Below, piece by piece: positions 1 to 64,000 of a stretch of 64,000 nucleotides of DNA. Under the pieces are notes generated by a model that saw only the letters and a list, made by a program, of their open reading frames with translations, was not told the DNA's origin and did not search any database. Every line of letters begins with the position of its first letter. Position 1 is the first letter of the stretch. Source of the DNA: Pimelobacter simplex (GTDB taxonomy: Bacteria; Actinomycetota; Actinomycetes; Propionibacteriales; Nocardioidaceae); contig NZ_CP096276.1 of the NCBI RefSeq assembly GCF_024662235.1, forward strand, positions 620,001 to 684,000, read 5' to 3'. Both the position numbers and the translations under genes were made by a program.

Positions 1-39
1 CAGCGCGGAGAGCAGCAGCGCACGCAGGACCGTCGGCAC
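1..39 (-). CDS. N-terminus of a possible secreted protein, divergent from ftsE (partial)
   Basis: On the minus strand a GTG at 39 opens 13 codons (MPTVLRALLLSAL) that run off the window edge. The hydrophobic start resembles a signal peptide. A -10-like TAGGGT lies 7 nt upstream (52-47 on the minus strand), the same leaderless arrangement seen for many genes here, which is the main support. The product cannot be identified from 13 residues. This could be a chance open frame. Confidence 0.3.
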   Translation of the reverse strand, partial: MPTVLRALLLSAL

Positions 40-129
40 GCAGGTCACCCTAGAGGACGCACCTGAGAGGCCGACGCACCGGCGCACGCGTCCACCGTGC
101 GGCCTTGTCCGTGGCGTACCGTCTTGCCA

Positions 130-819
130 GTGATTCGCTTCGAAAAGGTCACCAAGCGCTACCCCGGGCCCGGGAAGCCGGCGCTCGACCAGGTCACCCT
201 CGACATCGACAAGGGCGAGTTCGTCTACCTCGTCGGTACGTCGGGCTCCGGCAAGTCGACCGCCCTGCGGCTGGTCCTGCGCGAGCTCCGTCCGACCACC
301 GGCCGGGTGCACGTCGCCGGCAAGGAGATCAACCGGATGGCCGGGTGGAAGGTGCCCCGGCTGCGCCGCCAGATCGGCACCGTCTTCCAGGACTTCCGGC
401 TGCTGCCCAACAAGACCGTCAGCGAGAACGTCGCCTTCGCCCAGCAGGTGATCGGCAAGTCCCGCCGCGAGATCGCCAAGGTCGTCCCCGAGACCCTCGA
501 GCTGGTCGGCCTCAAGGACAAGGGCGACCGGATGCCCGACGAGCTCTCCGGCGGCGAGCAGCAGCGGGTGGCGATCGCTCGCGCGTTCGTCAACCGACCG
601 ATGATCCTCATCGCCGACGAGCCGACCGGCAACCTCGACCCCGCGACCTCCGTGGGGATCATGAACCTCCTGGGTGACATCAACGCCACCGGGACGACCG
701 TGCTGATGGCCACCCACGACCACGGCATCGTCGACCAGTTCACCAAGCGGGTGATCGAGCTCGAGCACGGCCGGGTCGTCCGCGACGAGGCTTCCGGCAG
801 CTACGGCTTCCAGCACTGA
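130..819 (+). CDS. ftsE: Cell division ABC transporter ATP-binding protein FtsE
   Basis: FtsE is the cytoplasmic ATPase of the FtsEX complex, which couples ATP hydrolysis at the septum to activation of peptidoglycan hydrolases. The 229-residue product has Walker [10 protein letters not shown] (36-44), the ABC signature LSGGEQQ (139-145) and Walker B with ADEP (158-165). The GTG at 130 is preferred over an upstream in-frame ATG at 97 because the protein then begins at the family's usual [11 protein letters not shown] and because a -10-like TACCGT (117-122) sits 7 nt before it, suggesting a leaderless mRNA. ftsX follows after 21 nt with a GGAG-type site, so the two are an operon. Confidence 0.96.
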
Positions 820-840
820 TCCAGGAGAGCGTCCCTTCCC

Positions 841-1788
841 ATGCAGCTGCGCTACGTCTTCACCGAGCTCCGCACCGGTCTGCGGCGGAACCTGTCGATG
901 CACCTCGCGGTCATCGTCACCCTTTTCGTCTCGCTGTCCCTGGCGGGCATCGGCATCCTGCTCCAGCAGGAGGCCAAGATCGCCCGCTCCACCTTGGGCG
1001 ACGAGCTCAAGATCCTGGTCAACCTCTGCACCCAGGACGACCCCTCCAACAGCCCCAACTGCGGCAGCGGTGAGGTCACCGAGGAGCAGAAGCAGCGGAT
1101 CGAGCAGGAGATCAAGGACAACCCCGAGGTCCGCTCCTTCCGCTACGTCTCCAAGGAGGAGGGCTTCGACAACGCCCGCAAGTCCGGCCAGATCCCCGAC
1201 AGCGCCATCACCGGGCCCAACCCGGTCGTGACCGTCGAGCAGTGGCCCCAGGGCTACTGGGTGACCCTCAAGGACCCCAACGAGGCCGACGGCATCACCA
1301 GTGCCCTCGTGGGCCTCGACGGCGTCTCGGGCATCAAGGACCAGCGCAAGGCGCTCGGCCAGATCTTCGGGATCATGAAGGTCCTCAAGTACGGCTCCTG
1401 GATCGGTTCGGCGTTCCTGATCTTCGCCGCGCTCCTCCAGGTCACCAACACGATCCGGCTGGCCGCCCTCGCCCGGCGCCGCGAGATCGCGATCATGCGC
1501 CTGGTCGGCGCCTCCACGCTCTACATCGCGCTGCCCTTCCTCCTCGAGGCGCTGGTCACCGCGATCGTCGGTGTCGGACTCGCCGCGGGCGCGCTGGCGG
1601 CGTTCCAGTACTGGGGCGTCGAGAAGGGTCTCGCCGAGCACGTGCAGTTCCTGCCGTGGGTCGACTGGGGCGACTACTTCCAGTCGCTGGTCGGGTTCTT
1701 CCCGGGCATTCCCGGCATCGTGATCCTCGGTCCGGTGCTCACGCTGCTCCCGACACTCCTGCTGACCCGCAAATACGTCAAAGTGTGA
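841..1788 (+). CDS. ftsX: Cell division permease-like protein FtsX
   Basis: FtsX is the membrane partner of FtsE. The 315-residue protein has a short cytoplasmic N-terminus, a first membrane segment (about 22-42), an extracytoplasmic domain (about 43-180, containing two Cys), then three membrane segments (about 185-210, 228-255, 285-305) of the FtsX/MacB type. The extracytoplasmic domain is where FtsX normally contacts a hydrolase or its activator; the gene immediately downstream encodes a coiled-coil LytM protein, the likely partner. The ATG at 841 follows AGGAGAG, a good ribosome binding site. Length is normal for actinobacterial FtsX. Confidence 0.96.
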   Translation: MQLRYVFTELRTGLRRNLSMHLAVIVTLFVSLSLAGIGILLQQEAKIARSTLGDELKILVNLCTQDDPSNSPNCGSGEVTEEQKQRIEQEIKDNPEVRSFRYVSKEEGFDNARKSGQIPDSAITGPNPVVTVEQWPQGYWVTLKDPNEADGITSALVGLDGVSGIKDQRKALGQIFGIMKVLKYGSWIGSAFLIFAALLQVTNTIRLAALARRREIAIMRLVGASTLYIALPFLLEALVTAIVGVGLAAGALAAFQYWGVEKGLAEHVQFLPWVDWGDYFQSLVGFFPGIPGIVILGPVLTLLPTLLLTRKYVKV

Positions 1789-1844
1789 GTCCGGGCGGTT
1801 ACGGTCGAGAGGTTCACTTCCCCGAACACTGATTGGTCTGACCC

Positions 1845-3143
1845 GTGCGCTTCTTCCCCAGCGCCCCCTGGCTCCGCCGTGCCTTCGATCGGCTGCCGGG
1901 ATGGGCTCACCCGCAATGGCTCGTCGTCATCGGCGCGACCCTGGCTGCCGTCATCGGTCTGGCGATGCCGCTGGCCAACGCCGACGACCGCAACGACCTC
2001 AAGCACCAGCAGGACAAGGTGCGCGGCGAGATCTCCAGCGTCAAGGGAGACATCCACGAGGCCAGCCAGAAGGTCGCCCGGATCGCCGGCCGGCTCGAGA
2101 CCGCCAAGGCGCAGCTGAGCACCGCACGCACCAAGCTCGCCTCGGTCCGCAGCGACCTCGGCAAGGCGCAGGCGGCCGCGGCGACGCTGGCCACCAAGCT
2201 CGCCGACGCCGAGCAGAAGCTCGTGGTCGCCAAGGAGGCGCTCGTCCAGGCCCGCGCCGATGTCGTCGTCCAGCGGGGGGAGAGCCGCCGCGCCGTCGTG
2301 TCGATGGCCACCGGTGACGACGCCCGGATCGCGCTCATGGAGTCCTACCTCACCAGCGGCACCATCGAGGACGTCCTCACCGGCCAGACGGCGTACGAGG
2401 TGGTGACGGGGCGGCAGAACCAGGCCCTGGTCAAGCTCGAGGAGGCCGAGGACGCGATGCAGGAGCAGCGCGACGCGGTCCGCTCGGCGCGCGACGAGGT
2501 CGCCACCGCCAAGAAGGCCGCCGACGACAACGTGCTCACCGTCCAGCGCCTCGTCGACCGCGCCGCGGCCACCGAGGCCGAGGTCTCCGCCCTGGTCACG
2601 AGCACCGAGAGCGCCCGCGCGGCCGTCGTCCGCGCCCGGGCCGAGGACCAGGCGGCCCTGCGCCGCCTCGAGAAGCGCGAGGCCCGCATCCGCGCCCGCA
2701 TCCTGGAGCTGTCGAAGAAGCAGGGCGGCTCCTACAACGGCGACACCGGCGGCCTCCTCGCCAAGCCCGGCCCCGGCCCCGTGACCTCGCCCTTCGGCTG
2801 GCGGATCCACCCGATCTACGGCTACTACGGCCTGCACAACGGCACCGACTTCGGCACCGGCTGCGGCGCCGCCCTGTGGGCCGGCGAGTCCGGCACCGTG
2901 ATCAGCGAGTACTACGACGAGGTCTACGGCAACCGCCTCTACCTCGCCATCGGCAAGGTCAACGGCGCCAACATCACGCTCGTCTACAACCACCTGAGCC
3001 GCTACGCCGTCAGCCAGGGCGCCCGGGTCAAGCGCGGCCAGGTCGTCGGCTACTCCGGCACCACGGGCTGGTCCACCGGCTGCCACCTGCACTTCACGGT
3101 GCTGCGCAACGGCGAGGCCGTGAACCCGATGCAGTACCTCTAG
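1845..3143 (+). CDS. Coiled-coil M23 (LytM) peptidoglycan endopeptidase, probable FtsEX effector
   Basis: 432 residues: a membrane anchor or signal segment (about 25-46), two long Ala/Glu/Lys-rich coiled coils (about 50-145 and 190-295), and a C-terminal LytM/peptidase M23 domain (about 310-428). Zinc and catalytic residues look complete: H331 and D335 in HNGTD, H383 in NHLS, and the HLHF motif (H414, H416). E. coli EnvC, the FtsEX-activated coiled-coil protein, has a degenerate LytM domain; this one should be an active cross-link hydrolase. Placement directly after ftsEX and before smpB is typical of actinobacteria. Start is GTG. Substrate and control by FtsX are inferred from architecture and neighbourhood. 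Confidence 0.88.
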
Positions 3144-3187
3144 GACTGCCGCCAAACCGGTTGCGGGCTCCTGAGAGAATCGTCGGT

Positions 3188-3694
3188 ATGGCCAAGAAGT
3201 CGGGTGCGACGAAGAAGGAGGACGCGAGCGGGCGCACGCTCGTCGCGTCCAACAAGAAGGCGCGCCACGACTACCACATCGAGGACACCTTCGAGGCCGG
3301 CCTCGTGCTCCAGGGCACCGAGGTGAAGTCGCTGCGGATGGGCCGGGCCAGCCTCGTCGACGGCTTCGTCGACATCGACGGCGGCGAGGCCTGGCTGCAC
3401 GGGGTGCACATCCCCGAGTACGCCCAGGGCACCTGGACCAACCACGCCGCGCGCCGCAAGCGCAAGCTCCTGCTGCACCGCCTCGAGATCGACAAGATCG
3501 AGCGCAAGGTCAGCGAGAAGGGGCACACCGTGGTCCCGCTGGCGCTCTACTTCGTCAAGGGCCGCGCCAAGATCGAGATCGGCCTGGCCAAGGGCAAGAA
3601 GTCCTGGGACAAGCGCCAGGCGATCGCCGAGCGCACCGCGGACCGCGAGAAGGAAGAGGCCATCGGCCGCCGGCTCAAGGGCATGCGTGACTGA
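3188..3694 (+). CDS. smpB: SsrA-binding protein SmpB
   Basis: SmpB binds tmRNA and delivers it to stalled ribosomes in trans-translation. The 168-residue product carries the family core: N-terminal [17 protein letters not shown], then the [12 protein letters not shown] block, the [18 protein letters not shown] block, and a basic C-terminal tail (RRLKGMRD) that normally enters the decoding centre. The ATG at 3188 gives the standard length. The stop overlaps the next gene by 8 nt. The partner RNA ssrA is only about 1 kb downstream at 4695-5062, so both parts of the rescue system are encoded together. Confidence 0.97.
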
Positions 3695-4616
3695 GGCCGA
3701 GGTCGCCGACATCGCGGAGGTCGCCGAGGTCCGCGCGTTCTGGGGGCGGCTCGGGCTGCCGGGCCTGATGGACCTGCACGTGCACTTCCTGCCGCCGCCC
3801 ATCGAGCGCGCGGTGTGGCGCGAGTTCGACAACGGGGGAGAGCTGATCGGGCGCGAGTGGCCCATCCGCTACCGCTTCGGCGCCGACGAGCGCCTCGCCC
3901 TGCTGCGCGCCTTCGGCGTGCGCCGCTTCCCGACCCTGCCCTACGCGCACAAGCCCGGCGTGGCCGGCTTCCTCAACGACTGGAGCCGCACGTTCGCCGC
4001 CGAGGTGCCCGAGGTGCTGTGGACGGCGACCTTCTACCCGGAGCCCGAGGCGCCGTCGTACGTGGAGGGGTTGGTGCGCGACGGCGTCGCGCTGTTCAAG
4101 CTCCACTCCCAGGTCGGCGGCTTCCACGTCGACGACCCCCTGCTCGACGGGGTCTGGGAGGTCCTCGCCGACAGTGGGACGCCCGTCGTCGCGCACGTCG
4201 GCTCGGGGCCCGTCGGGACGCCGTACACGGGGCCGGAGGCGATGACCCGTCTGCTGCGCCGCTTCCCGCACCTCCAGGTGCTCATCGCCCACCTGGGCGC
4301 CCCGGAGACCGCCGACTTCATCGCCCTCGCCGAGCAGTACGACGGCGTCCACCTCGACACCTCCATGGCCCTCGCCCCCTTCTTCACCGACCCCCACGGC
4401 GGACGCGGCGAGCTCGGACGCGACCTCGTCCCCCGCCTGGGCGACCTGCAGCACAAGGTGGTCTACGGCTCGGACTTCCCGACGCTGCCGTTCGGCTACG
4501 CCGAGCAGCTCGGCTGGCTCGCCGACCTCGACCTGGGCGACGACTGGCTGCGCGACGTGTGCTGGCACAACGCCGTACGGCTGGTGGGGGAGCCGGTCCC
4601 GGCCGCTGAGGGATAA
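3687..4616 (+). CDS. Amidohydrolase family protein (metal-dependent TIM-barrel hydrolase)
   Basis: 309 residues. Early HVHFLPPP after MDLH supplies the HxH metal motif of the amidohydrolase-2 (ACMSD-like) group. Further likely metal or active-site residues are H in VAHVGSGP, H in LIAHLGAPE, and D in [20 protein letters not shown], the usual terminal Asp motif. The GTG start overlaps smpB by 8 nt, so it is translationally coupled to it, but there is no obvious functional link to ribosome rescue. Substrate is unknown; family members act on decarboxylation or hydrolysis of cyclic or aromatic compounds. Confidence 0.8.
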
Positions 4617-4644
4617 CCAGTGCCGCCCTCGCCGTACGGGTCGC

Positions 4645-4650
4645 TAGACT
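4645..4650 (+). promoter_or_regulatory. Putative -10 element of ssrA
   Basis: TAGACT lies about 45 nt before the mature 5' end of tmRNA. It matches the TAnnnT hexamers seen before many other genes in this window. No convincing -35 is visible. A transcript from here would need RNase P trimming to yield the mature 5' end, as is normal for tmRNA. Confidence 0.4.
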
Positions 4651-4694
4651 GGACCCGACGGCGCGGCGACGCGTGGTCGGTTGACAACTCAAGA

Positions 4695-5062
4695 GGGGCT
4701 GATCGGTTTCGACTTGGGACGTTTGTCCCAGGGGAAGCGGGTCGAGAAGCCAGCGTCATCTCGTAAACGATCGCTGGAAACCAATAACTGCCAACGCTAA
4801 GCGCAGTTCCTTCGCTCTCGCTGCCTGAGCAGTGATCGAAGCGTCTGACCGGGCATCCGTCTCCGTCCCGGACCCAGACGTCATCTAGGAGACTTGCTGC
4901 GTCACTCTCGCCGGGAGGGTGACGCGGGACTCAAACCCGGCTGGGCCTGTCGGCGACGTGTCAGTGCGAGCGCCGGGGCCGAGTAAAACGACACCACTGA
5001 CTGCACCCGGAGAAGACCTGGCTCGGCGCTCGAGGACCGGGGTTCGATTCCCCGCAGCTCCA
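4695..5062 (+). ncRNA. ssrA: Transfer-messenger RNA (tmRNA)
   Basis: tmRNA rescues stalled ribosomes and adds a degradation tag. The 5' end GGGGCUGAUCGGUUUCGAC is the conserved tmRNA opening; its first six bases pair with AGCUCC at 5056-5061 to form the tRNA-like acceptor stem, followed by the discriminator A (5062). The T-arm GGTTCGATTCC precedes this. CCA is not encoded. The tag reading frame starts with GCC at 4790 and reads ANAKRSSFALAA followed by TGA at 4826-4828; the FALAA-type end matches actinobacterial tags. Length is 368 nt. Boundaries rest on acceptor-stem pairing. Confidence 0.96.
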
Positions 5063-5071
5063 CTGATGGCG

Positions 5072-5109
5072 GAAGCCTCAGCCTTCGGGCTGGGGCTTCT
5101 TGCTTTTTT
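5072..5109 (+). terminator. Intrinsic terminator of ssrA
   Basis: A perfect 12-bp stem (5072-5083 with 5088-5099, one G-U pair) closed by a UUCG tetraloop is followed by a T-rich stretch ending in six T's (5104-5109). It begins 9 nt after the tmRNA 3' end. It is one of the few hairpins here with a real T-tract. Confidence 0.93.
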
Positions 5110-5204
5110 GCCAGGGCTATCGACCTGTCTGGTCGGACCGGCGGCACCACCCGTGCGAAGATCACGTTTCGTCGACAAGCAGGCCGGCTGGATCTGTGGA
5201 ACCC

Positions 5205-5801
5205 ATGGTGACCCGGGCGCGACCCCGAGGACTCTCCTTGCCCGTACGAACCGCCCTTCCTAGCCGAGCAGCACGCGAGGGCGCCCTGATCGTCGGCTCC
5301 CTCGCACTTCTCGCTGCGTGCTCCGGAAGCTCCTCGGCAGACCACGCACCCAAGGTGGGCGGGCCGATCGCGTCCAGTCCCGATAGCGGCACGGTCTGTT
5401 TGCAGGCGCGTCCCGGAGGACCCCGTGACTTCACGCTGGGGTTCAACATCGTCACCAACACCGGTTCGGACCCGGCCGAGATCGGCCGGGTCGAGCTCGT
5501 GGGTGCGAAGGACCTCGCGATCGAGGAGGCGTGGCTGGTTGCGACGAGCGCGGCGCTCGGGGACCACAGCCGATTCCCGCCGACCCGCGAGGCCTTGGCC
5601 GCGTCCGAGGTCGTTTGGGACCAGCGGGTCGCCGTCCCTGGTGCTTCGGCCGACCCCGGCGTGCGCTACAACCTCGTGCTCCATGTCGCCGCGACCAGTC
5701 GCTTCCCCGAGGCGTCGGGGATCCGGTTCACCTACACCGTTGCTGGTGAGGAGCACCGCTGGCAGACCGACATCGGGTTCGCGGTCAAGGACCCCTGCTA
5801 G
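5205..5801 (+). CDS. Putative lipoprotein of unknown function
   Basis: 198 residues from the ATG at 5205. After a basic N-terminal stretch, a hydrophobic segment ends in a lipobox LLAAC, so the mature protein should be lipid-anchored on the outer face of the membrane. The remainder has two Cys (one near KPDSGTVCLQ, one at the C-terminal DPC) and looks beta-rich; I do not recognise a family. It follows the ssrA terminator on the same strand and so needs its own promoter. A later start is possible because the N-region before the hydrophobic segment is long. Confidence 0.62.
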   Translation: MVTRARPRGLSLPVRTALPSRAAREGALIVGSLALLAACSGSSSADHAPKVGGPIASSPDSGTVCLQARPGGPRDFTLGFNIVTNTGSDPAEIGRVELVGAKDLAIEEAWLVATSAALGDHSRFPPTREALAASEVVWDQRVAVPGASADPGVRYNLVLHVAATSRFPEASGIRFTYTVAGEEHRWQTDIGFAVKDPC

Positions 5802-5860
5802 GCGGATGGTCGAGACTGACCTGGTCGGTGGCTTCCGGTCGCGCAGCGCGGCTCGCTGGA

Positions 5861-6277
5861 TCAGAGGTCCTTCCGGAAGTGCACGTCCGCCTCACCCGCG
5901 ACCGGTACGCCGTCCCAGCGCATGATCTCGTCGTACCCCTGGCGTACGTAGAACCCCGGCGCCTGGAACGTGAACGACGTGACGAACACCCGTCGTGCGC
6001 CCCGCTCCGCCGCGGCCTCCTCGAACGCCGCGAGCAGCCGCGCGCCGAGCCCGGTGCCCCGCTGGTCCTCGCGCACCCAGGTCATGGCGATGCCCGCCGC
6101 CTCCTGCCAGGTCCAACCGGTGACGCCGCCGAGCAGGACGCCGTCGTCGGTGCAGCGCACGGTCAGCTCGACCGCCCCGGGCCCCGGTACGGCGGCCGCG
6201 TTGTGGGCGTCGAGGTGGTCGGAGAGCTGCTGGTCGAGGATGGGATCGGCTTTGCCGATGCTCAGGTGGTGGGGCAT
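5861..6277 (-). CDS. GNAT family N-acetyltransferase
   Basis: 138 residues with the GNAT acetyl-CoA-binding signature: VREDQRGTGLGARLLAAFE matches motif A (R/Q-x-x-G-x-G/A) and ends in FYVRQGYDEI, motif B. It transfers an acetyl group from acetyl-CoA to an unknown amine. It converges with the lipoprotein at 5205-5801 and is followed on the same strand by the hydrolase/SDR pair, whose stop is only 8 nt upstream of its start, so it may be the last gene of that transcript. Confidence 0.85.
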   Translation of the reverse strand: MPHHLSIGKADPILDQQLSDHLDAHNAAAVPGPGAVELTVRCTDDGVLLGGVTGWTWQEAAGIAMTWVREDQRGTGLGARLLAAFEEAAAERGARRVFVTSFTFQAPGFYVRQGYDEIMRWDGVPVAGEADVHFRKDL

Positions 6278-6284
6278 CGGCCGA

Positions 6285-6947
6285 TCATGTCGTCAGCCGG
6301 GCGGCCAGGAAGGCCACCCACGCCGACTCGTCGTCAGGTCTGTAGGTGCCGTGCCGGCCGTCGCGGGCCCGGAGGGTCGTGTCCGCCGAGCCGAGAGCGT
6401 CGTAGAGGGCGAGCTGTCCGGCGAACGGGAAGATCTCGTCCTGGCGCTCGGCGTGGAAGAGGGTGGGGGCCTGGACCGCTCGCGCCGCGGCGAGCGTGAG
6501 ATCGGGGATGTCGAGGCCGGGGTGGAGGAGGCCGCTGTGGCGGGTGCCGATCTTGCCGAGCACAGCGGCGTCGAGGTCCCGGCCCATGCGGGCGGCGAGG
6601 TGCAGGCCGATCCGGGCGCCCATCGACATCCCGAGGTAGCCGACCCGCGCAGGCTGGAGCTCTGCGATCACGGCCAGCCACTCATCCCCGCACCGGTCCA
6701 GAACCACGTCGACGCCCTCGGCGACCATCAGCTCCTGGTAGTCGGCGCCGGCCACGGGAGCCCGGTCGCCGTGGAAGGGGCCATCGAGGGCGACGACGGT
6801 CAGACCGTGGCGGACGAGCAGCGGGGCGATGCGCGCATTGCGCTCGCCGGTCTTGTGGCTGCGTCCGCCGTGCCCGAGGAGGACGACGGATGCCTCGCCG
6901 TCGCGCGGCGGGGCCGCGGGGTGCCAGACGGCCCGCGGTGCGGGCAT
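6285..6947 (-). CDS. Alpha/beta hydrolase (dienelactone hydrolase-like)
   Basis: 220 residues from ATG at 6947. The fold signatures are an oxyanion-loop LLGHGG, the nucleophile elbow GMSMG with the Ser in the middle, and a late DGRHGTY likely carrying the catalytic His; an acid around EIFPFAG is plausible. An ester or lactone substrate is inferred. A much longer upstream open frame exists but lacks family similarity, whereas this start is linked to the previous gene by a TGATG overlap (SDR stop at 6949-6947), so the two are translationally coupled. Confidence 0.82.
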   Translation of the reverse strand: MPAPRAVWHPAAPPRDGEASVVLLGHGGRSHKTGERNARIAPLLVRHGLTVVALDGPFHGDRAPVAGADYQELMVAEGVDVVLDRCGDEWLAVIAELQPARVGYLGMSMGARIGLHLAARMGRDLDAAVLGKIGTRHSGLLHPGLDIPDLTLAAARAVQAPTLFHAERQDEIFPFAGQLALYDALGSADTTLRARDGRHGTYRPDDESAWVAFLAARLTT

Positions 6948-7609
6948 CAGCCGGCGGCGATCGCCGCGCTGACCGCCTCGGCGACCGGCACGTCCCCACC
7001 GACCAGGTTCCACTGCCGCCCGACCGTACGAGCGTCCCCGACCACCGCGGCGACCGCCGCCGCGACATCGGCCCGGGTGACGTCCCCGCGCGCGACGGCC
7101 GGCCCCAGCGCCACCCGGCCGGTGGGTGGGTCGTCGGTGAGGCGGCCGGGGCGGAGGATGGTCCAGTCGAGGGGGCTGTCGCGCAGGGCGGTGTCGGCGT
7201 CGCGCTTGGCGGCGACGTAGGCGGCCCAGACGGCGGGGGCGTCGGGGGAGACGGGGTGGTCGACGTCGATGGCGGAGACCTGGACGAAGCGTTGGATGCC
7301 GAGGCTCTGGGCGGCGGCGGAGGACTTGAGGGAGCCTTCGAGGTCGACGGTGCGCTTGCGGTCGATATTGCCGTCGGGGCCGCCGCCGGCGCTGAAGACG
7401 ACGGCGGCGCAGCCGGCGAAGGCGGTGGCGAAGCCGGCGACGTCGCTGTTCTCGATGTCGAGCAGGCGGACCTCGGCGCCGAGGGCCTCGAGGGCGGTGC
7501 GCTGGGACTCGCTGCGGACCAGGGCGACCGGTTGGTGCCCGGCGGCGACGAGCAGGGGGTGCAGCAGGCGGGCGATCTGACCGCTTCCTCCGACGACGGC
7601 GATACGCAT
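6947..7609 (-). CDS. NAD(P)-binding atypical SDR (NmrA/YwnB-like)
   Basis: 220 residues opening with MRIAVVGGSGQIA, the glycine-rich dinucleotide-binding motif of atypical short-chain dehydrogenases. DIENSD, VFSAGGG and RPGRLTDDP follow in the order seen in SDR_a5-type NAD(P)H-binding proteins. No classical YxxxK is clear, so it may be a redox sensor or isomerase-like protein. It is the first gene of a two-gene unit with the alpha/beta hydrolase (TGATG overlap). Start ATG gives the standard N-terminal Rossmann strand. Confidence 0.85.
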   Translation of the reverse strand: MRIAVVGGSGQIARLLHPLLVAAGHQPVALVRSESQRTALEALGAEVRLLDIENSDVAGFATAFAGCAAVVFSAGGGPDGNIDRKRTVDLEGSLKSSAAAQSLGIQRFVQVSAIDVDHPVSPDAPAVWAAYVAAKRDADTALRDSPLDWTILRPGRLTDDPPTGRVALGPAVARGDVTRADVAAAVAAVVGDARTVGRQWNLVGGDVPVAEAVSAAIAAG

Positions 7610-7679
7610 GCCCCCACCGTACGCCGGGCGCCCACCCGGTCCGCGCCGCCCGGCAGCGCCGCTCGGCGGCGGCCACGCC

Positions 7680-8357
7680 CTAGGCGTCGACCAGGCCCAG
7701 CCCGATCGCGACGGCGACGGCCTCGACCCGGGTGGTGACGCCCATCTTGGTCAGGATGTGCTCGACGTGGGTGCCGACGGTGCTGCGGGAGAGCACGAGC
7801 TCGGCGCCGATCTGGGGGTTGGTGCGGCCGCGGGCGAGGAGGGCGAGGATCTCGCGCTCGCGCGGGGTGAGGCCGAGGGCGGAGGCGTGGGCGGTCGTGG
7901 CGGCGAGGTCGGTGAGGGCCTGGGCGAGGCTGGTGAGGACGGCGCGGGCGTTGGGCGGGACGTAGGGCTCGGGGAGGCTGAGGTGGGCGATCCCGACGGC
8001 CTGGCCGTCGGTGCCGCGCAGTGCCATCGAGGTGCCCTCGGCGAAGCCGCACGGGCGGAGCACCTCGCGGGCGACGGTGTCCTCGGCGAAGCCGGTGATG
8101 TCCTCCCAGAAGTACGCCTTGCCGGGCTGGGTCAGCAGCCGCCGGACGAGGGGGTGGGCGGCGAAGTCGCCGAAGATGAAGTCGACCACCTCGGGCCGGT
8201 AGCCGGTCTGGACGAGGGGGCGCATCCGTCCGGTGTGCGCGTCGCGGTAGCCCAGCACCCACGCGGTGAACGGCACGGCCGCGCTCGCCAGCTCGAGGAG
8301 CTGGCGGGCGCGGCGCGACGTCGACGGGTAGGCGTCGACCGGCACGGCTGAGGTCAC
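7680..8357 (-). CDS. LuxR family transcriptional regulator
   Basis: 225 residues. The C-terminal 65 residues are a typical LuxR/GerE helix-turn-helix: LTPREREILALLARGRTNPQ, then GAELVLSRSTVGTHVEHIL. The N-terminal part (about 1-150) looks like a GAF-type or ligand-sensing domain without a phospho-acceptor Asp pattern, so it is not a standard response regulator. The GTG start at 8357 is chosen because the longer open frame upstream overlaps the amidase gene. It lies downstream of the amidase on the same strand (14 nt gap) and may regulate it or the SDR/hydrolase pair; this is inference. Confidence 0.82.
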   Translation of the reverse strand: MTSAVPVDAYPSTSRRARQLLELASAAVPFTAWVLGYRDAHTGRMRPLVQTGYRPEVVDFIFGDFAAHPLVRRLLTQPGKAYFWEDITGFAEDTVAREVLRPCGFAEGTSMALRGTDGQAVGIAHLSLPEPYVPPNARAVLTSLAQALTDLAATTAHASALGLTPREREILALLARGRTNPQIGAELVLSRSTVGTHVEHILTKMGVTTRVEAVAVAIGLGLVDA

Positions 8358-8371
8358 CGCACCAGTATCGG

Positions 8372-9823
8372 TCAGCGGCAGGCGGGCGGACAGTGCTGCG
8401 CCCACGGCGCCCGCTCCTCCAGTACGGCGGCCGCGCGCAGCAGCAGCGCGTCCTGGTGCAGCCCGGTGGCGAGCTGGAGCCCGACCGGGCAGCCGTCGGG
8501 GGTGAACCCGGCGGGCACCGACATCGCCGGGGTGGTCAGCAGGTTGAAGGGGTAGGTCAGGAACCAGCCGAGCAGCTGCTCGCGCAGCGGGCGCCCGGCG
8601 AGGTGGTCGGGCGCGAACTGGCCGTGGGGGAACGCCGGGGTCGCCACCGTCGGGGAGACGAGGACGTCGTAGCGCCCGAGGAAGCGGGCGAAGGCGTCCC
8701 ACATGACGCCGCGGGCGGCGTCCGCACGGCCGATGTCGACGCCGGTCAGCCGCTCGCCCTCGGCGATGAGCTCGATCAGCTCGTCGTCGACCTCGCCGCG
8801 CAGCGAGGCCCAGTCGAGCAGGTCGTGCTCGGAGGCGAAGCCCGGCACCCAGATCCCGTTCCACATGGCCGTCTGCGGGTCGGCGCCGCCCCAGTCGGGG
8901 GTGGCCTCCTCGACGATCGCGCCCGCGGCGGCGAGCGCCTCGACCGCGGTGCGGCAGAGCTTCTCGATCTCGGGGTCCACGGCGATGCCGAGGCCGAGGT
9001 CGCTCGACCACGCGACGCGGACGCCGGTGAGGTCGCGGTCCGCGATGGCGGCGGTGAAGTCGACCCGGTCCGGAAGGCTCAGCGGGTCGCGCGGGTCGGG
9101 TCCGCTGACCACGTCGAGCATGAGCGCGGCGTCGGCGACGGTGCGCGTGATCGGGCCGTGGTAGGCCCAGGAGTAGAAGCGTCCCGGGAGGATCGTCTGG
9201 GGGATCCGGCCGGTCGAGGGCTTCACCCCGACGACGCCGCACAGCGAGGCCGGGATGCGGACCGAGCCGCCGCCGTCGCTGGCCTCCGCGAGCGGCCCGA
9301 GGCCGGCCGCGACGGCCGCACCGGCGCCGCCCGACGAGCCGCCGGCGGTGTGCCCGGGACGCCACGGGTTGTGGGTCGCGCCGAACAGGTGGTTGTCGGT
9401 CGCGCCCTTGTAGCCCGACTCCGGGGTGTTGGTCTTGCCGAGGAACAGCCCGCCCGCGGCGGTCAGCCGCTCGACGATCACTGCGTCGTGGTCGGCGATG
9501 TTGTCGCGCAGGGGCTTCATGCCGAAGGTCAGCGGGACGCCGGCGACCGCGGTGAGGTCCTTGATCGTGAACGGTACGCCGTGCAGCGGGCCGGTCGCCG
9601 CGCCCGCGTCCTGGGCCGCGTCGAGGGCCGCCGCGTCCCGGCGTACCTGCTCCGGGTCGAACCACACCAGCGCGTTGACGGCGGGGTTGATCCGCTCCAC
9701 GCGCTCGATCATCGCCTCCGCGATGTCGGCGACGCGCAGCCGCCGGCTGCGGACCGCCGCGGCGATCTCGGTCGCGCTCAGCCACCCGATCTCGTCGGTG
9801 GGGGTGGGCGTCAGGTCGGTCAT
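8372..9823 (-). CDS. Amidase (amidase signature family)
   Basis: 483 residues. The amidase-signature triad is visible: K88 in PFTIKDL, the cis-Ser S163 in GGSSGG, and the nucleophile S187 in SDGGGSVRIP. The enzyme hydrolyses an amide to acid and ammonia; substrate is unknown. It lacks the GatA context (no gatB or gatC nearby), so it is a stand-alone catabolic amidase. ATG at 9823 follows AGGAG with good spacing. It may be co-transcribed with the downstream LuxR regulator. Confidence 0.9.
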   Translation of the reverse strand: MTDLTPTPTDEIGWLSATEIAAAVRSRRLRVADIAEAMIERVERINPAVNALVWFDPEQVRRDAAALDAAQDAGAATGPLHGVPFTIKDLTAVAGVPLTFGMKPLRDNIADHDAVIVERLTAAGGLFLGKTNTPESGYKGATDNHLFGATHNPWRPGHTAGGSSGGAGAAVAAGLGPLAEASDGGGSVRIPASLCGVVGVKPSTGRIPQTILPGRFYSWAYHGPITRTVADAALMLDVVSGPDPRDPLSLPDRVDFTAAIADRDLTGVRVAWSSDLGLGIAVDPEIEKLCRTAVEALAAAGAIVEEATPDWGGADPQTAMWNGIWVPGFASEHDLLDWASLRGEVDDELIELIAEGERLTGVDIGRADAARGVMWDAFARFLGRYDVLVSPTVATPAFPHGQFAPDHLAGRPLREQLLGWFLTYPFNLLTTPAMSVPAGFTPDGCPVGLQLATGLHQDALLLRAAAVLEERAPWAQHCPPACR

Positions 9824-9921
9824 CTCGGCTCCTCTGCTCGGTGGGTTCCGCGCACCGTAGGGCGGCGGGAGGAGCGAGCGGATCGGGCAGATGACCGACT
9901 TCGGCCCGGGAGTGCCCGGCG

Positions 9922-10692
9922 CTAGGGGCGCACCGTCAGCGTCTGCGCGATCGTGCCGAGGGGGCCGGTCTCGTCGTGCATCTTCGAGCTGGTGACCCCG
10001 ATCCCGCCGGGGCCGTAGGACTGGGTGGTGTCGAGCCCGAGCCAGCCCTCGGCGGGGGTGCGCAGGAAGTGCGCGGTGAGGTCGAGGTTGGGGAAGGCCA
10101 CCTTGGCCGGGTCGGTGCGGACCGCGATGCCGTTGGTGACGTCGACCAGCCCGGCGACCGCGGCGAGCCGGCTGACCGGCTCGTCGGCGACGAGCGGGTG
10201 GGCGGTGCGCACCCAGACCATCGAGCGGCCGGGGCCGAGCTCCTTGCGGCGGACCTCGATCGAGGCGATGAACCCGCCGGCCCACAGCCCCGCCATGTCC
10301 CACGGCTGCAGCTCGTCGGGGCCGGGGATCGAGGGCAGGTCGGTGCCGGCGAGCGGGGAGGTGTCGTAGGGCTCCACCAGCCACGCCCGCAGGACGACGA
10401 CCGCGCGGCCGCCGTGGCGGGCGGTCGCCTGGACCAGCTCGATCGTGCGGCCCGGGCGCAGCACCTCGACCTCGACCTCGATCGCCTCGATCGGGACGGT
10501 GCCGAGGATGTCGTAGGAGAGCCGGCTGACCACGAGGCCGTCGGAGCGCCGTGCGTCGCGGTCGCGCTCGATCTCGTGGGCCAGGACGCCGAGCGCCGGC
10601 GCGATGTGCTGGGTCGCGAGGTCCCAGGCGCCGCCGACGTGCTCGGTGGGGGTGAAGGTGTGCGGGGCGGTGCGCTGCCAGTAGGCCATCAC
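9922..10692 (-). CDS. Acyl-CoA thioesterase-like protein (TesB-type double hotdog)
   Basis: 256 residues organised as two hotdog halves. The N-terminal half carries DGLVVSRLSYDILGTVP and RPGRTIELVQATARHGGRAVVV, typical of the TesB/4HBT_3 family; the C-terminal half carries PNLDLTAHFLRTPAEGWLGLDT. The product would hydrolyse acyl-CoA thioesters. Start is GTG at 10692 or, equally good, the adjacent ATG at 10689, which has GGAG upstream. It is divergent from the glycerophosphodiesterase gene. Confidence 0.82.
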   Translation of the reverse strand: MMAYWQRTAPHTFTPTEHVGGAWDLATQHIAPALGVLAHEIERDRDARRSDGLVVSRLSYDILGTVPIEAIEVEVEVLRPGRTIELVQATARHGGRAVVVLRAWLVEPYDTSPLAGTDLPSIPGPDELQPWDMAGLWAGGFIASIEVRRKELGPGRSMVWVRTAHPLVADEPVSRLAAVAGLVDVTNGIAVRTDPAKVAFPNLDLTAHFLRTPAEGWLGLDTTQSYGPGGIGVTSSKMHDETGPLGTIAQTLTVRP

Positions 10693-10806
10693 TCCATTGT
10701 CCCGCGCGGCCGGGGACGCGGCGTACCCCCTATCGGAGGGGAGCCGGTCGACCCGGCTTCACCTGCGCCTCGGCCGGACGCCACCTGGGGCTGATCGGCT
10801 GCGGGC

Positions 10807-11946
10807 ATGACCTCTCGGAACCACCCCCTGCTCGGGCGCGCCCTCCTGGCCGCCACCGCCACCGCCGCCGTCGCCGCGCTCGCGCTCGGTACGGCGGCCG
10901 TCCCGGCCCACGCGGACCGGGACCGGCCCGACCGGCCCGGCCGCCCCGACCGGCACCCGACCGCCGAGCCGCTCGTGATCGCCCACCGGGGCGCCTCCGG
11001 CTACCGCCCCGAGCACACGCTCGCGGCGTACCGGCTCGCCATCGCCCAGGGCGCCGACTACGTCGAGCCCGACCTGGTCTCCACCAAGGACGGCGTCCTC
11101 GTCGCCCGCCACGAGAACGAGATCAGCGGCACCACCGACGTCGCCGCGCACGCCGAGTTCGCCGGGCGCCGGACCACCAAGGTGATCGACGGCGTCCGGG
11201 TCACCGGCTGGTTCACCGAGGACTTCACCCTCGCCGAGCTCAAGACCCTGCGCGCCAAGGAGCGGCTGCCGCAGGTGCGCCCGGGCAACACCCGCTACGA
11301 CGGCCGCTTCGAGATCCCCACGCTCGACGAGGTGATTCGCCTGGTCAAGCGCGCGTCCGGCCGGTCTGGGCGCGCGATCGGGATCGCGCCGGAGACCAAG
11401 CACCCGACGTACTTCGCCTCGATCGGGCTCGCGCTCGAGGAGCCGCTCGTGCGCACCCTGCGCCGCAGCGGCCTGGACCGCCCGAACGCGAAGGTCGTCA
11501 TCCAGTCCTTCGAGACCGGCAACCTGCGCCGGCTCGACCGGATGACGCGGGTGCCGCTGGCCCAGCTCGTCGACGCCTCCGGGCCGCTTGCGCTGGTGAC
11601 CCCCGCGGGCCTGGCCGACATCGCGACGTACGCCGACTGGGTGGCGCCGGCCAAGAACCTGATCCTGCCGCCCGACAGCACCGGCGCCATCGGCACGCCG
11701 AGCCCGCTGGTCCGCGACGCGCACCGGGCCGGGCTCAAGGTGGTCACCTGGACGATGCGCCGGGAGAACCAGTTCCTGCCGGCCAACCACCGGATCGGCA
11801 CCGACCCGACCGCCCCCGGCGACCTGGCGGGGGAGATCCGCCGGTTCCTCGATGCGGGCGTCGACGCGCTGTTCTCCGACCAGCCCGACATCGCGGTCGA
11901 CACCCGGGACGCCTGGGTGGGGGAGCGGCGCCCGCTCGCCGGGTGA
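10807..11946 (+). CDS. glpQ: Secreted glycerophosphodiester phosphodiesterase
   Basis: 379 residues: a signal peptide (1-36, cleavage near AHA), a short Pro/Asp/Arg-rich linker, and a GDPD TIM-barrel. Catalytic and metal residues are in place: H60 and R61 in IAHRGASG, E69 in RPEHT, E87 and D89 in YVEPDLVSTKDG, H102 in VARHE. It hydrolyses glycerophosphodiesters to glycerol-3-phosphate and an alcohol outside the cytoplasm, so it serves lipid or teichoic-acid phosphate scavenging. It stands alone. Insertions around 108-160 are typical of the secreted GlpQ type. Confidence 0.92.
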   Translation: MTSRNHPLLGRALLAATATAAVAALALGTAAVPAHADRDRPDRPGRPDRHPTAEPLVIAHRGASGYRPEHTLAAYRLAIAQGADYVEPDLVSTKDGVLVARHENEISGTTDVAAHAEFAGRRTTKVIDGVRVTGWFTEDFTLAELKTLRAKERLPQVRPGNTRYDGRFEIPTLDEVIRLVKRASGRSGRAIGIAPETKHPTYFASIGLALEEPLVRTLRRSGLDRPNAKVVIQSFETGNLRRLDRMTRVPLAQLVDASGPLALVTPAGLADIATYADWVAPAKNLILPPDSTGAIGTPSPLVRDAHRAGLKVVTWTMRRENQFLPANHRIGTDPTAPGDLAGEIRRFLDAGVDALFSDQPDIAVDTRDAWVGERRPLAG

Positions 11947-11994
11947 GTCGTCGCCCCGTCAATCGACGATTCGCGCACGCTTCCCCGGTCTGCC

Positions 11995-12023
11995 TTGACC
12001 CCTCATCTGCAGATGGGCATTCT
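11995..12023 (+). promoter_or_regulatory. Possible sigma-70-like promoter in the glpQ-HIT intergenic region
   Basis: TTGACC (11995-12000), a 17-nt spacer and CATTCT (12018-12023) sit in an unusually AT-rich patch. A transcript would have a leader of about 200 nt before the HIT gene. The 286-nt intergenic stretch 11947-12232 otherwise holds only GC-rich inverted repeats, including the long hairpin at 12178-12214. Weak evidence. Confidence 0.3.
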
Positions 12024-12177
12024 TGAATGGTGATCTCTTAGGGGGGATTACCGGCGGCCTCGGCCGCCAAACGGGGGTTCCCGGCCGGCTCGCCGGATCG
12101 GCGTTCCCGACGGCCCTCCGGGGCGGGCTCGCTCCCGCTCCGGAGAGCACGATCCGGACGCCCGCTGGGTTTCCTGG

Positions 12178-12214
12178 ACGGGGCCGGTTCCGACAGCGTC
12201 GGGGCCGGCCCCGT
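12178..12214 (+). other. Long GC-rich hairpin before the HIT gene
   Basis: A 10-bp arm (12178-12187) pairs perfectly with 12205-12214. The stem continues through two G-U pairs and a further 5-bp stem to a 3-nt loop (12195-12197), giving 17 pairs in all. There is no T-tract. It lies just before a -10-like TACGCT (12221-12226) and the HIT start at 12233. It may stop upstream transcripts or be a regulatory structure. Confidence 0.5.
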
Positions 12215-12232
12215 CACCCGTACGCTCTGGCC

Positions 12233-12649
12233 ATGGCCGACTGCGTCTTCTGCACGATCATCGCGGGTGGGGCGGAGGCGGATGTCGTCCTCGACGAGCC
12301 CGATCTGCTCGCCTTCCTCGACCGGCGACCGGTGTTCAAGGGACACGTCCTGCTCGTCCCGCGCGAGCACGTCCCGACCCTGCCGGACCTGCCGGCCGCC
12401 CAGCGCGACGGCTTCCTCGCGGCCGCGCAGCGCCTCGCCACGGCCGTCGTCGCGGGCCTGGGCGCCCAGGGCAGCTTCGTGGCGATGAACAACGTCGTGA
12501 GCCAGTCCGTGCCGCACCTGCACCTGCACGTGGTGCCGCGGACCAAGGGCGACGGCCTGCGCGGCTTCTTCTGGCCCCGCACGAAGTACGCCGCCGGCGA
12601 GTCCGCGGACTACGCCGCCCGCCTGCGCACCGCGCTGGAGGCCTCGTGA
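12233..12649 (+). CDS. HIT family protein
   Basis: 138 residues. The histidine triad HLHLH (H95, H97, H99) marks a HIT nucleotide hydrolase or transferase; C4 and C7 near the N-terminus resemble the zinc site of Hint/FHIT-like proteins. ATG at 12233 is chosen over far upstream in-frame starts because family similarity begins at MADCVFCTI and because TACGCT sits 6 nt upstream (leaderless). Its stop overlaps the start of the DUF429-RelA/SpoT fusion by 4 nt (GTGA), so a nucleotide hydrolase is translationally coupled to a nucleotide pyrophosphokinase-like protein. Confidence 0.9.
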   Translation: MADCVFCTIIAGGAEADVVLDEPDLLAFLDRRPVFKGHVLLVPREHVPTLPDLPAAQRDGFLAAAQRLATAVVAGLGAQGSFVAMNNVVSQSVPHLHLHVVPRTKGDGLRGFFWPRTKYAAGESADYAARLRTALEAS

Positions 12650-14415
12650 GCACCCACTTCGTCGGCATCGACCTGGCCTGGGGCGAGCGCCGGCCGAGCG
12701 GCCTCGCGGTGCTCGACACCGAGGGCACCCTGGTCGCGGTCGCCGCGGTGCGCACCGACGACGAGATCGTCGCCGCCCTGGCGCCGTACGTCGAGGGGGA
12801 CTGCCTGGTCGCGATCGACGCGCCCATCGTGGTGCCGAACGCCACCGGGAACCGGCCCGCGGAGGCCGCGCTCAACAAGGACTTCGCGCGCTTCGACGCC
12901 GGCGCCCACCCGTCCAACACCGGCCAGCCGGAGTTCCGCGACCAGCCCCGCGCCGCGCGGGTGGCGGCCCGGCTCGGGCTCGACATCAACCCGCGCTCGC
13001 GGCGCCCGCGGCGGGCGATCGAGGTCTACCCCCATCCGGCGACCGTCGCGCTCTTCCGGCTCGGCCGCACCCTGAAGTACAAGGACAAGCCCGGCCGCGA
13101 CCTGGAGCAGCTGCGCGCCCAGCTGCTCGTCCTGCTCGGCCTGGTCGAGGGGCTCGAGCACGCCGAGCTCCCGCTGCACGTCACCGGGCTCGCGGCCTGG
13201 CAGGGGCTGCGCACCGCGGCCGAGACCGCCGAGCGCAAGAGCGAGCTGCGCGTCGTCGAGGACCAGGTCGACGCGGTGGTGTGCGCCTACATCGGGCTGT
13301 TCGCCGAGCGTCGTCCCGAGCGCACCACGACCTACGGCGACCTGGCGACCGGCTACATCATCACGCCCACGCTGCCCGACGACCTCGAGCCGACCCCGCG
13401 ACCGCGGCGCGGCTCGGAGGCGCCGCTCGACGTGGGCTCCGCGGTCCGCCGCTACGCCGAGATGCAGCCCGGCCTGCTCGCCGTGACCGACGGCTTCGTC
13501 CGGCTGGTGACCTCGATCCTCGACGAGGCGGGCATCAACTACCTGACCGTCACCGGGCGCACCAAGTCGGTCTCCTCGTTCGCGCTCAAGGCCGCCAAGA
13601 CCGTCGACGGCCTGCCGATGTTCGCCGACCCGCTGCACGAGATCACCGACCAGATCGGCGTGCGCGTGATCACCTACGTCCACAGCGACGTCCAGGCCGT
13701 CGTCGACCTGCTCGACGACCAGGTCGTCGTCCACGACGACCGGGACCTGGGCCAGGAGACCGCCAGCGAGGGCCGCTTCGGCTACGCCAGCCGGCACTTG
13801 CTCGTCGGTCTCGACCCCACCCGCGAGGGCGAGGGCGGGCTGCTCCAGGGACACCGCGCGGCGCTCCAGATCCGCACCGTGCTGCAGCACGCGTGGGCCG
13901 AGTTCGAGCACGACGTCCGCTACAAGGGCGCCGTGCCGCCCGAGCACGCCCACGAGCTCGACCGCCGCTTCACCCTGGCGGCGGGGCTCCTCGAGCTCGC
14001 CGACCGTGAGTTCTCGACGATCCGCGACCTCCTGCGCGACGCCCCGGCCGAGCCGGTGGTGGCGGCCGAGGCCGGCGAGGACGACCCGCGGATCAGCCCG
14101 CGCGAGCTCGCCGCCTACCTCGCCGGCCAGTACGCCGACGCCGGCTGGTCGCGCACCGAGCACTACGGCTGGATCTCGGCCCTCCTGCTCGAGCTCGGCA
14201 TCACCTCGCTCGGCGCCCTCGGCGCGACCCTGCGCTCGGTCGACGACGACGCCCTGCGCGAGCGGATGGACTACCGCTACCCGCCGGGCGCCGTACGGCG
14301 GCTCGACGACGCGCTGCTGTGGGTCCACGGCGACCGGTACGTCGAGCTGCGCGGCAACGAGCACCGCGCTCCCGCGCTGCGGGCCCGGCTGGCCAAGATG
14401 CGCGACGAGGACTGA
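12646..14415 (+). CDS. DUF429 - RelA/SpoT synthetase-domain fusion protein
   Basis: 589 residues with two recognisable parts. Residues 1-235 are a DUF429 domain: it opens GIDLAWGERRPSGLAVLD and has VAIDAP and EVYPHPA, features of an RNase H-like fold with acidic residues. Residues about 265-430 are a RelA/SpoT nucleotidyltransferase domain: RTKSVSS (305-311) for RxKxxxS, D335 in TDQIGVRV, GYASRH (379-384), LQIRT (407-411), then WAEFEHDVRYK (417-427). A C-terminal helical region (480-589) is unassigned. The Glu that normally precedes xQIRT is Ala here (A406), so alarmone synthesis may be lost or altered. It recalls the mycobacterial RNase HII-synthetase fusion. GTG start overlaps the HIT gene. 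Confidence 0.82.
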   Translation: MSTHFVGIDLAWGERRPSGLAVLDTEGTLVAVAAVRTDDEIVAALAPYVEGDCLVAIDAPIVVPNATGNRPAEAALNKDFARFDAGAHPSNTGQPEFRDQPRAARVAARLGLDINPRSRRPRRAIEVYPHPATVALFRLGRTLKYKDKPGRDLEQLRAQLLVLLGLVEGLEHAELPLHVTGLAAWQGLRTAAETAERKSELRVVEDQVDAVVCAYIGLFAERRPERTTTYGDLATGYIITPTLPDDLEPTPRPRRGSEAPLDVGSAVRRYAEMQPGLLAVTDGFVRLVTSILDEAGINYLTVTGRTKSVSSFALKAAKTVDGLPMFADPLHEITDQIGVRVITYVHSDVQAVVDLLDDQVVVHDDRDLGQETASEGRFGYASRHLLVGLDPTREGEGGLLQGHRAALQIRTVLQHAWAEFEHDVRYKGAVPPEHAHELDRRFTLAAGLLELADREFSTIRDLLRDAPAEPVVAAEAGEDDPRISPRELAAYLAGQYADAGWSRTEHYGWISALLLELGITSLGALGATLRSVDDDALRERMDYRYPPGAVRRLDDALLWVHGDRYVELRGNEHRAPALRARLAKMRDED

Positions 14416-14497
14416 GCACGCGCTTAGCGCTGCGGATGGACGCCGTAGGCTGCGACCGATCGAACTTGGACCGAGCCGAAAGAGCTGAGGTAAGCAG

Positions 14498-15268
14498 ATG
14501 GGTCGTTTCGACGGGCGGGTCGCCGTCATCACCGGTGCCGCGCGGGGGATCGGGTTCGGTACCGCCACGCGCTATGCGGAGGAGGGTGCCTCGGTCGCGA
14601 TCGTGGACCTCGACGAGGCCGCTGCGGCCGAGGCGGCGGCGAGGCTGCCGCTGGTCGGGGGCGCGAAGGCCGTGGGGATCGGTGCGAACGTCGCCGACGG
14701 TGCGTCGGTCGAGGCTGCTGTCGAGCGGGTGGTGGCCGAGCTGGGTGGGATCCACGTGCTGGTCAACAACGCCGGGATCACCCGCGACAACCTGTTGTTC
14801 AAGATGACCGAGGACGACTGGGACCTGGTGATGGGGGTGCACCTGAAGGGTGCGTTCTTGATGACCAAGGCCGCTCAGAAGCACTTCGTGGAGCAGAAGT
14901 ACGGCAAGGTCGTGAACATCTCCTCGATCTCGGCGCTGGGCAACCGTGGCCAGGCCAACTACTCGGCCGCGAAGATGGGGATCCAGGGATTCACCCGGAC
15001 CCTGGGTATCGAGCTGGGCCCGTTCGGGATCAACGTCAACGCGGTCGCGCCCGGTTTCATCGCGACCGAGATGACCGATGCCACCGCGGCTCGTCTGAAG
15101 ATGGACGTCGAGGAGTTCCGGCGGCTCAACGCGGAGGCGAACCCGGTGCGCCGGGTGGGTCATCCTGAGGACATCGCGGCGGCGGTGACGTTCTTGTCCA
15201 GTGACGAGGCGTCCTACATCACCGGCCAGACCGTCTATGTCGACGGCGGCATCTCGCTCGGCACCTGA
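14498..15268 (+). CDS. fabG: 3-oxoacyl-ACP reductase / short-chain dehydrogenase (FabG-like)
   Basis: 256 residues of classical SDR: TGAARGIG (12-19) for NADP(H), NNAG (90-93), catalytic S143 in ISSIS, Y155 and K159 in YSAAK, and a C-terminal YITGQTVYVDGG. It most resembles FabG, which reduces 3-oxoacyl-ACP in fatty acid synthesis, but no other fab genes are nearby, so polyketide-like or hydroxyacyl-CoA substrates are possible. Third codon positions are less strictly G/C than in neighbours. A TAGGCT -10-like site (14446-14451) and GAGG before the ATG suggest a leadered transcript; a terminator hairpin follows. Confidence 0.88.
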   Translation: MGRFDGRVAVITGAARGIGFGTATRYAEEGASVAIVDLDEAAAAEAAARLPLVGGAKAVGIGANVADGASVEAAVERVVAELGGIHVLVNNAGITRDNLLFKMTEDDWDLVMGVHLKGAFLMTKAAQKHFVEQKYGKVVNISSISALGNRGQANYSAAKMGIQGFTRTLGIELGPFGINVNAVAPGFIATEMTDATAARLKMDVEEFRRLNAEANPVRRVGHPEDIAAAVTFLSSDEASYITGQTVYVDGGISLGT

Positions 15269-15298
15269 GCCGCGCGCACCCCGCAAGGCAACGCCTGA

Positions 15299-15331
15299 GG
15301 AGCCGCTCCCGCGACACGCGGGGGCGGCTCC
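15299..15331 (+). terminator. Hairpin terminator after fabG
   Basis: Stem of 15 bp (15299-15313 with 15317-15331, one G-U) with a 3-nt ACA loop, 31 nt after the fabG stop. It has no T-tract, as is common for actinobacterial hairpin terminators. Confidence 0.65.
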
Positions 15332-15365
15332 GTCGTCCCGGCCGCGGGTGAGGAACACTTGCCGG

Positions 15366-16397
15366 GTGCGCCTTTCCACCCTCCGTACCGCCCGTACCGC
15401 CGTGCCCGCCACCCTCGTCGCGCTGAGCCTCGTGCTCGCCGGCTGCGGGGGAGACGACAGCAAGAAGCCCGAGGCGGACAAGTCGTCGGTCGCCCCCGTG
15501 CCGGAGGAGCCGGCCACCTGGCCGCTGACCGGCCTGGAGGCCAAGGAGGGCCAGTCGGTCGAGCTCGACCACCCGGTCGTGGTCACCAAGATCGACAACT
15601 CCACCGCCAGCTCGCCGCAGATCGGCCTGAGCAAGGCCGACCTCGTCGTCGAGGAGCTGGTCGAGGGCGGGATCACCCGCCTCGCGGCGTTCTACTACTC
15701 CCAGCTGCCGGCCAACATCGGCCCGGTCCGCTCGATGCGGGCCAGCGACATCGGCATCGTCTCCCCGGCCAAGGGCGTGATCGCGACCAGCGGTGCGGCC
15801 GGCCAGACGATCAGCCGGGTCCAGGGCGCCAAGATCAAGTTCTTCCAGGAGGGCGGCCCCGGCTTCTACCGCGACAACAGCCGCCGCGCGCCGTACAACC
15901 TGTTCACCGACCTCAAGAAGGTCGCCAAGGCGGCCGAGGACGGCAAGGCCGAGCGTCCGGCCGACTATCTGCCGTGGGGCACCGAGGCCGACTTCACCAA
16001 CGGTCAGCCGGCCGGCACGATCCAGGCCGACTTCGGCAGCCACACCACGAGCTGGCAGTTCCAGGGCGGCAAGTACGTCAACAGCAACTCCAACGCCGCC
16101 CAGGGCGACCGCTTCCAGCCCGACACCGTCCTGGTGATCCGGGTCAAGATCACCGACGCGGGCTACACCGACCCGGCCGGCAACTTCGTGCCGGAGAGCC
16201 ACTTCGTGGGCAAGGGCAAGGCCCAGCTCTTCCACAACGGCCAGGTCGTCGAGGGCACCTGGGCCAAGGACAAGCTCGCCTCCGCGGTGACGCTCGCCGC
16301 CGCCGACGGTACGCCGCTCAAGGTCCCGGCCGGCAAGGTCTGGATCGAGCTCGTCCCGGTCGACGCCAACAACGGATCGGTCACGTTCGGCAAGTGA
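15366..16397 (+). CDS. DUF3048 domain-containing lipoprotein
   Basis: 343 residues. Signal peptide with lipobox VLAGC, then an Asp/Lys/Glu-rich linker and a DUF3048 (YerB-like) domain recognised from VVVTKIDNSTASSPQIGLSKADLVVEE (split across 90-116), ITRLAAFYYSQLPANIGPVRS and RAPYNLFT. The protein should be anchored on the outer membrane face; YerB-family function is unknown and envelope-related at best. The GTG at 15366 is selected because it starts the basic n-region of the signal peptide. It is convergent with the TetR gene downstream, with a shared hairpin between them. Confidence 0.85.
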   Translation: MRLSTLRTARTAVPATLVALSLVLAGCGGDDSKKPEADKSSVAPVPEEPATWPLTGLEAKEGQSVELDHPVVVTKIDNSTASSPQIGLSKADLVVEELVEGGITRLAAFYYSQLPANIGPVRSMRASDIGIVSPAKGVIATSGAAGQTISRVQGAKIKFFQEGGPGFYRDNSRRAPYNLFTDLKKVAKAAEDGKAERPADYLPWGTEADFTNGQPAGTIQADFGSHTTSWQFQGGKYVNSNSNAAQGDRFQPDTVLVIRVKITDAGYTDPAGNFVPESHFVGKGKAQLFHNGQVVEGTWAKDKLASAVTLAAADGTPLKVPAGKVWIELVPVDANNGSVTFGK

Positions 16398-16410
16398 CCT
16401 GCTGACGGCT

Positions 16411-16445
16411 GACGCCGCCGGGCCCTACTCGGGCTCGGCGGCGTC
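16411..16445. terminator. Bidirectional hairpin between DUF3048 and TetR genes
   Basis: A perfect 10-bp arm 16411-16420 pairs with 16436-16445, and the stem partly continues inward. It overlaps the last codons of the TetR gene (stop at 16425-16427). Convergent position suggests termination of both transcripts. Confidence 0.55.
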
Positions 16446-17156
16446 GTCGTTCTCGGCGTCCGCGTCAGCGGACTCCTCGAAGGCGCTGGGCATCTCGATG
16501 CCCTGCTCGACCAGGCTCTGCACGCCGGCGAGCAGGAAGCCGATCGCGTGCTCGACCCGGCGGGCCGCGGCCTCGGGGTCGGTCGCGGTGGCGACGGACT
16601 CACCGGCCGAGGACATCGCGCCGAAGAAGATCCGGGAGAAGGTCTGCAGCATCTCCTCGTCGAGCTGCCACGAGCCGGCGTCGAGCGTGGCGCGGACGAT
16701 CTCGACGATATTGGCGAACGTCGAGCGCTCCTCCTGCTCGCGGTAGCGCTCGTAGCCGAGCACCGCCGGACCGTCCTGGATCACGATGCGCCGGTAGCGC
16801 GACTCCTGGACGACGTCGAGGAACGAGCGCAGGCCGCGCAGCGCCTTGAGCCAGGGGTCCTTCTCGGCGCGCAGCGCCTTCTGGATCCGCTTGGACGACT
16901 CCTGCTCGACCCGCTCGAAGACCGACTCGAAGAGCGCCTGCTTGCCCGAGAAGTGGTGGTAGAGCGCGCCCTTGGTCACCCGCGCGCCGGAGACGATGGC
17001 GTCGAGGGAGGTCGCGGCGTAGCCCTTCTCGGCGAAGAGGCCCTCGGCGACGTCGACCAGGGCCCGCTTGGTCGAGGCCGAGTACGCCGCACGGCGCGAC
17101 GCCCCCGGCACCCCGGGGACCTTGGGGACGAGTTTCGAGACCGATGCCTTCGCCAC
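16425..17156 (-). CDS. TetR family transcriptional regulator
   Basis: 243 residues from GTG at 17156. The HTH is AEGLFAEKGYAATSLDAIVSGARVTKGALYHHFSGK (about 38-73), a textbook TetR DNA-binding domain; the C-terminal ligand domain ends in a very acidic tail (DADAENDDAAEPE). The GTG is preferred over an upstream in-frame start because TATGCT lies 6 nt before it (17168-17163 on the minus strand), i.e. a leaderless mRNA. It is divergent from the unknown gene at 17350, with a candidate operator between them. Confidence 0.88.
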   Translation of the reverse strand: MAKASVSKLVPKVPGVPGASRRAAYSASTKRALVDVAEGLFAEKGYAATSLDAIVSGARVTKGALYHHFSGKQALFESVFERVEQESSKRIQKALRAEKDPWLKALRGLRSFLDVVQESRYRRIVIQDGPAVLGYERYREQEERSTFANIVEIVRATLDAGSWQLDEEMLQTFSRIFFGAMSSAGESVATATDPEAAARRVEHAIGFLLAGVQSLVEQGIEMPSAFEESADADAENDDAAEPE

Positions 17157-17283
17157 CGGGCCAGCATAGGTGTGGCGCCGCGTCGCGAGTGACACCGGTC
17201 ACGGGCGACGGTCACGACCGGGGTGGGCGGGATCACGGTGTCGTGCCGTTTGGCATACCCCTGGTCTGCGCCATACTCGTAGT

Positions 17284-17300
17284 ACGTACCAGCGGTATGT
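17284..17300. promoter_or_regulatory. Candidate TetR operator
   Basis: ACGTACC-AGC-GGTATGT is a 17-bp interrupted palindrome (6 of 7 arm positions match) located between the divergent TetR gene and the gene at 17350. A TetR dimer binding here could control both. No direct proof. Confidence 0.4.
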
Positions 17301-17349
17301 CGGATACCCCGAGTTCCGGAGCCGCCGCACGAGAAGCAAGGAGCTGACC

Positions 17350-17895
17350 ATGACCTGGAAGGCCTTTCACAGCCGGGGCGAGACCCTCCGCTCCGTCATC
17401 GCGACCTCGGCCGTCCGTCGGGACGGCCTGCTGCCCATGGACGTCGACGGCGTCTCCGTGGGCTTCCGCGACGAGCTCGACCTGCTCGCCGCCCTCACGC
17501 TGAAGTGGCACACCCGCCTCTCCGGCCAGATCGAGCGGATGCTCGCGCACCAGCCGATGGACCTCGACGAGGCCGTCGCCATCGCGTGGAGCAACACCGC
17601 CCACGAGCTGCCCGGCGTGCGGATGATCATCGACCACTACCGCGCCCAGCCCGTCGACGCGGCGATGGCCACGGCCATGGCCGCCGCACGGTTCAAGGAG
17701 CACCACCTGCTCGCCGTCATGGCCGGCCGGACCAGCCTCGGCGACGAGGCGTCCGACCGGATCGGCGGCGAGATCGAGGAGCGGGCCCGCCTGCTGCACC
17801 GGGGCACCCCGATGATCACGCCCGACGCGGCGTACGCCGAGCCCGAGGTGCGCGGGTCGCTGCTCGAGCGGCTGCGCGCGGTCGTCGCCGCCTGA
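17350..17895 (+). CDS. Conserved hypothetical protein next to TetR
   Basis: 181 residues with no motif I can assign. It is helical in character, has no signal peptide or membrane segment, and contains two His-containing helices (TLKWHTRLSG and RFKEHHLLAVMAG). The ATG at 17350 follows GGAGCTG, a reasonable ribosome binding site. Its divergent position relative to the TetR gene, with a palindrome in between, makes it the likely target of that regulator. Confidence 0.68.
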   Translation: MTWKAFHSRGETLRSVIATSAVRRDGLLPMDVDGVSVGFRDELDLLAALTLKWHTRLSGQIERMLAHQPMDLDEAVAIAWSNTAHELPGVRMIIDHYRAQPVDAAMATAMAAARFKEHHLLAVMAGRTSLGDEASDRIGGEIEERARLLHRGTPMITPDAAYAEPEVRGSLLERLRAVVAA

Positions 17896-18004
17896 CATCC
17901 TCCCTAGAGTGCGGCCCCGGGCCCGACGCGAGCTCCCTCCCATCGCTCGCGCGGGTCCGGGGTCGCCTGCTTCGCGCCCCCGGTCGCTGGGGGATGATGG
18001 AGCC

Positions 18005-18565
18005 ATGTCGAGTGACCTCGCCGCCGGGCAGCTGCTGCTCGCCGCGCCCGAGCTGCTCGACCCGAACTTCGCCGACACCGTCGTGCTGCTGCTCGACGTG
18101 AACGACGACGGCGCGCTCGGCGTCGTCCTCAACCGGCCGACCGCGCTGCCCGTCTCCGAGGTGCTGGGCGACTGGGGTGACGTCGTCGAGGAGCCTGAGG
18201 TGCTCTTCCAGGGCGGACCCGTCGCGACCGACGGCGCGCTCGCCGTCGCCCTGGCTGTGCCGGGCGGGGAGCAGGCGGCCGGCTTCCAGCCGCTGTGGGA
18301 GCGGATCGGCCTGCTCGACCTCGACACCCCGCGCGAGCTCGTCGAGGGCACGGTCGACCGGCTCCGCATCTTCGCCGGGTACGCCGGCTGGGGCGCCGGT
18401 CAGCTCCAGGCCGAGATCGCCGAGGGCAGCTGGTACGTCGTCCCCGGCCTCGCCGACGACGTCTTCCTCGGCGACACCCGCGACCTGCGCCGCCGGGTGC
18501 TGCGCCGCCAGCCCGGCGACCTCGCGCTGCACGCGACCCGGCCGGCCGACCCCGAGCTCAACTGA
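18005..18565 (+). CDS. YqgE/AlgH family protein
   Basis: 186 residues matching the UPF0301 (YqgE/AlgH) family: GQLLLAAPELLDPNFADTVVLLLD at the N-terminus, GVVLNRPTALPVSEVL, FQGGPV, RIFAGYAGWGAGQLQAEI, and SWYVVP. Biochemical function is not established; some relatives affect gene regulation. ATG at 18005 gives the standard start; GATGAT 6 nt upstream (17993-17998) could be a leaderless -10. Confidence 0.92.
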   Translation: MSSDLAAGQLLLAAPELLDPNFADTVVLLLDVNDDGALGVVLNRPTALPVSEVLGDWGDVVEEPEVLFQGGPVATDGALAVALAVPGGEQAAGFQPLWERIGLLDLDTPRELVEGTVDRLRIFAGYAGWGAGQLQAEIAEGSWYVVPGLADDVFLGDTRDLRRRVLRRQPGDLALHATRPADPELN

Positions 18566-18605
18566 GCGGGCCGGCGCCGGTGACGGACGTCGCATGCCAA
18601 GAAGT

Positions 18606-18643
18606 TGAGACATTGATGTCTCACGTGAGACTCTTGTGTCTCA
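18606..18643. promoter_or_regulatory. Tandem palindromic operators for the TetR/MFS operon
   Basis: Two 18-bp sites, TGAGACATTGATGTCTCA (18606-18623) and TGAGACTCTTGTGTCTCA (18626-18643), are separated by 2 bp. Together they form a larger dyad centred at 18624.5. They lie 16 nt before the TetR start at 18659 and should be autoregulatory operators of that TetR protein. The first site also contains TTGAGA, a possible -35. Confidence 0.8.
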
Positions 18644-18658
18644 ACCTCAGGAGGAACC

Positions 18659-19219
18659 ATGTCCACCCGCGACACGGTGCTGGTCGCCGCCCAGCGCCTG
18701 CTCACGACCGACCCGACCGCGTCGATGGCCCAGATCGCCACCGCGGCCGGGGTCGGGCGCGCGACCGTGCACCGGCACTTCGCCAGCCGTGAGGACCTGC
18801 TGCACGAGATCGGGCTCCGCTCGCTCGACCGCTGGGAGGAGAGCCAGCGCGAGGCCGGCCTGGCCGAGGTCGTCGCCGGGGGAGACCCGGACCGGATCCG
18901 GGCCTGCCTGGAGGACCTCCTCGACCGCTTCGTGGTCGATGCCGACGAGATCGGCATCGCCCTGACCGACACCACGGTGCTCAACGCGCCGGACCTGCGC
19001 GAGCGGGCCGACACGCTGTTCGCCCAGGAGGTCACCCTCTACGCCGCCGCGCAGGCCGCCGGCGTGCTGCGCGCCGACGTCCCCGCGCGCTGGCTGGGGC
19101 ACTCCGTCTACGGCCTGCTCATCGCCGTGCGCGACGCACTCGTCAGCGGCGACATCGCCCGGCGCGACGCCGAGGCGCTCGTCCGGTCCACGTTCCTCGA
19201 GGGAGGTGCGGCGCGATGA
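18659..19219 (+). CDS. TetR family regulator of the adjacent MFS exporter
   Basis: 186 residues. The DNA-binding domain SMAQIATAAGVGRATVHRHFASREDLLHEI (about 21-50) is typical TetR; the rest is the ligand/dimer domain. Start ATG at 18659 follows AGGAGGA. Two tandem 18-bp operators lie immediately upstream, so it very likely represses itself and the exporter whose start overlaps its stop (ATGA at 19216). A classic drug-efflux repressor arrangement; inducing ligand unknown. Confidence 0.92.
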   Translation: MSTRDTVLVAAQRLLTTDPTASMAQIATAAGVGRATVHRHFASREDLLHEIGLRSLDRWEESQREAGLAEVVAGGDPDRIRACLEDLLDRFVVDADEIGIALTDTTVLNAPDLRERADTLFAQEVTLYAAAQAAGVLRADVPARWLGHSVYGLLIAVRDALVSGDIARRDAEALVRSTFLEGGAAR

Positions 19220-20715
19220 CCCCGCCGATCCCGGCCGACGCCACGGCCGCGACGCTCACCGAGCGCCAGAGCCGCCTGCGGTGGGGCGGCCTGGCCGTCC
19301 TCGCCGCGAGCCTGCTCGTCGTCGTGATGGACATGACCGTCCTCAACGTCGCGCTGCCCGACCTGACCGAGGACCTCCACGCGGGCGGGCTCGCCCAGCT
19401 GTGGATCGTCGACGTCTACTCGCTGGTCCTGGCCGGCCTGCTCGTGCCGCTCGCGGCCGTGGCCGACCGCTGGGGCCGGCGCCGGATGCTGCTCACCGGC
19501 TTCGTGATCTTCGCCCTCGCCTCGCTCGGCGCGCTCGTCGCGCAGAGCCCGGGCGACGTCATCGTCGTGCGCGCCGTGCTCGGCATCGGCGGCGCGATGA
19601 TCATGCCGGCCACGCTGTCGCTGATCCGCGCGCTCTTCCCCGACGCCCGTGAGCGGGCCTTCGCGCTCGGCCTGTGGGCGGCCACCGCCGCCGTCGGCGG
19701 CGCGGTCGGCCCGATCGTCGGCGGCGCGCTGCTGAGCGCGTTCAGCTGGCACGCGGCCTTCCTGGTCAACGTGCCGCTCATGGTCGTGGCGTTCGTCGCC
19801 GGCCTCCTGCTGCTCCCCGAGAGCCGCTCCGAGCGGCCCGGCCGGGTCGACGCGATCGGCGTCCTGCTCTCGGTCGGCGGCATGGTCGGTGCGGTCTACG
19901 GCATCAAGCACCTCGGCAAGGGCGACGTGGACGCCGTGACGATCCTCGTCCTCGTGGCCGGCGCCGCGCTGCTCGCCACCTTCGTGCGGCGCTGCCTGGG
20001 CCAGGACCAGCCGATGCTCGCCGTCCGGCTCTTCGCCAACCCGGTCTTCCGGGCCGGCGTGGTGACCGCGCTGGTGAGCAGCACCGTCACCATGGCGCTG
20101 CTGTTCGTCGGCTCGCAGTGGCTGCAGCTGGTCCAGGGCTGGACCCCGCTCGTCGCGGGCGTCGCGCTGCTCCCGATGGCGCTCGGCGGCCTGGTCGGCC
20201 CGCCGCTTGCCCCGGCGCTCGCCGCCCGGATCGGTGCCCGCACCGTGATCGTGGCCGGCCTGGTGGTGCTCGCCGGCGGCCTGCTCACGCTGTGGCTGCT
20301 GCCCCGCCCGATGCCGTACGCCGGCGTCGCCGTGGCGCTGCTCCTCGTCGGCTTCGGCTCGGCCGCCCTCGGTCTGGCCTCCGCGCTCATCATGGGCGCC
20401 GCGCCGGCCCACCAGGCCGGTTCGGCCGCCGCGGTCGAGGAGATGTCCTACGAGGTCGGCGGCGTGCTCGGCATCGCCGTGCTCGGCAGCATCGCGGGTC
20501 TCGTCTACCGCCAGGGGCTCCCGTCCGGGGCGGGCCACGAGGCGCAGGAGTCGCTCACCGGCGCGCTCGGCACCGCGGTCGAGCCGGCGGCCCTGGCGTC
20601 GTACACCGACGCCTTCGGGGCGGTGGGTCTGGTCGGCGGCGTGGTCACCCTGGTGATCGCGTTCCTGGTCTGGCGCCAGCTCCCGAAGGACGTCGATGTC
20701 TCCGGAGGGCACTGA
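19216..20715 (+). CDS. MFS drug exporter, DHA2 (EmrB/QacA) type
   Basis: 499 residues with 14 predicted membrane segments. Family motifs include MDMTVLNVALPDL in helix 1 (acidic residue typical of DHA2), the motif-A-like loop DRWGRRRMLL between helices 2 and 3, and AVGGAVGPIVGGALL (motif C, antiporter) in helix 5. It should export cationic or hydrophobic toxicants by proton antiport. Co-transcribed with and regulated by the TetR gene upstream (4-nt overlap). Confidence 0.93.
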   Translation: MTPPIPADATAATLTERQSRLRWGGLAVLAASLLVVVMDMTVLNVALPDLTEDLHAGGLAQLWIVDVYSLVLAGLLVPLAAVADRWGRRRMLLTGFVIFALASLGALVAQSPGDVIVVRAVLGIGGAMIMPATLSLIRALFPDARERAFALGLWAATAAVGGAVGPIVGGALLSAFSWHAAFLVNVPLMVVAFVAGLLLLPESRSERPGRVDAIGVLLSVGGMVGAVYGIKHLGKGDVDAVTILVLVAGAALLATFVRRCLGQDQPMLAVRLFANPVFRAGVVTALVSSTVTMALLFVGSQWLQLVQGWTPLVAGVALLPMALGGLVGPPLAPALAARIGARTVIVAGLVVLAGGLLTLWLLPRPMPYAGVAVALLLVGFGSAALGLASALIMGAAPAHQAGSAAAVEEMSYEVGGVLGIAVLGSIAGLVYRQGLPSGAGHEAQESLTGALGTAVEPAALASYTDAFGAVGLVGGVVTLVIAFLVWRQLPKDVDVSGGH

Positions 20716-20734
20716 CGGCCATTAGACTGCGGGC

Positions 20735-21004
20735 GTGACCACGATCGGCTTCTCGACAGAAACGGATGTCCGCGAGGACCGCCGTACCGTCCCGACCGAC
20801 GAGGGCGACCACGAGCGTTTCTCTCACTACGTCGACAAGGACAAGCTGACCGAGGCCATGGTCATGGGCACGCCCGTGGTCGCGCTCTGCGGCAAGGTCT
20901 GGGTGCCGAGCCGGGCGCCGGAGAAGTTCCCGGTGTGCCCGGATTGCAAGGAGATCTGGGAGAGCATCCCGCACGGCGACGACGGGTCCGGTTCCGACGA
21001 ATGA
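20735..21004 (+). CDS. DUF3039 domain-containing protein
   Basis: 89 residues of the actinobacterial DUF3039 family, recognised by HYVDKDKLTEAMVMGTPVVALCGKVW and PVCPDCKEI. Three Cys (ALCGK and CPDC) may bind a metal. No membrane segment. GTG at 20735 has TAGACT 6 nt upstream, so it is likely leaderless. Its stop overlaps the helicase start (ATGA at 21001), a linkage I infer to be functional, perhaps in nucleic-acid metabolism. Confidence 0.9.
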   Translation: MTTIGFSTETDVREDRRTVPTDEGDHERFSHYVDKDKLTEAMVMGTPVVALCGKVWVPSRAPEKFPVCPDCKEIWESIPHGDDGSGSDE

Positions 21005-22767
21005 GCTCGCTCGGTCCGGCTTGGCCGGAGCGGGCAGCCTGGGGCACGGCGCCGTCGCTGCGTGCCTGGCAGTCTGCCGCTCTCGACGACTACCTCTCGC
21101 GCAACCCGCGTGACTTCCTCGCCGTGGCGACCCCCGGCGCGGGCAAGACGACGTTCGCGCTCACCGTGGCCGCCGAGCTGCTGGGGCGCCGCGTCGTCGA
21201 CCGGCTGATCATCGTCGCGCCCACCGAGCACCTCAAGATGCAGTGGGCCGAGGCGGCGGCGCGGGCGGGCATCCCGATCGACCCGACCTACTCGGCCGGC
21301 TCGGGCAAGATCTCCAGCGACTACGTCGGCGTCGCGGTCACCTACGCAGGTGTCGGGGTCAACCCGCTGGCGCTGCGGATCCGCACCGAGCGGTTCCGCA
21401 CCCTGGTCATCCTCGACGAGATCCACCACGCGGGCGACTCGCTCAACTGGGGCGAGGGCGTGCGCGAGGCCTTCGAGCCGGCCGCGCGCCGCCTGGCGCT
21501 GACCGGTACGCCGTTCCGCTCCGACATCAACCCGATCCCGTTCGTCAGCTACGCCCCCGGCGAGGGCGGCTTCCCGACGTCGGTCGCCGACTACACCTAC
21601 GGCTACGCCGAGGCGCTGGCCGACCACGTGGTCCGGCCGGTGCTCTTCCTGGCCTACTCCGGCCAGATGAGCTGGCGCACCCGCGCGGGCGACGAGGTCG
21701 CCGCGTCGCTGGGCGAGCCGCTCACCAAGGACATGACCTCCCAGGCGCTGCGCACCGCGCTCGACCCCCAGGGCTCGTGGATGCCCTCGGTGCTCGAGGC
21801 GGCCGACAAGCGGCTCTCCGAGGTACGCCGGCACATCCCCGACGCGGGCGGCCTGGTGATCGCCTCCGACCAGGACAGCGCCCGCGCCTACGCCAAGCTG
21901 CTCAAGTCGATCAGCGGCGAGTCGGCGACCGTCGTGCTCTCCGACGAGAAGGCGTCGTCGAAGAAGATCTCCGCGTTCAGCGAGGCCGACTCGCGCTGGA
22001 TGGTCGCGGTCCGGATGGTCTCCGAGGGCGTCGACGTCCCGCGCCTCGCGGTCGGCGTGTGGGCCACCACGACCTCGACCCCGCTGTTCTTCGCCCAGGC
22101 CGTCGGCCGGTTCGTGCGCGCGCGCAAGCGCGGCGAGATCGCCTCGGTGTTCCTGCCGTCGGTGCCGAACCTGCTCTCGTTCGCCTCCGAGCTCGAGGCC
22201 CAGCGCGACCACGTCCTCAAGCGCAAGGTCAGCGACGACGGCGACATCTTCGCCGCCGAGGACGACCTGCTGGCCCAGGCCAATGCGGCCGAGGGTGCCT
22301 CCGAGGAGCTCGAGCTGGGGCCCTTCGAGGCGCTCGGCTCCGAGGCCCGCTTCGACCACGCGCTCTACGACGGCGCGCAGTTCGGCCACGAGGGCGAGGT
22401 GCACGTCGGCTCCGAGGAGGAGATGGACTTCCTCGGCATCCCCGGCCTGCTCGAGCCCGACCAGGTCAGCGCCCTGCTCCAGCAGCGCCAGGCCGACCGC
22501 CGTCGTACGCGTTCGGGGCCGGCGGCCGAGGAGCGCCCGGCCGACACCGTCGCCGAGGTGACCACCCACGAGCAGCTCGGGCTGCTGCGCCGCGAGCTCA
22601 ACGGCCTGGTCGGCTCGTGGAACCACCGGACCGGCCAGGCGCACGGCATCACCCACGCCGCGCTGCGCAAGGAGTGCGGGGGCCCGGCGGCCGCGGTCGC
22701 CAATGCCGAGCAGCTCCAGAAGCGGATCGACCGGATCCGGGAGTGGTCGGTCCGCAAGACCTCCTAG
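21001..22767 (+). CDS. DEAD/DEAH-type superfamily 2 helicase
   Basis: 588 residues. Helicase motifs: Q-like LRAWQSAALDDY, Walker A TPGAGKTTFAL (about 44-54), DEIHHAG for motif II, LTGTPFRSD for motif III, and RMVSEGVDVPRLAVG with FAQAVGRFVRARK for motifs V and VI. This resembles the type III restriction/XPB-like SF2 helicases; no nuclease domain is evident. The C-terminal part (about 420-588) is charged and lacks a recognised fold. Coupled to DUF3039 by ATGA overlap. Substrate (DNA or RNA) unknown. Confidence 0.9.
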   Translation: MSSLGPAWPERAAWGTAPSLRAWQSAALDDYLSRNPRDFLAVATPGAGKTTFALTVAAELLGRRVVDRLIIVAPTEHLKMQWAEAAARAGIPIDPTYSAGSGKISSDYVGVAVTYAGVGVNPLALRIRTERFRTLVILDEIHHAGDSLNWGEGVREAFEPAARRLALTGTPFRSDINPIPFVSYAPGEGGFPTSVADYTYGYAEALADHVVRPVLFLAYSGQMSWRTRAGDEVAASLGEPLTKDMTSQALRTALDPQGSWMPSVLEAADKRLSEVRRHIPDAGGLVIASDQDSARAYAKLLKSISGESATVVLSDEKASSKKISAFSEADSRWMVAVRMVSEGVDVPRLAVGVWATTTSTPLFFAQAVGRFVRARKRGEIASVFLPSVPNLLSFASELEAQRDHVLKRKVSDDGDIFAAEDDLLAQANAAEGASEELELGPFEALGSEARFDHALYDGAQFGHEGEVHVGSEEEMDFLGIPGLLEPDQVSALLQQRQADRRRTRSGPAAEERPADTVAEVTTHEQLGLLRRELNGLVGSWNHRTGQAHGITHAALRKECGGPAAAVANAEQLQKRIDRIREWSVRKTS

Positions 22768-22780
22768 GCCCCGGCGGGGC

Positions 22781-23287
22781 TCAGCCCTCGAACGGGCGTA
22801 CGCCCGGCCCCGGCCGGGTCGCGACCTGGCGCGGGTCGGCGAGGTGGTGGCCGGCCGCGCAGCGGACCTCGACGTGCACCTCCTCGGCGCACTCCTCGTC
22901 GCGGTGCACGAAGACCGTCGGCGGGCCGCCGGGGTCGGCCAGGTGCCGGTCGCCCCAGTGGCTGATCGCGAGCAGGACGGGCTGGAGCTCGAGGCCCATC
23001 GCGGTGAGCCGGTACTCGTGCCGGGTGCGCGCGCCGTCGGCGCGGTAGGGGACCTTGCGCAGGATGCCCTGGTCCACCAGTGCCGCGAGCCGGTTGGTGA
23101 GCACCTGGCGGGGGATGCCCGCGTGCCGGCGGATGTCGTCGAAGCGGCGTACGCCGAGGAAGACCTCGCGCAGCACGACCACGGTCCACCGCTCGCCGAG
23201 GATCGCCATCGCCCGGCCGAGGGTGCAGTTGTCGACCGACCACGCCATCGCGGCCGGGGCGCTCGGCTCGGTCCCGGTGGTGCTCAT
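22781..23287 (-). CDS. HxlR family transcriptional regulator
   Basis: 168 residues. The HxlR winged helix is clear: WSVDNCTLGRAMAILGERW, TVVVLREVFLGVRRFDDIRRH, GIPRQVLTNRLAALVDQGIL, then the wing YRLTAMGLEL. The C-terminal extension with Cys and His residues is unusual for this small family and may sense a ligand. ATG at 23287 is used because TATGCT lies 6 nt upstream (minus strand 23299-23294). It is divergent from the PaaI-like thioesterase, which it probably controls. Confidence 0.9.
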   Translation of the reverse strand: MSTTGTEPSAPAAMAWSVDNCTLGRAMAILGERWTVVVLREVFLGVRRFDDIRRHAGIPRQVLTNRLAALVDQGILRKVPYRADGARTRHEYRLTAMGLELQPVLLAISHWGDRHLADPGGPPTVFVHRDEECAEEVHVEVRCAAGHHLADPRQVATRPGPGVRPFEG

Positions 23288-23309
23288 CGGGCCAGCATAG
23301 AGCGATCTA

Positions 23310-23326
23310 GGTCTCGTTGACAGACC
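23310..23326. promoter_or_regulatory. Inverted repeat in the HxlR-thioesterase intergenic region
   Basis: GGTCT-N7-AGACC overlaps the TTGACA -35 (23317-23322) of the plus-strand promoter. It is a candidate HxlR operator. Confidence 0.45.
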
Positions 23327-23346
23327 CAGCATCGGACTGATCTGAT
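23317..23346 (+). promoter_or_regulatory. Promoter of the PaaI-like thioesterase
   Basis: A consensus -35 TTGACA (23317-23322), an 18-nt spacer and TCTGAT (23341-23346) precede the ATG at 23353 by only 6 nt. This is the best -35/-10 pair in the window and predicts a leaderless transcript. Confidence 0.65.
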
Positions 23347-23352
23347 GGCGCC

Positions 23353-23817
23353 ATGACTGAGTCCGTGATCCAGACCCAGGTGAACCCCGCCGAGCTCGAC
23401 GGGCTCGCCCAGCTCCAGGCCATGCGCGACGGGCTGATCCCCGCGGCTCCGATCGCCGAGACGCTCGGCTTCGCCGGCTTCGACGTCCCCGAGCGGGGGA
23501 CCGCGATCTTCGAGCTCGACCCCGAGCTGCGCCACTACAACCCCATCGGCAGCGTCCACGGCGGCGTCTACGCCACGCTGCTCGACTCCGCCTGCGGGTG
23601 CGCGGTGCACTCCACGCTCGCGGTGGGCGAGGGCTACACCTCGCTCGACCTGACCGTGAAGTTCCTGCGCGCCGTCACTGTCGACTCGGGCCGGCTGCGG
23701 GCCGTGGGGACCGTGCTCCAGCGCGGCCGCCGTACGGCGCTCGCCGAGGCCAAGCTGTACGACGGGAGCGGCAAGCTCGTCGCCTACGCGTCCAGCAGCT
23801 GCATGATCTTCAGCTGA
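23353..23817 (+). CDS. PaaI family thioesterase (hotdog fold)
   Basis: 154 residues. The hotdog signature NPIGSVHGGVYATLLDSACG (about 59-78) and LTVKFLRAVTVDSGRL place it in the PaaI/4HBT group, which hydrolyses acyl- or aryl-CoA. No transport or CoA-ligase partner lies nearby. ATG at 23353 agrees with the leaderless promoter just upstream. Its 3' end overlaps the convergent gene at 23810 by 8 nt. Confidence 0.9.
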   Translation: MTESVIQTQVNPAELDGLAQLQAMRDGLIPAAPIAETLGFAGFDVPERGTAIFELDPELRHYNPIGSVHGGVYATLLDSACGCAVHSTLAVGEGYTSLDLTVKFLRAVTVDSGRLRAVGTVLQRGRRTALAEAKLYDGSGKLVAYASSSCMIFS

Positions 23818-24709
23818 GCGGCCAGGTCGGGTCGACCTGGCGGACGACCGAGGCGCCCGGCTCGTCCGGCCGCTCGGCGAAGTAGCGGGTGCCGAGCTCG
23901 GCCATCCGCAGGAAGAGCGGGTCCTCCACCATCGTCGCCATCTCGTCGGCGGTGAGGCCGACCTCCGCGTCCGGGCCGACCGCCTGCAGGCCCCACTCGA
24001 GGAAGAAGTTGTCGCCGACCACGAGCACGCCGGCGCCGTGGCTGCCCTGGCCCGGGGTGTCGGACTGGTCGCCCCCGACCGTGTACTCCCGGTCGGCGAG
24101 GTAGTCGAGCTCGCTCGCGATGGTGCCGTCGACGCAGTCGGTGACGTCCCAGCGGAAGTCGGCCTCGGCTGCGACCTGGCGCAACCCGGCGCAACCGCTC
24201 GTGCCGGGCTGGTCGGCGCGCGGCCCCTCGTAGCCGCCGATGGACAGCCAGGAGTCGAACCGCGGCGTGCCCGCGGTCGTGCGCAGCAACGGGGCCGAGC
24301 CGGGCTCGCGGGTCAGGGTGACCCCGCCGAAGCGACGCGGCAGCAGAGCGTCCCAGGTCGCCGCGAAGGCGTCGAGCCAGGCCTGCTCCGTGATCCGCGG
24401 GCTCGCCATCGCTCGCGCGACGGCCTCCTCGGCAGTGGCACGCCGCGGGTCGCCGCCGGGGTGCTCGCTCCGGGGAGCGGGATCGGCCGCGGCGTCCGGC
24501 GCGGCGGAGGGCTCCCGGGCGACGGCGGCGTACCCGACCCCGGCCACGACGGCGACGGCCGCCGTCACCGCGGCGACGCGAAGCGTGCGGCGGCGACGCA
24601 CCCGCCGTTGCCCGGCGGCGCGGGCGCGGCCCACGCCATCGGTTATCGGGGCGAGCGTGGACAGCTCCTCGTCGATCGCGGAGCGGAGCTCCTCGGTGGT
24701 CGGGCTCAT
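23810..24709 (-). CDS. Membrane-anchored protein coupled to an ECF sigma factor (putative anti-sigma)
   Basis: 299 residues: an N-terminal cytoplasmic stretch of about 40 residues ending in RRVRRRR, one membrane segment (about 43-61), then a secreted domain with three Cys. The ATGA overlap with the ECF sigma gene and this topology suggest that it binds the sigma factor or senses envelope signals. It lacks a visible HxxxCxxC zinc motif, so it is not a ZAS anti-sigma. Role is inferred from context only. Confidence 0.72.
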   Translation of the reverse strand: MSPTTEELRSAIDEELSTLAPITDGVGRARAAGQRRVRRRRTLRVAAVTAAVAVVAGVGYAAVAREPSAAPDAAADPAPRSEHPGGDPRRATAEEAVARAMASPRITEQAWLDAFAATWDALLPRRFGGVTLTREPGSAPLLRTTAGTPRFDSWLSIGGYEGPRADQPGTSGCAGLRQVAAEADFRWDVTDCVDGTIASELDYLADREYTVGGDQSDTPGQGSHGAGVLVVGDNFFLEWGLQAVGPDAEVGLTADEMATMVEDPLFLRMAELGTRYFAERPDEPGASVVRQVDPTWPLS

Positions 24710-25227
24710 GGTGCGTCCTCCTGGCTGGTGGGTACGACGGCGACCCGCTCGGCGAAGCTGTCGCCGAGTGCGTCCCGCAGCTTGGCGAGTCCCCGGCTGG
24801 CGCTGGACTTCACGTTGCCGGTGCTGGTGCCGAGCAGGGCTGCGGTCTGCTCGACGCTGAGGTCCTCCCAGTAGCGGAGCACGACCACGGCGCGCATCCG
24901 CGCCGGCAGCGTGCCGAGCGCCTCGACCACGGTCAGCGTGCGGGCCGGGTCGTGGTCCGGCCCGGCGCCGTCGCCGAGCCGGTGCAGGGCCCGCTCGCGG
25001 TCCCGGCGCCGTGCGGTGCGCCAGTGCTCGCGGAGCATCGTGCGCCGGGCGTACGGCGCCGGGTCCTCGACGCGCGGCCACGCGACGTACAGGGCGGTCA
25101 GCGTCGTCTGGACCAGGTCCTCGGCGGCGGCGCGGTCACCGCACAGCAGGTAGGCCTGGCGGAACAGGCGTTGCTGGTCCGTGCCCGCGAACGCGGTGAA
25201 GCCGTCGCGATCGTTCCTGCCGAGCAT
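24706..25227 (-). CDS. ECF RNA polymerase sigma factor (SigE family)
   Basis: 173 residues. Region 2: LFRQAYLLCGDRAAAEDLVQTTLTALYVAW; region 4: LPARMRAVVVLRYWEDLSVEQTAALLG followed by TGNVKSSASRGLAKLRDAL. These match the actinobacterial SigE-type ECF group often paired with a one-TM protein. It should redirect RNA polymerase on an envelope or stress signal. It is the first gene of a two-gene unit with the membrane protein at 23810-24709. Start ATG has AAGGAG upstream. Confidence 0.92.
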   Translation of the reverse strand: MLGRNDRDGFTAFAGTDQQRLFRQAYLLCGDRAAAEDLVQTTLTALYVAWPRVEDPAPYARRTMLREHWRTARRRDRERALHRLGDGAGPDHDPARTLTVVEALGTLPARMRAVVVLRYWEDLSVEQTAALLGTSTGNVKSSASRGLAKLRDALGDSFAERVAVVPTSQEDAP

Positions 25228-25308
25228 GGGTCTCCTTGTCGCCGTCGGTTCTCATCATGGTCTGAGCCACGAGCGGCGCACGAGGTTGCTCGGCGGGGCG
25301 AAGCAGGA

Positions 25309-26568
25309 TCAGGCGAGGTCGCCGAGCGCCTCGGCCTCCGCCTCCTCGGGCGAGTGCGCCGCCGGGGCGGCGTCCCCGTGCAGGGCGGTGTGGACCGTGC
25401 GCGCTCCGGCGACCATGACCACCACGCCGACGGCGACGGCGATCCCGCCGAACCAGAACGGCGCGGCCGAGCCCTGGTGCTCGGCGAGCTTGAGGGCGAC
25501 GTAGGGGCCGACGGCGCCGCCGGTGAACCGCACGAACGAGTACGCCGCGGAGGCGACCGGGCGCTCGACGGGAGCGGCGCCCATGACGGCCTCGGTGACG
25601 AGGGTGTTGATCACGCCGAGGAAGGCGCCGGCGACGATGATGCCGACGGTGACGACGCCGGCGTGCGCGGCGCCGAGGGCCATGACGAGCAGGTCGGCGG
25701 CGAACAGGGTCAGGGCGCCGATGAGGGCGGGGACGGTGCCGATCCGGCGCTGGATCCACGGGGCGAGGGCGACGGAGGCGACGGCCAGCAGGATGCCCCA
25801 GCCGAAGAAGATCCAGCCGATCTGCATGATCCCGGCCTCGGGCAGCGCGAACGGGCCGGCCGCCAGGAGCGAGAAGAAGCCCAGGTTGTAGCAGACCGCG
25901 ACCGCGGCGATGACGGCCAGCGCGGGGTAGGCGAGGGCGCGGAACGGGTCCGCCAGCGTCGTCCGACGCGGGGCCGGCGGGGTCGCGGGCAGGAAGATCG
26001 CGGTGGCCACCAGGGCGATGGTCATGAGCACCGAGACGCCGAAGAAGGGCCCGCGCCAGGAGTGCTCGCCGAGCAGGCCGCCGACGAGGGGGCCGGACGC
26101 GATGCCGAGGCCGAGCGCGGCCTCGAACAGGATGATCGCCTGGGCCAGCGAGCCCTTCGAGGCGCTGACGATCGTGGAGAGCGCGGTCGCGATGAAGAGC
26201 GCGTTGCCCAGGCCCCAGCCCGCGCGGAAGCCGATCACGGCGCCGACCGAGCCGGACATGCCGGCCAGCCCGGCGAAGACGATGATGAGGACCAGGCCGG
26301 TGAGCAGGGTCTTCTTGGCGCCGATCCGGGTGGAGACGACGCCGGTGACGAGCATCGCGACGCCCATCACGGCCATGTAGCTGGTGAAGAGCAGCGACAC
26401 CTGGCTGGGCGTGGCCTCGAGCCTGGCCGCGATCTCCTTGAGGATCGGGTCGACCAGGCCGATGCCCATGAAGGCGATGACGCAGGCGAAGGCGACCGCC
26501 CACACCGCACGCGGCTGGCGCAGGAACGAGCCGGAGGTGGTGTCGGGGTCGGCGTGGAGGGTGGTCAC
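25309..26568 (-). CDS. MFS transporter
   Basis: 419 residues with 12 predicted membrane segments. Motifs: GIGLVDPILKEIAARL in helix 1, SYMAVMGVAMLVTGVVSTRIGAKK with the loop 2-3 motif, and SGPLVGGLLG in helix 5, consistent with a drug/H+ antiporter. The GTG at 26568 follows AAGGAAT and overlaps the MarR stop (GTGA), making it the second gene of a marR-MFS operon. A longer open frame upstream lies inside marR and is not coding. Substrate unknown. Confidence 0.92.
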   Translation of the reverse strand: MTTLHADPDTTSGSFLRQPRAVWAVAFACVIAFMGIGLVDPILKEIAARLEATPSQVSLLFTSYMAVMGVAMLVTGVVSTRIGAKKTLLTGLVLIIVFAGLAGMSGSVGAVIGFRAGWGLGNALFIATALSTIVSASKGSLAQAIILFEAALGLGIASGPLVGGLLGEHSWRGPFFGVSVLMTIALVATAIFLPATPPAPRRTTLADPFRALAYPALAVIAAVAVCYNLGFFSLLAAGPFALPEAGIMQIGWIFFGWGILLAVASVALAPWIQRRIGTVPALIGALTLFAADLLVMALGAAHAGVVTVGIIVAGAFLGVINTLVTEAVMGAAPVERPVASAAYSFVRFTGGAVGPYVALKLAEHQGSAAPFWFGGIAVAVGVVVMVAGARTVHTALHGDAAPAAHSPEEAEAEALGDLA

Positions 26569-26999
26569 GAGATTCCTTCCGAGGAGGGTTCGACGACGGC
26601 CTGGAGCACGGCCACGGCGGTCGCGAGGTCGTCGAGGGAGAGGTCGGTACGCCGCGCGAGGCGCTCGGTGACGAGTGCGGCGCTGAGTCGGCGGATGCGC
26701 CGCAGCTCGGCGCGGCCGGCGTCGGTGAGGTCGACCAGGCTGCTGCGGGCGTCGGTGGGGTGGGGCGTCTTGGTCACCCAGTCGGTCTCGACGAGCTGGC
26801 GGACCTGGCCGGTCATCGTCGGCTGGGAGCAGCGGTCGACCTGGGCCAGCGCGGTGATCCCGAGCGGGCCGAGCTCGTCGAGGATCGAGAGCACCCGGGA
26901 GCCGGCGCTGGGCGCGTGCTCGCGCCGGACCAGGCGGACCAGGCGGGCGGCGTAGACGGAGAGGTCGCTGCTGAGGCCGTCGGTGTCGGGGTTGCTCAC
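26565..26999 (-). CDS. MarR family transcriptional regulator
   Basis: 144 residues. Winged-helix core SRVLSILDELGPLGITALAQVDRCSQPTMTGQVRQLVETDWV and wing PHPTDARSSLVDLTDAGR are typical MarR. GTG at 26999 has TAAATT 8 nt upstream on the minus strand, inside the CCAAT-N4-ATTGG palindrome at 27006-27019. It likely represses itself and the MFS gene that overlaps it; a lipophilic or phenolic inducer is typical of the family. Confidence 0.92.
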   Translation of the reverse strand: MSNPDTDGLSSDLSVYAARLVRLVRREHAPSAGSRVLSILDELGPLGITALAQVDRCSQPTMTGQVRQLVETDWVTKTPHPTDARSSLVDLTDAGRAELRRIRRLSAALVTERLARRTDLSLDDLATAVAVLQAVVEPSSEGIS

Positions 27000-27005
27000 G
27001 TCCAG

Positions 27006-27019
27006 CCAATTTACATTGG
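27006..27019. promoter_or_regulatory. MarR operator/promoter
   Basis: CCAATTTACATTGG, a perfect 5-bp inverted repeat with a 4-nt spacer, is one of the few AT-rich patches here. It overlaps the -10 (TAAATT on the minus strand, 27013-27008) of the MarR-MFS operon and lies 48 nt before the divergent DUF1697 gene. Confidence 0.68.
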
Positions 27020-27066
27020 AAACCTATGCATGTCACGTGTCGGTGGCGCACGCCACACTGGTGCCC

Positions 27067-27609
27067 ATGCCGACCTACGTCGCCTTCCTGCGCGCCATCA
27101 ACCTCGGACCGAACCGCAAGTTCGCCAAGGCCGACATCGTCGCGGCCACCGAGGCGGCCGGCGGGACCGGCGTGCTGACCCACATCAACACCGGCAACGT
27201 CCGGCTCACGACGTCGCTGCGCTCGCGGGCCAAGGTCGAGGCGGCGCTCGAGGCGGCGTACGCCGAGCGCCAGGGCTTCGAGGTCCCCACCATCGTCTAC
27301 ACGCCCGCCGAGCTCGTCGCGATCGCCGACGACGCGCGCGAGCTGACGGCGGCGCGCACCGACCTCGAGCGCCACTACGTCTACCTGCTCAAGGACGAGC
27401 CGGACCCCGCGCTCGTCGCCGAGATCGAGGCGCGCAGCGACGACGTCAACGCGGTCGTGGTCCGCGGCCGCGCGGCACACCTGCTGCTGGGCCCGGGCTA
27501 CGAGGCCGGCGGCGTCGACCCCTACAAGACCGAGAAGGCGCTGCGCGTGGTGGCGACCAACCGCAACTTCAACGTGGTCACCACGCTGGCCGACAAGTGG
27601 TGCTCCTAG
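27067..27609 (+). CDS. DUF1697 domain-containing protein
   Basis: 180 residues matching DUF1697 from its start (YVAFLRAINLGPNRKFAKAD, then INTGNVRL and EKALRVVATNRNFNVVTTLADK). The fold is cytoplasmic and the function unknown. ATG at 27067 begins the conserved MPTYVAFLRAINLG; CACACT lies 7 nt upstream. The TAG stop (27607-27609) is inside the first bases of the palindromic element at 27606, so the element inserted exactly at the gene's end without altering the product. Confidence 0.9.
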   Translation: MPTYVAFLRAINLGPNRKFAKADIVAATEAAGGTGVLTHINTGNVRLTTSLRSRAKVEAALEAAYAERQGFEVPTIVYTPAELVAIADDARELTAARTDLERHYVYLLKDEPDPALVAEIEARSDDVNAVVVRGRAAHLLLGPGYEAGGVDPYKTEKALRVVATNRNFNVVTTLADKWCS

Positions 27610-27770
27610 GGCGTGGCTCTCCCCTCAGCGTCTGCTGCGCGGCGTTTGCGACTCGATCTGGCTGCGTTGTCGAACACTCGACGGGCCTCCGGCCCGCCTT
27701 CGGTCCTCCGCCTTGCCAGATCGGCCGCAAATGCCGCTCGAACAACGCTGAGGGGAGAGCCACGCCCTAG
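27606..27770. mobile_element. 165-bp MITE-like palindromic element
   Basis: Perfect 26-bp terminal inverted repeats (27606-27631 and 27745-27770) begin and end with CTAG. Pairing continues inward imperfectly (about 27637-27662 with 27714-27739, roughly 23 of 26), and the centre has a further small stem (CGGGCC-TCC-GGCCCG). The whole element can fold as one long hairpin and encodes nothing credible. CTAG at both ends could be a target duplication of the kind made by some IS5-family transposases, or simply part of the repeats. It could also serve as a terminator between DUF1697 and clpS. Confidence 0.78.
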
Positions 27771-27801
27771 CCGCGCCGACGCCCTGTGCGACGATGGGGC
27801 C

Positions 27802-28110
27802 GTGACGACCGCGAGCCCGGAGAAGGTCGATCCGGGAGTCCAGAAGGACCTCGCCCCGGACGACATCACGCTCGCCGACACCCCCTGGGTGACGGTGGTG
27901 TGGAACGACCCCGTGAACCTGATGTCCTACGTGACGTTCGTCTTCCAGAAGCACTTCGGCTACGGCAAGAAGAAGGCCGAGAAGCTCATGATGGAGGTGC
28001 ACGAGGACGGCAAGTCCGTCGTCAGCAGCGGCACCCGCGAGGAGATGGAGCGCGACGTGCAGGCGATGCACGAGTACGGCCTGTGGGCGACGTTGTCGAA
28101 GGCGGAGTGA
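27802..28110 (+). CDS. clpS: ATP-dependent Clp protease adaptor ClpS
   Basis: 102 residues. ClpS delivers N-degron substrates to the Clp unfoldase. Core features: [42 protein letters not shown] (N at the NDP motif and the following Met/Val pocket residues), then [16 protein letters not shown] at 27802 is chosen because it begins a normal-length acidic N-terminal tail and has GACGAT 6 nt upstream. Followed after 7 nt by DUF2017, as in M. tuberculosis clpS-aosR. Confidence 0.96.
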
Positions 28111-28117
28111 GCGCGGC

Positions 28118-28702
28118 GTGACCTCTGGATTCGTCCGGCACCGCCGGAGCAAGCGCGTCATCGCGACGTTCTCGGCGTTCGAGGCCGACCTGCTGCGCTC
28201 GCTGGCCGCCCAGCTCGTCGAGCTCCTCCACGACGAGTCGGCCGTCGCGCCCGTCGAGCGCGACCCGCTGGAGCAGCTGCTCGACTTCTCCGGCCCGACG
28301 ACCGAGCCCGAGGACCCGGTGCTGCGCCGGCTGTTCCCCAACGCCTACCGCGGCGACGACGACGCGGCGGCCGAGTTCCGCCGGTTCACCGAGGGCGATC
28401 TGCGCAACGGCAAGGCGCGTGCCGCGGGCAGCATCATCGACGTCCTCGACGAGGCCGGCCTGCCGCCGGAGCCCACCGACGAGGACCTGACCATCGACGT
28501 CGAGCTCGACCAGGAGACCGCGCTGGTCTGGATGCGGTCGTTCACCGACCTGCGCCTGGCGCTGGGCACGCGGCTCCAGGTCGAGGACGGCGACGAGGAC
28601 TACTGGTACGCGCTGCCCGACGACGACCCGCGCGCTCAGGCGCACCACATCTACGAGTGGTTGGGCTTCCTGCAGGAGACGCTGGTCGGCTCGCTGTCCT
28701 GA
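28118..28702 (+). CDS. DUF2017 family protein (AosR-like)
   Basis: 194 residues. The DUF2017 family is recognised from FSAFEADLLRSLAAQLVELL, DPVLRRLFPNAYRGDDDAAAEFRRFTE and IYEWLGFLQETLV. The M. tuberculosis homologue next to clpS (AosR) has been described as a redox-linked regulator of the mec-cysO-cysM cysteine genes. In M. tuberculosis those genes lie almost adjacent; here they are displaced to 35.6-37.4 kb by inserted transport and lipid genes. GTG start with a GAGCG-like site. Confidence 0.9.
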   Translation: MTSGFVRHRRSKRVIATFSAFEADLLRSLAAQLVELLHDESAVAPVERDPLEQLLDFSGPTTEPEDPVLRRLFPNAYRGDDDAAAEFRRFTEGDLRNGKARAAGSIIDVLDEAGLPPEPTDEDLTIDVELDQETALVWMRSFTDLRLALGTRLQVEDGDEDYWYALPDDDPRAQAHHIYEWLGFLQETLVGSLS

Positions 28703-28727
28703 GCCGCGGCCCGTGCCGTCCTGCGCG

Positions 28728-29123
28728 CTACTCCGCGGCCGGCTTCACGGCCAGCACGGGGCAGTGCGCCTCCAGGATGATCCGCTGCGCCACGCTGCCC
28801 AGCAGCAGCTTGCCGACCGGGGTGCGGTGCCGGATGCCGACGACGATCAACGTCGCCTGCTCCTCCTCGGCGGCCGCGACCACGGCGTCGGCGACGTCCG
28901 GCACCACCTCGTGCCGGACGACGACCGCCAGTCCCTCGGCGACCAGCCCGTCGCGCACGGCCTCGATGTCCGCGTCGTGCGCGAAGCGGCGGTCGACGAG
29001 GCTGCCGCCCTGGGTGGCGTTGACGATCACCAGGCGGGTGCCGTCCTTGCGGGCCAGGCCCGTGGCGTGCTCGAGCGCGGCCTCGCCGTAGCGATCGGCG
29101 CTGTAGGCGACGACGATGCTCAT
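28728..29123 (-). CDS. Universal stress protein (UspA family)
   Basis: 131 residues. UspA fold with the nucleotide-binding C-terminal motif [32 protein letters not shown] (G-x2-G-x9-G-S/T). It is the last gene of the tctCBA operon (ATGA overlap with tctA at 29120-29123), an arrangement that ties it to the tricarboxylate transporter rather than to general stress. ATP-binding UspA domains near transporters may sense energy state; this is inference. It converges with DUF2017. Confidence 0.9.
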
Positions 29124-30661
29124 CGGTTCACCAGCTCCTCGGTCTCGTCGGTGTCGTCGTTCTCGTCGGTCGCGGTGGGGGTGGTCGCGGCGGGGTTGCG
29201 GCGACCACGCACCGCGCCGACGGCCATGGCGAGGAGCATCAGCGCGATCACGGCGTACACCGCGACGGCGACGGGCTCGCTCCACAGGGTGCCGAGGTCG
29301 CCGTCGGAGATCTGCAGCGCGGTGGTCAGCTGGAGCTCCATGGCGGGGCCGAGGATGACGCCCACGATGAGCGGCAGCACCGGGAGGCCGAAGCGGCGCA
29401 TCGCCAGGCCGAGCAGGCCGAGCGCGACCAGCAGGGCGAGGTCGAAGGGCTCGAAGTTGGCCGTGTAGGCGCCGAGCGTGGCGAAGAACAGGATGCCGGC
29501 GTAGAGCTGCGGCCGCGGGATCTGCAGCAGCTTGGCCCACAGCGGCGCCATCGGCAGGTTGATGACGAGGAGCAGTGCGTTGGCGATGACCAGGCTGGCG
29601 AGCAGGCCCCACACGAGCGCCGGCTCGTTGGTGAGCAGCTGCGGGCCGGGCTGGATGCCGTAGCTCTGGAGCGCCAGCAGCATGATCGTGGCGGTCGCGG
29701 TCGTCGGCAGACCGAGCGTCAGCAGGGGGAGCATGGTGCCGGCGGCGGAGGCGTTGTTGGCGGCCTCCGGTCCGGCGACACCCTCGATCGCGCCCCGGCC
29801 GAACTCCTCGGGGTGCTTCGAGAGCTTCTTCTCGGTGGCGTACGACAGGAACGTGGGGACCTCGGCACCACCGGCCGGCACGGCGCCGAACGGGAAGCCG
29901 AACGCGGTGCCGCGCAGCCACGGCTTCCAGGAGCGCCTCCAGTCGTCCTTGCTCATCCAGGGCTGGCCGACGGGGATGATCTCCAGCGGCTTGCGGCGCA
30001 GGTGGGCGGCGACCCAGAGCGCCTCGCCGATCGCGAAGATGCCGACCGCGACCACCACGACGTCGATGCCGTCGGCGAGCTGGGCGTTGCCGAAGGTCAG
30101 CCGCGCCTGGCCGGTGGCCGTGCCGACCAGGGCGATGCCCAGGCCGAGGAAGAGCGAGATGAAGCCGCGCAGCTTGGACGAGCCGAGCACCATCGTGACC
30201 GCGAAGAACGCCAGCACCATGACCGCGAAGTACGACGGCGCACCCAGCGTCACCACGATGTCGGCGACCCGGGGGACCAGCAGCCACAGCAGCACCGTGC
30301 CGATCGTGCCGGCCACGAAGGAGCCGATCGCCGCGGTGGCGAGCGCCTGCGCGGCGCGCCCCGACTTGGCCATCTTGTTGCCCTCGATGGCGGTGATCAC
30401 CGACGAGGACTCACCGGGGGTGTTGAGCAGGATCGAGGTGGTCGAGCCGCCGTACATGCCGCCGTAGTAGATGCCGGCGAACATGATGATCGCGCTGTCC
30501 ACGCCGACGCTGTAGGTCATCGGCAGGAGCAGGGCCAGCGCCATCGCGGGCCCGATGCCGGGCAGTACGCCGACGGCGGTGCCGAGCATCACGCCGATGA
30601 GCGCGAAGAGCAGGTTCTCGGGGGTCAGGGCCGTCTGGAAGCCTTCGAGCAGCAGGTCCAT
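29120..30661 (-). CDS. tctA: Tripartite tricarboxylate transporter large permease TctA
   Basis: 513 residues, about 12 membrane segments. TctA hallmarks are [48 protein letters not shown] near the N-terminus and a second repeat with [18 protein letters not shown]. It works with TctB and the binding protein TctC to import citrate-like tricarboxylates with a cation. Its start overlaps the tctB stop (TGATG at 30661). Transcribed tctC-tctB-tctA-uspA. Confidence 0.95.
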
Positions 30662-31176
30662 CAGAGCACTCCGTCCAGGATGCCGGCCGGGATGGGCAGG
30701 CCCAGCAGGACGTAGAAGCCGTACCAGCTGCCGAACGACAGCGCGGCGCCGATCGCGAGGTTGCGGACCCAGGTCCGGCTCCCGAGCACGTACGTCGTAC
30801 CGGCGAACAGCAGCGCGCCCGTGATCGCCCAGCCCAGCCAGTCGATGAGCAGCAGGTTGGCGACGAGCACGCCGACCAGCAGGCCGATCGTGCGCACGTC
30901 GGTGCCCTGGCTGAGGTCGACGTCCTCGCCCTCCTCGGCCTCGGGACGGTCGCCGCGCGCGGTCGCGACGGCGAGCAGCACGCCGAGCAGGACGAGGGCG
31001 GCGCCGACGACGTATGGCAGCGCGTAGGGCTGCACGGGCTGGTCGGCGAACGCCCGGTCGAGGGTGGAGGCGTCGTAGAGGACGTAGCCGCCGGCGAGCA
31101 GGAGGAAGCCCGCCAGGCCGTACTGCGCCTTGTCGATCACCGGGCGGGTCGGCCAGGTGGTGTCGGTGGTGGTCAT
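30661..31176 (-). CDS. tctB: Tripartite tricarboxylate transporter small permease TctB
   Basis: 171 residues with four membrane segments and a Glu/Asp-rich cytoplasmic loop in the middle ([12 protein letters not shown]). This is the low-conservation TctB partner of TctA, identified by order and topology rather than by sequence motifs. ATG at 31176 overlaps the tctC stop (ATGA), so an upstream extended frame is not used. Membrane location. Confidence 0.9.
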
Positions 31177-32147
31177 GCGAGTCCCAGCTCCTTCAGGGTG
31201 TCGGCCACGCGGGCGTCCTGCTCGACGAGGAAGTCCTCGAACTCCTTGCCGGTGGCGAAGTTGTCGCTCCAGCCGTTGTCGGCGAGGGACTCCTTCCACT
31301 CCTCGGTGTCGTGCATCTCGGTGAGGAGGTCGGTGAGGTAGGCGCGCTGGTCGTCGGAGATGTCCGGCGGGGCGAGGACGCCGCGCCAGTTGGTGAACAC
31401 CAGGTCGACGCCGGCCTCGGTCAGCGTCGGCGCGTCGATGCCGTCGAGACGCTCGGCGCCGGAGACCGCGAGGACGCGGAGCTTGCCCTCCTCGATCTGG
31501 GCCTCAAACTCGCCGAGACCGGACATGCCGATGTCGATCTTCTCGCCGAGGAGCGCGGTCGTGAGGGGGCCGCCGCCGTCGTACGGGATGTAGCGGACGT
31601 CGCGGGGCGAGATGCCGATCGTGTCGGCGAGCTGCATCGGGAACAGGTGGTCGGGGCCGCCGCTGCTGGAGCCGCCGCCGACGGTGATGCCGCCGGGGTC
31701 CTTCTTCCAGGCCTCGACCAGGTCGCCGACGGTCCGGAACGGGGAGTCGGCGGGCACGAGGATGCCCTCCTGCTCCTCGACCAGGCGGGCGATCGGGGTC
31801 ATCTTGAGCGGCGTGGCCTTGGACTTGTTGGTGTAGACCGCGCCGACCACGCCGAGCCCCATCACCATCATGAGGTCGTCGGAGCCCTTCTCGTTGAGCA
31901 GCCGCTGCATGGCGACGGTGCCGCTGGCGCCCTGGATGTTGCGGATCTCGAAGCGTCCGGTCAGCTCGTTGTCCTGCATCGCGCGGGCCGCGGCCCGTCC
32001 GGTCAGGTCGTAGCCGCCGCCGGGGCTGTTGGGGATGAACATCCGCAGCCGCCGGTTGTCCGGGTCGTCCGCGCCGCGGGTGACCCCGCAGCCGGCGGCC
32101 AGCACGGTGAGCGCCAGCACGGTGAGGAGCGCCAGTAGGCGATGCAT
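31173..32147 (-). CDS. tctC: Tricarboxylate-binding protein TctC (lipoprotein)
   Basis: 324 residues. Lipobox VLAAGC, then the tripartite-tricarboxylate substrate-binding domain with the characteristic [20 protein letters not shown] loop and [13 protein letters not shown]. It captures a di- or tricarboxylate extracellularly for TctAB. ATG at 32147 follows GGAGGTTCC, a strong ribosome binding site. First gene of the operon and divergent from the CitA/CitB-type two-component system, which should control it. Confidence 0.94.
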
Positions 32148-32166
32148 GGAACCTCCGGGTCGGGTC

Positions 32167-32224
32167 GTGACCGCCGTCACGTGCGATCCGTGCCAGCATG
32201 GCGGTGGGCTGTGGCGGTCGTCAC
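32167..32224. promoter_or_regulatory. Pair of related 14-bp repeats between tctC and the sensor kinase
   Basis: GTGACCGCCGTCAC (32167-32180, GTGAC-N4-GTCAC perfect palindrome) and GTGGCGGTCGTCAC (32211-32224) share 11 of 14 positions and start 44 bp apart. They lie in the divergent promoter region of tctC and citA-like. They are candidate binding sites for the response regulator. Confidence 0.45.
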
Positions 32225-32244
32225 GCTTGCGGACGTAGAGGAGG

Positions 32245-33933
32245 TTGTGGTCGTTGTGGTCGCCGTTGCGCCGAGGTGAGCTGACCCTCGCGGCCAAGGT
32301 GCTGCTCCTGCAGCTCGCCGTCATCGCGACCCTGCTCGTCGCGGTCGGCGTGCTGAGCATCCGGCAGTCCAATGCGGACTTCGCCGAGGAGCGCGGTGCC
32401 GTGATGCGCAACGCCGCCGAGTACGTCGCCGGGCTCCCCATCGTGCGCGGCGAGCTCGAGCGGGTGCGCAGCGGCGAGGCCGAGGCCAGCGACACCCCGC
32501 GGGCGCTCGCCCCCTACCTCGACTGGGGCGTCACCGCGCGCGGCGCGCAGACGGTGACCCTGGTCTCGGTCGGCGGCGAGGTGCTCGCGGCGACCGACCC
32601 GAGCCGGGTGGGCGACCGGGCCGCGCTGGGCAGCAGCGACGCGCTGGAGGGGCGCGGGTGGTCCGGCGACGTCGAGCCCGACGGTCATCGCGCCGTGGCC
32701 GGGCACGCGCCGGTCATCTCCGAGGTCGACGGCGCCCTGCTGGCGATCGTGACGGCCGAGGTGGAGTACCCGACCCTGGCCGACCAGGTCGGCACCGCCG
32801 CGCCGGACCTCGGGCTCTTCCTGGGCCTCGGCGCGCTGCTCGGGCTGATCGGCACCTGGTTCGTCTCGCGCGTCGTGCGCCGCTCCACCCGCGGCCTGGG
32901 CACGACCGAGCTGGCCAACCTCGCCGACCACCGCGAGGCGCTGCTCCACGCGATCCGCGAGGGCGTGGTCGGCGTCGGGACCGACGGCCGGGTGACCGCG
33001 ATGAACGACGCCGCCCGCAGCACCCTCGGGCTGGACGCCGGACCGGACCCGGTCGGGCGCCCCGCCGACGAGCTCGGCCTGGACCCCCAGGTCGTCGCGC
33101 TGCTGACCGGCGAGGGCGCCGACGTCCGCGACGCGCTGGCGCTCGTGGGCACCCGGGTCGTCGTCTTCAACCGCGGGCGGGCGTCGTCCGGCGGGCGGGG
33201 GATCGGCACGGTGACGACGCTGCGCGACCGGACCGAGCTGGTCTCGCTGCAGAGCCAGCTGAGCTCGAACCTGTCGCTCACCGACACGCTCCGCGCCCAG
33301 ACCCACGAGTTCGACAACCGGCTGCACACGATCTCCGGCCTGGTCCAGCTCGGCGAGTACGACGAGGTGGCCGCCCTCGTCGGCACCCTCACCCGGCACC
33401 GCGCCGAGATCGAGGACTACGTCGCCCAGCGGCTCGCCGACCCCGCCCTCGCCGCCCTCGTGCTGGCCAAGCACGCGGTCGCCGAGGAGCGCGGGGTCAC
33501 GCTCGAGCTCGACCCCGGCTCCCGGCTGCCCGTCCTCGCCCCCGACCTCGGCGCCGACCTGACCACCGTGGTCGGCAACCTCGTCGACAACGCGGTCGAC
33601 GCGTGCGCGGGGCGCCACGAGGCGACCGTCGAGGTCTGGCTGCACGCCGACGACGAGGCGGTCCACCTCCGGGTGCGTGACAACGGGCCGGGCATCCCGG
33701 CCGAGCTGCGCGAGGCGGTCCTGGTCCGCGGCTACTCCACCAAGGAGGTCGTGGGGGAGGAGCCGGTGGCCGGCGGACGCGGGATCGGGCTGGCCCTGGT
33801 CCGGCTGATCTGCACCCAGCGCGGCGGCGACGTGGTCGTCGACGACGCCGACCCGGCCGGTGGTGGAGGCGGCGCCGAGCTCCGCGTGGTGCTGCCGCTC
33901 GGACCGGTCCTGGTCCAAGATGGTGCACCGTGA
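32245..33933 (+). CDS. CitA/DcuS-family sensor histidine kinase
   Basis: 562 residues: membrane segment (about 18-40), extracellular PAS/Cache-like sensor (41-190), second membrane segment (about 192-213), a PAS domain (about 225-330), then SPOB/CitA-type dimerisation with the phospho-acceptor in AQTHEFDNRLHTISGL and an ATPase domain (NLVDNAVDACAG, RDNGPGIP, GGRGIGLALVR). CitA-type kinases sense external citrate or C4 acids. The TTG at 32245 abuts a GAGGAGG site, so the in-frame TTG at 32254 is an equally likely start. Overlaps the regulator gene. Confidence 0.93.
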   Translation: MWSLWSPLRRGELTLAAKVLLLQLAVIATLLVAVGVLSIRQSNADFAEERGAVMRNAAEYVAGLPIVRGELERVRSGEAEASDTPRALAPYLDWGVTARGAQTVTLVSVGGEVLAATDPSRVGDRAALGSSDALEGRGWSGDVEPDGHRAVAGHAPVISEVDGALLAIVTAEVEYPTLADQVGTAAPDLGLFLGLGALLGLIGTWFVSRVVRRSTRGLGTTELANLADHREALLHAIREGVVGVGTDGRVTAMNDAARSTLGLDAGPDPVGRPADELGLDPQVVALLTGEGADVRDALALVGTRVVVFNRGRASSGGRGIGTVTTLRDRTELVSLQSQLSSNLSLTDTLRAQTHEFDNRLHTISGLVQLGEYDEVAALVGTLTRHRAEIEDYVAQRLADPALAALVLAKHAVAEERGVTLELDPGSRLPVLAPDLGADLTTVVGNLVDNAVDACAGRHEATVEVWLHADDEAVHLRVRDNGPGIPAELREAVLVRGYSTKEVVGEEPVAGGRGIGLALVRLICTQRGGDVVVDDADPAGGGGGAELRVVLPLGPVLVQDGAP

Positions 33934-34616
33934 CGGCTGTGCTCCGGGTGCTCGTGGTCGACGACGACTTCATGGTCGCGCGCATCCACGGCCGTTTCGT
34001 GGAGCAGACCGACGGCTTCGAGGTGGTCGGCACCGCCCGCACCGGCGAGGAGGCGCTCGCGCTGACCGCCGAGCTGCGCCCCGACCTGCTGCTGCTCGAC
34101 GTGCACCTGCCGGACCTGTCCGGGCTCGAGGTGCTCGAGCAGCTGCGCGGGCGCGGGGACGACGTCGCGGTGGTGATGGTGACCGCCGAGCGCGGCGCCG
34201 CCGCCGTCCGTGCCGCGCTCCACGGCGGCGCGCTGCAGTACCTCGTCAAGCCCTTCGAGTACGACGACCTCGCCGACCGCCTGCACCGGGTGGCCGCCAC
34301 GCTCGCCACCCTCGGTGCCGCCGAGGTCGACCAGGCGACGATCGACCGGGCGTTCGGGACGGCGCGGGCGGGCGGCGGTGCCGACGTACCGGCGGTGCTG
34401 CCCAAGGGCCTCAGCGCCGAGACGGCCGACCTGGTGCTCGCCGCCGCCCGCCGCGCGGGCGAGATCTCGGCGTCCGAGACCGCCGAGCAGCTGGGCCTGT
34501 CCCGGGTCACGGCACGGCGCTACCTGGAGCACTTCGTCGACGCCGGCACCGCCGAGGTGCGGCTGCGGTACGGCGGTACTGGACGCCCCGAGCGTCGCTA
34601 CACGGTCACGCCGTAA
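33930..34616 (+). CDS. CitB/DcuR-family response regulator
   Basis: 228 residues. Receiver domain: VVDDDFMVARIHGRFVE with the acidic pocket, phospho-acceptor Asp in LLLLDVHLPDLSG, and Lys in QYLVKPFEYDD. The C-terminal helix-turn-helix (ASETAEQLGLSRVTARRYLEHF) is the CitB/DcuR type. GTG at 33930 overlaps the kinase stop (GTGA). The pair should activate the divergent tctCBA-uspA operon in response to an external carboxylate. Confidence 0.94.
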   Translation: MTAVLRVLVVDDDFMVARIHGRFVEQTDGFEVVGTARTGEEALALTAELRPDLLLLDVHLPDLSGLEVLEQLRGRGDDVAVVMVTAERGAAAVRAALHGGALQYLVKPFEYDDLADRLHRVAATLATLGAAEVDQATIDRAFGTARAGGGADVPAVLPKGLSAETADLVLAAARRAGEISASETAEQLGLSRVTARRYLEHFVDAGTAEVRLRYGGTGRPERRYTVTP

Positions 34617-34655
34617 CCTGTTCCCAGCGAGTCCGCCGACCCAGCTGGAGCCCTC

Positions 34656-35597
34656 ATGACCGCGATCGACGACCGCCCCGAGCCCCCGGTCCTCCGGGCC
34701 ACCATGGGTGCCGACACCCAAGGCCCGTGGGAACGCCTCGCCCTGGCGCTGTTCATCGCCGTGCCCTTCCTCGCCATCGTCGCCGCGATCCCGATCGCGT
34801 GGGGCGGCTGGCTGGGGTGGAGCGACATCGCGATCACCTTCGTGATGTACGGCCTGACCCTGCACGGCATCACCGTCGGCTTCCACCGGCTCTTCACGCA
34901 CAAGTCGTTCAAGCCCAACCGCGCGGTCAAGATCACCCTCGCGATCGCCGGCTCGATGGCGATCGAGGGACCGGTCATCCGCTGGGTCGCCGACCACCGC
35001 AAGCACCACAAGTTCTCCGACAAGGACGGCGACCCGCACTCGCCGTGGCGCTACGGCAACAGCCTGCGCGGCCTGACCAAGGGCTTCGTGTGGGCCCACG
35101 TCGGCTGGCTGTTCGACCCCGAGCAGACCTCGATCGACAAGTACGCCCCCGACCTGGCCAAGGACCGCGACCTGGTCCGGATCTCGCGCACCTTCTGGGT
35201 GTGGGTGCTGACCTCGATCTTCCTGCCGCCGGTCCTCGGCTTCCTGCTCACCTGGTCCTGGCAGGGCGCGCTGACCGCCTTCTTCTGGGGCACCGTGGTC
35301 CGGATCGGCCTGATCCACCACGTCACCTGGTCCATCAACTCCATCTGCCACACGCTGGGGGAGCGGCCCTTCGCCTCGCGCGACTTCTCCGGCAACGTGT
35401 GGTGGCTGGCCATCCCCTCGGGCGGGGAGTCGTGGCACAACCTGCACCACGCCGACCCGACGTCCGCGCGGCACGGGGTCAAGCGCTTCCAGCTCGACAC
35501 CTCGGCCCGGATCATCTGGGTGCTCGAGAAGCTCGGCTGGGTGCGCGACGTGCGCTGGCCGACGCCCGAGCGGATCCGGGCCAAGTCGGTCGCCTGA
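34656..35597 (+). CDS. Acyl-CoA/acyl-lipid delta-9 desaturase
   Basis: 313 residues. The three His boxes of membrane di-iron desaturases are intact: HRLFTH (77-82), HRKHH (114-118) and HNLHH near residue 268. Four hydrophobic segments flank them. It introduces a double bond at C9 of fatty acyl chains, adjusting membrane fluidity. It lacks a cytochrome b5 domain, so an external ferredoxin or reductase supplies electrons. It sits between the CitAB genes and mec with no operon link; start ATG follows CTGGAG. Confidence 0.92.
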   Translation: MTAIDDRPEPPVLRATMGADTQGPWERLALALFIAVPFLAIVAAIPIAWGGWLGWSDIAITFVMYGLTLHGITVGFHRLFTHKSFKPNRAVKITLAIAGSMAIEGPVIRWVADHRKHHKFSDKDGDPHSPWRYGNSLRGLTKGFVWAHVGWLFDPEQTSIDKYAPDLAKDRDLVRISRTFWVWVLTSIFLPPVLGFLLTWSWQGALTAFFWGTVVRIGLIHHVTWSINSICHTLGERPFASRDFSGNVWWLAIPSGGESWHNLHHADPTSARHGVKRFQLDTSARIIWVLEKLGWVRDVRWPTPERIRAKSVA

Positions 35598-35654
35598 CGT
35601 CCGGGGCGTGAGCCCGGTTCGGCTGCGCTCGCCCCGACGCAATACCCTGGACCG

Positions 35655-36089
35655 GTGCTGCAGATCGACCGGACCACGTACGACGCGATCGTCGCGCACG
35701 CCAAGCGCGACCACCCGGTCGAGGCGTGCGGGATGGTCGCCGGACCCCTCGGCAGCGACCGCCCGGAGCGGTTCATCGAGATGGTGAACGCCGCGGGGAG
35801 CCCCACGTTCTACGAGTACGACTCGACGGACCTGCTCAAGCTCTACCGCGACCTCGACGACCGCGACGAGGAGCCGGTGGTGATCTACCACTCGCACTCG
35901 GAGACCGAGGCGTACCCCAGCGTGACCGACATCAACCTGGCCAGCGAGCCCGGCGCCCACTACGTGCTCGTCAGCACGCGGGAGCACGGGAATAACGAGG
36001 GCCCCGTGGAGTTCAGGTCCTACAGAATCATCGACGGCGTCGTGACCGAGGAAGAGGTCCGCGTCATCCCTGCAGAGGAGAGCAGCTGA
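35655..36089 (+). CDS. mec: JAMM/MPN+ metalloprotease Mec ([CysO]-cysteine peptidase)
   Basis: 144 residues of the Mov34/JAB1 family. The zinc motif is complete: E23 in HPVEACG, H79 and H81 in YHSHSE, S89 and D92 in PSVTD. In M. tuberculosis Mec releases cysteine from the CysO-cysteine adduct. It sits directly before cysO and cysM. GTG at 35655 has TACCCT (35643-35648) 6 nt upstream, suggesting a leaderless start for the mec-cysO-cysM operon. Confidence 0.94.
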   Translation: MLQIDRTTYDAIVAHAKRDHPVEACGMVAGPLGSDRPERFIEMVNAAGSPTFYEYDSTDLLKLYRDLDDRDEEPVVIYHSHSETEAYPSVTDINLASEPGAHYVLVSTREHGNNEGPVEFRSYRIIDGVVTEEEVRVIPAEESS

Positions 36090-36090
36090 C

Positions 36091-36369
36091 ATGGCCATCG
36101 AGGTCCGGATCCCGACCATCCTGCGCACCTACACCGGTGGTGAGAAGGCGGTCAACGCCGACGGCGCCAACCTGAGCGCGCTCATCGACTCCCTCGAGGC
36201 GAACCACCCCGGCATCAAGGACCGCCTCATCGAGGGCGGCGACCTGCGCCGGTTCGTCAACATCTACATCAACGACGAGGACGTCCGCTTCATCGGCAGC
36301 CTCGAGGCCGCGCTCTCCGACGGCGACCAGGTCGTCATCCTGCCGGCCGTGGCCGGCGGCGCGCGCTGA
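36091..36369 (+). CDS. cysO: Sulfur-carrier protein CysO (MoaD/ThiS fold)
   Basis: 92 residues with a ubiquitin-like fold. CysO is thiocarboxylated at its C-terminal Gly-Gly and donates sulfur to CysM-bound aminoacrylate. Here the conserved VVILPAVAGG is followed by two extra residues, Ala-Arg (91-92), so the di-glycine (89-90) is not C-terminal. Mec, encoded immediately upstream, is a plausible trimming protease. ATG has AGCAGC/GAGGAG upstream. Spacing to mec is one base. Confidence 0.93.
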   Translation: MAIEVRIPTILRTYTGGEKAVNADGANLSALIDSLEANHPGIKDRLIEGGDLRRFVNIYINDEDVRFIGSLEAALSDGDQVVILPAVAGGAR

Positions 36370-38189
<1,820 letters not shown>

Positions 38190-38277
38190 TGTCGAGTTCG
38201 CGACACCACTTGTCCGTTTCGCGCACCAACCGGCCCGTGTAGGCGTTGCCAGCGCGGCCCACGATCTCCACTCTTGG

Positions 38278-38296
38278 TCAGGTAAGCCTAACCAAA
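38278..38296 (+). promoter_or_regulatory. IdeR/DtxR iron box
   Basis: TCAGGTAAGCCTAACCAAA agrees with the 19-bp DtxR/IdeR consensus at about 15 of 19 positions and keeps the AGG/CCT symmetry. It lies 17 nt before the iron-siderophore binding-protein gene. Repression under iron-replete conditions is expected. Confidence 0.88.
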
Positions 38297-38312
38297 GAAG
38301 GAGTGGACCATC

Positions 38313-39296
38313 GTGGTGCGCACGCCCCGTTATCTCGGCCGTCTCGGAGTGGCCCTCACCCTGGCGGCGGCCCTCGCGCTGTCCGCCTGCGGCAGCGAGG
38401 ACGACGACCCGGGCACGTCCGGCGCGGACACGCGCACCGTCGCGTCGGCGTACGGCGACGTGGAGGTCCCGGTGAAGCCCGAGCGGGTCGTCGCGGTCAG
38501 CTACGACACGCCCTGGCAGCTGCAGTCGCTGGACGTGAAGCCGGTCGCCACCCAGGACTACGGCAAGTGGGTCGACACCTTCAGTGCCGACCAGCAGGCG
38601 TTCGTGAAGGGAGTCGCGACGATCGGCTCCTTCGGCGAGACCAACTACGACGCCATCGTCAAGGCCGCTCCCGACCTGATCGTCGGTGACGCCTACGAGG
38701 TCGACGAGAAGGCGTACAAGCGGCTCTCCGAGATCGCCCCCACGGTCGTCGTGAAGGGCAGCTTCCGCGGCGACTGGAAGGCCATCGTGTCCGGGCTCGC
38801 CGACGCGACCGGCGCCGGCAAGGCGCTCGGCGAGCGGGAGAAGGCCTACACGGCCAAGGTGGCCGAGCTCAAGGAGAAGTACGCCGACCAGCTCGCCCTG
38901 AAGTGGGCCACGGTCTCGATCGGCGACGCCGAGGCGGAGTTCTCGGTGCTCTACCCGACCGGCATCGTCGGCGCCCTCCTCGACGAGCTGGGCGTGACGC
39001 CCGCGCCGGGCATCCCCGAGGCCTCGCCCGAGCCGGGCTACGCGAGCTACTCGTTCGAGCGGCTCGACGAGATCCTCGCCACCGCCGACGTGATCGTCAC
39101 CCCGGCCAACGCGGACGGGACGCCGTGGGAGCCGTTCGCCGCGATCAAGAGCAACTCGCTGTTCACCTCGCTGCCCGCGGCGAAGTCCGGCTCCGTGTTC
39201 GACCTGCCCTACGGCGTCACGGACTACGACACCGCGCTGGCGTTCCTCGACGTCGTGGAGACCAAGGTCCTGGAACCCCTCGCCGCACGTTCGTGA
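38313..39296 (+). CDS. Iron-siderophore ABC transporter substrate-binding lipoprotein
   Basis: 327 residues: lipobox ALSAC, then an Asp-rich linker and a FecB/FepB-like periplasmic-binding fold (GDVEVPVKPERVVAVSYD, APDLIVGDAYEV, and the last lobe with YASYSFERLDEILA). Lipoprotein on the outer membrane face, capturing a ferric siderophore. Start GTG at 38313 (or 38316) just after AAGGAG. First gene of a three-gene operon behind an IdeR box. Confidence 0.93.
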   Translation: MVRTPRYLGRLGVALTLAAALALSACGSEDDDPGTSGADTRTVASAYGDVEVPVKPERVVAVSYDTPWQLQSLDVKPVATQDYGKWVDTFSADQQAFVKGVATIGSFGETNYDAIVKAAPDLIVGDAYEVDEKAYKRLSEIAPTVVVKGSFRGDWKAIVSGLADATGAGKALGEREKAYTAKVAELKEKYADQLALKWATVSIGDAEAEFSVLYPTGIVGALLDELGVTPAPGIPEASPEPGYASYSFERLDEILATADVIVTPANADGTPWEPFAAIKSNSLFTSLPAAKSGSVFDLPYGVTDYDTALAFLDVVETKVLEPLAARS

Positions 39297-40267
39297 CCAC
39301 GGGTCGCACCCTCGGGGCCCTGCTGGCCGCCGTCGCCCTCGCGACGGTGGCCAGCCTGTGCCTGGGCGGCCGCGTCTTCGGCCCGGTCGAGATCGTGCAG
39401 GCGCTGTGGTCGGGGGACGGCTCCGCGCACGACCAGGTGATCCGCGACCTGCGGGTCCCGCGGACCGTGGTCGGCCTCCTGGTCGGCGCCGCGCTGGGGC
39501 TCTCGGGCGCGCTGATGCAGGGACTGACCCGCAACCCGCTCGCCGATCCGGGCATCCTCGGCGTCAACGCCGGAGCGGCCCTCGGTGTCGCGCTCGCGAT
39601 CACCCAGTGGGGGATCGTCCACCCCGGCGGGCAGGTGTGGTTCGCCCTTGCCGGCGCTGCACTCACCACGCTCGTCGTCGCCGCGATCGGCCGCCCGCGC
39701 CGGGGCGGCGACGTCGTCACGCTGACCCTCTCCGGCGTCGCGGTCGGCGCGGTCCTGACCGGTATCACCTCCGGACTGGTGCTGCTGCACCCGCGCGCCT
39801 TCGACAGCATGCGCAGCTGGAACGCCGGGTCGATCACCGTGGTCGGCTACGACCGGGTGCTCGCCGTGCTGCCCTTCATCGTGGCGGGCGTCGTGATCGC
39901 GCTCGCCCTCGGCCGCAGCATCAACGCCCTCGCGCTGGGCGACGACACCGCGCAGGCGCTCGGCGTACGCCTGCTGCGGACCCGGGTCCTCGCCCTGGTT
40001 GCCGTCACCCTGCTGTGCGGTGCCGCGACCGCCGCAGCCGGCCCGATCGTCTTCGTCGGCCTGATGGTGCCGCACATCGTCGCCGCCCTGATCGGCCCCG
40101 ACCACCGCCGCGTGATGACCTGCTCGCTGCTCGCCGGCCCGGTGCTCGTGCTCGGCTGCGACCTCCTCGGCCGGTATGTCGCCCAGCCCCGCGAGCTGCC
40201 CGTCGGGGTGGTCGCCGCCGCCATCGGCGCCGTCCTGCTCGCCGTCGTCATCCGGAGGCGCTCGTGA
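39293..40267 (+). CDS. Iron-siderophore ABC permease (FecCD family), first subunit
   Basis: 324 residues with 9-10 membrane segments. FecCD motifs include RVPRTVVGLLVGAALGLSGALMQGLTRNPLADPGILGVNAGAA (split) and AGPIVFVGLMVPHI. GTG at 39293 overlaps the binding-protein stop. It pairs with the second permease gene to form the heterodimeric channel. Transport direction is import. Confidence 0.94.
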   Translation: MTTGRTLGALLAAVALATVASLCLGGRVFGPVEIVQALWSGDGSAHDQVIRDLRVPRTVVGLLVGAALGLSGALMQGLTRNPLADPGILGVNAGAALGVALAITQWGIVHPGGQVWFALAGAALTTLVVAAIGRPRRGGDVVTLTLSGVAVGAVLTGITSGLVLLHPRAFDSMRSWNAGSITVVGYDRVLAVLPFIVAGVVIALALGRSINALALGDDTAQALGVRLLRTRVLALVAVTLLCGAATAAAGPIVFVGLMVPHIVAALIGPDHRRVMTCSLLAGPVLVLGCDLLGRYVAQPRELPVGVVAAAIGAVLLAVVIRRRS

Positions 40268-41289
40268 ACCGCGTCGTGCCCGTGCGCCTGCTCGGCGGGC
40301 GGATCAGTGGCCGGGTCCGGGTCCGCGGCGTGCTCGGTGTCGCGCTGCTCGTGCTGGTCGCGGCCGCGATCGGCGTGGCCTCGCTGCCCAGCCCCGACGC
40401 CGGGGTGTCGCTCGGCGAGACGATCGACGTGCTGCGCGGCCGGGGCACCCGGGTCACCGAGCTCGTCGTCCTCGACTGGCGGCTGCCGCGGGTCCTCGCC
40501 GCGCTGCTCTTCGGCGCGATGATGGGGCTCAGCGGCGCGATCTTCCAGGTGGTGACCCGCAACCCACTCGGCTCGCCGGACGTCATCGGCTTCTCCAGCG
40601 GCGCCTACACCGGCGCCATCGTGGCCATGCTCGTGCTCGGCCTCAGCGGCACCGCGGTCCCGCTGGCCGCGACCCTCGGCGGACTGCTCACCGCGGCCCT
40701 CGTGCTCGGCCTGGCCGGGCACGAGGGACTGCGCGGCGCGCGCTTCGTCATCCTCGGCATCGCCGCGGCCGCGCTGCTCTCGTCGGTCAACACCTGGCTG
40801 GTGCTGCGGGTCACCGCGGAGGAGGGCCTGCAGGCCTCCCAGTGGGGGGTCGGCACGCTCAACGAGATCACCGGGAGCGACCTCCGGCTCGCCGCCCTGT
40901 GCGGGCTGGTGCTGCTGCCCGGCTGCCTGCTCCTGGCGCGGCCGCTCGCGCTGCACGAGCTGGGGGACGACGTGGCGGTGGCGCTCGGCGTACCGATGCG
41001 GTCGCGGCGGCTGCTCGCCATCGGCGTCGGGGTCGCGCTCACCGCGGTCACCACGGCCGCCGCCGGCCCGATCGCCTTCGTCGCGCTCGCCGCGCCCCAG
41101 CTCGCCCGGCGGGTCGTCGGCGGCACCCCGCCGGCGCTGCTCGGCTCGGCCGCGATGGGCGCGGCCCTGCTGGCCGCCTCCGACCTGCTCGCCCAGCGCG
41201 TCTTCGCCCCGACCCCGGTGCCGGTCGGGATGGTGACCGTCGTCCTCGGTGGCTGCTACCTCGCGTGGTTGCTCTCCCGGCGCCGGTGA
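40264..41289 (+). CDS. Iron-siderophore ABC permease (FecCD family), second subunit
   Basis: 341 residues, same fold as the first permease: RLPRVLAALLFGAMMGLSGAIFQVV, RNPLGSPDVIGFSSGAY, and AGPIAFVALAAPQLARR. GTG at 40264 overlaps the preceding stop. No ATP-binding subunit follows; the ATPase must be encoded elsewhere and shared. Confidence 0.94.
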   Translation: MNRVVPVRLLGGRISGRVRVRGVLGVALLVLVAAAIGVASLPSPDAGVSLGETIDVLRGRGTRVTELVVLDWRLPRVLAALLFGAMMGLSGAIFQVVTRNPLGSPDVIGFSSGAYTGAIVAMLVLGLSGTAVPLAATLGGLLTAALVLGLAGHEGLRGARFVILGIAAAALLSSVNTWLVLRVTAEEGLQASQWGVGTLNEITGSDLRLAALCGLVLLPGCLLLARPLALHELGDDVAVALGVPMRSRRLLAIGVGVALTAVTTAAAGPIAFVALAAPQLARRVVGGTPPALLGSAAMGAALLAASDLLAQRVFAPTPVPVGMVTVVLGGCYLAWLLSRRR

Positions 41290-41305
41290 TGCCTACGGTG
41301 GGGGA

Positions 41306-42160
41306 GTGCGCCACCTCCTGCTCACCCCCGTCCTCGCCCTGCTCCTCGCGCTCGGCCTGAGCGCCGCGCCCGCGCCGGCGGGGGCGGCCGCGTCCGACGA
41401 GCCGCCACCGTTGGTGTCGGTCACCGCGCCCTCGGTCGACGGCGTCGCCCGCTACGGCCGCACGCTCGTCGCGGACCCGGGCGGCTGGGCGCCGGGGCCG
41501 GCCCGGGTGCGCTACGAGTGGCGGCGCGGCGACCAGGTCGTCGGCACCGCCCGCCGCTACCCCCTGCAGCCGGCCGACGTCGGGCAGCGGCTCACGCTGG
41601 TGGTCACTGCGTCGGCACCCGGCTACGCCGACACCCCCGCCCGGGCGGTCACCGCGAAGGTCAAGCACCGCGTCGACGTGCGCCGTACGGTCCGCTACAG
41701 CGTGCGGGTCAAGGGCCGGCTCGGCCCCGGCGTCGACGTCGCGGCCTTCCGCCGCCTCGCCCAGGAGACCTACGACGACCCGCGCGGCTGGCGGGCCCGG
41801 GGCGTCCGCTTCGTCCAGGTACGCCGCGGCGGCGCGTTCACCCTCTGGCTCTCCGAGGCCGCGCGCGTGCCCGGCTTCTCGTCGGTGTGCAGCCCCCAGT
41901 GGTCGTGCCGGGTCGGCCGCAACGTGGTGATCAACGTGCAGCGCTGGCAGCACGCCTCACCCGCGTGGCACCGGCTCGGCCGCTCGCTGCGCGACTACCG
42001 GCACATGGTGGTCAACCACGAGACCGGGCACTGGCTGGGCCGTGGGCACGCCTCGTGCCCGCGTCCGGGGGCGCTGGCACCGGTGATGATGCAGCAGTCC
42101 AAGGGGCTCCACGGCTGCCGCGCGAACCCCTGGCCGACGCCCCGCGAGCTGCGCCGCTGA
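41306..42160 (+). CDS. Secreted DUF3152 protein (metalloprotease-like)
   Basis: 284 residues: signal peptide (1-28), an Ig-like middle part, and a DUF3152 C-terminal domain with the zinc-protease motif H238-E239-T-G-H242-xx-G-xx-H248 (NHETGHWLGRGH) and the family ending MQQSKGLHGCRANPWP. Four Cys in the domain may form disulfides. It may process extracellular or cell-wall proteins; DUF3152 has no proven activity known to me. GTG at 41306 has TACGGT 6 nt upstream (leaderless). Confidence 0.86.
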   Translation: MRHLLLTPVLALLLALGLSAAPAPAGAAASDEPPPLVSVTAPSVDGVARYGRTLVADPGGWAPGPARVRYEWRRGDQVVGTARRYPLQPADVGQRLTLVVTASAPGYADTPARAVTAKVKHRVDVRRTVRYSVRVKGRLGPGVDVAAFRRLAQETYDDPRGWRARGVRFVQVRRGGAFTLWLSEAARVPGFSSVCSPQWSCRVGRNVVINVQRWQHASPAWHRLGRSLRDYRHMVVNHETGHWLGRGHASCPRPGALAPVMMQQSKGLHGCRANPWPTPRELRR

Positions 42161-42188
42161 CCTCAGCCGCGGAGCTCAGCCGTGGAGC

Positions 42189-43250
42189 TCAGCGCCAGCG
42201 CAGGTCCTGGGCGCGGTCCCACAGGCTGCCCGGTACCGGCCCGAGGCCGAGGATCGAGAGGCTGACGTTGGCCAGCTCGCCGTTGCGGATCGGCTGGCGC
42301 GCGGCGCCGAAGCCCGGCCGGGTCCGGCCGGGGTTGGCCCGCGTGGTCCGGTTGAGCTGGTAGAGGTCGGCACGGGTGATCCCGGCGCCCCAGACCGCGA
42401 ACGGGACCCGGTAGTTCTCCCGGTTGTGGATGTCGCTGTGCCGGGTCGCGCCGGGGATGCCGCCGTGGTCGGCGGTGAGCACGACCACCGTCGAGCTCTT
42501 GAGCGACGGCGTGCTGCGGATCTGGTTGAGCACCGTGCCGATGAGCCGGTCGACGGTGGCGACGGCGTCGAGGTAGCGCGGGCTCAGCCAGCCGTGGTCG
42601 TGGCCCATCTGGTCGGGCTTGCCGAGGTGCAGGAACGCGAAGGACGGCGCCTTGCGGGCCAGGTCCTGGCGCAGCGCGCGGACCACGGCGGCGTTCTTCT
42701 CGACCTTGATCACGTTCTTGTCGACCGCGGCCGGCCAGGAGCGCTCGAAGAGCAGGAACTTCGACTTCGTCGCGTAGACCGCGGTCGAGCCGCCGCCCGC
42801 GTGGACCACCTCGAAGACCGACGAGACCGGGTGTCCCGCCGCCTGCTGGACCGACTTGGTCACCGTGTCGTCGTTCCAGGTGACGCCGTGCCCGCCGCGG
42901 CTCGCCTTGATCCGGCGCCCGGTCACCATGCTCGTGTGGTTAGGCAGGGTCACCGTCATCTCGAGCTGGGAGCGCGCGTTGAGCGTGCCCGCGCCCTGCT
43001 CCGAGATCAGCTGGTGCAGGTACGGCGTCCGGGCCCGCCCGAGCTTGTTGAGGGCCCGCGGGTTGAGCCCGTCGACGGAGATCGCGATCACGTGCTTGCC
43101 GTTGACCGCCCGCGGCGCGAGGTCGGTGCCCGCGGGCCCGACCGGGGTGGGCGCGACGGCGTGGCCGGGGGCGGTCGCCGCCCCGGTCACCAGCGCCGAG
43201 AGCGTCGCGAGCAGGACGAGCGCGGACCGGGTCCGAGACAGCGAGGTCAC
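42189..43250 (-). CDS. Alkaline phosphatase superfamily phosphodiesterase, secreted
   Basis: 353 residues with a signal peptide (1-32). The AP-superfamily metal sites are present: D in VIAISVDGLNPRALN, the nucleophile Thr in TVTLPNHTSMVTGR, and HDHG and ADHGG later, as in nucleotide pyrophosphatase/phosphodiesterase (PF01663). It likely hydrolyses phosphodiesters outside the cell. GTG at 43250 is chosen because the signal peptide begins there and TACCCT is 6 nt upstream on the minus strand. Divergent from murI. Confidence 0.86.
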   Translation of the reverse strand: MTSLSRTRSALVLLATLSALVTGAATAPGHAVAPTPVGPAGTDLAPRAVNGKHVIAISVDGLNPRALNKLGRARTPYLHQLISEQGAGTLNARSQLEMTVTLPNHTSMVTGRRIKASRGGHGVTWNDDTVTKSVQQAAGHPVSSVFEVVHAGGGSTAVYATKSKFLLFERSWPAAVDKNVIKVEKNAAVVRALRQDLARKAPSFAFLHLGKPDQMGHDHGWLSPRYLDAVATVDRLIGTVLNQIRSTPSLKSSTVVVLTADHGGIPGATRHSDIHNRENYRVPFAVWGAGITRADLYQLNRTTRANPGRTRPGFGAARQPIRNGELANVSLSILGLGPVPGSLWDRAQDLRWR

Positions 43251-43331
43251 CGGCCCAGGGTACGCCCGGCGTGACGTGATCTGCGTCCCGGAATGCCGAC
43301 TGCGGACACCCCGACGCCGTAGTCTGGCCGG

Positions 43332-44165
43332 GTGCGGCACCTGGACGACCCCCGAGCGCGTGGCGAGATCGACGCCCCGATCGGGATCTTCGACTCCGGT
43401 TTCGGCGGCCTCACGGTCGCTCGCTCGGTCATCGACCAGCTGCCCCACGAGTCGATCACCTACGTCGGCGACACCGCCCGCCAGCCCTACGGCCCCAAGC
43501 CGATCGGCGAGGTCCGCGAGTACGCCCTCGAGTGCCTCGACCACCTCGTCGACAAGGGCGTCAAGGCCCTCGTCATCGCCTGCAACTCCGCCTCGGCCGC
43601 CATGCTGCGCGACGCCCGGGAGCGCTACGACGTCCCCGTGGTCGAGGTGATCTACCCGGCCACCCGCCGCGCCGTCGCGGCCACCCGCAACGGGCGCATC
43701 GGCGTCATCTCCACCCGCGCCACCGCCGAGTCGATGGCCTACGACGACGCCTTCGCGGCCGCCCCCCAGATCTCCCTCACCACGCGGGCGTGCCCGCGCT
43801 TCGTCGACTTCGTGGAGGCGGGGGTGACCGGCGGCGACGAGCTCATCGCGGTCGCCCGCGAGTACCTCGACCCGCTCACCGAGCTCGGCATCGACACCCT
43901 GATCCTCGGCTGCACCCACTACCCGCTGCTGACCGGCGTCATCTCCTACGTGATGGGCGACGACGTCACGCTGGTGAGCAGCGCGGAGGAGTGCGCCAAG
44001 GACGTCTACCGGATGCTGGCCGACACCGGCCTCATGCGGCCGTCGGGCGACCCGTCGTACATCTTCACGACGACGGGCTCACCGGCGGAGTTCGAGACGA
44101 TCGGGCGCCGGTTCCTCGGCCCCGAGCTGGTGGCGGCCGGACAGTTCGCAGGGGGTCTTGCATGA
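43332..44165 (+). CDS. murI: Glutamate racemase MurI
   Basis: 277 residues. The paired catalytic residues are clear: D21/S22 in [13 protein letters not shown]84 in IACNSAS and C194 in LGCTHYPLL. It converts L-Glu to D-Glu for peptidoglycan. GTG at 43332 with TAGTCT (43320-43325) 6 nt upstream looks leaderless. Overlaps the next gene (ATGA). Same order as M. tuberculosis murI-Rv1339. Confidence 0.96.
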
Positions 44166-44986
44166 GTGACGACGTGGTGGCACCGGAGACGACCCGGCTG
44201 CGGGTACCGCCGGACGGAGCCGACCACGCGGTCACGGTGACGATCGTCGGCTGCTCGGGCTCCTACCCGGGCCCCGAGTCCCCGGCGAGCTGCTACCTCG
44301 TCCAGGCCACCGACGCGCTGCGCACCTGGAGCCTCGTGCTCGACATGGGCAACGGCGCGCTCGGCGTCCTCCAGCGCTACGTCGACCCGCTCAAGGTCGA
44401 CGCCGTCTTCATCAGCCACCTGCACGCCGACCACTGCGTCGACATGACCAGCTACTACGTGCTGCGCAAGTACCACCCGACCGGCACCCAGCCCAAGATC
44501 CCCGTCTGGGGCCCCAAGGGCACCGCCAAGCGTCTCGCCAAGGCCTACGACCTGCCGCGCAAGCCCGGCATGCGCGAGGAGTTCTCGTTCCGGGTCTACG
44601 GCGACCCGATCGAGATCGGCCCCTTCACGATCGAGTCCTACGAGGTCGACCACCCCGTGCCGGCCTACGGCCTGCGCGTCTCGGCCTTCGGCAAGGTCCT
44701 CGCCTACAGCGGCGACACCGGCCCCACCGACGCGCTCTACGACATCGCGGCCGACGCCGACCTCTTCCTGTGCGAGGCCTCGTTCCGCGAGTGCGACGAG
44801 AACCCGCCCAACCTGCACCTGACCGGGCTCGAGGCCGGCGAGGTCGCCACCAAGGCCCGGGCCAAGCGGCTCGTCGTGACCCACGTGCCGCCGTGGCACG
44901 ACGCCCAGACGATGCTCGCCGAGGCGCAGTCGTCGTACGAGGGGCCGCTCGAGCTCGCCGTCCAGGGCGCGGTCTACGAGCTCTAG
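44162..44986 (+). CDS. MBL-fold hydrolase (Rv1339-type phosphodiesterase)
   Basis: 274 residues. Metallo-beta-lactamase motif HLHADHCVD (around residue 81), a second His in [16 protein letters not shown] and a final H in [10 protein letters not shown]. Orthologous position to M. tuberculosis Rv1339, which is reported as an atypical class II cyclic-nucleotide phosphodiesterase. Substrate by analogy only. Coupled to murI by a 4-nt overlap. Cytoplasmic. Confidence 0.9.
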
Positions 44987-44992
44987 GCACAG

Positions 44993-45733
44993 GTGACCAG
45001 CAGCGAGGTCTGGGACGCCGCCACCGCGGCGGCGTACGACGCCGACGCCGCTGCGCAGTTCGCCCCCGGTGTGCTGGGGCCGACCGTCGACCTGCTCCAC
45101 GAGCTCGCCGCGGGCGGACCCGTCCTCGAGCTCGCGATCGGGACCGGGCGGGTCGCCGTACCGCTGGCGGAGCGGGGGCTCGACGTCACCGGGATCGAGC
45201 TCTCCGAGGCGATGGTCGCGCAGCTGCGGCACAAGGTCCCCGCGACCGAGATCCCCGTCGTGGTGGGCGACATGGCGACGGCGACCGCGCCCGGCGTGGG
45301 CGACTACGCCCTCGTCGCGCTGGTCTGGAACACCCTGTCGAACCTGCGCACCCAGGACGAGCAGGTCGCCTGCTTCGCCAACGCGGCCCGGCACCTGCGC
45401 CCGGGCGGGCGGTTCGTGATCGAGCTGTGGGTGCCGCCGATCCAGCGGCTCGCGCCGGGGGAGGACGCCGTACCGATGACGGTGAGCGCGGAGCACGTCG
45501 TCATCGACACCTACGACCTGCTCACCCAGTCCTGCGCCTCGCACCACTACCACCACGACCCGGACGGCACGGTGCGCTCCGGGGTCGGGCGCTTCCGCTA
45601 CGCCTGGCCGTCCGAGTGCGACCTGATGGCCCGGCTCGCGGGCCTGGAGCCGGAGGCGCGCTGGGCCGACTGGGACCGTACGCCGTTCACCGCGACCAGC
45701 CCGAGCCACGTCTCGGTCTGGCGCAAGCCCTAG
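44993..45733 (+). CDS. Class I SAM-dependent methyltransferase
   Basis: 246 residues. SAM motif I is VLELAIGTGRVAVPLAERG, with the post-I acidic residue in VTGIELSEAM and motif II near YALVALVWNTLS. Substrate unknown. It follows the MBL gene after 6 nt and converges with the NarL regulator (4-nt overlap), so it ends this transcription unit. GTG start with CACAGG/AGG upstream. Confidence 0.9.
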   Translation: MTSSEVWDAATAAAYDADAAAQFAPGVLGPTVDLLHELAAGGPVLELAIGTGRVAVPLAERGLDVTGIELSEAMVAQLRHKVPATEIPVVVGDMATATAPGVGDYALVALVWNTLSNLRTQDEQVACFANAARHLRPGGRFVIELWVPPIQRLAPGEDAVPMTVSAEHVVIDTYDLLTQSCASHHYHHDPDGTVRSGVGRFRYAWPSECDLMARLAGLEPEARWADWDRTPFTATSPSHVSVWRKP

Positions 45734-46395
45734 TCGACGGGGTGCCCGGCGTCCCGGATGGTCAGCGCGATCTGCACCCGGTTGGTGGTCTCGAGCTTCT
45801 CGAACAGCCGCGAGACGTGTCCCTTGACCGTCGGCACCGACAGGTGCAGCTCACGCGCGATCTCGGCGTTGGAGAGCCCGCGGCCGACCGCGCAGGCGAC
45901 CTCGAGCTCGCGCTCGGTGAGCCGGTCGAGACGGCGCTGGGCGTCGGCGGTCCGGCTGTCGCCGGACTCGGTGCGGACCCGGTCGATCAGGGTGCGCGTC
46001 ACCGAGGGCGAGAGCATCGGGTCGCCGTCGGCGACCTTGCGCAGCGCGGCGACGATCTCGGCCGGCGGGGTGTCCTTGAGCAGGAAGCCGTCGGCGCCCG
46101 CGGCCAGCGCGCCCACGACGTAGTCGTCGGCGTCGAAGGTGGTCAGCACGATCACGCGCGGCGGCTGGGGGTCGGCGTGGAGGACCCGGGTCGCGGCGAG
46201 GCCGTCGAGCACCGGCATCCGGATGTCCATGAGGACGACGTCCGGGTTGAGCTCGCGTGCCAGCGCGACGCCGGCGCGGCCGTCGGGCGCCTCGCCGACG
46301 ACCGCCAGGTCGGCCTGCCCGCCGAGCATCAGCGAGAGCGCCGAGCGCACCAGCGGGTCGTCGTCGACGATGATGACGCGGATCTGCTCGCTCAT
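45730..46395 (-). CDS. NarL-family response regulator
   Basis: 221 residues. Receiver: VIIVDDDPLVRSALS, phospho-Asp in VVLMDIRMPVLDG, and Lys in GFLLKDTPPAEI; C-terminal LuxR HTH LTERELEVACAVGRGLSNAEIA followed by LHLSVPTVKGHVSRLFEKL. It pairs with the upstream kinase (ATGA overlap at 46392-46395). The divergent ABC exporter at 47731 is the likely regulon. Confidence 0.95.
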   Translation of the reverse strand: MSEQIRVIIVDDDPLVRSALSLMLGGQADLAVVGEAPDGRAGVALARELNPDVVLMDIRMPVLDGLAATRVLHADPQPPRVIVLTTFDADDYVVGALAAGADGFLLKDTPPAEIVAALRKVADGDPMLSPSVTRTLIDRVRTESGDSRTADAQRRLDRLTERELEVACAVGRGLSNAEIARELHLSVPTVKGHVSRLFEKLETTNRVQIALTIRDAGHPVD

Positions 46396-47600
46396 GACGG
46401 GATCTCCTCCTGCTCGGCGGCCCACGGTAGCCAGGCGTGCAGCACGAACGCATCCGGGGCCGTCGCGTCCGCGGTGTGCTCCACCCCGTGGGTCAGCCAG
46501 CCGCCGCGCAGCTCGGCCCGCTCGGTCAGCCCGACCAGGCCCAGCCCGGCGCCCGGGGTCCGGGTCGGCCCGAAGCCGAGGGCGTTGCGCAGCACCACGT
46601 CGACACCGTCGGCGGGGGAGCCGCTGAGCGTGATCCGCACCGTCGCCGCCCGGGCGTGCTTGGTGGCGTTGGTGATGCCCTCCTGGACGATCCGGTAGAC
46701 GGTGCGGCCGACCGCGTCGGGCAGCTCGCCGGCGTCGGGCGCCAAGCGGTCGTCGTACTCGATGGCGGTGCCGGCCTCGCGCGCGTCGTCGATGAGCGCG
46801 TCGAGGTCGCGGTACGTCGGCTGGGGCCCGGTGAGCGGCCCGCCGCCCTCGGCCTCGCGCAGCACGCCCAGCACCTCGCGCAGGTCGCGCAGCGCCTCGT
46901 GCGCCTTGGCCTGGATGACCGTGACGCTGCTGCGCATCTCGTCGGCGCTCAGGTCCTCGCGATAGGTCAGCGCTCCCGCGTGCATGGAGATCTGCGAGAT
47001 CCGGTGGGCCAGCACGTCGTGCATCTCCCGCGCGATCCGGGCCCGCTCGTTGGAACGGGCCTGCGTCGCCCGGAGGTCGCGCTCGGCCTCCGCCGTCTCG
47101 GCCCGCTGGCGCAGCGTCCAGATCAGCTCGCGCCGCGAGCCGATGAACATGCCCCAGGCCAGGATCGCGGCGCACACCGCGACACTCACCGTGGCGGTCA
47201 ACCACCACGGGTCGCTGTCGTGCATCGGCTGCACCCAGTAATAGGCCCAGCCCCCGAGCAGGTTGAGCACGCCCACCGCGATCACCTGCCACCAGCGCCG
47301 CCGGGTGGCCAGCGAGACCGTCGCCAGGGTCGCCGGTCCGGCCGCGAGCGAGCTGAACGGCGTCATCACGATGGTGGCGACCGCGATCGGCACCGGCCAG
47401 CGCCGCCGATAGGCGACGACGACATAGGCGATGAGGCCGACGACGATGTCGATCCAGAACAGAATCGGCATCTCGTCGACCTGCTCGTCGATGGCCGGTG
47501 CCCACACCAGGAGGCTGATCACCAGCATCAGCAGGTAGCGCCACAGATGGCCGTACCAGCGCAGCCGTGGCTGGTAGTCGTCCGGGCTCGGCTCATCCAC
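46392..47600 (-). CDS. NarL-partner sensor histidine kinase
   Basis: 402 residues. Four to five membrane segments in the N-terminal 150 residues with no large external loop suggest sensing within the membrane. DHp: ERARIAREMHDVLAHRISQISMHAG with the phospho-His in EMHDVLAH (HisKA_3), and an ATPase domain with EGITNATKHARA and GAGLGLVGLTERAE. Typical of kinases that sense membrane-active antibiotics next to ABC exporters. GTG at 47600 has TAGGGT 7 nt upstream. Confidence 0.94.
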   Translation of the reverse strand: MDEPSPDDYQPRLRWYGHLWRYLLMLVISLLVWAPAIDEQVDEMPILFWIDIVVGLIAYVVVAYRRRWPVPIAVATIVMTPFSSLAAGPATLATVSLATRRRWWQVIAVGVLNLLGGWAYYWVQPMHDSDPWWLTATVSVAVCAAILAWGMFIGSRRELIWTLRQRAETAEAERDLRATQARSNERARIAREMHDVLAHRISQISMHAGALTYREDLSADEMRSSVTVIQAKAHEALRDLREVLGVLREAEGGGPLTGPQPTYRDLDALIDDAREAGTAIEYDDRLAPDAGELPDAVGRTVYRIVQEGITNATKHARAATVRITLSGSPADGVDVVLRNALGFGPTRTPGAGLGLVGLTERAELRGGWLTHGVEHTADATAPDAFVLHAWLPWAAEQEEIPS

Positions 47601-47730
47601 GACAGCGACCCTAGGGCCTCAGGGCGGGGTGGGGGCAGCATCCCCGGGCCGGAGCGGTACCTACTTTGGTCGGGGCGACTCGCGACGCCGGTTCGATGTG
47701 CGCGGGGCCGGGCTGGGGCAGGCTGGTGCC

Positions 47731-48669
47731 ATGATCACAGTCGAACGACTCACCAAGACCTACGGTGCGTACACCGCCGTGGACGACGTCAGTTTCGCCT
47801 GCCAGCCCGGCCGGGTGACCGGCTTCCTCGGCCCGAACGGCGCAGGCAAGACCACCACGATGCGGGTCATGGTCGGCCTCACGCTGCCGACCCGCGGCCA
47901 GGTCACCATCGGTGGCTACAAGTACCACGACATCCCCAACCCCGGCCGCCACGTCGGCACGCTGCTGGACGCCTCGGCCCAGCACGTCGGCCGGACGGGA
48001 CGCGAGATCCTCACGATCGCGGCCAAGACGATGGGCCTACCGGCCAGCCGGGTCGACGATATGCTCGCCCTGGTGGGTCTCAACGACTCCGAGTCGCAGC
48101 GCCGCCTGCGCAACTACTCGCTCGGCATGAAGCAGCGCCTCGGCATCGCCCACGCGCTGCTCGGCGACCCGTCGGTGCTCATCCTCGACGAGCCCGCCAA
48201 CGGCCTCGACCCGGCCGGCATCCGCTGGATGCGCGGACTCCTCAAGGGGTACGCCGACCGCGGCGGCACGGTGCTGCTCTCCAGCCACCTGCTGCACGAG
48301 GTGGAGATGATCGCCGACGAGATGATCCTCATCGGCCACGGCCGGATCGTCGCCCAGGGCGACAAGAAGTCGCTGCTGGCCGGTGCCAACGGCGCGGCGA
48401 CGACGCTGGTGACCTCGCTCGACAACGCCGCGCTCGGCGCCGCGCTCTCGCGGGGCGGCCACGGCGTCGAGCCGGTCGGCGAAGGCCTCAAGGTGCAGGC
48501 GACCCCGGAGCAGGTCGGCCGTGCCGCCCTGTCCGCCGGCATCGTCCTCACCGACCTCCGGTCCGGCGGCGCCGGCCTGGAGGACCTGTTCCTCGAGCTG
48601 ACCTCGGAGACGGCCCGCGAGGCCGTTCCCGGTGTCGGTGCACCGACCACCGGAGGTACCCCCGCATGA
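47731..48669 (+). CDS. ABC exporter ATP-binding protein
   Basis: 312 residues. Walker A GPNGAGKTTT, signature YSLGMKQRLGIAHAL, Walker B VLILDEPANGLDP, and switch H in LLSSHLLHEVE. This ABC-2-type ATPase (DrrA/BcrA class) has an extra C-terminal domain of about 90 residues. It drives the membrane partner encoded immediately downstream (ATGA at 48666). ATG at 47731 is the conserved start; CAGGCT lies 6 nt upstream. Confidence 0.94.
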   Translation: MITVERLTKTYGAYTAVDDVSFACQPGRVTGFLGPNGAGKTTTMRVMVGLTLPTRGQVTIGGYKYHDIPNPGRHVGTLLDASAQHVGRTGREILTIAAKTMGLPASRVDDMLALVGLNDSESQRRLRNYSLGMKQRLGIAHALLGDPSVLILDEPANGLDPAGIRWMRGLLKGYADRGGTVLLSSHLLHEVEMIADEMILIGHGRIVAQGDKKSLLAGANGAATTLVTSLDNAALGAALSRGGHGVEPVGEGLKVQATPEQVGRAALSAGIVLTDLRSGGAGLEDLFLELTSETAREAVPGVGAPTTGGTPA

Positions 48670-49463
48670 GCGCCACGACTCCCGCCCCGACCCTCGACAT
48701 CTCCGGGACGCCGCGGACCCCGATCACCCGGCTCGCCAGCGTCGAGTTCCGCAAGGCCATCGACACCCGCGCCGGCTTCTGGCTCGCGACGTCGATCCTG
48801 GCCCTGGTCATGATCGTCCTGTTGATCTTCGTCCTCGCGGTCGACGGCCAGAAGGACTTCGGCGACCTGCTCAGCGTGGCCGGCGGCGTGCTCGGCTACT
48901 TCATGCCGATCCTGATCATCATGCTGGTGACGAGCGAGCAGTCCCAGCGCAACGGTCTGGTGACCTTCACCCTGGAGCCGCAGCGCTCCCGGGTGGTCAT
49001 CGCCAAGTTCCTCGCCGGCCTGCTCCTCGCGGGCACCGTGATGATTCTCGCCGCGGTCCTCGCCGCAGGCTTCACCGTGCTCGGCGCGATCACCGGCAGC
49101 TCGCCGTCCTGGTCGCTCGACGCGAACCTGCTGTTCAACGGCTTCGTGCTCTCCAACGTCATCGGGATCCTGGTCGGCTTCGCGATCTCGATGCTGGTCA
49201 TGAACACCCCGGCCGGCATCGTCGCCTACTTCGCCTACAGCCTGATCCTCCCGACCGCGGCCGGCATCCTCAGCGCGCTGAGCTCGGGCTTCGAGAAGAT
49301 CGCCCCGTGGATCGAGTTCAACACCGCGCAGACGCCGCTGTTCACCGGCGACTACCAGCCCTCGGGCGAGCAGTGGGCGCAGATCGCGACTTCCGGCTTC
49401 ATCTGGCTGATCGTGCCGCTGGCACTGGGCCTGTGGCGCCTGATGCGCATCGAGTTCAAGTGA
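48666..49463 (+). CDS. ABC-2 type exporter permease
   Basis: 265 residues with six membrane segments: an N-terminal cytoplasmic lead (about 30 residues), RAGFWLATSILALVMIVLLIFV, FMPILIIMLVTSEQSQRNGLVTFTLEP (the conserved amphipathic/switch region), then further helices ending in LALGLWRLMRIEFK. It exports a lipophilic or antibiotic-like molecule together with the ATPase. It is the last gene of the unit and is followed by a hairpin terminator. Confidence 0.92.
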   Translation: MSATTPAPTLDISGTPRTPITRLASVEFRKAIDTRAGFWLATSILALVMIVLLIFVLAVDGQKDFGDLLSVAGGVLGYFMPILIIMLVTSEQSQRNGLVTFTLEPQRSRVVIAKFLAGLLLAGTVMILAAVLAAGFTVLGAITGSSPSWSLDANLLFNGFVLSNVIGILVGFAISMLVMNTPAGIVAYFAYSLILPTAAGILSALSSGFEKIAPWIEFNTAQTPLFTGDYQPSGEQWAQIATSGFIWLIVPLALGLWRLMRIEFK

Positions 49464-49511
49464 TCGGGTAGCACCCACCCCGGCGCTTCACCGAAGATTG
49501 CCGGACACGTC

Positions 49512-49556
49512 ACCGTGGCGGAGCCTGCTGGTAGCGGGCTCCGCCACGGTTGTCTT
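49512..49556 (+). terminator. Hairpin terminator after the ABC exporter
   Basis: A perfect 14-bp stem (49512-49525 with 49537-49550) with an 11-nt loop, followed by TGTCTT. It lies 48 nt after the permease stop and ends just before the next gene, so that gene needs its own promoter. Confidence 0.8.
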
Positions 49557-49558
49557 CC

Positions 49559-50317
49559 GTGGGCAACGGATACCTGCGGTTCGCCGCCCTCGGCGACAGC
49601 ACCACCGTCGGGCTCGGCGACCCGGTCCCCGGGGGTGGTTGGCGGGGGTGGGCACGGATCCTCGCGGAGTCCCTCCGCACGTCGTACGACGTCTCGTTCT
49701 GCAATGTCGCCGTGTCGGGGGCGACCGCCGGGGTCGTCCGCGAGCGCCAGCTCGACCAGGCGCTCGCGCACCGGCCCGACCTGGCCTCGCTGCTGGTCGG
49801 GGTCAACGACACGCTGCGCTCGACGTGGGACCCGGCGCGGCTGCGGGCGGACCTCTTCGCCACCGCGGCGGCGCTGACCGGCGGGGGCGCGACGCTGATG
49901 ACGGTGCGCTGGCACGACCACGGGGCGCTGCTGGGGCTGCCGCGGGTGCTGACCCGGCCGATGGGGGAGCGGATCGACGTGGTCAACGCGGTCTACGACG
50001 ACCTCCACGCGGCGTACGGCGGCCTGCGGCTCGACCTGGCCCTGATGCCGGAGGTGCTCGACCGCTCGTGCTGGTCGATCGACCGCTTCCACCCCTCCGA
50101 GCTCGGCCACCGCGCGCTCGCCCGGGCCTGGGCCGAGCGGCTGCGGGCGGCGGGCTACGACTTCCCGCTTCCCGGCCTGGAGCCGTACGGCGGCTGCCCG
50201 CCGAGCTGGCGTCGCGACGTGGCCTGGATGGTGACCGAGGGAGCCCCCTGGTTCGGCCGGCGGGCGCGCGACCTCGGCCCCTGGGCGGTACGACGGGCGC
50301 TCGCCGCCGCCCGCTGA
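49559..50317 (+). CDS. SGNH/GDSL-like hydrolase
   Basis: 252 residues. GDSL block FAALGDSTTVGLG (Ser in GDST), block III-like VGVNDTLRST (N in GVND), and the terminal D-x-x-H in DRFHPSELGH. These are SGNH esterase/lipase features; no signal peptide is seen, so it may act in the cytoplasm. GTG at 49559 (TTG at 49550 possible, inside the terminator stem). Followed by rph after 21 nt. Confidence 0.85.
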   Translation: MGNGYLRFAALGDSTTVGLGDPVPGGGWRGWARILAESLRTSYDVSFCNVAVSGATAGVVRERQLDQALAHRPDLASLLVGVNDTLRSTWDPARLRADLFATAAALTGGGATLMTVRWHDHGALLGLPRVLTRPMGERIDVVNAVYDDLHAAYGGLRLDLALMPEVLDRSCWSIDRFHPSELGHRALARAWAERLRAAGYDFPLPGLEPYGGCPPSWRRDVAWMVTEGAPWFGRRARDLGPWAVRRALAAAR

Positions 50318-50338
50318 GCCCCCGCTAGGTTGGGGGAC

Positions 50339-51046
50339 ATGAGCACCCGCGAGGACGGCCGCGCCGACGACGAGCTGCGCCCGATCAAGATCACCCGCAA
50401 CTGGCTCGACCACCCGGCAGGGTCGGTGCTGATCGAGTTCGGCAAGACCCGCGTGCTGTGCGCGGCGTCCGCGTCCGAGGGCGTGCCGCGCTGGCGCAAG
50501 GGATCCGGCCTGGGCTGGGTCACCGCCGAGTACGCGATGCTCCCCGCCTCCACCAACACCCGCTCGGACCGCGAGTCGGTCAAGGGCCGGATCGGTGGCC
50601 GTACCCACGAGATCAGCCGCCTGATCGGCCGCTCGCTGCGCGCGATCATCGACGACAAGGCGCTGGGCGAGAACACCATCCAGATCGACTGCGACGTCCT
50701 CCAGGCCGACGGCGGCACCCGCACCGCCGCGATCACCGGCGCCTACGTCGCCCTCGCCGACGCGTGCGCCAAGCTCGGCGTGCCCGGCGCCCTCACCGGC
50801 TCGGTCGCCGCGGTCAGCGTCGGCATCATCGACGGCGTCCCGCGCCTCGACCTGCCCTACGTCGAGGACGTGCGCGCCGAGACCGACATGAACGTCGTGA
50901 TGACCGGCGCCGGCTCCTTCGTCGAGGTCCAGGGCACCGCCGAGGGCGCGCCCTTCGACCGCGCCGAGCTCGACGCCCTGCTCAACCTCGCCGAGAAGGG
51001 CTGCGTCGACCTCACCCGCCTCCAGCAGGAGGCGCTGTCGTCGTGA
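50339..51046 (+). CDS. rph: Ribonuclease PH
   Basis: 235 residues of the RNase PH family: [72 protein letters not shown] and [18 protein letters not shown]. It trims tRNA 3' ends phosphorolytically. ATG at 50339 is the family start and has TAGGTT 7 nt upstream; the in-frame alternative at 50330 falls in the -10. Overlaps rdgB (GTGA). Same order as M. tuberculosis rphA-rdgB. Confidence 0.96.
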
Positions 51047-51645
51047 AGGTGCTCGTCGCCTCGCGCAACGCCAAGAAGCTCGAGGAGATGCGCCGCATCC
51101 TCGCCGAGCACATGACCACCGTCGAGGTGGTCGGCCTCGACGACGTCACGCCGTACGACGAGCCGGTCGAGGACCAGCCCACCTTCGAGGGCAACGCCCT
51201 GGTCAAGGCCCGCGCCGGCGTCGCCGCGACCGGCCTGCCCACCCTCGCCGACGACTCGGGCATCTGCGTCGACGCCCTCAACGGCATGCCCGGGGTGCTC
51301 TCGGCGCGCTGGTCCGGCCCGCCCAAGTCCGACGAGCGCAACAACACGCTCCTCCTCGCCCAGCTGGCCGACGTCCCCGACGAGCGTCGTACGGGGCACT
51401 TCGCGTGCGCCGTCGCCCTCGCCCACCCCGACGGCCGCGAGCTCGTCGTCGAGGGCCGGATGGACGGCATCGTGATCCGCGAGGTGCGCGGCGCCGGCGG
51501 CTTCGGCTACGACGTGCTCTTCGTCGCCGAGGACCGGCCCGGCGTGACCACCGCCGAGCTCACCCGCGAGGACAAGGACGCGATCTCGCACCGCGGCAAG
51601 GCGCTGCGCGAGATCGCGCCGCTGGTCGCCGACCTGCTGGGCTAG
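51043..51645 (+). CDS. rdgB: dITP/XTP pyrophosphatase RdgB
   Basis: 200 residues. HAM1/RdgB motifs are [11 protein letters not shown] at the N-terminus, [19 protein letters not shown] and SHRGKALRE. It hydrolyses non-canonical purine triphosphates to monophosphates, cleaning the nucleotide pool. GTG at 51043 overlaps the rph stop by 4 nt. It ends 3 nt before the convergent propeller-like lipoprotein gene, the border of the Mau-like locus. Confidence 0.95.
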
Positions 51646-51648
51646 TGA

Positions 51649-52779
51649 TCAGCCGATGTGGTCGAGTGCCACGCTGAGGTCCCACGCGTCGTAGGCGTTG
51701 GTGGACCACGGCCCGGTTCCTGGCGAGAACACCAACCGAAGGTCGCCGCGCTCGGGCTGCCATGCGATCAGCGCTTCCGGAGTGAGAGCGAGGAAGTAGC
51801 CTCGCTGCCCGAACCCGAGGTACCTCACGAAGAACGTCCCTTTGCCCGGTCGCAGCACCGCCTCTACCCGCTGCCCGTCCGCGCTCACCCGCCCCAGCCG
51901 TTGCCCGGTCTCCCCGAGTGTCGCGACGAACGGACCCTCGCCCTCGCGGGGAAAGTACGCCGAACCGAATGTCCGCCCCTCGACGATCTCTCTGGCCGCC
52001 GTACTGATCTCGGGGTCGCCGCCCGGCGGCAGCTCTCTCCAGCGCCGCAGCTTCGCGGTGCCGTCACTCGCGGCGGTGACGTGGACGATGCCTTGTCCGC
52101 GGAAGGCTGAGCCGAGCAGGCGGAAGGGGAGTCGCTGGGCGTCGCGCGTCGTCCCTTGCCGGGGAAGGAAGTAGGTGCGATGGGTCTGGGGCGAGTCGAC
52201 CAGCAGGCTTCGGCTGTCCGGCGCCCACGAGATCGCTGCCACCCCGCCCCGGATCCGCGTCGTCCGCGCCTTGCCGGTCGCCAGGTCCAGGACCACCACG
52301 CCGAGCGCCGACGGCCCCGCCCACCGCTTACCGTCGGGTGAGAGGTGGCCGGCGCCGTACGTGTCCGGGCCGGGCCATCCGTCCGGATCGAGCCCTAGGT
52401 CGGCCAGGTTCAGCCGCAACCACCCCTGCTCCGGCACATGGAAGTAGATCGTCTCCGACCCCCACCCGCTCCCGTCCCTAGGGGATTCCAGCGGTCGGTA
52501 CGCCATCGTCGCCACCTCCGGCTGCACGCTCAGCAGGTCGCGCAGCCCGCCGTCCGGCGGTGCAGCGGCCGGGGCACCCAGGCGGGCTCGGTCGAGCCTG
52601 GCCAGGTCGGCAGGAAGGCGGAGCGTCGCAGGCCGTGGGCTGCTCGTCTCGGCGGGAGTCGCGCCGGTTGGGCCGCTGGGCTCGCGCCTCGGTGTGGGGT
52701 CGGCCGAGCACGCGGCGAGCGCTACGCCGACGGCGAGAGCGACCGACGGCGCCCGTCGGAGTCGCCGCCGGTCAGGCAT
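51649..52779 (-). CDS. Beta-propeller-like lipoprotein of the Mau-like locus
   Basis: 376 residues. Signal peptide with lipobox LAAC (C24), a Pro/Ser/Thr-rich linker (25-60), then repeated strands of the YWTD/TolB kind (GAGHLSPDGKRWAGPSA, VVVLDLATGKART, AAISWAPDSRSLLVDS) consistent with a beta-propeller. No catalytic residues are evident. It overlaps by 8 nt the Tat-exported Cys/Trp-rich protein gene; four minus-strand genes with 4-8 nt overlaps form the operon. The heavy chain of methylamine dehydrogenase is also a propeller; that parallel is an inference, not sequence homology I can show. Confidence 0.72.
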   Translation of the reverse strand: MPDRRRLRRAPSVALAVGVALAACSADPTPRREPSGPTGATPAETSSPRPATLRLPADLARLDRARLGAPAAAPPDGGLRDLLSVQPEVATMAYRPLESPRDGSGWGSETIYFHVPEQGWLRLNLADLGLDPDGWPGPDTYGAGHLSPDGKRWAGPSALGVVVLDLATGKARTTRIRGGVAAISWAPDSRSLLVDSPQTHRTYFLPRQGTTRDAQRLPFRLLGSAFRGQGIVHVTAASDGTAKLRRWRELPPGGDPEISTAAREIVEGRTFGSAYFPREGEGPFVATLGETGQRLGRVSADGQRVEAVLRPGKGTFFVRYLGFGQRGYFLALTPEALIAWQPERGDLRLVFSPGTGPWSTNAYDAWDLSVALDHIG

Positions 52780-53392
52780 GGTCAGGTGTCACCGGCGATC
52801 CCGTGATCGGCAACAGCTTCTCGCACACGGAGAATCGCCACGACCCGACGCTGCCGCCGACCTCGTGTCGGTACTTGCCGTCGGAGCAGCGACGGTCTCG
52901 CTTGTTGGGAATTCCCGGGTTGTTGCTGATTCGCCACACCCAGGCGTTGCGGTTCTTGCACGAGTTGGGGCGCCGCTCGTAGTTGCGCCACACCCATTCA
53001 CCGTTCTGGAGGCCGAGACGCTCCTCGTCGTTGCGGTGGTAGTCGTCCGCGTTGCAATAGCTGGAGCCGATCGGGATGTGGGTGTGCGGGTCGGTGTCGA
53101 CGCCGTCGTTGGCGGCAGGGTTGCACTCGGGCCAGAGGCCGTTGTCCCAGTCTGAGTAGTCGGCGCACTTGCCCCAGGTCGGCGGCAGCGCGAAGCCCGG
53201 AGCGAGCTTGAGGATCCCGTCGAGGGAGACCAGAGCCGTTGCGCTGGCAGAGACGAGCGCGCCCTTGATGAAGGCGCGCCGGCCGAAGGCGGCGACGATC
53301 AGCGAGCGACGTGCGTGGCTCCGGCTGGCGCCCGCGGGCTTGACGTCGGCGCTCGGGATGTCGTCCAGGAGCAAGGTGGGCATCGAGGTCAT
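52772..53392 (-). CDS. Tat-exported Cys/Trp-rich protein of the Mau-like locus
   Basis: 206 residues. A long N-region precedes a twin-arginine motif G37-R-R-A-F-I-K43 and a hydrophobic stretch (44-58), so export is probably in folded form. The mature part has six Cys (76, 90, 113, 145, 169, 190) and eight Trp (73, 82, 87, 133, 135, 151, 153, 185) in about 135 residues, with motifs GKCADYSDWD and NAWVWRISN. This resembles the methylamine dehydrogenase light chain in type (Tat, many Cys and Trp) but not in spacing. Flanked by MauD/MauE-like maturation genes. Function unknown. Confidence 0.72.
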   Translation of the reverse strand: MTSMPTLLLDDIPSADVKPAGASRSHARRSLIVAAFGRRAFIKGALVSASATALVSLDGILKLAPGFALPPTWGKCADYSDWDNGLWPECNPAANDGVDTDPHTHIPIGSSYCNADDYHRNDEERLGLQNGEWVWRNYERRPNSCKNRNAWVWRISNNPGIPNKRDRRCSDGKYRHEVGGSVGSWRFSVCEKLLPITGSPVTPDHA

Positions 53393-54111
53393 CCGTTCTT
53401 GGGTGTGTGGGCGAGTCTGGCGATGCCGTCGAGCAGTGCGGCGCACTTCTCCTCGAACTCCCGCTCGTGGACGCGAGGGGTGAGGACGGCGACGGCGCTC
53501 GGTGAGGAGATGACGAAGAAGGTGCTGGCCGGGTCCTCGGGGAAGGTCGAACGCCAGACCTCGCCGAGGCGTGCCTTGGCGCCGCTCCACGACGGCACCA
53601 TGGGCAGTCCGACCTCCGGGGAGTAGACGTCGAGCGTGCCCACCTCGGGGAAGAAGGTGAAGCTCTCCTTGACGCGGATCGTTTCTCCGACCTCCGAGGT
53701 CACGACCAGGCCGTCGGGCTCATCATGGAAGCGCAGACCGGACAGCCGGTCGAGAGCCGGGGTGACGTCGAGCGCCTCCGAGTTGGCGACGTAGGTCGCA
53801 ACCTCGTGGTGCGGCCCTCGCCAGAGAGCAAGACCGCGAGTGCGTCCCTTGACGTTGCTGGCGGCGACGAGGAACTCACCGCCGTCGTAGGAGAGACGCT
53901 GGAGCGGCTCCGACTCCATGTCGAAGGACATGTACGAGTCGTAGTTGCCTCGCGGCGCGACGTGGAACGTGCGGGTCCGGGACGCGTCCGGCGCCGTCCC
54001 GTCGAGCCTGCCGACCAGGTCGATCTGCGAGTTCCATGCATCGAACGGGCCGACATCGCGCATCTCGAGGTCGATCCGGCTGCCGTCTGCTTGCAGGTAG
54101 GTGGTCTTCAC
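53389..54111 (-). CDS. Unknown protein of the Mau-like locus
   Basis: 240 residues with no signal peptide or membrane segment and no family I recognise. It is beta-rich, with one Cys near the C-terminus (EEKCAALL). GTG at 54111 overlaps the MauD-like stop (GTGA), and its own stop overlaps the Tat protein start (ATGA), so it is co-translated. An upstream extension in the same frame has highly charged, low-complexity sequence inside the MauD-like gene and is rejected. Confidence 0.66.
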   Translation of the reverse strand: MKTTYLQADGSRIDLEMRDVGPFDAWNSQIDLVGRLDGTAPDASRTRTFHVAPRGNYDSYMSFDMESEPLQRLSYDGGEFLVAASNVKGRTRGLALWRGPHHEVATYVANSEALDVTPALDRLSGLRFHDEPDGLVVTSEVGETIRVKESFTFFPEVGTLDVYSPEVGLPMVPSWSGAKARLGEVWRSTFPEDPASTFFVISSPSAVAVLTPRVHEREFEEKCAALLDGIARLAHTPKNG

Positions 54112-54644
54112 GCGCGCTCCATTCGTTTGGTCCCGCCACGGCGGAGGGTCTGGCGGATCACGTCCTCGATCGCTTCGGGGGCGCCGGCCGGGTCGACGCT
54201 CACGATGCTTCCGTCGGCGTCGATGGCGATCAGCGCTGGTGTCCATCCCGGCAGCAGCCGGCGCCAGAGCGCCAGATTGACCTCGACCCGCACGTCGTTG
54301 TCAGCGTCGGCGCCGGTGGGGAGGTAGTCGAGGTCGGCATCCGCCACGACGAGTGCGCCGATCGCGTCGTCGACCTCGCGCATCGTGCGCCGGAAGATCG
54401 GCAGGACCTCCTGGCAGGAGGCGCATCCTCGGGCGACGAGGAGGACGAGAAGAACCTCGCGGCCCGGTGGCGGCCGGAGCAGCTCGGGGAAGGCTTCGCT
54501 GACGGACAGCCCGCCTCCATGTCCGCGCAGCTCCCGGACCTGCCCCTGAAGCATCCTGAGCTCGCGCAGTAGCCCCAGGAGGGCCAGCAGGATGAATCCG
54601 ACGAGCAGCGCCAAGATGACCACGGCTGCGTTGAGTGCGCTCAT
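54108..54644 (-). CDS. MauD-like thioredoxin-fold membrane protein
   Basis: 178 residues. An N-terminal membrane anchor (about 5-27), then a thioredoxin-like domain with an active-site CASC (C74, C77) and the cis-Pro T135-P136 (GWTPALIA). MauD is the disulfide-handling maturation protein of methylamine dehydrogenase; this protein shares its plan. It heads the minus-strand operon and is divergent from the MauE-like gene, so the pair flank one promoter region (54645-54758). ATG at 54644 has GAGGAG upstream and TATCGT (54667-54662). Confidence 0.82.
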   Translation of the reverse strand: MSALNAAVVILALLVGFILLALLGLLRELRMLQGQVRELRGHGGGLSVSEAFPELLRPPPGREVLLVLLVARGCASCQEVLPIFRRTMREVDDAIGALVVADADLDYLPTGADADNDVRVEVNLALWRRLLPGWTPALIAIDADGSIVSVDPAGAPEAIEDVIRQTLRRGGTKRMERA

Positions 54645-54721
54645 CCCCGAGACTCCTCACTACGATAGGCGGTCATGGTAAGCACCGGTGTCGCGTTCTG
54701 GCTAGAAGTGCGCTTCATGAC

Positions 54722-54752
54722 TTGACTGGAAGTTCCGGATCTGACCTAGCAT
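54722..54752 (+). promoter_or_regulatory. Promoter of the MauE-like gene
   Basis: TTGACT (54722-54727), a 19-nt spacer and TAGCAT (54747-54752) lie 6 nt before the ATG at 54759, indicating leaderless transcription. The opposite strand has TATCGT (54667-54662) for the divergent operon. Confidence 0.55.
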
Positions 54753-54758
54753 CGGCCC

Positions 54759-55295
54759 ATGGTCACCGTCGTCGTCTGTGCCACCGTCGTGGCGGCCGGC
54801 GTCCTTCTGACGGTGGCCGGCACCGCCCACATCCGGGACCGCAAAACGTTGCTGGCGCACCTTCTCGCTCACGACGTCCTGGGCTACCGGTGGTCGCGGC
54901 GGGCGGCCCAGCTGCTCGGCCCGGTCGAGCTGCTCCTCGGAATCGTTCTCCTGCTCAGCCCGGGCGCGGTCCTGGTGAGTGGCCACCCGCTGCCGCTCGT
55001 GGTCGCCGCGGCCTCGGCGGCTGCCCTGCTGCTGGTCATGACCGGGTACGTCCTTCAAGCGCTGCGCAGGGGAGGCGACCTGTTCTGCGCCTGCTTCGGA
55101 ACCGAGGAACGGCTCGGTGCGCGCACCCTGCTCCGGGTCTTGCTGCTCGGTCTTGCCATGGTGACGGCGACCGTCCGGCCGGCGTTCCCGCTGGCCTGGG
55201 CAGACTTGGCACTCGCGCTCGTCATCGGGGCGGTCGTTGCCGGCCTGCTGGGGCCTGCTCAGTGGGCTGCGCGCCGGACATCGGAGGCGGGCTGA
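54759..55295 (+). CDS. MauE-like (DoxX-type) membrane redox protein
   Basis: 178 residues with four membrane segments. GTAHIRDRKTLLAHLLAHDVLG followed by PVELLLGIVLLLSP matches the MauE/DoxX family, and GDLFCACFG (C110, C112) is the cysteine pair of MauE-type proteins at the membrane face. It probably exchanges electrons or disulfides with the MauD-like protein. Its stop overlaps the next gene (TGATG at 55293-55297). Confidence 0.85.
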   Translation: MVTVVVCATVVAAGVLLTVAGTAHIRDRKTLLAHLLAHDVLGYRWSRRAAQLLGPVELLLGIVLLLSPGAVLVSGHPLPLVVAAASAAALLLVMTGYVLQALRRGGDLFCACFGTEERLGARTLLRVLLLGLAMVTATVRPAFPLAWADLALALVIGAVVAGLLGPAQWAARRTSEAG

Positions 55296-55471
55296 TGGCG
55301 GTACCCAGCCGAGCCTCGGCAGCGGGTGCAGCACTGCACCCGCTGGCGTTGACGGTCGCGATCGGCGTCCTGGTGATCATCGCGGGTGCGCTTACACGTC
55401 AGCACGAGGTCCTGCCCTTCTGGCTGGTCGCCGCTCTCGCCGCGGGGTTCGCCATCTCCGGGTCGGTTTGA
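55295..55471 (+). CDS. Small membrane protein of the Mau-like locus
   Basis: 58 residues with two hydrophobic segments (about 14-31 and 41-56). The ATG at 55295 overlaps the MauE-like stop by one base. No family recognised. Its existence is supported by coupling and by the hydrophobic pattern; it could be a small subunit or stabiliser of the maturation complex. Confidence 0.5.
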   Translation: MAVPSRASAAGAALHPLALTVAIGVLVIIAGALTRQHEVLPFWLVAALAAGFAISGSV

Positions 55472-55486
55472 AGCCACAACTCAGCA

Positions 55487-56041
55487 ATGCTGATCGCGTC
55501 GGTCTGGCGCGGCTGGGCTCGTGGCACCTTCATCGCCGGTCTCCTCCTGGGCGGTCTCTTGGCGACCTCGATCGCCGTCGCCGTGGGGTCACTGGTCCTG
55601 CGGAGCTGGATTCCCGAAGGGACGACCCGCCGTGCCGTCGTGGGCGTCGTTGTCGTCATCGCATGGGCGCGCGACGCGGGTGTGGTGCGATTCAAGATCC
55701 CGCAGAACGCACGGCAGGTCCCTGAGGCGATCGCGCTCCAGGGGCAGCGCCTAGGTGCCTTTCAGTTCGGGGTCGAGATGGGCACGGGCATGCGCACCTT
55801 CATGACCAGCATGCTGCCGCATGTCGTCGTGGCAGCAGCGCTGCTTCTCTGCTCGTGGCCGGAGGGCGCGTTCATGGGCATCTGCTTCGGCTTCGGTCGA
55901 GCGATCGTGCCATTGGCCCGGACGTTCGCGGACAACGAGGACCGTTGGTCGGACGCCTTCAGCAAGAGGGAGCGCACGATCCAGGTATCGCTCGGCCTGG
56001 CCGTCGCCGTAGGCGGGCTGCTGGCGGGCGCCTTCTTCTAG
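55487..56041 (+). CDS. Polytopic membrane protein of the Mau-like locus
   Basis: 184 residues with about five membrane segments. A central cytoplasmic or membrane-edge motif (RFKIPQNARQVPEAI, then GAFQFGVEMGTGMRTFM) and FGFGRAIVPLAR are distinctive but I cannot assign a family. Two Cys lie in or near membrane helices (LLLCSW and GICFGF). By position it could play a MauF/CcdA-like electron-supply role. It is the last plus-strand gene of the locus and is followed by tRNA-Leu. Confidence 0.62.
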   Translation: MLIASVWRGWARGTFIAGLLLGGLLATSIAVAVGSLVLRSWIPEGTTRRAVVGVVVVIAWARDAGVVRFKIPQNARQVPEAIALQGQRLGAFQFGVEMGTGMRTFMTSMLPHVVVAAALLLCSWPEGAFMGICFGFGRAIVPLARTFADNEDRWSDAFSKRERTIQVSLGLAVAVGGLLAGAFF

Positions 56042-56103
56042 CGTGGAGTCAATCCTCCCGGGAGCAGTCCGGGAGGCGGCCACGTCGGAGAAGCGGGCCT
56101 CCG

Positions 56104-56185
56104 TGCCGGAGGCGGGACTCGAACCCGCACACCCGAAGGCACAGGTACCTAAAACCTGCGTGTCTGCCAGTTCCACCACTCCGGC
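56104..56185 (-). tRNA. tRNA-Leu (anticodon UAG)
   Basis: On the minus strand the 7-bp acceptor (GCCGGAG with CTCCGGC), the D-arm, an anticodon arm CAGGT-TTTAGGT-ACCTG with anticodon TAG, a long class II variable arm (GCC-TTCG-GGT) and the T-arm GCGGGTTCGAGTCCCGC form a canonical tRNA-Leu. Discriminator is A; CCA is not encoded. It reads CUA and other CUN codons. Its 3' end faces the Mau-like locus. Confidence 0.97.
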
Positions 56186-56246
56186 GATGAGCGCCACGAG
56201 TCTAGGGGCCGTTGCCCGCGCCCGCCCCGCCGGGAAGGATGCGAGC

Positions 56247-57473
56247 ATGCCGTCCACCCCCGAAGCCCTGATCGCGATCTACGAGGACCTGCACCGCCAC
56301 CCCGAGCTGGGTGGTCAGGAGCACCGGACCGCGGGCATCGTCGCCGACCACCTCCGCACCCTCGGGTACGACGTCACGACCGGCGTGGGCGGGACGGGTG
56401 TCGTCGCGACGCTCGAGCGGGGTGCCGGCCCGACGGTCCTGCTGCGCGCCGACATGGACGGCCTGCCGGTCCGCGAGGACACCGGTCTGCCCTACGCGAG
56501 CACCGCCACGGCCACCACCGCCGACGGCGAGGAGCACCCGGTGATGCACGCGTGCGGGCACGACGTCCACGTGACGTGCCTGCTGGGGGCGGCGGCTCGG
56601 CTGGTCGAGGACCGGGAGTGGCAGGGCCGGGTGCTGCTGGTGTTCCAGCCGGACGAGGAGACGGGCAACGGGGCCCGGGCGATGGTCGCGGACGGGCTCT
56701 ACGAGCGGTTCGGCAAGCCGGACGTGGTGCTGGGCCAGCACGTGGCGCCGCTGCCGGTGGGTGTGCTGGGCGTGACCGCGGGGCCGGCGTTCGCGGCCTC
56801 GGACAGCCTGCGGGTCGTGCTGCACGGCAGCGGCGGGCACGGGTCGCGGCCGGAGGCGACGGTCGACCCGGTGGTGCTGGGGGCGGCGACGGTGCTGCGG
56901 CTCCAGACGGTGGTCGCGCGCGAGATCGCGGGCAGCGACATGGCGGTGGTCACCGTGGGCTCGTTCCACGCGGGGACGGCGCCCAACATCATCCCGGACG
57001 AGGCGGTGCTGCAGCTGTCGATCCGGACCACCGACGAGCACGTGCGGGCCCGGGTGCTGGCCGCGGTCGAGCGCATCGTCCGGGGCGAGGCGGCGGCCGC
57101 GGGTGCGCCCCGCGAGCCGGAGGTCGTGACGATCGACGGGACGCCCACGGTGGTCAACGACGCCGGCGCGTGCGCGCGGGTCACCGCGGCGTTCCAGGCG
57201 GCGGGCGGGCACCTGGTGGTCGACCCGGGGACGGTGACCGGCAGCGAGGACGTGGGCATCCTGGCCGACGAGGCGGGGGTGCCGTGCGCCTACTGGCTGC
57301 TCGGGGGAGCGGACCCGGCGCTGTTCGCGGGCGCGACCACGGTCGAGGAGCTCAAGCGCGTGGTCGGCGAGCTGCCCTCGAACCACTCGCCCCGCTTCGC
57401 GCCGCTGGCCGCGCCCACGCTGGAGTCCGGCGTCGCCGCCCTGGTCACCGCGGCCCGGTCCTTCCTGGGCTGA
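56247..57473 (+). CDS. M20 family amidohydrolase (N-acyl-amino-acid or hippurate hydrolase type)
   Basis: 408 residues. The M20D metal ligands are visible: RADMDGLPV, HACGHDVH (with the conserved Cys), QPDEETGNGA with the catalytic Glu, and HGSGGHGSRPE; the last His is in SNHSPRFAP. Cytoplasmic, hydrolysing an N-acyl or amide bond. ATG at 56247 follows GGGAAGGA. It converges with the LuxR gene at 57480. Confidence 0.92.
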   Translation: MPSTPEALIAIYEDLHRHPELGGQEHRTAGIVADHLRTLGYDVTTGVGGTGVVATLERGAGPTVLLRADMDGLPVREDTGLPYASTATATTADGEEHPVMHACGHDVHVTCLLGAAARLVEDREWQGRVLLVFQPDEETGNGARAMVADGLYERFGKPDVVLGQHVAPLPVGVLGVTAGPAFAASDSLRVVLHGSGGHGSRPEATVDPVVLGAATVLRLQTVVAREIAGSDMAVVTVGSFHAGTAPNIIPDEAVLQLSIRTTDEHVRARVLAAVERIVRGEAAAAGAPREPEVVTIDGTPTVVNDAGACARVTAAFQAAGGHLVVDPGTVTGSEDVGILADEAGVPCAYWLLGGADPALFAGATTVEELKRVVGELPSNHSPRFAPLAAPTLESGVAALVTAARSFLG

Positions 57474-57479
57474 ACGCCC

Positions 57480-59063
57480 TCAGGTGCCGGCGTCCTCGGG
57501 GGCGCCGGTGAGCCCGAGGGCGGCGGCCCGGCTCAGCACCTCCTGGCGTGTGGAGACCTCGAGCTTGGTGCGCAACGAGTTCATCTGGGACTTCACGGTC
57601 TCGCGCGAGACGAACCACTTCTCGGCGATCTGCCCGAGCGTGAGCGGTCCGGCCAGCTCGTGGAGCAGCTCGCGCTCGCGGCGGGTGAGCTGGACCGAGA
57701 CCACCTGGTCGGGGTAGATCTCCCCGATCCGGCGCTCCTCGAGCCGGGCGAGCACGTCGCGCAGGCCGGGCACCCGCGGCTCGACCGCCTCGAGGACCGC
57801 GCGGGGCACGGTCGCGAACACCCGCAGGATGCCGTGCGGCTCCGCGAGACGCACCGCCGTGGCGAGGCGCTCCGCCGCCGGCTCCGGCTGGTCGCGGGCC
57901 ACGTCGGCGGCCGCGCCCGCCAGCAGCAGCTCCAGCCGGCCGCGGAGGCTGACCGTCTCGTCGTGCCCGGCGGCGTCGGCGAGCGCGGCGGTGCGGTCGG
58001 GATCGCCCTCGAGGAGGGCGAGCCGGGCGAGCGTCGGTACGGCGGCCGGGTCGTCCTCCAGGCCGCGCAGGGCACTGCGCGCCACGGTGCCGCGCCCCTG
58101 GGTGAGCGCGAGGTCGGCGCGGGCCAGGGCGAGGCCGGTCCGGCCCAGCCCGGTCTCGCCGGTCCAGCGCTCGTGCGACTCCTCGAGCTGGGCGACGAAG
58201 GCGACCGCTCCGGCGATGTCGCCGAGGACCAGCTCGATGCTCGTGTAGGCGAACAGGACGCCGGCCCAGTGCTCGTCGTGGTCCGCCGAGGTCGCGGCGC
58301 GCTCCAGGAAGCGCAGGCAGCCCTCGCGGTCGAGCCGGTCCGCGGCGGCGATGCCGGCCGCGACGTCGATGGGCACCTGGACCAGCGGTCCGACCCAGGT
58401 CGGCCGGTGGGTCTCCGAGAGCGCCCGGGCCAGCCAGGCGTCGGCCTCGACCAGGCGTCCCGACAGGGCCTCGATCATCGCCATGTTGCCAGCCGCGTCG
58501 CGCCCGACGATGTCGTAGGCCGAGGCCTCCCGGCTCCGGTACGCCGCCCGGTGCAGCCGGCGCGCGATGCCCAGCTCGCCGGCCAGGTGGGCGGTGATGC
58601 CGGCCTGGAGCTGCCAGAACGGCAGCAGCCGCCGGACCTCGCGGAACATCACGAACTCGGCGGCGTCGGCGACGACGGTGCCGCGGGCGACGTACTCCAT
58701 GGCGCTGGTGTGCAGGCCGCGGCGGCGGCGCGCGGCCATGCCCGCCAGGGTGCGGCTCAGCACCCGGTGCGCGGCCGGGGAGCGTCCCAGCGCGCGCAGC
58801 GTGCCGTGGTCGGCGGGCACCTGGGCGTTGACCGAGCCGGGTGGGAGCCGCCCGACGTTCTCGGCGACCAGGCCCGCGGTCGGCGGCTCGTGGAGGAACT
58901 GCTCGGGGAGCGTGGCGACGACCTGGCCGACCGCGTCGAGGTGACCGGTCATCGTCAGCTCGATCCAGGCCTCGTCGATGATCGTGGAGGCCTGGGCCCA
59001 GTCCTGCCCGCGGACCGCCCCCAGGAGTCGGTCCGCGACGGCGGTGCTCCCGTCGCCGCTCAT
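57480..59063 (-). CDS. Large LuxR family regulator (MalT-like, no ATPase)
   Basis: 527 residues: a long helical (TPR-like) N-terminal region and a C-terminal LuxR HTH (LTRRERELLHELAGPLTLGQIAEKWFVSRETVKSQMNSLRTKL, in two helices). No Walker A is present, so it is not a full STAND/LAL protein. It may be a signal-responsive regulator of the neighbouring M20 hydrolase or of the membrane protein at 59148. ATG at 59063. Confidence 0.86.
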   Translation of the reverse strand: MSGDGSTAVADRLLGAVRGQDWAQASTIIDEAWIELTMTGHLDAVGQVVATLPEQFLHEPPTAGLVAENVGRLPPGSVNAQVPADHGTLRALGRSPAAHRVLSRTLAGMAARRRRGLHTSAMEYVARGTVVADAAEFVMFREVRRLLPFWQLQAGITAHLAGELGIARRLHRAAYRSREASAYDIVGRDAAGNMAMIEALSGRLVEADAWLARALSETHRPTWVGPLVQVPIDVAAGIAAADRLDREGCLRFLERAATSADHDEHWAGVLFAYTSIELVLGDIAGAVAFVAQLEESHERWTGETGLGRTGLALARADLALTQGRGTVARSALRGLEDDPAAVPTLARLALLEGDPDRTAALADAAGHDETVSLRGRLELLLAGAAADVARDQPEPAAERLATAVRLAEPHGILRVFATVPRAVLEAVEPRVPGLRDVLARLEERRIGEIYPDQVVSVQLTRRERELLHELAGPLTLGQIAEKWFVSRETVKSQMNSLRTKLEVSTRQEVLSRAAALGLTGAPEDAGT

Positions 59064-59147
59064 CGCGCGCGTCGCTCCTCGGGCCGGTCCAGGTCCAGGT
59101 CCATGGGGTGAATAGTGCCGAACATCAGCGGTGGGGGAGAGCGTGTT

Positions 59148-61274
59148 TCACGAACCGGGGACCAAGGTGCCCGGTGCCCCGCCCGCGCGCTGCTTCCTGG
59201 GCTGCGCGGCGGCCTCGGCCGAGCGGGTGGCCGCGCTGCCGTAGGCGTAGACGCACATCAGCGCCACGAACGGCCAGACCAGGCCGAGCACCACCGACGG
59301 CACCGCGTTGAGCACCACGAACGGCAGCGGCACGACGATGAACAGCAGCGCCGCGACGACCGCGCCGATGGTGGTGAGCAGCAGCAGCCCGAGCAGCAGC
59401 ACGGGCAGCAACGTCGTCACCGAGTGCCGGATCAGCCGGATGCTGCGGGGCAGTCCACCGAACCCGGCCCGTCGCTCCAGCACCACGACCGGCACGAGCA
59501 GCACGCCCGCGGTGAGGACGACGAGCGCGAGCGGCGCGAGCACGACCGAGGTGGTCAGCAGCACCACGAGGACCGCGGTGACCACCATGGCCGGCAGGCC
59601 CGCGCCGAGCCGGCGCAGGCTCTCGCCGTAGGCCGCGCGGAGGTGGACGCGCGCCTCGATCCCCTCGTCGTCGAGGGTCCGTACGACGACGGCCAGGGCG
59701 CCCGCCGAGACCGGCAGGGTGAGCAGCCCGAGCAGCAGCGCGGCACCGCCGACCCAGCTCGGCACGAAGCGCGCGATCGTGACTCCCTGCAGCACCGCGG
59801 CGAGCACGTTGAGCAGCGCCGGTGGCAGCAGGCTGAGGAAGAACAGCACCGGCCGCTCGCGCAGCACCCCCAGCGAGGCGGCGACGACCTGGCCGCTGGA
59901 GCGCCGTGCGCGCAGGGGGAGCGCACTCGTCGCCCACGACGTACGCCGCAGCAGCCAGCCGAGCCCCAGCAGCGCGGCGACCAGGATCACCAGACCGCGC
60001 CACGGGTCGTCGACGTAGCCGCGGAACAGGTCGCTGCCCTTGCCGACCAGGTCGCAGTAGGTCTGCGCGACCGCGGCATTGCTGGACCCGCCGGCGGGCA
60101 CCTCGATGGAGGAGCTGCGGGCCTTGGCCGACCAGGCGAACGGCCGGCTCCAGGCCTGCTTGCGGTTGGGGCCGGTCGGCCCGGCGTAGAAGCGCTTGGG
60201 CCCGACCTCGCCGTAGTGACCCTCGTAGGTGATCCACGGGAACGCGCGCTGCCCGAGCACCGGGTCGGACGGGATCGTCTTGACCAGCGCCTCGATCGCC
60301 TCGTGCTCGCCGGCGGTGGTGTCGCAGCCGAACCCGGTGTTGGCGGTGTTGCCCATGAAGATGCCGGACGAGAACTGGTTGGCGTGCGACCCGGCCGAGA
60401 CGTAGACGACCGGGTGGGTCTCGTCGCGGATCTCGAGCTTGTCCTCGCCCCAGGTGGCCTTCTCGGAGCCGTAGTGCTGTGAGTAGACGGCGAGCTCGGG
60501 TTCGAGCTCCTCGGCCAGCGCGGTCGCGGCGTCGGGCGCGGCGAACTCGAGCTGGATGCGCTCCCAGTCGGTCTCGTGCTTGTTGTTGTAGTCGTTGAAC
60601 GCGTAGAAGAAGAAGTACTGCAGCGCGAACCGGTCCTCGACGCCCTTCTGGGTGGCGAGGTGGGCATAGATCGTCGGCTCGCTGCCGGCCCACTGGGAGC
60701 GGGCCCAGCTCTCGTAGTCGCAGCCGGGCGTGAGGGGGTTGCCGGGCAGGTCGAGCTCGTAGCCGGGCAGGCCGGGCGAGACGTCCTCGGCCGAGGGCCC
60801 GACCTGGACCAGGTCGCGCCCCGTCCACGGCCCGCGCAGCGCGATCGTGGGGTTGTCGAAGAGGACGTCGACGTCGCTGGGCAGGTAGGGCTCACCGGGT
60901 CCGCAGGCCTGGCGCTGGCGCACGAGCATGAGCACCGGCGCGAACTTCTCGGCCAGCGCGGCCTCGGCGGCGGCCGCCTCCTCGGCACCGGGGGCCGGCT
61001 CGGTGCCGACGTCGGGGTCGTCGGGAGAGCCGGGGACGACGTCCGGGTCGGTGTCGATGATCGAGGTGCCGGGCTCGTCCTCGTCGGTCGGCTCGTCGGT
61101 CGGCTCGTCCTCGGGCTGCTCCGACGGCTCGCCGTCGGGCGTGAGCGTCGGGGGCGTCGGGGACGGCGTCGGGGCGGAGACGGCGAACCCCGCCCCGGCC
61201 GAGGCCGGAGCGGGGTGCAGCGCGGGGAACGCCGGCAGGAACAGCGCGACGAGCAGGAGCAGCAGGCGGCGCAT
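59148..61274 (-). CDS. Secreted/membrane protein with Vps62-like domain
   Basis: 708 residues: signal peptide (1-27), a long Pro/Glu/Asp-rich linker (28-100), a Vps62/DUF946-like domain (about 105-400) with LPSDVDVLFDNP, QYFFFYAFNDYNNKHETDWERI (split) and VVYVSAGSHANQF, then six or more membrane segments (about 435-690) and a basic tail. The domain combination of a eukaryote-type Vps62-like fold with a bacterial membrane module is uncommon. ATG at 61274. It may sense or process extracellular lipids; that is a guess. Confidence 0.75.
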   Translation of the reverse strand: MRRLLLLLVALFLPAFPALHPAPASAGAGFAVSAPTPSPTPPTLTPDGEPSEQPEDEPTDEPTDEDEPGTSIIDTDPDVVPGSPDDPDVGTEPAPGAEEAAAAEAALAEKFAPVLMLVRQRQACGPGEPYLPSDVDVLFDNPTIALRGPWTGRDLVQVGPSAEDVSPGLPGYELDLPGNPLTPGCDYESWARSQWAGSEPTIYAHLATQKGVEDRFALQYFFFYAFNDYNNKHETDWERIQLEFAAPDAATALAEELEPELAVYSQHYGSEKATWGEDKLEIRDETHPVVYVSAGSHANQFSSGIFMGNTANTGFGCDTTAGEHEAIEALVKTIPSDPVLGQRAFPWITYEGHYGEVGPKRFYAGPTGPNRKQAWSRPFAWSAKARSSSIEVPAGGSSNAAVAQTYCDLVGKGSDLFRGYVDDPWRGLVILVAALLGLGWLLRRTSWATSALPLRARRSSGQVVAASLGVLRERPVLFFLSLLPPALLNVLAAVLQGVTIARFVPSWVGGAALLLGLLTLPVSAGALAVVVRTLDDEGIEARVHLRAAYGESLRRLGAGLPAMVVTAVLVVLLTTSVVLAPLALVVLTAGVLLVPVVVLERRAGFGGLPRSIRLIRHSVTTLLPVLLLGLLLLTTIGAVVAALLFIVVPLPFVVLNAVPSVVLGLVWPFVALMCVYAYGSAATRSAEAAAQPRKQRAGGAPGTLVPGS

Positions 61275-61287
61275 GGTTCGGCTCAGC

Positions 61288-62529
61288 TCACTCGGTCCAC
61301 GTCCAGGTGTCGAGGATCTCGTCGAACTTGTCGAAGACCGAGGTGTCGCCCTTCTTGAGCGAGACGGTGATCGAGTAGCCCTTGTCGCCGCTGACGACCA
61401 GGTAGGCGCGCTGCGCCACCTCGACGCCGTTGTCGTTGGTACGGGCGATGTCGACGCCGATCGCCGACTCGCCGTCGATGGTCTTGGCGTCGATGTCGGT
61501 CACCTCGACGCTGGGGTCGCCCGAGCTGAGCGCCGTCTTCCAGGTGCTCTCGAGGTCGGCCGGGTCGGTGCTGCCGTAGGCCGACTGGGTCTCGACGATC
61601 ACGTTGGCGCGGGCGGTGTTGAAGGTGCTGCCCCAGATCGCGACCTTGTCGAGCGTGGTCACCCCGGGGTTCTGGGCGAGGAAGTCCTCGGTCGCGTCCT
61701 TCCAGCCGGCGGGCAGCGTGAAGAAGTAGCCCAGGCCCTGGAGGGCGTCCGCGGGCGGGGTCTTCGGCTCGTCGGGCTTGTCGGTCGAGCCGGTGTCGTC
61801 GGTGGTGGCGGTGGTCTCGGGGTCGTCGGCCTTCTTGTCGTCGCCGCCGCCGTTGGCGAGCGCGACGATGCCGATGACACCGCCGACGATGAGGACGAGG
61901 GCGACCACGATCGCGGTGACGATGAAGCCGGTGTTGCTCTTCTTCTTCGGCGGGGGCGGCTGCTGCGACCAGCCGCCCGCGGCGTACGACGGGGCGCCGT
62001 AGCCGGCGCCGCCGCCCTGCTGGACCGGGTGCGGCGGGGACACCATCGGCTGGTGCGGGGGCGAGACGATCGGCTGCTGGGGCGGCGCGACGGGCGAGGT
62101 CATCGGGGCCGGCGGCGGAGGCGTGGGGGCGACGGGCGCCGTCCCCCCGGGCCCGTACGACGGCGGCGCGGCCGTCCCGGCGTCGGGGTCGAGGCCGGCG
62201 ACGAGCGTCTCGGGCACCTTGCCGAGCGCGAAGCCGAGCACCGCGACGGCCCACTGGCAGCCGCGGACGTCGGCGCTGCCGCGGTCGCGGGCCAGGCGCT
62301 GACCGGCCGACTCGACCGCGTCGGCGGGGTTGGCCCCGCTGTCGAGCATGGTCACCATGCCGTCGAGGGCACCCAGGCGCACCGCGTCGGTGAGCAGGTT
62401 GATCGTGCCGCTCGAAGCCTGGCCCTCGTCGAGGTAGTCGTCGAGCGAGCCACGGAAGGCCGTGGCGTCACGGAACAGGTCGTGTCCGTGGTCGCGGGCG
62501 AGGTCGGCGAGCGCCTGGTGCAGCTTCAT
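61288..62529 (-). CDS. Membrane protein with Pro-rich linker and extracellular domain
   Basis: 413 residues: an N-terminal helical domain (1-118), a Pro/Gln/Gly-rich linker (120-200), one membrane segment (about 203-228), and an external domain (about 255-413) with the GYFFTLPAGWKDAT pattern typical of actinobacterial lipoprotein-like secreted domains. No known family. ATG at 62529 follows AAGGACTCC. It stands beside the Vps62-like gene (13-nt gap) and may be part of the same unit. Confidence 0.78.
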   Translation of the reverse strand: MKLHQALADLARDHGHDLFRDATAFRGSLDDYLDEGQASSGTINLLTDAVRLGALDGMVTMLDSGANPADAVESAGQRLARDRGSADVRGCQWAVAVLGFALGKVPETLVAGLDPDAGTAAPPSYGPGGTAPVAPTPPPPAPMTSPVAPPQQPIVSPPHQPMVSPPHPVQQGGGAGYGAPSYAAGGWSQQPPPPKKKSNTGFIVTAIVVALVLIVGGVIGIVALANGGGDDKKADDPETTATTDDTGSTDKPDEPKTPPADALQGLGYFFTLPAGWKDATEDFLAQNPGVTTLDKVAIWGSTFNTARANVIVETQSAYGSTDPADLESTWKTALSSGDPSVEVTDIDAKTIDGESAIGVDIARTNDNGVEVAQRAYLVVSGDKGYSITVSLKKGDTSVFDKFDEILDTWTWTE

Positions 62530-62556
62530 GGGAGTCCTTCTCTAGCGGGATTCGGG

Positions 62557-63048
62557 TCAGGCGGGCGCGGCGAGCCCGAGGTCCTTGCGGAGCTTCGCCA
62601 CGTGACCGGTCGCCTTGACGTTGTACTGCGCGAGCTCGATCGCCCCGTCGGTGCCGACGACGAACGTCGAGCGGATGACGCCCTCGACGAGCTTGCCGTA
62701 GAGCTTCTTCTCGCCGTAGGCGCCGTAGGCGCGGTGCACGGTCAGCTCGGGGTCGGAGAGCAGGGTGATGGTGAGCCCGTCGCGCTCGCGGAACTTGGCG
62801 AGCTTGGCGGGGGTGTCCTTCGAGACGCCGACCACGGTGTAGCCCGCGGCCTGGAGGGCGTCGAGGGAGTCGGTGAAGTCGCACGCCTGCTTGGTGCAGC
62901 CCGGCGTCATCGCGGCGGGGTAGAAGTAGACGATCACCTTGCGCCCCTCCTTGCGGAGGTCGGCGAGGGAGACCTCACGCTCGTCGTCGGTGACGAGGGT
63001 GAAGTCGGGAGCGCTGTCGCCGGGGGCGAGGCGGACGGGGTCGCTCAT
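62557..63048 (-). CDS. bcp: Thioredoxin-dependent peroxiredoxin (BCP type)
   Basis: 163 residues. Peroxidatic C51 and resolving C56 in TPGCTKQACDF, with the T48 of TPGC, are the 2-Cys atypical BCP pattern. It reduces peroxides with thioredoxin. It ends the minus-strand unit with the membrane protein genes; its promoter region (63049-63172) also holds the Nur-type box of the divergent transporter. ATG at 63048 has GGAGC upstream. Confidence 0.94.
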   Translation of the reverse strand: MSDPVRLAPGDSAPDFTLVTDDEREVSLADLRKEGRKVIVYFYPAAMTPGCTKQACDFTDSLDALQAAGYTVVGVSKDTPAKLAKFRERDGLTITLLSDPELTVHRAYGAYGEKKLYGKLVEGVIRSTFVVGTDGAIELAQYNVKATGHVAKLRKDLGLAAPA

Positions 63049-63077
63049 GTGTTCCAGCTCCTGACAAGGTTGCGTTG

Positions 63078-63094
63078 TTGCAAAGCAAGTGCAA
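63078..63094 (+). promoter_or_regulatory. Nur-type nickel/cobalt regulator box
   Basis: TTGCAA-AGCAA-GTGCAA fits the streptomycete Nur consensus tTGCaa-N5-ttGCAA at nearly every conserved position. A -10-like TAAAGT (63095-63100) follows immediately. It lies 78 nt before cbiM-like and would repress it when nickel is plentiful. Confidence 0.7.
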
Positions 63095-63172
63095 TAAAGT
63101 GGGTCGTGCTCGTGACCATCTAACTACCCCGGTGGCGCGCTTCCGAACACTGGACCGAGTACAGGAGCAACG

Positions 63173-63862
63173 ATGCACGTCCCCGACGGCTTCCTCGACG
63201 CCCCGACGTCGATCGCGACCGGCGTCGTCGCGGCCGCGGGCGTGGGCCTGGCGCTCCGCAAGGCGCGCACCGAGCTGGACGACCGGACCGCTCCGATGGC
63301 CGGCCTGGTCGCGGCCTTCGTCTTCGCCGGCCAGATGATCAACTTCCCGGTCGGCGCCGGTACCAGCGGCCACCTGCTCGGCGGCGCGCTCGCCGCCGTC
63401 CTGGTCGGTCCGTGGACCGCGATGCTCTGCATCAGCGTGGTGCTGCTGGTCCAAGGTCTCTTCATGGCCGACGGCGGGCTGACCGCGCTCGGCACCAACA
63501 TCACGCTGATGGCGATCGTCGGGGTCGTCGTCGGCTACGGCGTCTTCCGGCTCGTGCTCGGCGTGCTGCCCCGCAAGGTCGGCTCGGTGCCCGTGGCCGC
63601 CGCGGCCGGCGCGCTGGTCTCGGTCCCCGCGGCCGCGACCGTCTTCAGCCTGCTCTTCGCGATCGGCGGCACCGCCGACATCGCCACCGGCAAGGTGCTC
63701 GCCGCGATGGTGGGCTGGCACGTCGTCATCGGCATCGGCGAGGCCCTCATCACCGGCCTCGTGGTCAGCGCCGTGGTCACCTCCCGCCCCGACCTCGTGC
63801 GCGGCGCGCGCGGGATCGCCGGGCGACGAAGCCGCCTCCGGACCGAGGAGGTGGGCGCGTGA
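63173..63862 (+). CDS. cbiM: CbiM/NikM-type energy-coupling factor transport protein
   Basis: 229 residues, membrane protein of six to seven segments. N-terminal MHVPDGFL with the metal-binding His-2 and Asp-5 is diagnostic for CbiM/NikM, and GAGTSGHLLGGALAAVLVGP is the conserved central motif. It imports Co2+ or Ni2+ with PDGLE, CbiQ and CbiO partners. ATG at 63173 follows AGGAG. The Nur-type box upstream favours nickel. It overlaps the PDGLE gene (GTGA). Confidence 0.92.
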   Translation: MHVPDGFLDAPTSIATGVVAAAGVGLALRKARTELDDRTAPMAGLVAAFVFAGQMINFPVGAGTSGHLLGGALAAVLVGPWTAMLCISVVLLVQGLFMADGGLTALGTNITLMAIVGVVVGYGVFRLVLGVLPRKVGSVPVAAAAGALVSVPAAATVFSLLFAIGGTADIATGKVLAAMVGWHVVIGIGEALITGLVVSAVVTSRPDLVRGARGIAGRRSRLRTEEVGA

Positions 63863-64000
63863 AGAACCGCCGCTTCCTCCTCGCGGGCCTGCTCGTGGCC
63901 CTGCTTGTCGCGGGCATCGGCAGCTACTACGCCAGCAGCCACCCCGACGGCCTCGAGTACGTCGCCGGCAAGACCGGCTTCAGCGACTCCGCCGACGACC
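63859..64000 (+). CDS. PDGLE (CbiN/NikN-like) protein, partial
   Basis: GTG at 63859 opens 47 codons before the window ends. One membrane segment (about 5-25) is followed by SHPDGLEYVAGKTGF, the PDGLE signature of the small CbiN/NikN-type subunit. The rest of the gene is outside the window. Coupled to cbiM by a 4-nt overlap, it is the second subunit of the ECF nickel/cobalt transporter. Confidence 0.9.
   Translation, partial: MKNRRFLLAGLLVALLVAGIGSYYASSHPDGLEYVAGKTGFSDSADD

What the first reader, a model, noticed from the sequence alone, without database searches (positions are those of the whole stretch)
51649..56041. Undescribed Mau-like periplasmic maturation locus in an actinobacterium
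Seven genes share one divergent promoter region. On the minus strand, with 4-8 nt overlaps, are a MauD-like thioredoxin-fold protein (CASC, cis-Pro), an unknown 240-aa protein, a Tat-exported protein with 6 Cys and 8 Trp in about 135 mature residues, and a propeller-like lipoprotein. On the plus strand are a MauE/DoxX-type protein with a CxC pair, a 58-aa membrane protein and a polytopic membrane protein. MauD and MauE are the maturation pair of methylamine dehydrogenase, whose light chain is Tat-exported and Cys/Trp-rich and whose heavy chain is a propeller. The cargo here has no canonical light-chain Cys spacing and no MauG is visible, so it may be a different disulfide-rich or cofactor-modified extracellular system.
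Basis: partly seen in the sequence, partly recalled or inferred. Interest (0 to 1): 0.88.

Follow-up and report, generated by a model that had tools for sequence, protein, structure and literature searches.

The report
Hidden selenoprotein in actinobacterial redox cluster
Two small genes in this soil-bacterium cluster are really one membrane protein that appears to carry selenium at an internal 'stop' codon, part of a conserved, apparently undescribed gene set that probably matures a secreted cysteine-rich cell-wall protein.

Summary
The cluster is real, but two of its 'seven genes' are one. The 58-aa and 184-aa ORFs share a frame, split only by TGA at 55469-55471. The TGA was found at the matching place in 25 of 25 related loci; a profile search of 394 class genomes, with Cys at that column, gave 19 strong matches, each with one TGA there. 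A sister group has UGA or Cys. A SECIS-like helix follows (156 of 156 cells paired, 4 of 6 pairs with double changes). The genome has SelA, SelB, SelD, tRNA-Sec and a UGA-containing FdhA. All 14 class genomes with the gene have tRNA-Sec, against 108 of 394 overall; in 9 of 19 it lies within 8 kb of selC. No Pfam or NCBIfam model reaches its cut-off and a 119-entry catalogue lists no such motif. A 240-aa protein, a MauD-like thioredoxin and the six-Cys exported protein accompany it in 24 of 25 loci. Best reading: a new membrane selenoprotein family working with MauD/MauE on a cell-wall protein; the chemistry is inferred. A methylamine-dehydrogenase relationship is not supported.

The parts
55295..56041 (+). 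selenoprotein gene (248 codons, proposed Sec at codon 59), read by ordinary rules as a 58-aa ORF plus a 184-aa ORF
   Evidence: TGA at the matching place in 25 of 25 group A loci; 19 of 19 strong class matches have one TGA; AlphaFold2 of the read-through protein mean pLDDT 90.5, pTM 0.88, but only 61 for residues 61-70 just after the Sec
55469..55471 (+). in-frame UGA, proposed selenocysteine codon (Sec59)
   Evidence: conserved TGA; Cys (TGC) at the matching place in two sister-group members, L089 and L090
55472..55516 (+). SECIS-like element: helix 55481-55485/55489-55493; apical helix 55495-55500/55506-55511 with loop GGUCU 55501-55505, 29 nt after UGA
   Evidence: covariation, published bSECIS limits met; covariance model finds only the three paralogues strongly in 6.26 Mb (they helped build it)
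54759..55295 (+). MauE-family membrane protein with FCACFG motif
   Evidence: Pfam PF07291 59.1 bits, cut-off 27
54108..54644 (-). MauD-like membrane-anchored thioredoxin-fold-like protein, CASC, putative cis-Pro136
   Evidence: C74, C77, P136, G145 invariant in 17 sequences; Pfam thioredoxin only weak, E 0.087
53389..54111 (-). 240-aa protein of unknown family, nearly always with the set; possibly a cargo chaperone (inference)
   Evidence: profile matches in 24 of 25 loci
52772..53392 (-). Tat-type exported cargo, 206 aa, 6 Cys, invariant Trp151 and Trp153
   Evidence: 48 chosen sequences: C76, C113, C145, W151, W153, C169, D171, C190 invariant, C90 nearly so; 312 relatives found
51649..52779 (-). 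lipoprotein, possibly a beta-propeller; found with 7 of 25 loci (accessory)
   Evidence: profile matches; a paralogue L011:8577-9524 passes the PD40 cut-off
54645..54758 (.). divergent intergenic region between the MauD-like and MauE-like starts
   Evidence: promoters not tested

Best explanation
The locus encodes a new family of membrane selenoproteins and its partners. UGA at 55469-55471 is read as selenocysteine with the help of the stem-loop just downstream, giving one 248-residue polytopic protein. Its Sec lies in a short broken-helix stretch after the helix 40-53 and is the only conserved Cys/Sec column, so it should react with a partner's thiols. The likely partners are the CxxC of the MauD-like protein and the CxC of MauE. 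Together they would form a thiol/selenol relay across the membrane that forms, isomerises or keeps reduced the cysteines of the Tat-exported six-Cys protein, which probably ends up in the cell wall. Shown by computation: conserved coding through the UGA, SECIS-like structure, Sec machinery, UGA/Cys exchange in the sister group, gene association. Inferred: Sec insertion itself (about 0.95), relay with MauD/MauE on the cargo (about 0.55), electron direction (unknown).
For: (1) TGA at the matching place in 25 of 25 group A loci; S55 G56 S57 V58 U59 S60 H61 N62 S63 A64 invariant in nine, SGS(V/T)-U-(S/T)xNS in the wider set. (2) The class-search profile had Cys at that column, so TGA was not built in: 19 of 19 strong matches have exactly one TGA. 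Six further loci came from a DNA pattern that contains the TGA, so there it is by construction; a second Actinoplanes locus beside one of them (L092:7925) was found by profile. (3) 12 of 28 UGA sites have no start codon in the next 12 codons; the +4 Ser is TCN in 18 and AGC in 7 group A sites. (4) Sister group B, homologous downstream of the site (hhalign E 4.2e-17), has TGA in 6 loci and Cys in 2 (in two of the six the TGA lies just before the matched stretch). (5) Apical helix: 156 of 156 cells paired in 26 distinct rows, 4 of 6 pairs with double changes; 26 of 28 UGA sites meet bSECIS limits, 0 of 2 Cys sites, controls 87 of 326 and 379 of 2000. (6) SelD, SelA, SelB, tRNA-Sec in the genome and a UGA FdhA. 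(7) tRNA-Sec in 14 of 14 class genomes with the gene, 108 of 394 overall, p 7e-9 without correction for kinship. (8) selC within 8 kb in 9 of 19 genomes (positions); none of these 9 has FdhA over the TIGR01553 cut-off. (9) 84 database relatives are all 145-199 aa and begin after the UGA, none with Cys before it (7,998 candidates scored). (10) AlphaFold2 mean pLDDT 90.5.
Against: No protein data: Sec insertion is not shown. Two of 28 UGA sites (L010, L075) fail my stem limits, and the 326-site control still holds some of the Sec sites, called as short genes. The window's 45-nt element alone folds only slightly better than shuffles (z -0.91). The helix was chosen from folds of these same sequences, and sliding it by +3 also gives 13 double-change cells (16 observed), though only 53% pairing. 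No Cys member of group A was found, unusual for a selenoprotein family. N. acrostichi keeps the UGA gene but has no tRNA-Sec over the gathering score (best 41.6 of 47) and no SelB over the cut-off; its locus has lost the 240-aa and MauD genes, which fits decay but is one case. SelB is under its cut-off in 3 other genomes with the gene (G198, G200, G201). One group B UGA genome (G343, 68% complete) had no tRNA-Sec match. Model confidence is low (61) right after the Sec, where only 7 of 46 aligned rows reach. MauE was not detected at 8 of 25 loci (two of these are short contigs). Nothing tests contact between the selenoprotein, MauD and the cargo.
Confidence: 0.72

Rival explanations
1. UGA is an ordinary stop. 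A 58-aa membrane peptide and a 184-aa membrane protein are two genes coupled by termination and re-initiation.
For: An ATG sits 15 nt after the TGA in the window; 16 of 28 UGA sites have some start codon within 8 codons; databases list the downstream part as a protein of its own.
Against: 12 of 28 sites have no start codon there; residues between TGA and the would-be start are conserved and survive a TCN/AGC serine switch; Cys replaces TGA in two sister-group members; tRNA-Sec in 14 of 14 genomes and selC linkage; the joined chain gives a mostly confident model.
Confidence: 0.04
2. UGA is read through by another amino acid (Trp, Cys or near-cognate suppression), with the stem-loop as a read-through signal.
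For: Stem-loops after stops can stimulate read-through (general knowledge, recalled).
Against: Co-occurrence and linkage with the Sec machinery; the stem-loop meets published bSECIS limits; Cys, not Trp, stands at the column in the sister group.
Confidence: 0.02
3. The selenoprotein feeds electrons outward like CcdA/DsbD to keep MauD or a cofactor site of the cargo reduced, for cofactor insertion, not to make disulfides.
For: CcdA 5vkv has the highest Foldseek probability of the 50 rows shown (0.84, TMq 0.34, E 0.1); the model has two helix interruptions, 54-73 and 165-173; Tat export suits a cargo folded or cofactor-loaded in the cytosol (general knowledge).
Against: No sequence relation to actinobacterial CcdA (hhalign probability 1.2-1.3); one Sec in place of two Cys; CcdA is not among the VIA rows shown, and those scores are weak and tied with unrelated transporters.
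Confidence: 0.2
4. The locus matures a methylamine-dehydrogenase-like quinoenzyme: the cargo is the light chain with crosslinked tryptophans, the lipoprotein the propeller heavy chain.
For: MauE and MauD-like pair; Tat-type signal; two invariant Trp (W151, W153); gene order MauE-MauD-cargo in L083, L084, L086, with weak MauE profile matches (E about 1e-5); a lipoprotein paralogue matches PD40.
Against: No light-chain match in 20 cargo sequences, none in solved structures; lipoprotein found with 7 of 25 loci; cargo fused to peptidoglycan-binding repeats elsewhere.
Confidence: 0.05

Closest known systems
Bacterial selenoproteins (UGA + bSECIS), e.g. FdhA
   Same: in-frame UGA, stem-loop 29 nt downstream with GGU at the loop, genome with SelA/SelB/SelD/tRNA-Sec, UGA/Cys exchange in the sister group
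   Different: a polytopic membrane protein in a MauD/MauE-type gene set; no listed motif like SGSV-U-S among the 119 families/subfamilies of the 2026 review Table 1 (PMC13188914; some entries list no motif); no Pfam or NCBIfam model over its cut-off
Mau maturation pair MauD/MauE (methylamine dehydrogenase)
   Same: MauE family member plus membrane-anchored CxxC thioredoxin-fold-like protein beside a Tat-type Cys-rich protein
   Different: cargo unrelated by the sequence tests made; no enzyme subunits recognised; adds a selenoprotein and a 240-aa protein
CcdA/DsbD membrane electron transporters
   Same: polytopic, interrupted helices with the reactive residue near the first interruption (model only); weak fold resemblance
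   Different: no sequence relation; a single Sec instead of two Cys
RnfA / NqrE
   Different: tied with unrelated transporters; may be a common helix arrangement only

Membership tests
bacterial selenoprotein | in-frame UGA with conserved coding sequence on both sides | tested here: met
   25 of 25 group A loci have the TGA; invariant flanks in nine, conserved in the 19 class matches
bacterial selenoprotein | bSECIS: loop 3-9 nt, stem 4-16 bp, G in first two loop positions, 16-37 nt from UGA, energy <= -7.5 | tested here: met
   window: 29 nt, 5-nt loop GGUCU, 7 bp, -9.0; 26 of 28 sites, with my stricter minimum of 5 unbulged bp (limits); controls pass in 27% and 19%
bacterial selenoprotein | Cys homologues at the Sec position | tested here: met
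   only in the sister group (L089, L090); none among 84 database relatives
bacterial selenoprotein | Sec machinery in the genome | tested here: met
   SelD, SelA, SelB and tRNA-Sec side by side
bacterial selenoprotein | selenium in the protein | not testable with these tools
   needs 75Se label or mass spectrometry
Mau/MADH system | MauE | tested here: met
   PF07291 above cut-off
Mau/MADH system | MauD (membrane-anchored thioredoxin fold) | tested here: inconclusive
   CxxC and Pro conserved; no Pfam or NCBIfam match over cut-off
Mau/MADH system | MADH light chain | tested here: not met
   no light-chain match in 20 cargo sequences scanned against Pfam
Mau/MADH system | MADH heavy chain | tested here: not met
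   lipoprotein has no such Pfam match
Mau/MADH system | MauG di-haem enzyme | not tested
   not searched in the genome
CcdA/DsbD transmembrane family | profile similarity | tested here: not met
   hhalign probability 1.2-1.3 against 12 actinobacterial CcdA; no Pfam match to the family
CcdA/DsbD transmembrane family | two reactive Cys | tested here: not met
   one conserved Sec/Cys column only
CcdA/DsbD transmembrane family | fold | tested here: inconclusive
   Foldseek probability 0.84, TMq 0.34, E 0.1; CcdA not among the VIA rows shown

The most novel reading that the evidence does not exclude
A selenium-dependent membrane machine for maturing a Tat-exported, Cys-rich cell-wall protein. It would be a kind of selenoprotein system not yet described, and the reason why many actinomycetes without Sec-type formate dehydrogenase still keep the selenocysteine machinery (13 of the 19 genomes with gene and tRNA-Sec have no FdhA over the TIGR01553 cut-off).
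Probability: 0.45. Interest if true: 0.92.

Novelty: new variant of a known kind. Interest (0 to 1): 0.86.

Why it matters
Most known selenoproteins are soluble-type redox enzymes or thioredoxin-like proteins (review PMC13188914). Here Sec appears in a polytopic membrane protein of a conserved export and maturation gene set of actinomycetes (Nocardioides, Streptomyces, Actinoplanes, Pseudonocardia, Pimelobacter and unnamed others). None of the 84 database relatives is listed at full length, and those with names are nearly all 'hypothetical protein'. It gives a candidate answer to what the Sec machinery is for in actinomycetes without Sec-type formate dehydrogenase. It also makes a direct question testable: does selenium take part in oxidative folding, or its reverse, outside the cell?

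Tried and rejected
Methylamine-dehydrogenase light or heavy chain: no Pfam, NCBIfam or solved-structure match. The sister group's Cys-rich Tat protein reminded me of the MADH light chain from memory; its three-sequence profile found nothing among solved structures up to E 10. CcdA homology by profile: rejected. Cargo fold: AlphaFold2 mean pLDDT 66, confident only around 111-140 and 171-190; no convincing match by Foldseek or VIA; nothing can be concluded. Rfam: no SECIS family at the site even at E 10. Genome-contig scan with the MauE protein found nothing. Plasmids: no cargo match. Selenoprotein profile against solved structures: only weak unrelated stretches. Codon constraint: downstream of the UGA most invariant residues use one or two codons (CAC, AAC, TCA/G, CTG, TCG, GTC), but the region mean (2.07 distinct codons) against elsewhere (2.78) is a modest contrast because the positions upstream vary freely. 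One search was a poorly chosen alignment (one wrong row) and was not used.

Counting notes: 'group A' (25 loci) = window, L010, L011, L012/L023, L018, L020, L073 (two), L074-L086, L092 (two), L093, L094. One more class match (G539, L052) was fetched only as a short stretch and is not in the 25. The 28 UGA sites are these 25 plus group B L087, L088, L091. Alignment A6 holds 27 of the 28: L077 was left out. In one search L064 gave no row, and L066 was a fragment without a usable Sec region. Group B UGA genomes G249, G350, G440, G490, G368 have tRNA-Sec, G343 does not; of the Cys genomes G216 has a 55-bit match and G306 none. FdhA over the cut-off occurs in 6 of 20 genomes searched (G000, G200, G426, G487 with a TGA; G394, G492 without); G198 and G200 also have short matches below the cut-off with one TGA, not followed up. 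No MauE: L011, L018, L020, L076, L077, L078, L081, L093. Lipoprotein: window, L010, L011, L012, L074, L077, L081. For A8 I chose 39 of the 84 relatives plus 7 read-through proteins; for A9, 48 rows in all, chosen from the 120 listed of 312.
Full report
THE OBSERVATION. The window is part of a 6.26-Mb genome. A same-genus genome (G175) has a contig of 135,822 bases, the length of the Nocardioides acrostichi contig, so the organism is probably a Nocardioides. Only MauE passes a Pfam cut-off (59.1 bits against 27); no NCBIfam model reaches its cut-off.

THE SET RECURS. The cargo has two paralogues in the same genome and a fragment in one other of 198 genomes of the family. Fetching those places showed several of the same partners around each. 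Across 25 related loci, profiles for the 240-aa protein, the MauD-like protein and the cargo all match in 24. Two common orders are 240aa-(MauE)-MauD-cargo-membrane protein and MauE-MauD-membrane protein-240aa-cargo. MauE was not detected at 8 of the 25, and the lipoprotein was found with 7.

TWO ORFs ARE ONE. In the window the 58-aa ORF ends in TGA, and 15 nt later, in the same frame, the 184-aa ORF begins. The same arrangement and nearly the same DNA (GTTTGAAGCCACAACTCAGC) occur in the two paralogues and in N. acrostichi. The 20-mer occurs three times in the genome with up to 3 mismatches allowed, its reversed control not at all. A scan of genome contigs found a 23-base version in Pseudonocardia (two), Actinoplanes flavus, Streptomyces uncialis, Pimelobacter simplex and N. 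acrostichi; in all six the frame is open on both sides of the TGA. A profile of the joined protein, with Cys at the TGA, was then searched in 394 genomes of the class: 24 had a match. The 19 strong matches (14 genomes) each contain exactly one TGA, at the same place. A weaker group B reads WSP-TGA-GES in six loci and WSP-C-G in two. Groups A and B are homologous (hhalign E 4.2e-17 over 164 columns; those columns lie after the Sec site, while four of the profile matches span it). In a database of 5.8 billion proteins 84 relatives were found among the 7,998 candidates scored; all are 145-199 aa and begin after the UGA.

WHY SELENOCYSTEINE. Twelve of 28 UGA sites have no start codon in the next 12 codons, and the serine at +4 is written TCN in 18 group A sites and AGC in 7, so the region just after UGA is conserved as protein in this frame. 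The apical helix after UGA is paired in 156 of 156 cells over 26 distinct rows; 4 of 6 pairs change on both sides (2 of 500 shuffles reach that), and slid versions pair in only 38-53% of cells, though the +3 slide also shows 13 double-change cells. I chose the helix from folds of these sequences, which favours it. A second helix nearer UGA is 97.6% paired in 17 rows but has no double change. The published bSECIS limits, read in PMC13188914 section 5, are met by 26 of 28 UGA sites, by neither of the two Cys sites, by 87 of 326 gene ends at TGA (some of them the Sec sites themselves) and by 379 of 2000 random coding positions. A covariance model of the element finds the three paralogues at E 7e-20 to 5e-18 in the own genome and nothing else better than E 0.008 (these three helped build the model). 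The genome carries SelD, SelA, SelB and tRNA-Sec together, and an FdhA with in-frame TGA.

CO-OCCURRENCE AND LINKAGE. tRNA-Sec is present in 108 of the same 394 genomes and in all 14 with the group A gene (p 7e-9 by hypergeometric count, kinship not corrected). Of 19 genomes with gene and tRNA-Sec (14 plus five reached by the DNA scan), 9 have them 2.3-7.6 kb apart by start positions; some of the others are split over short contigs. None of these nine has an FdhA over the TIGR01553 cut-off; 13 of the 19 lack one. Other selenoproteins were not searched for, and one of the 13 (G198) has a short below-cut-off match with a TGA. N. acrostichi has no tRNA-Sec over the gathering score and no SelB over the cut-off, and its locus has lost the 240-aa and MauD genes and keeps only pieces of MauE and cargo, as expected if the Sec machinery was lost first.

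THE CARGO. 312 relatives were found. In 48 chosen and aligned sequences C76, C113, C145, C169, C190, W151, W153 and D171 are invariant, and C90 and H119 nearly so. A leader motif of the LDDIP kind stands near the N-terminus in 43 of 48 by a loose pattern, without a control; it could be a site for a dedicated chaperone such as the 240-aa protein (inference). Some relatives carry peptidoglycan-binding repeats, and the group B Tat protein carries LGFP repeats, so the product is probably attached to the cell wall.

MECHANISM. Committed reading: Sec59 forms a mixed selenylsulfide with the MauD-like CxxC or the MauE CxC and passes electrons across the membrane, so that the exported cargo obtains or keeps the right cysteine state. 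The gene association is shown; the chemistry and its direction are inferred. Sec would suit fast, overoxidation-resistant exchange at the outside (general knowledge, recalled).

NOVELTY. A 2026 review lists 119 families and subfamilies (section 7 with Table 1 read). None is listed with this motif or a MauE context, though some entries list no motif; 'actinobacter', 'Streptomyces' and 'membrane protein' have no occurrence in its main text. The deep-Sep paper has no occurrence of 'actinobacter', 'Streptomyces' or 'membrane' (term search only). NCBIfam of June 2026 has no model over its cut-off for the read-through protein. Literature searches gave no listed title or abstract start that reports it. 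Beyond listings I saw sections 5, 7 and 9 of PMC13188914 and passages of PMC5029168. Only open-licence papers are held, so a report elsewhere is possible.

Noticed in passing
L010:8780-9317 (-): The MauE-like match at this paralogous locus lies in two overlapping pieces in different frames: a broken copy or a sequencing fault.
   Followed up: no
L013:6443-7270 and 7274-8011 (+) (G000:C1 about 714-716 kb): The genome's strongest MauE match stands next to a DsbA-like thioredoxin-fold protein (by eye), apparently a separate pair from the one in the window.
   Followed up: partly
L087, L088, L090, L091: Sister system: MauE, a longer MauD-like protein, UGA or Cys membrane protein and, in L087, L088 and L091, a Tat-type protein with a domain of many invariant Cys followed by LGFP repeats.
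   Followed up: partly
L092 (Actinoplanes flavus), L073, L074/L075: Some genomes carry two group A loci on one contig, as the own genome carries three far apart.
   Followed up: partly
L012, L073-L075: Several loci lie in stretches of 56-68% G+C; in N. acrostichi (L012) this is a dip inside DNA of about 70%, which suggests horizontal transfer.
   Followed up: partly
L011:8577-9524 and 9719-10675 (+): The lipoprotein is duplicated in tandem at this locus.
   Followed up: no
window 4695-5065 (+): tmRNA gene (Rfam RF00023, 165 bits).
   Followed up: no
window 56104-56185 (-): tRNA gene directly downstream of the cluster; the longest reading of the next ORF (56043-57473) runs over it, so that gene probably starts later.
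   Followed up: no
G198:C257:22947-23393, G200:C424 and C669: Short molybdoenzyme-like matches below the FdhA cut-off, each with one in-frame TGA: other selenoproteins or chance.
   Followed up: no
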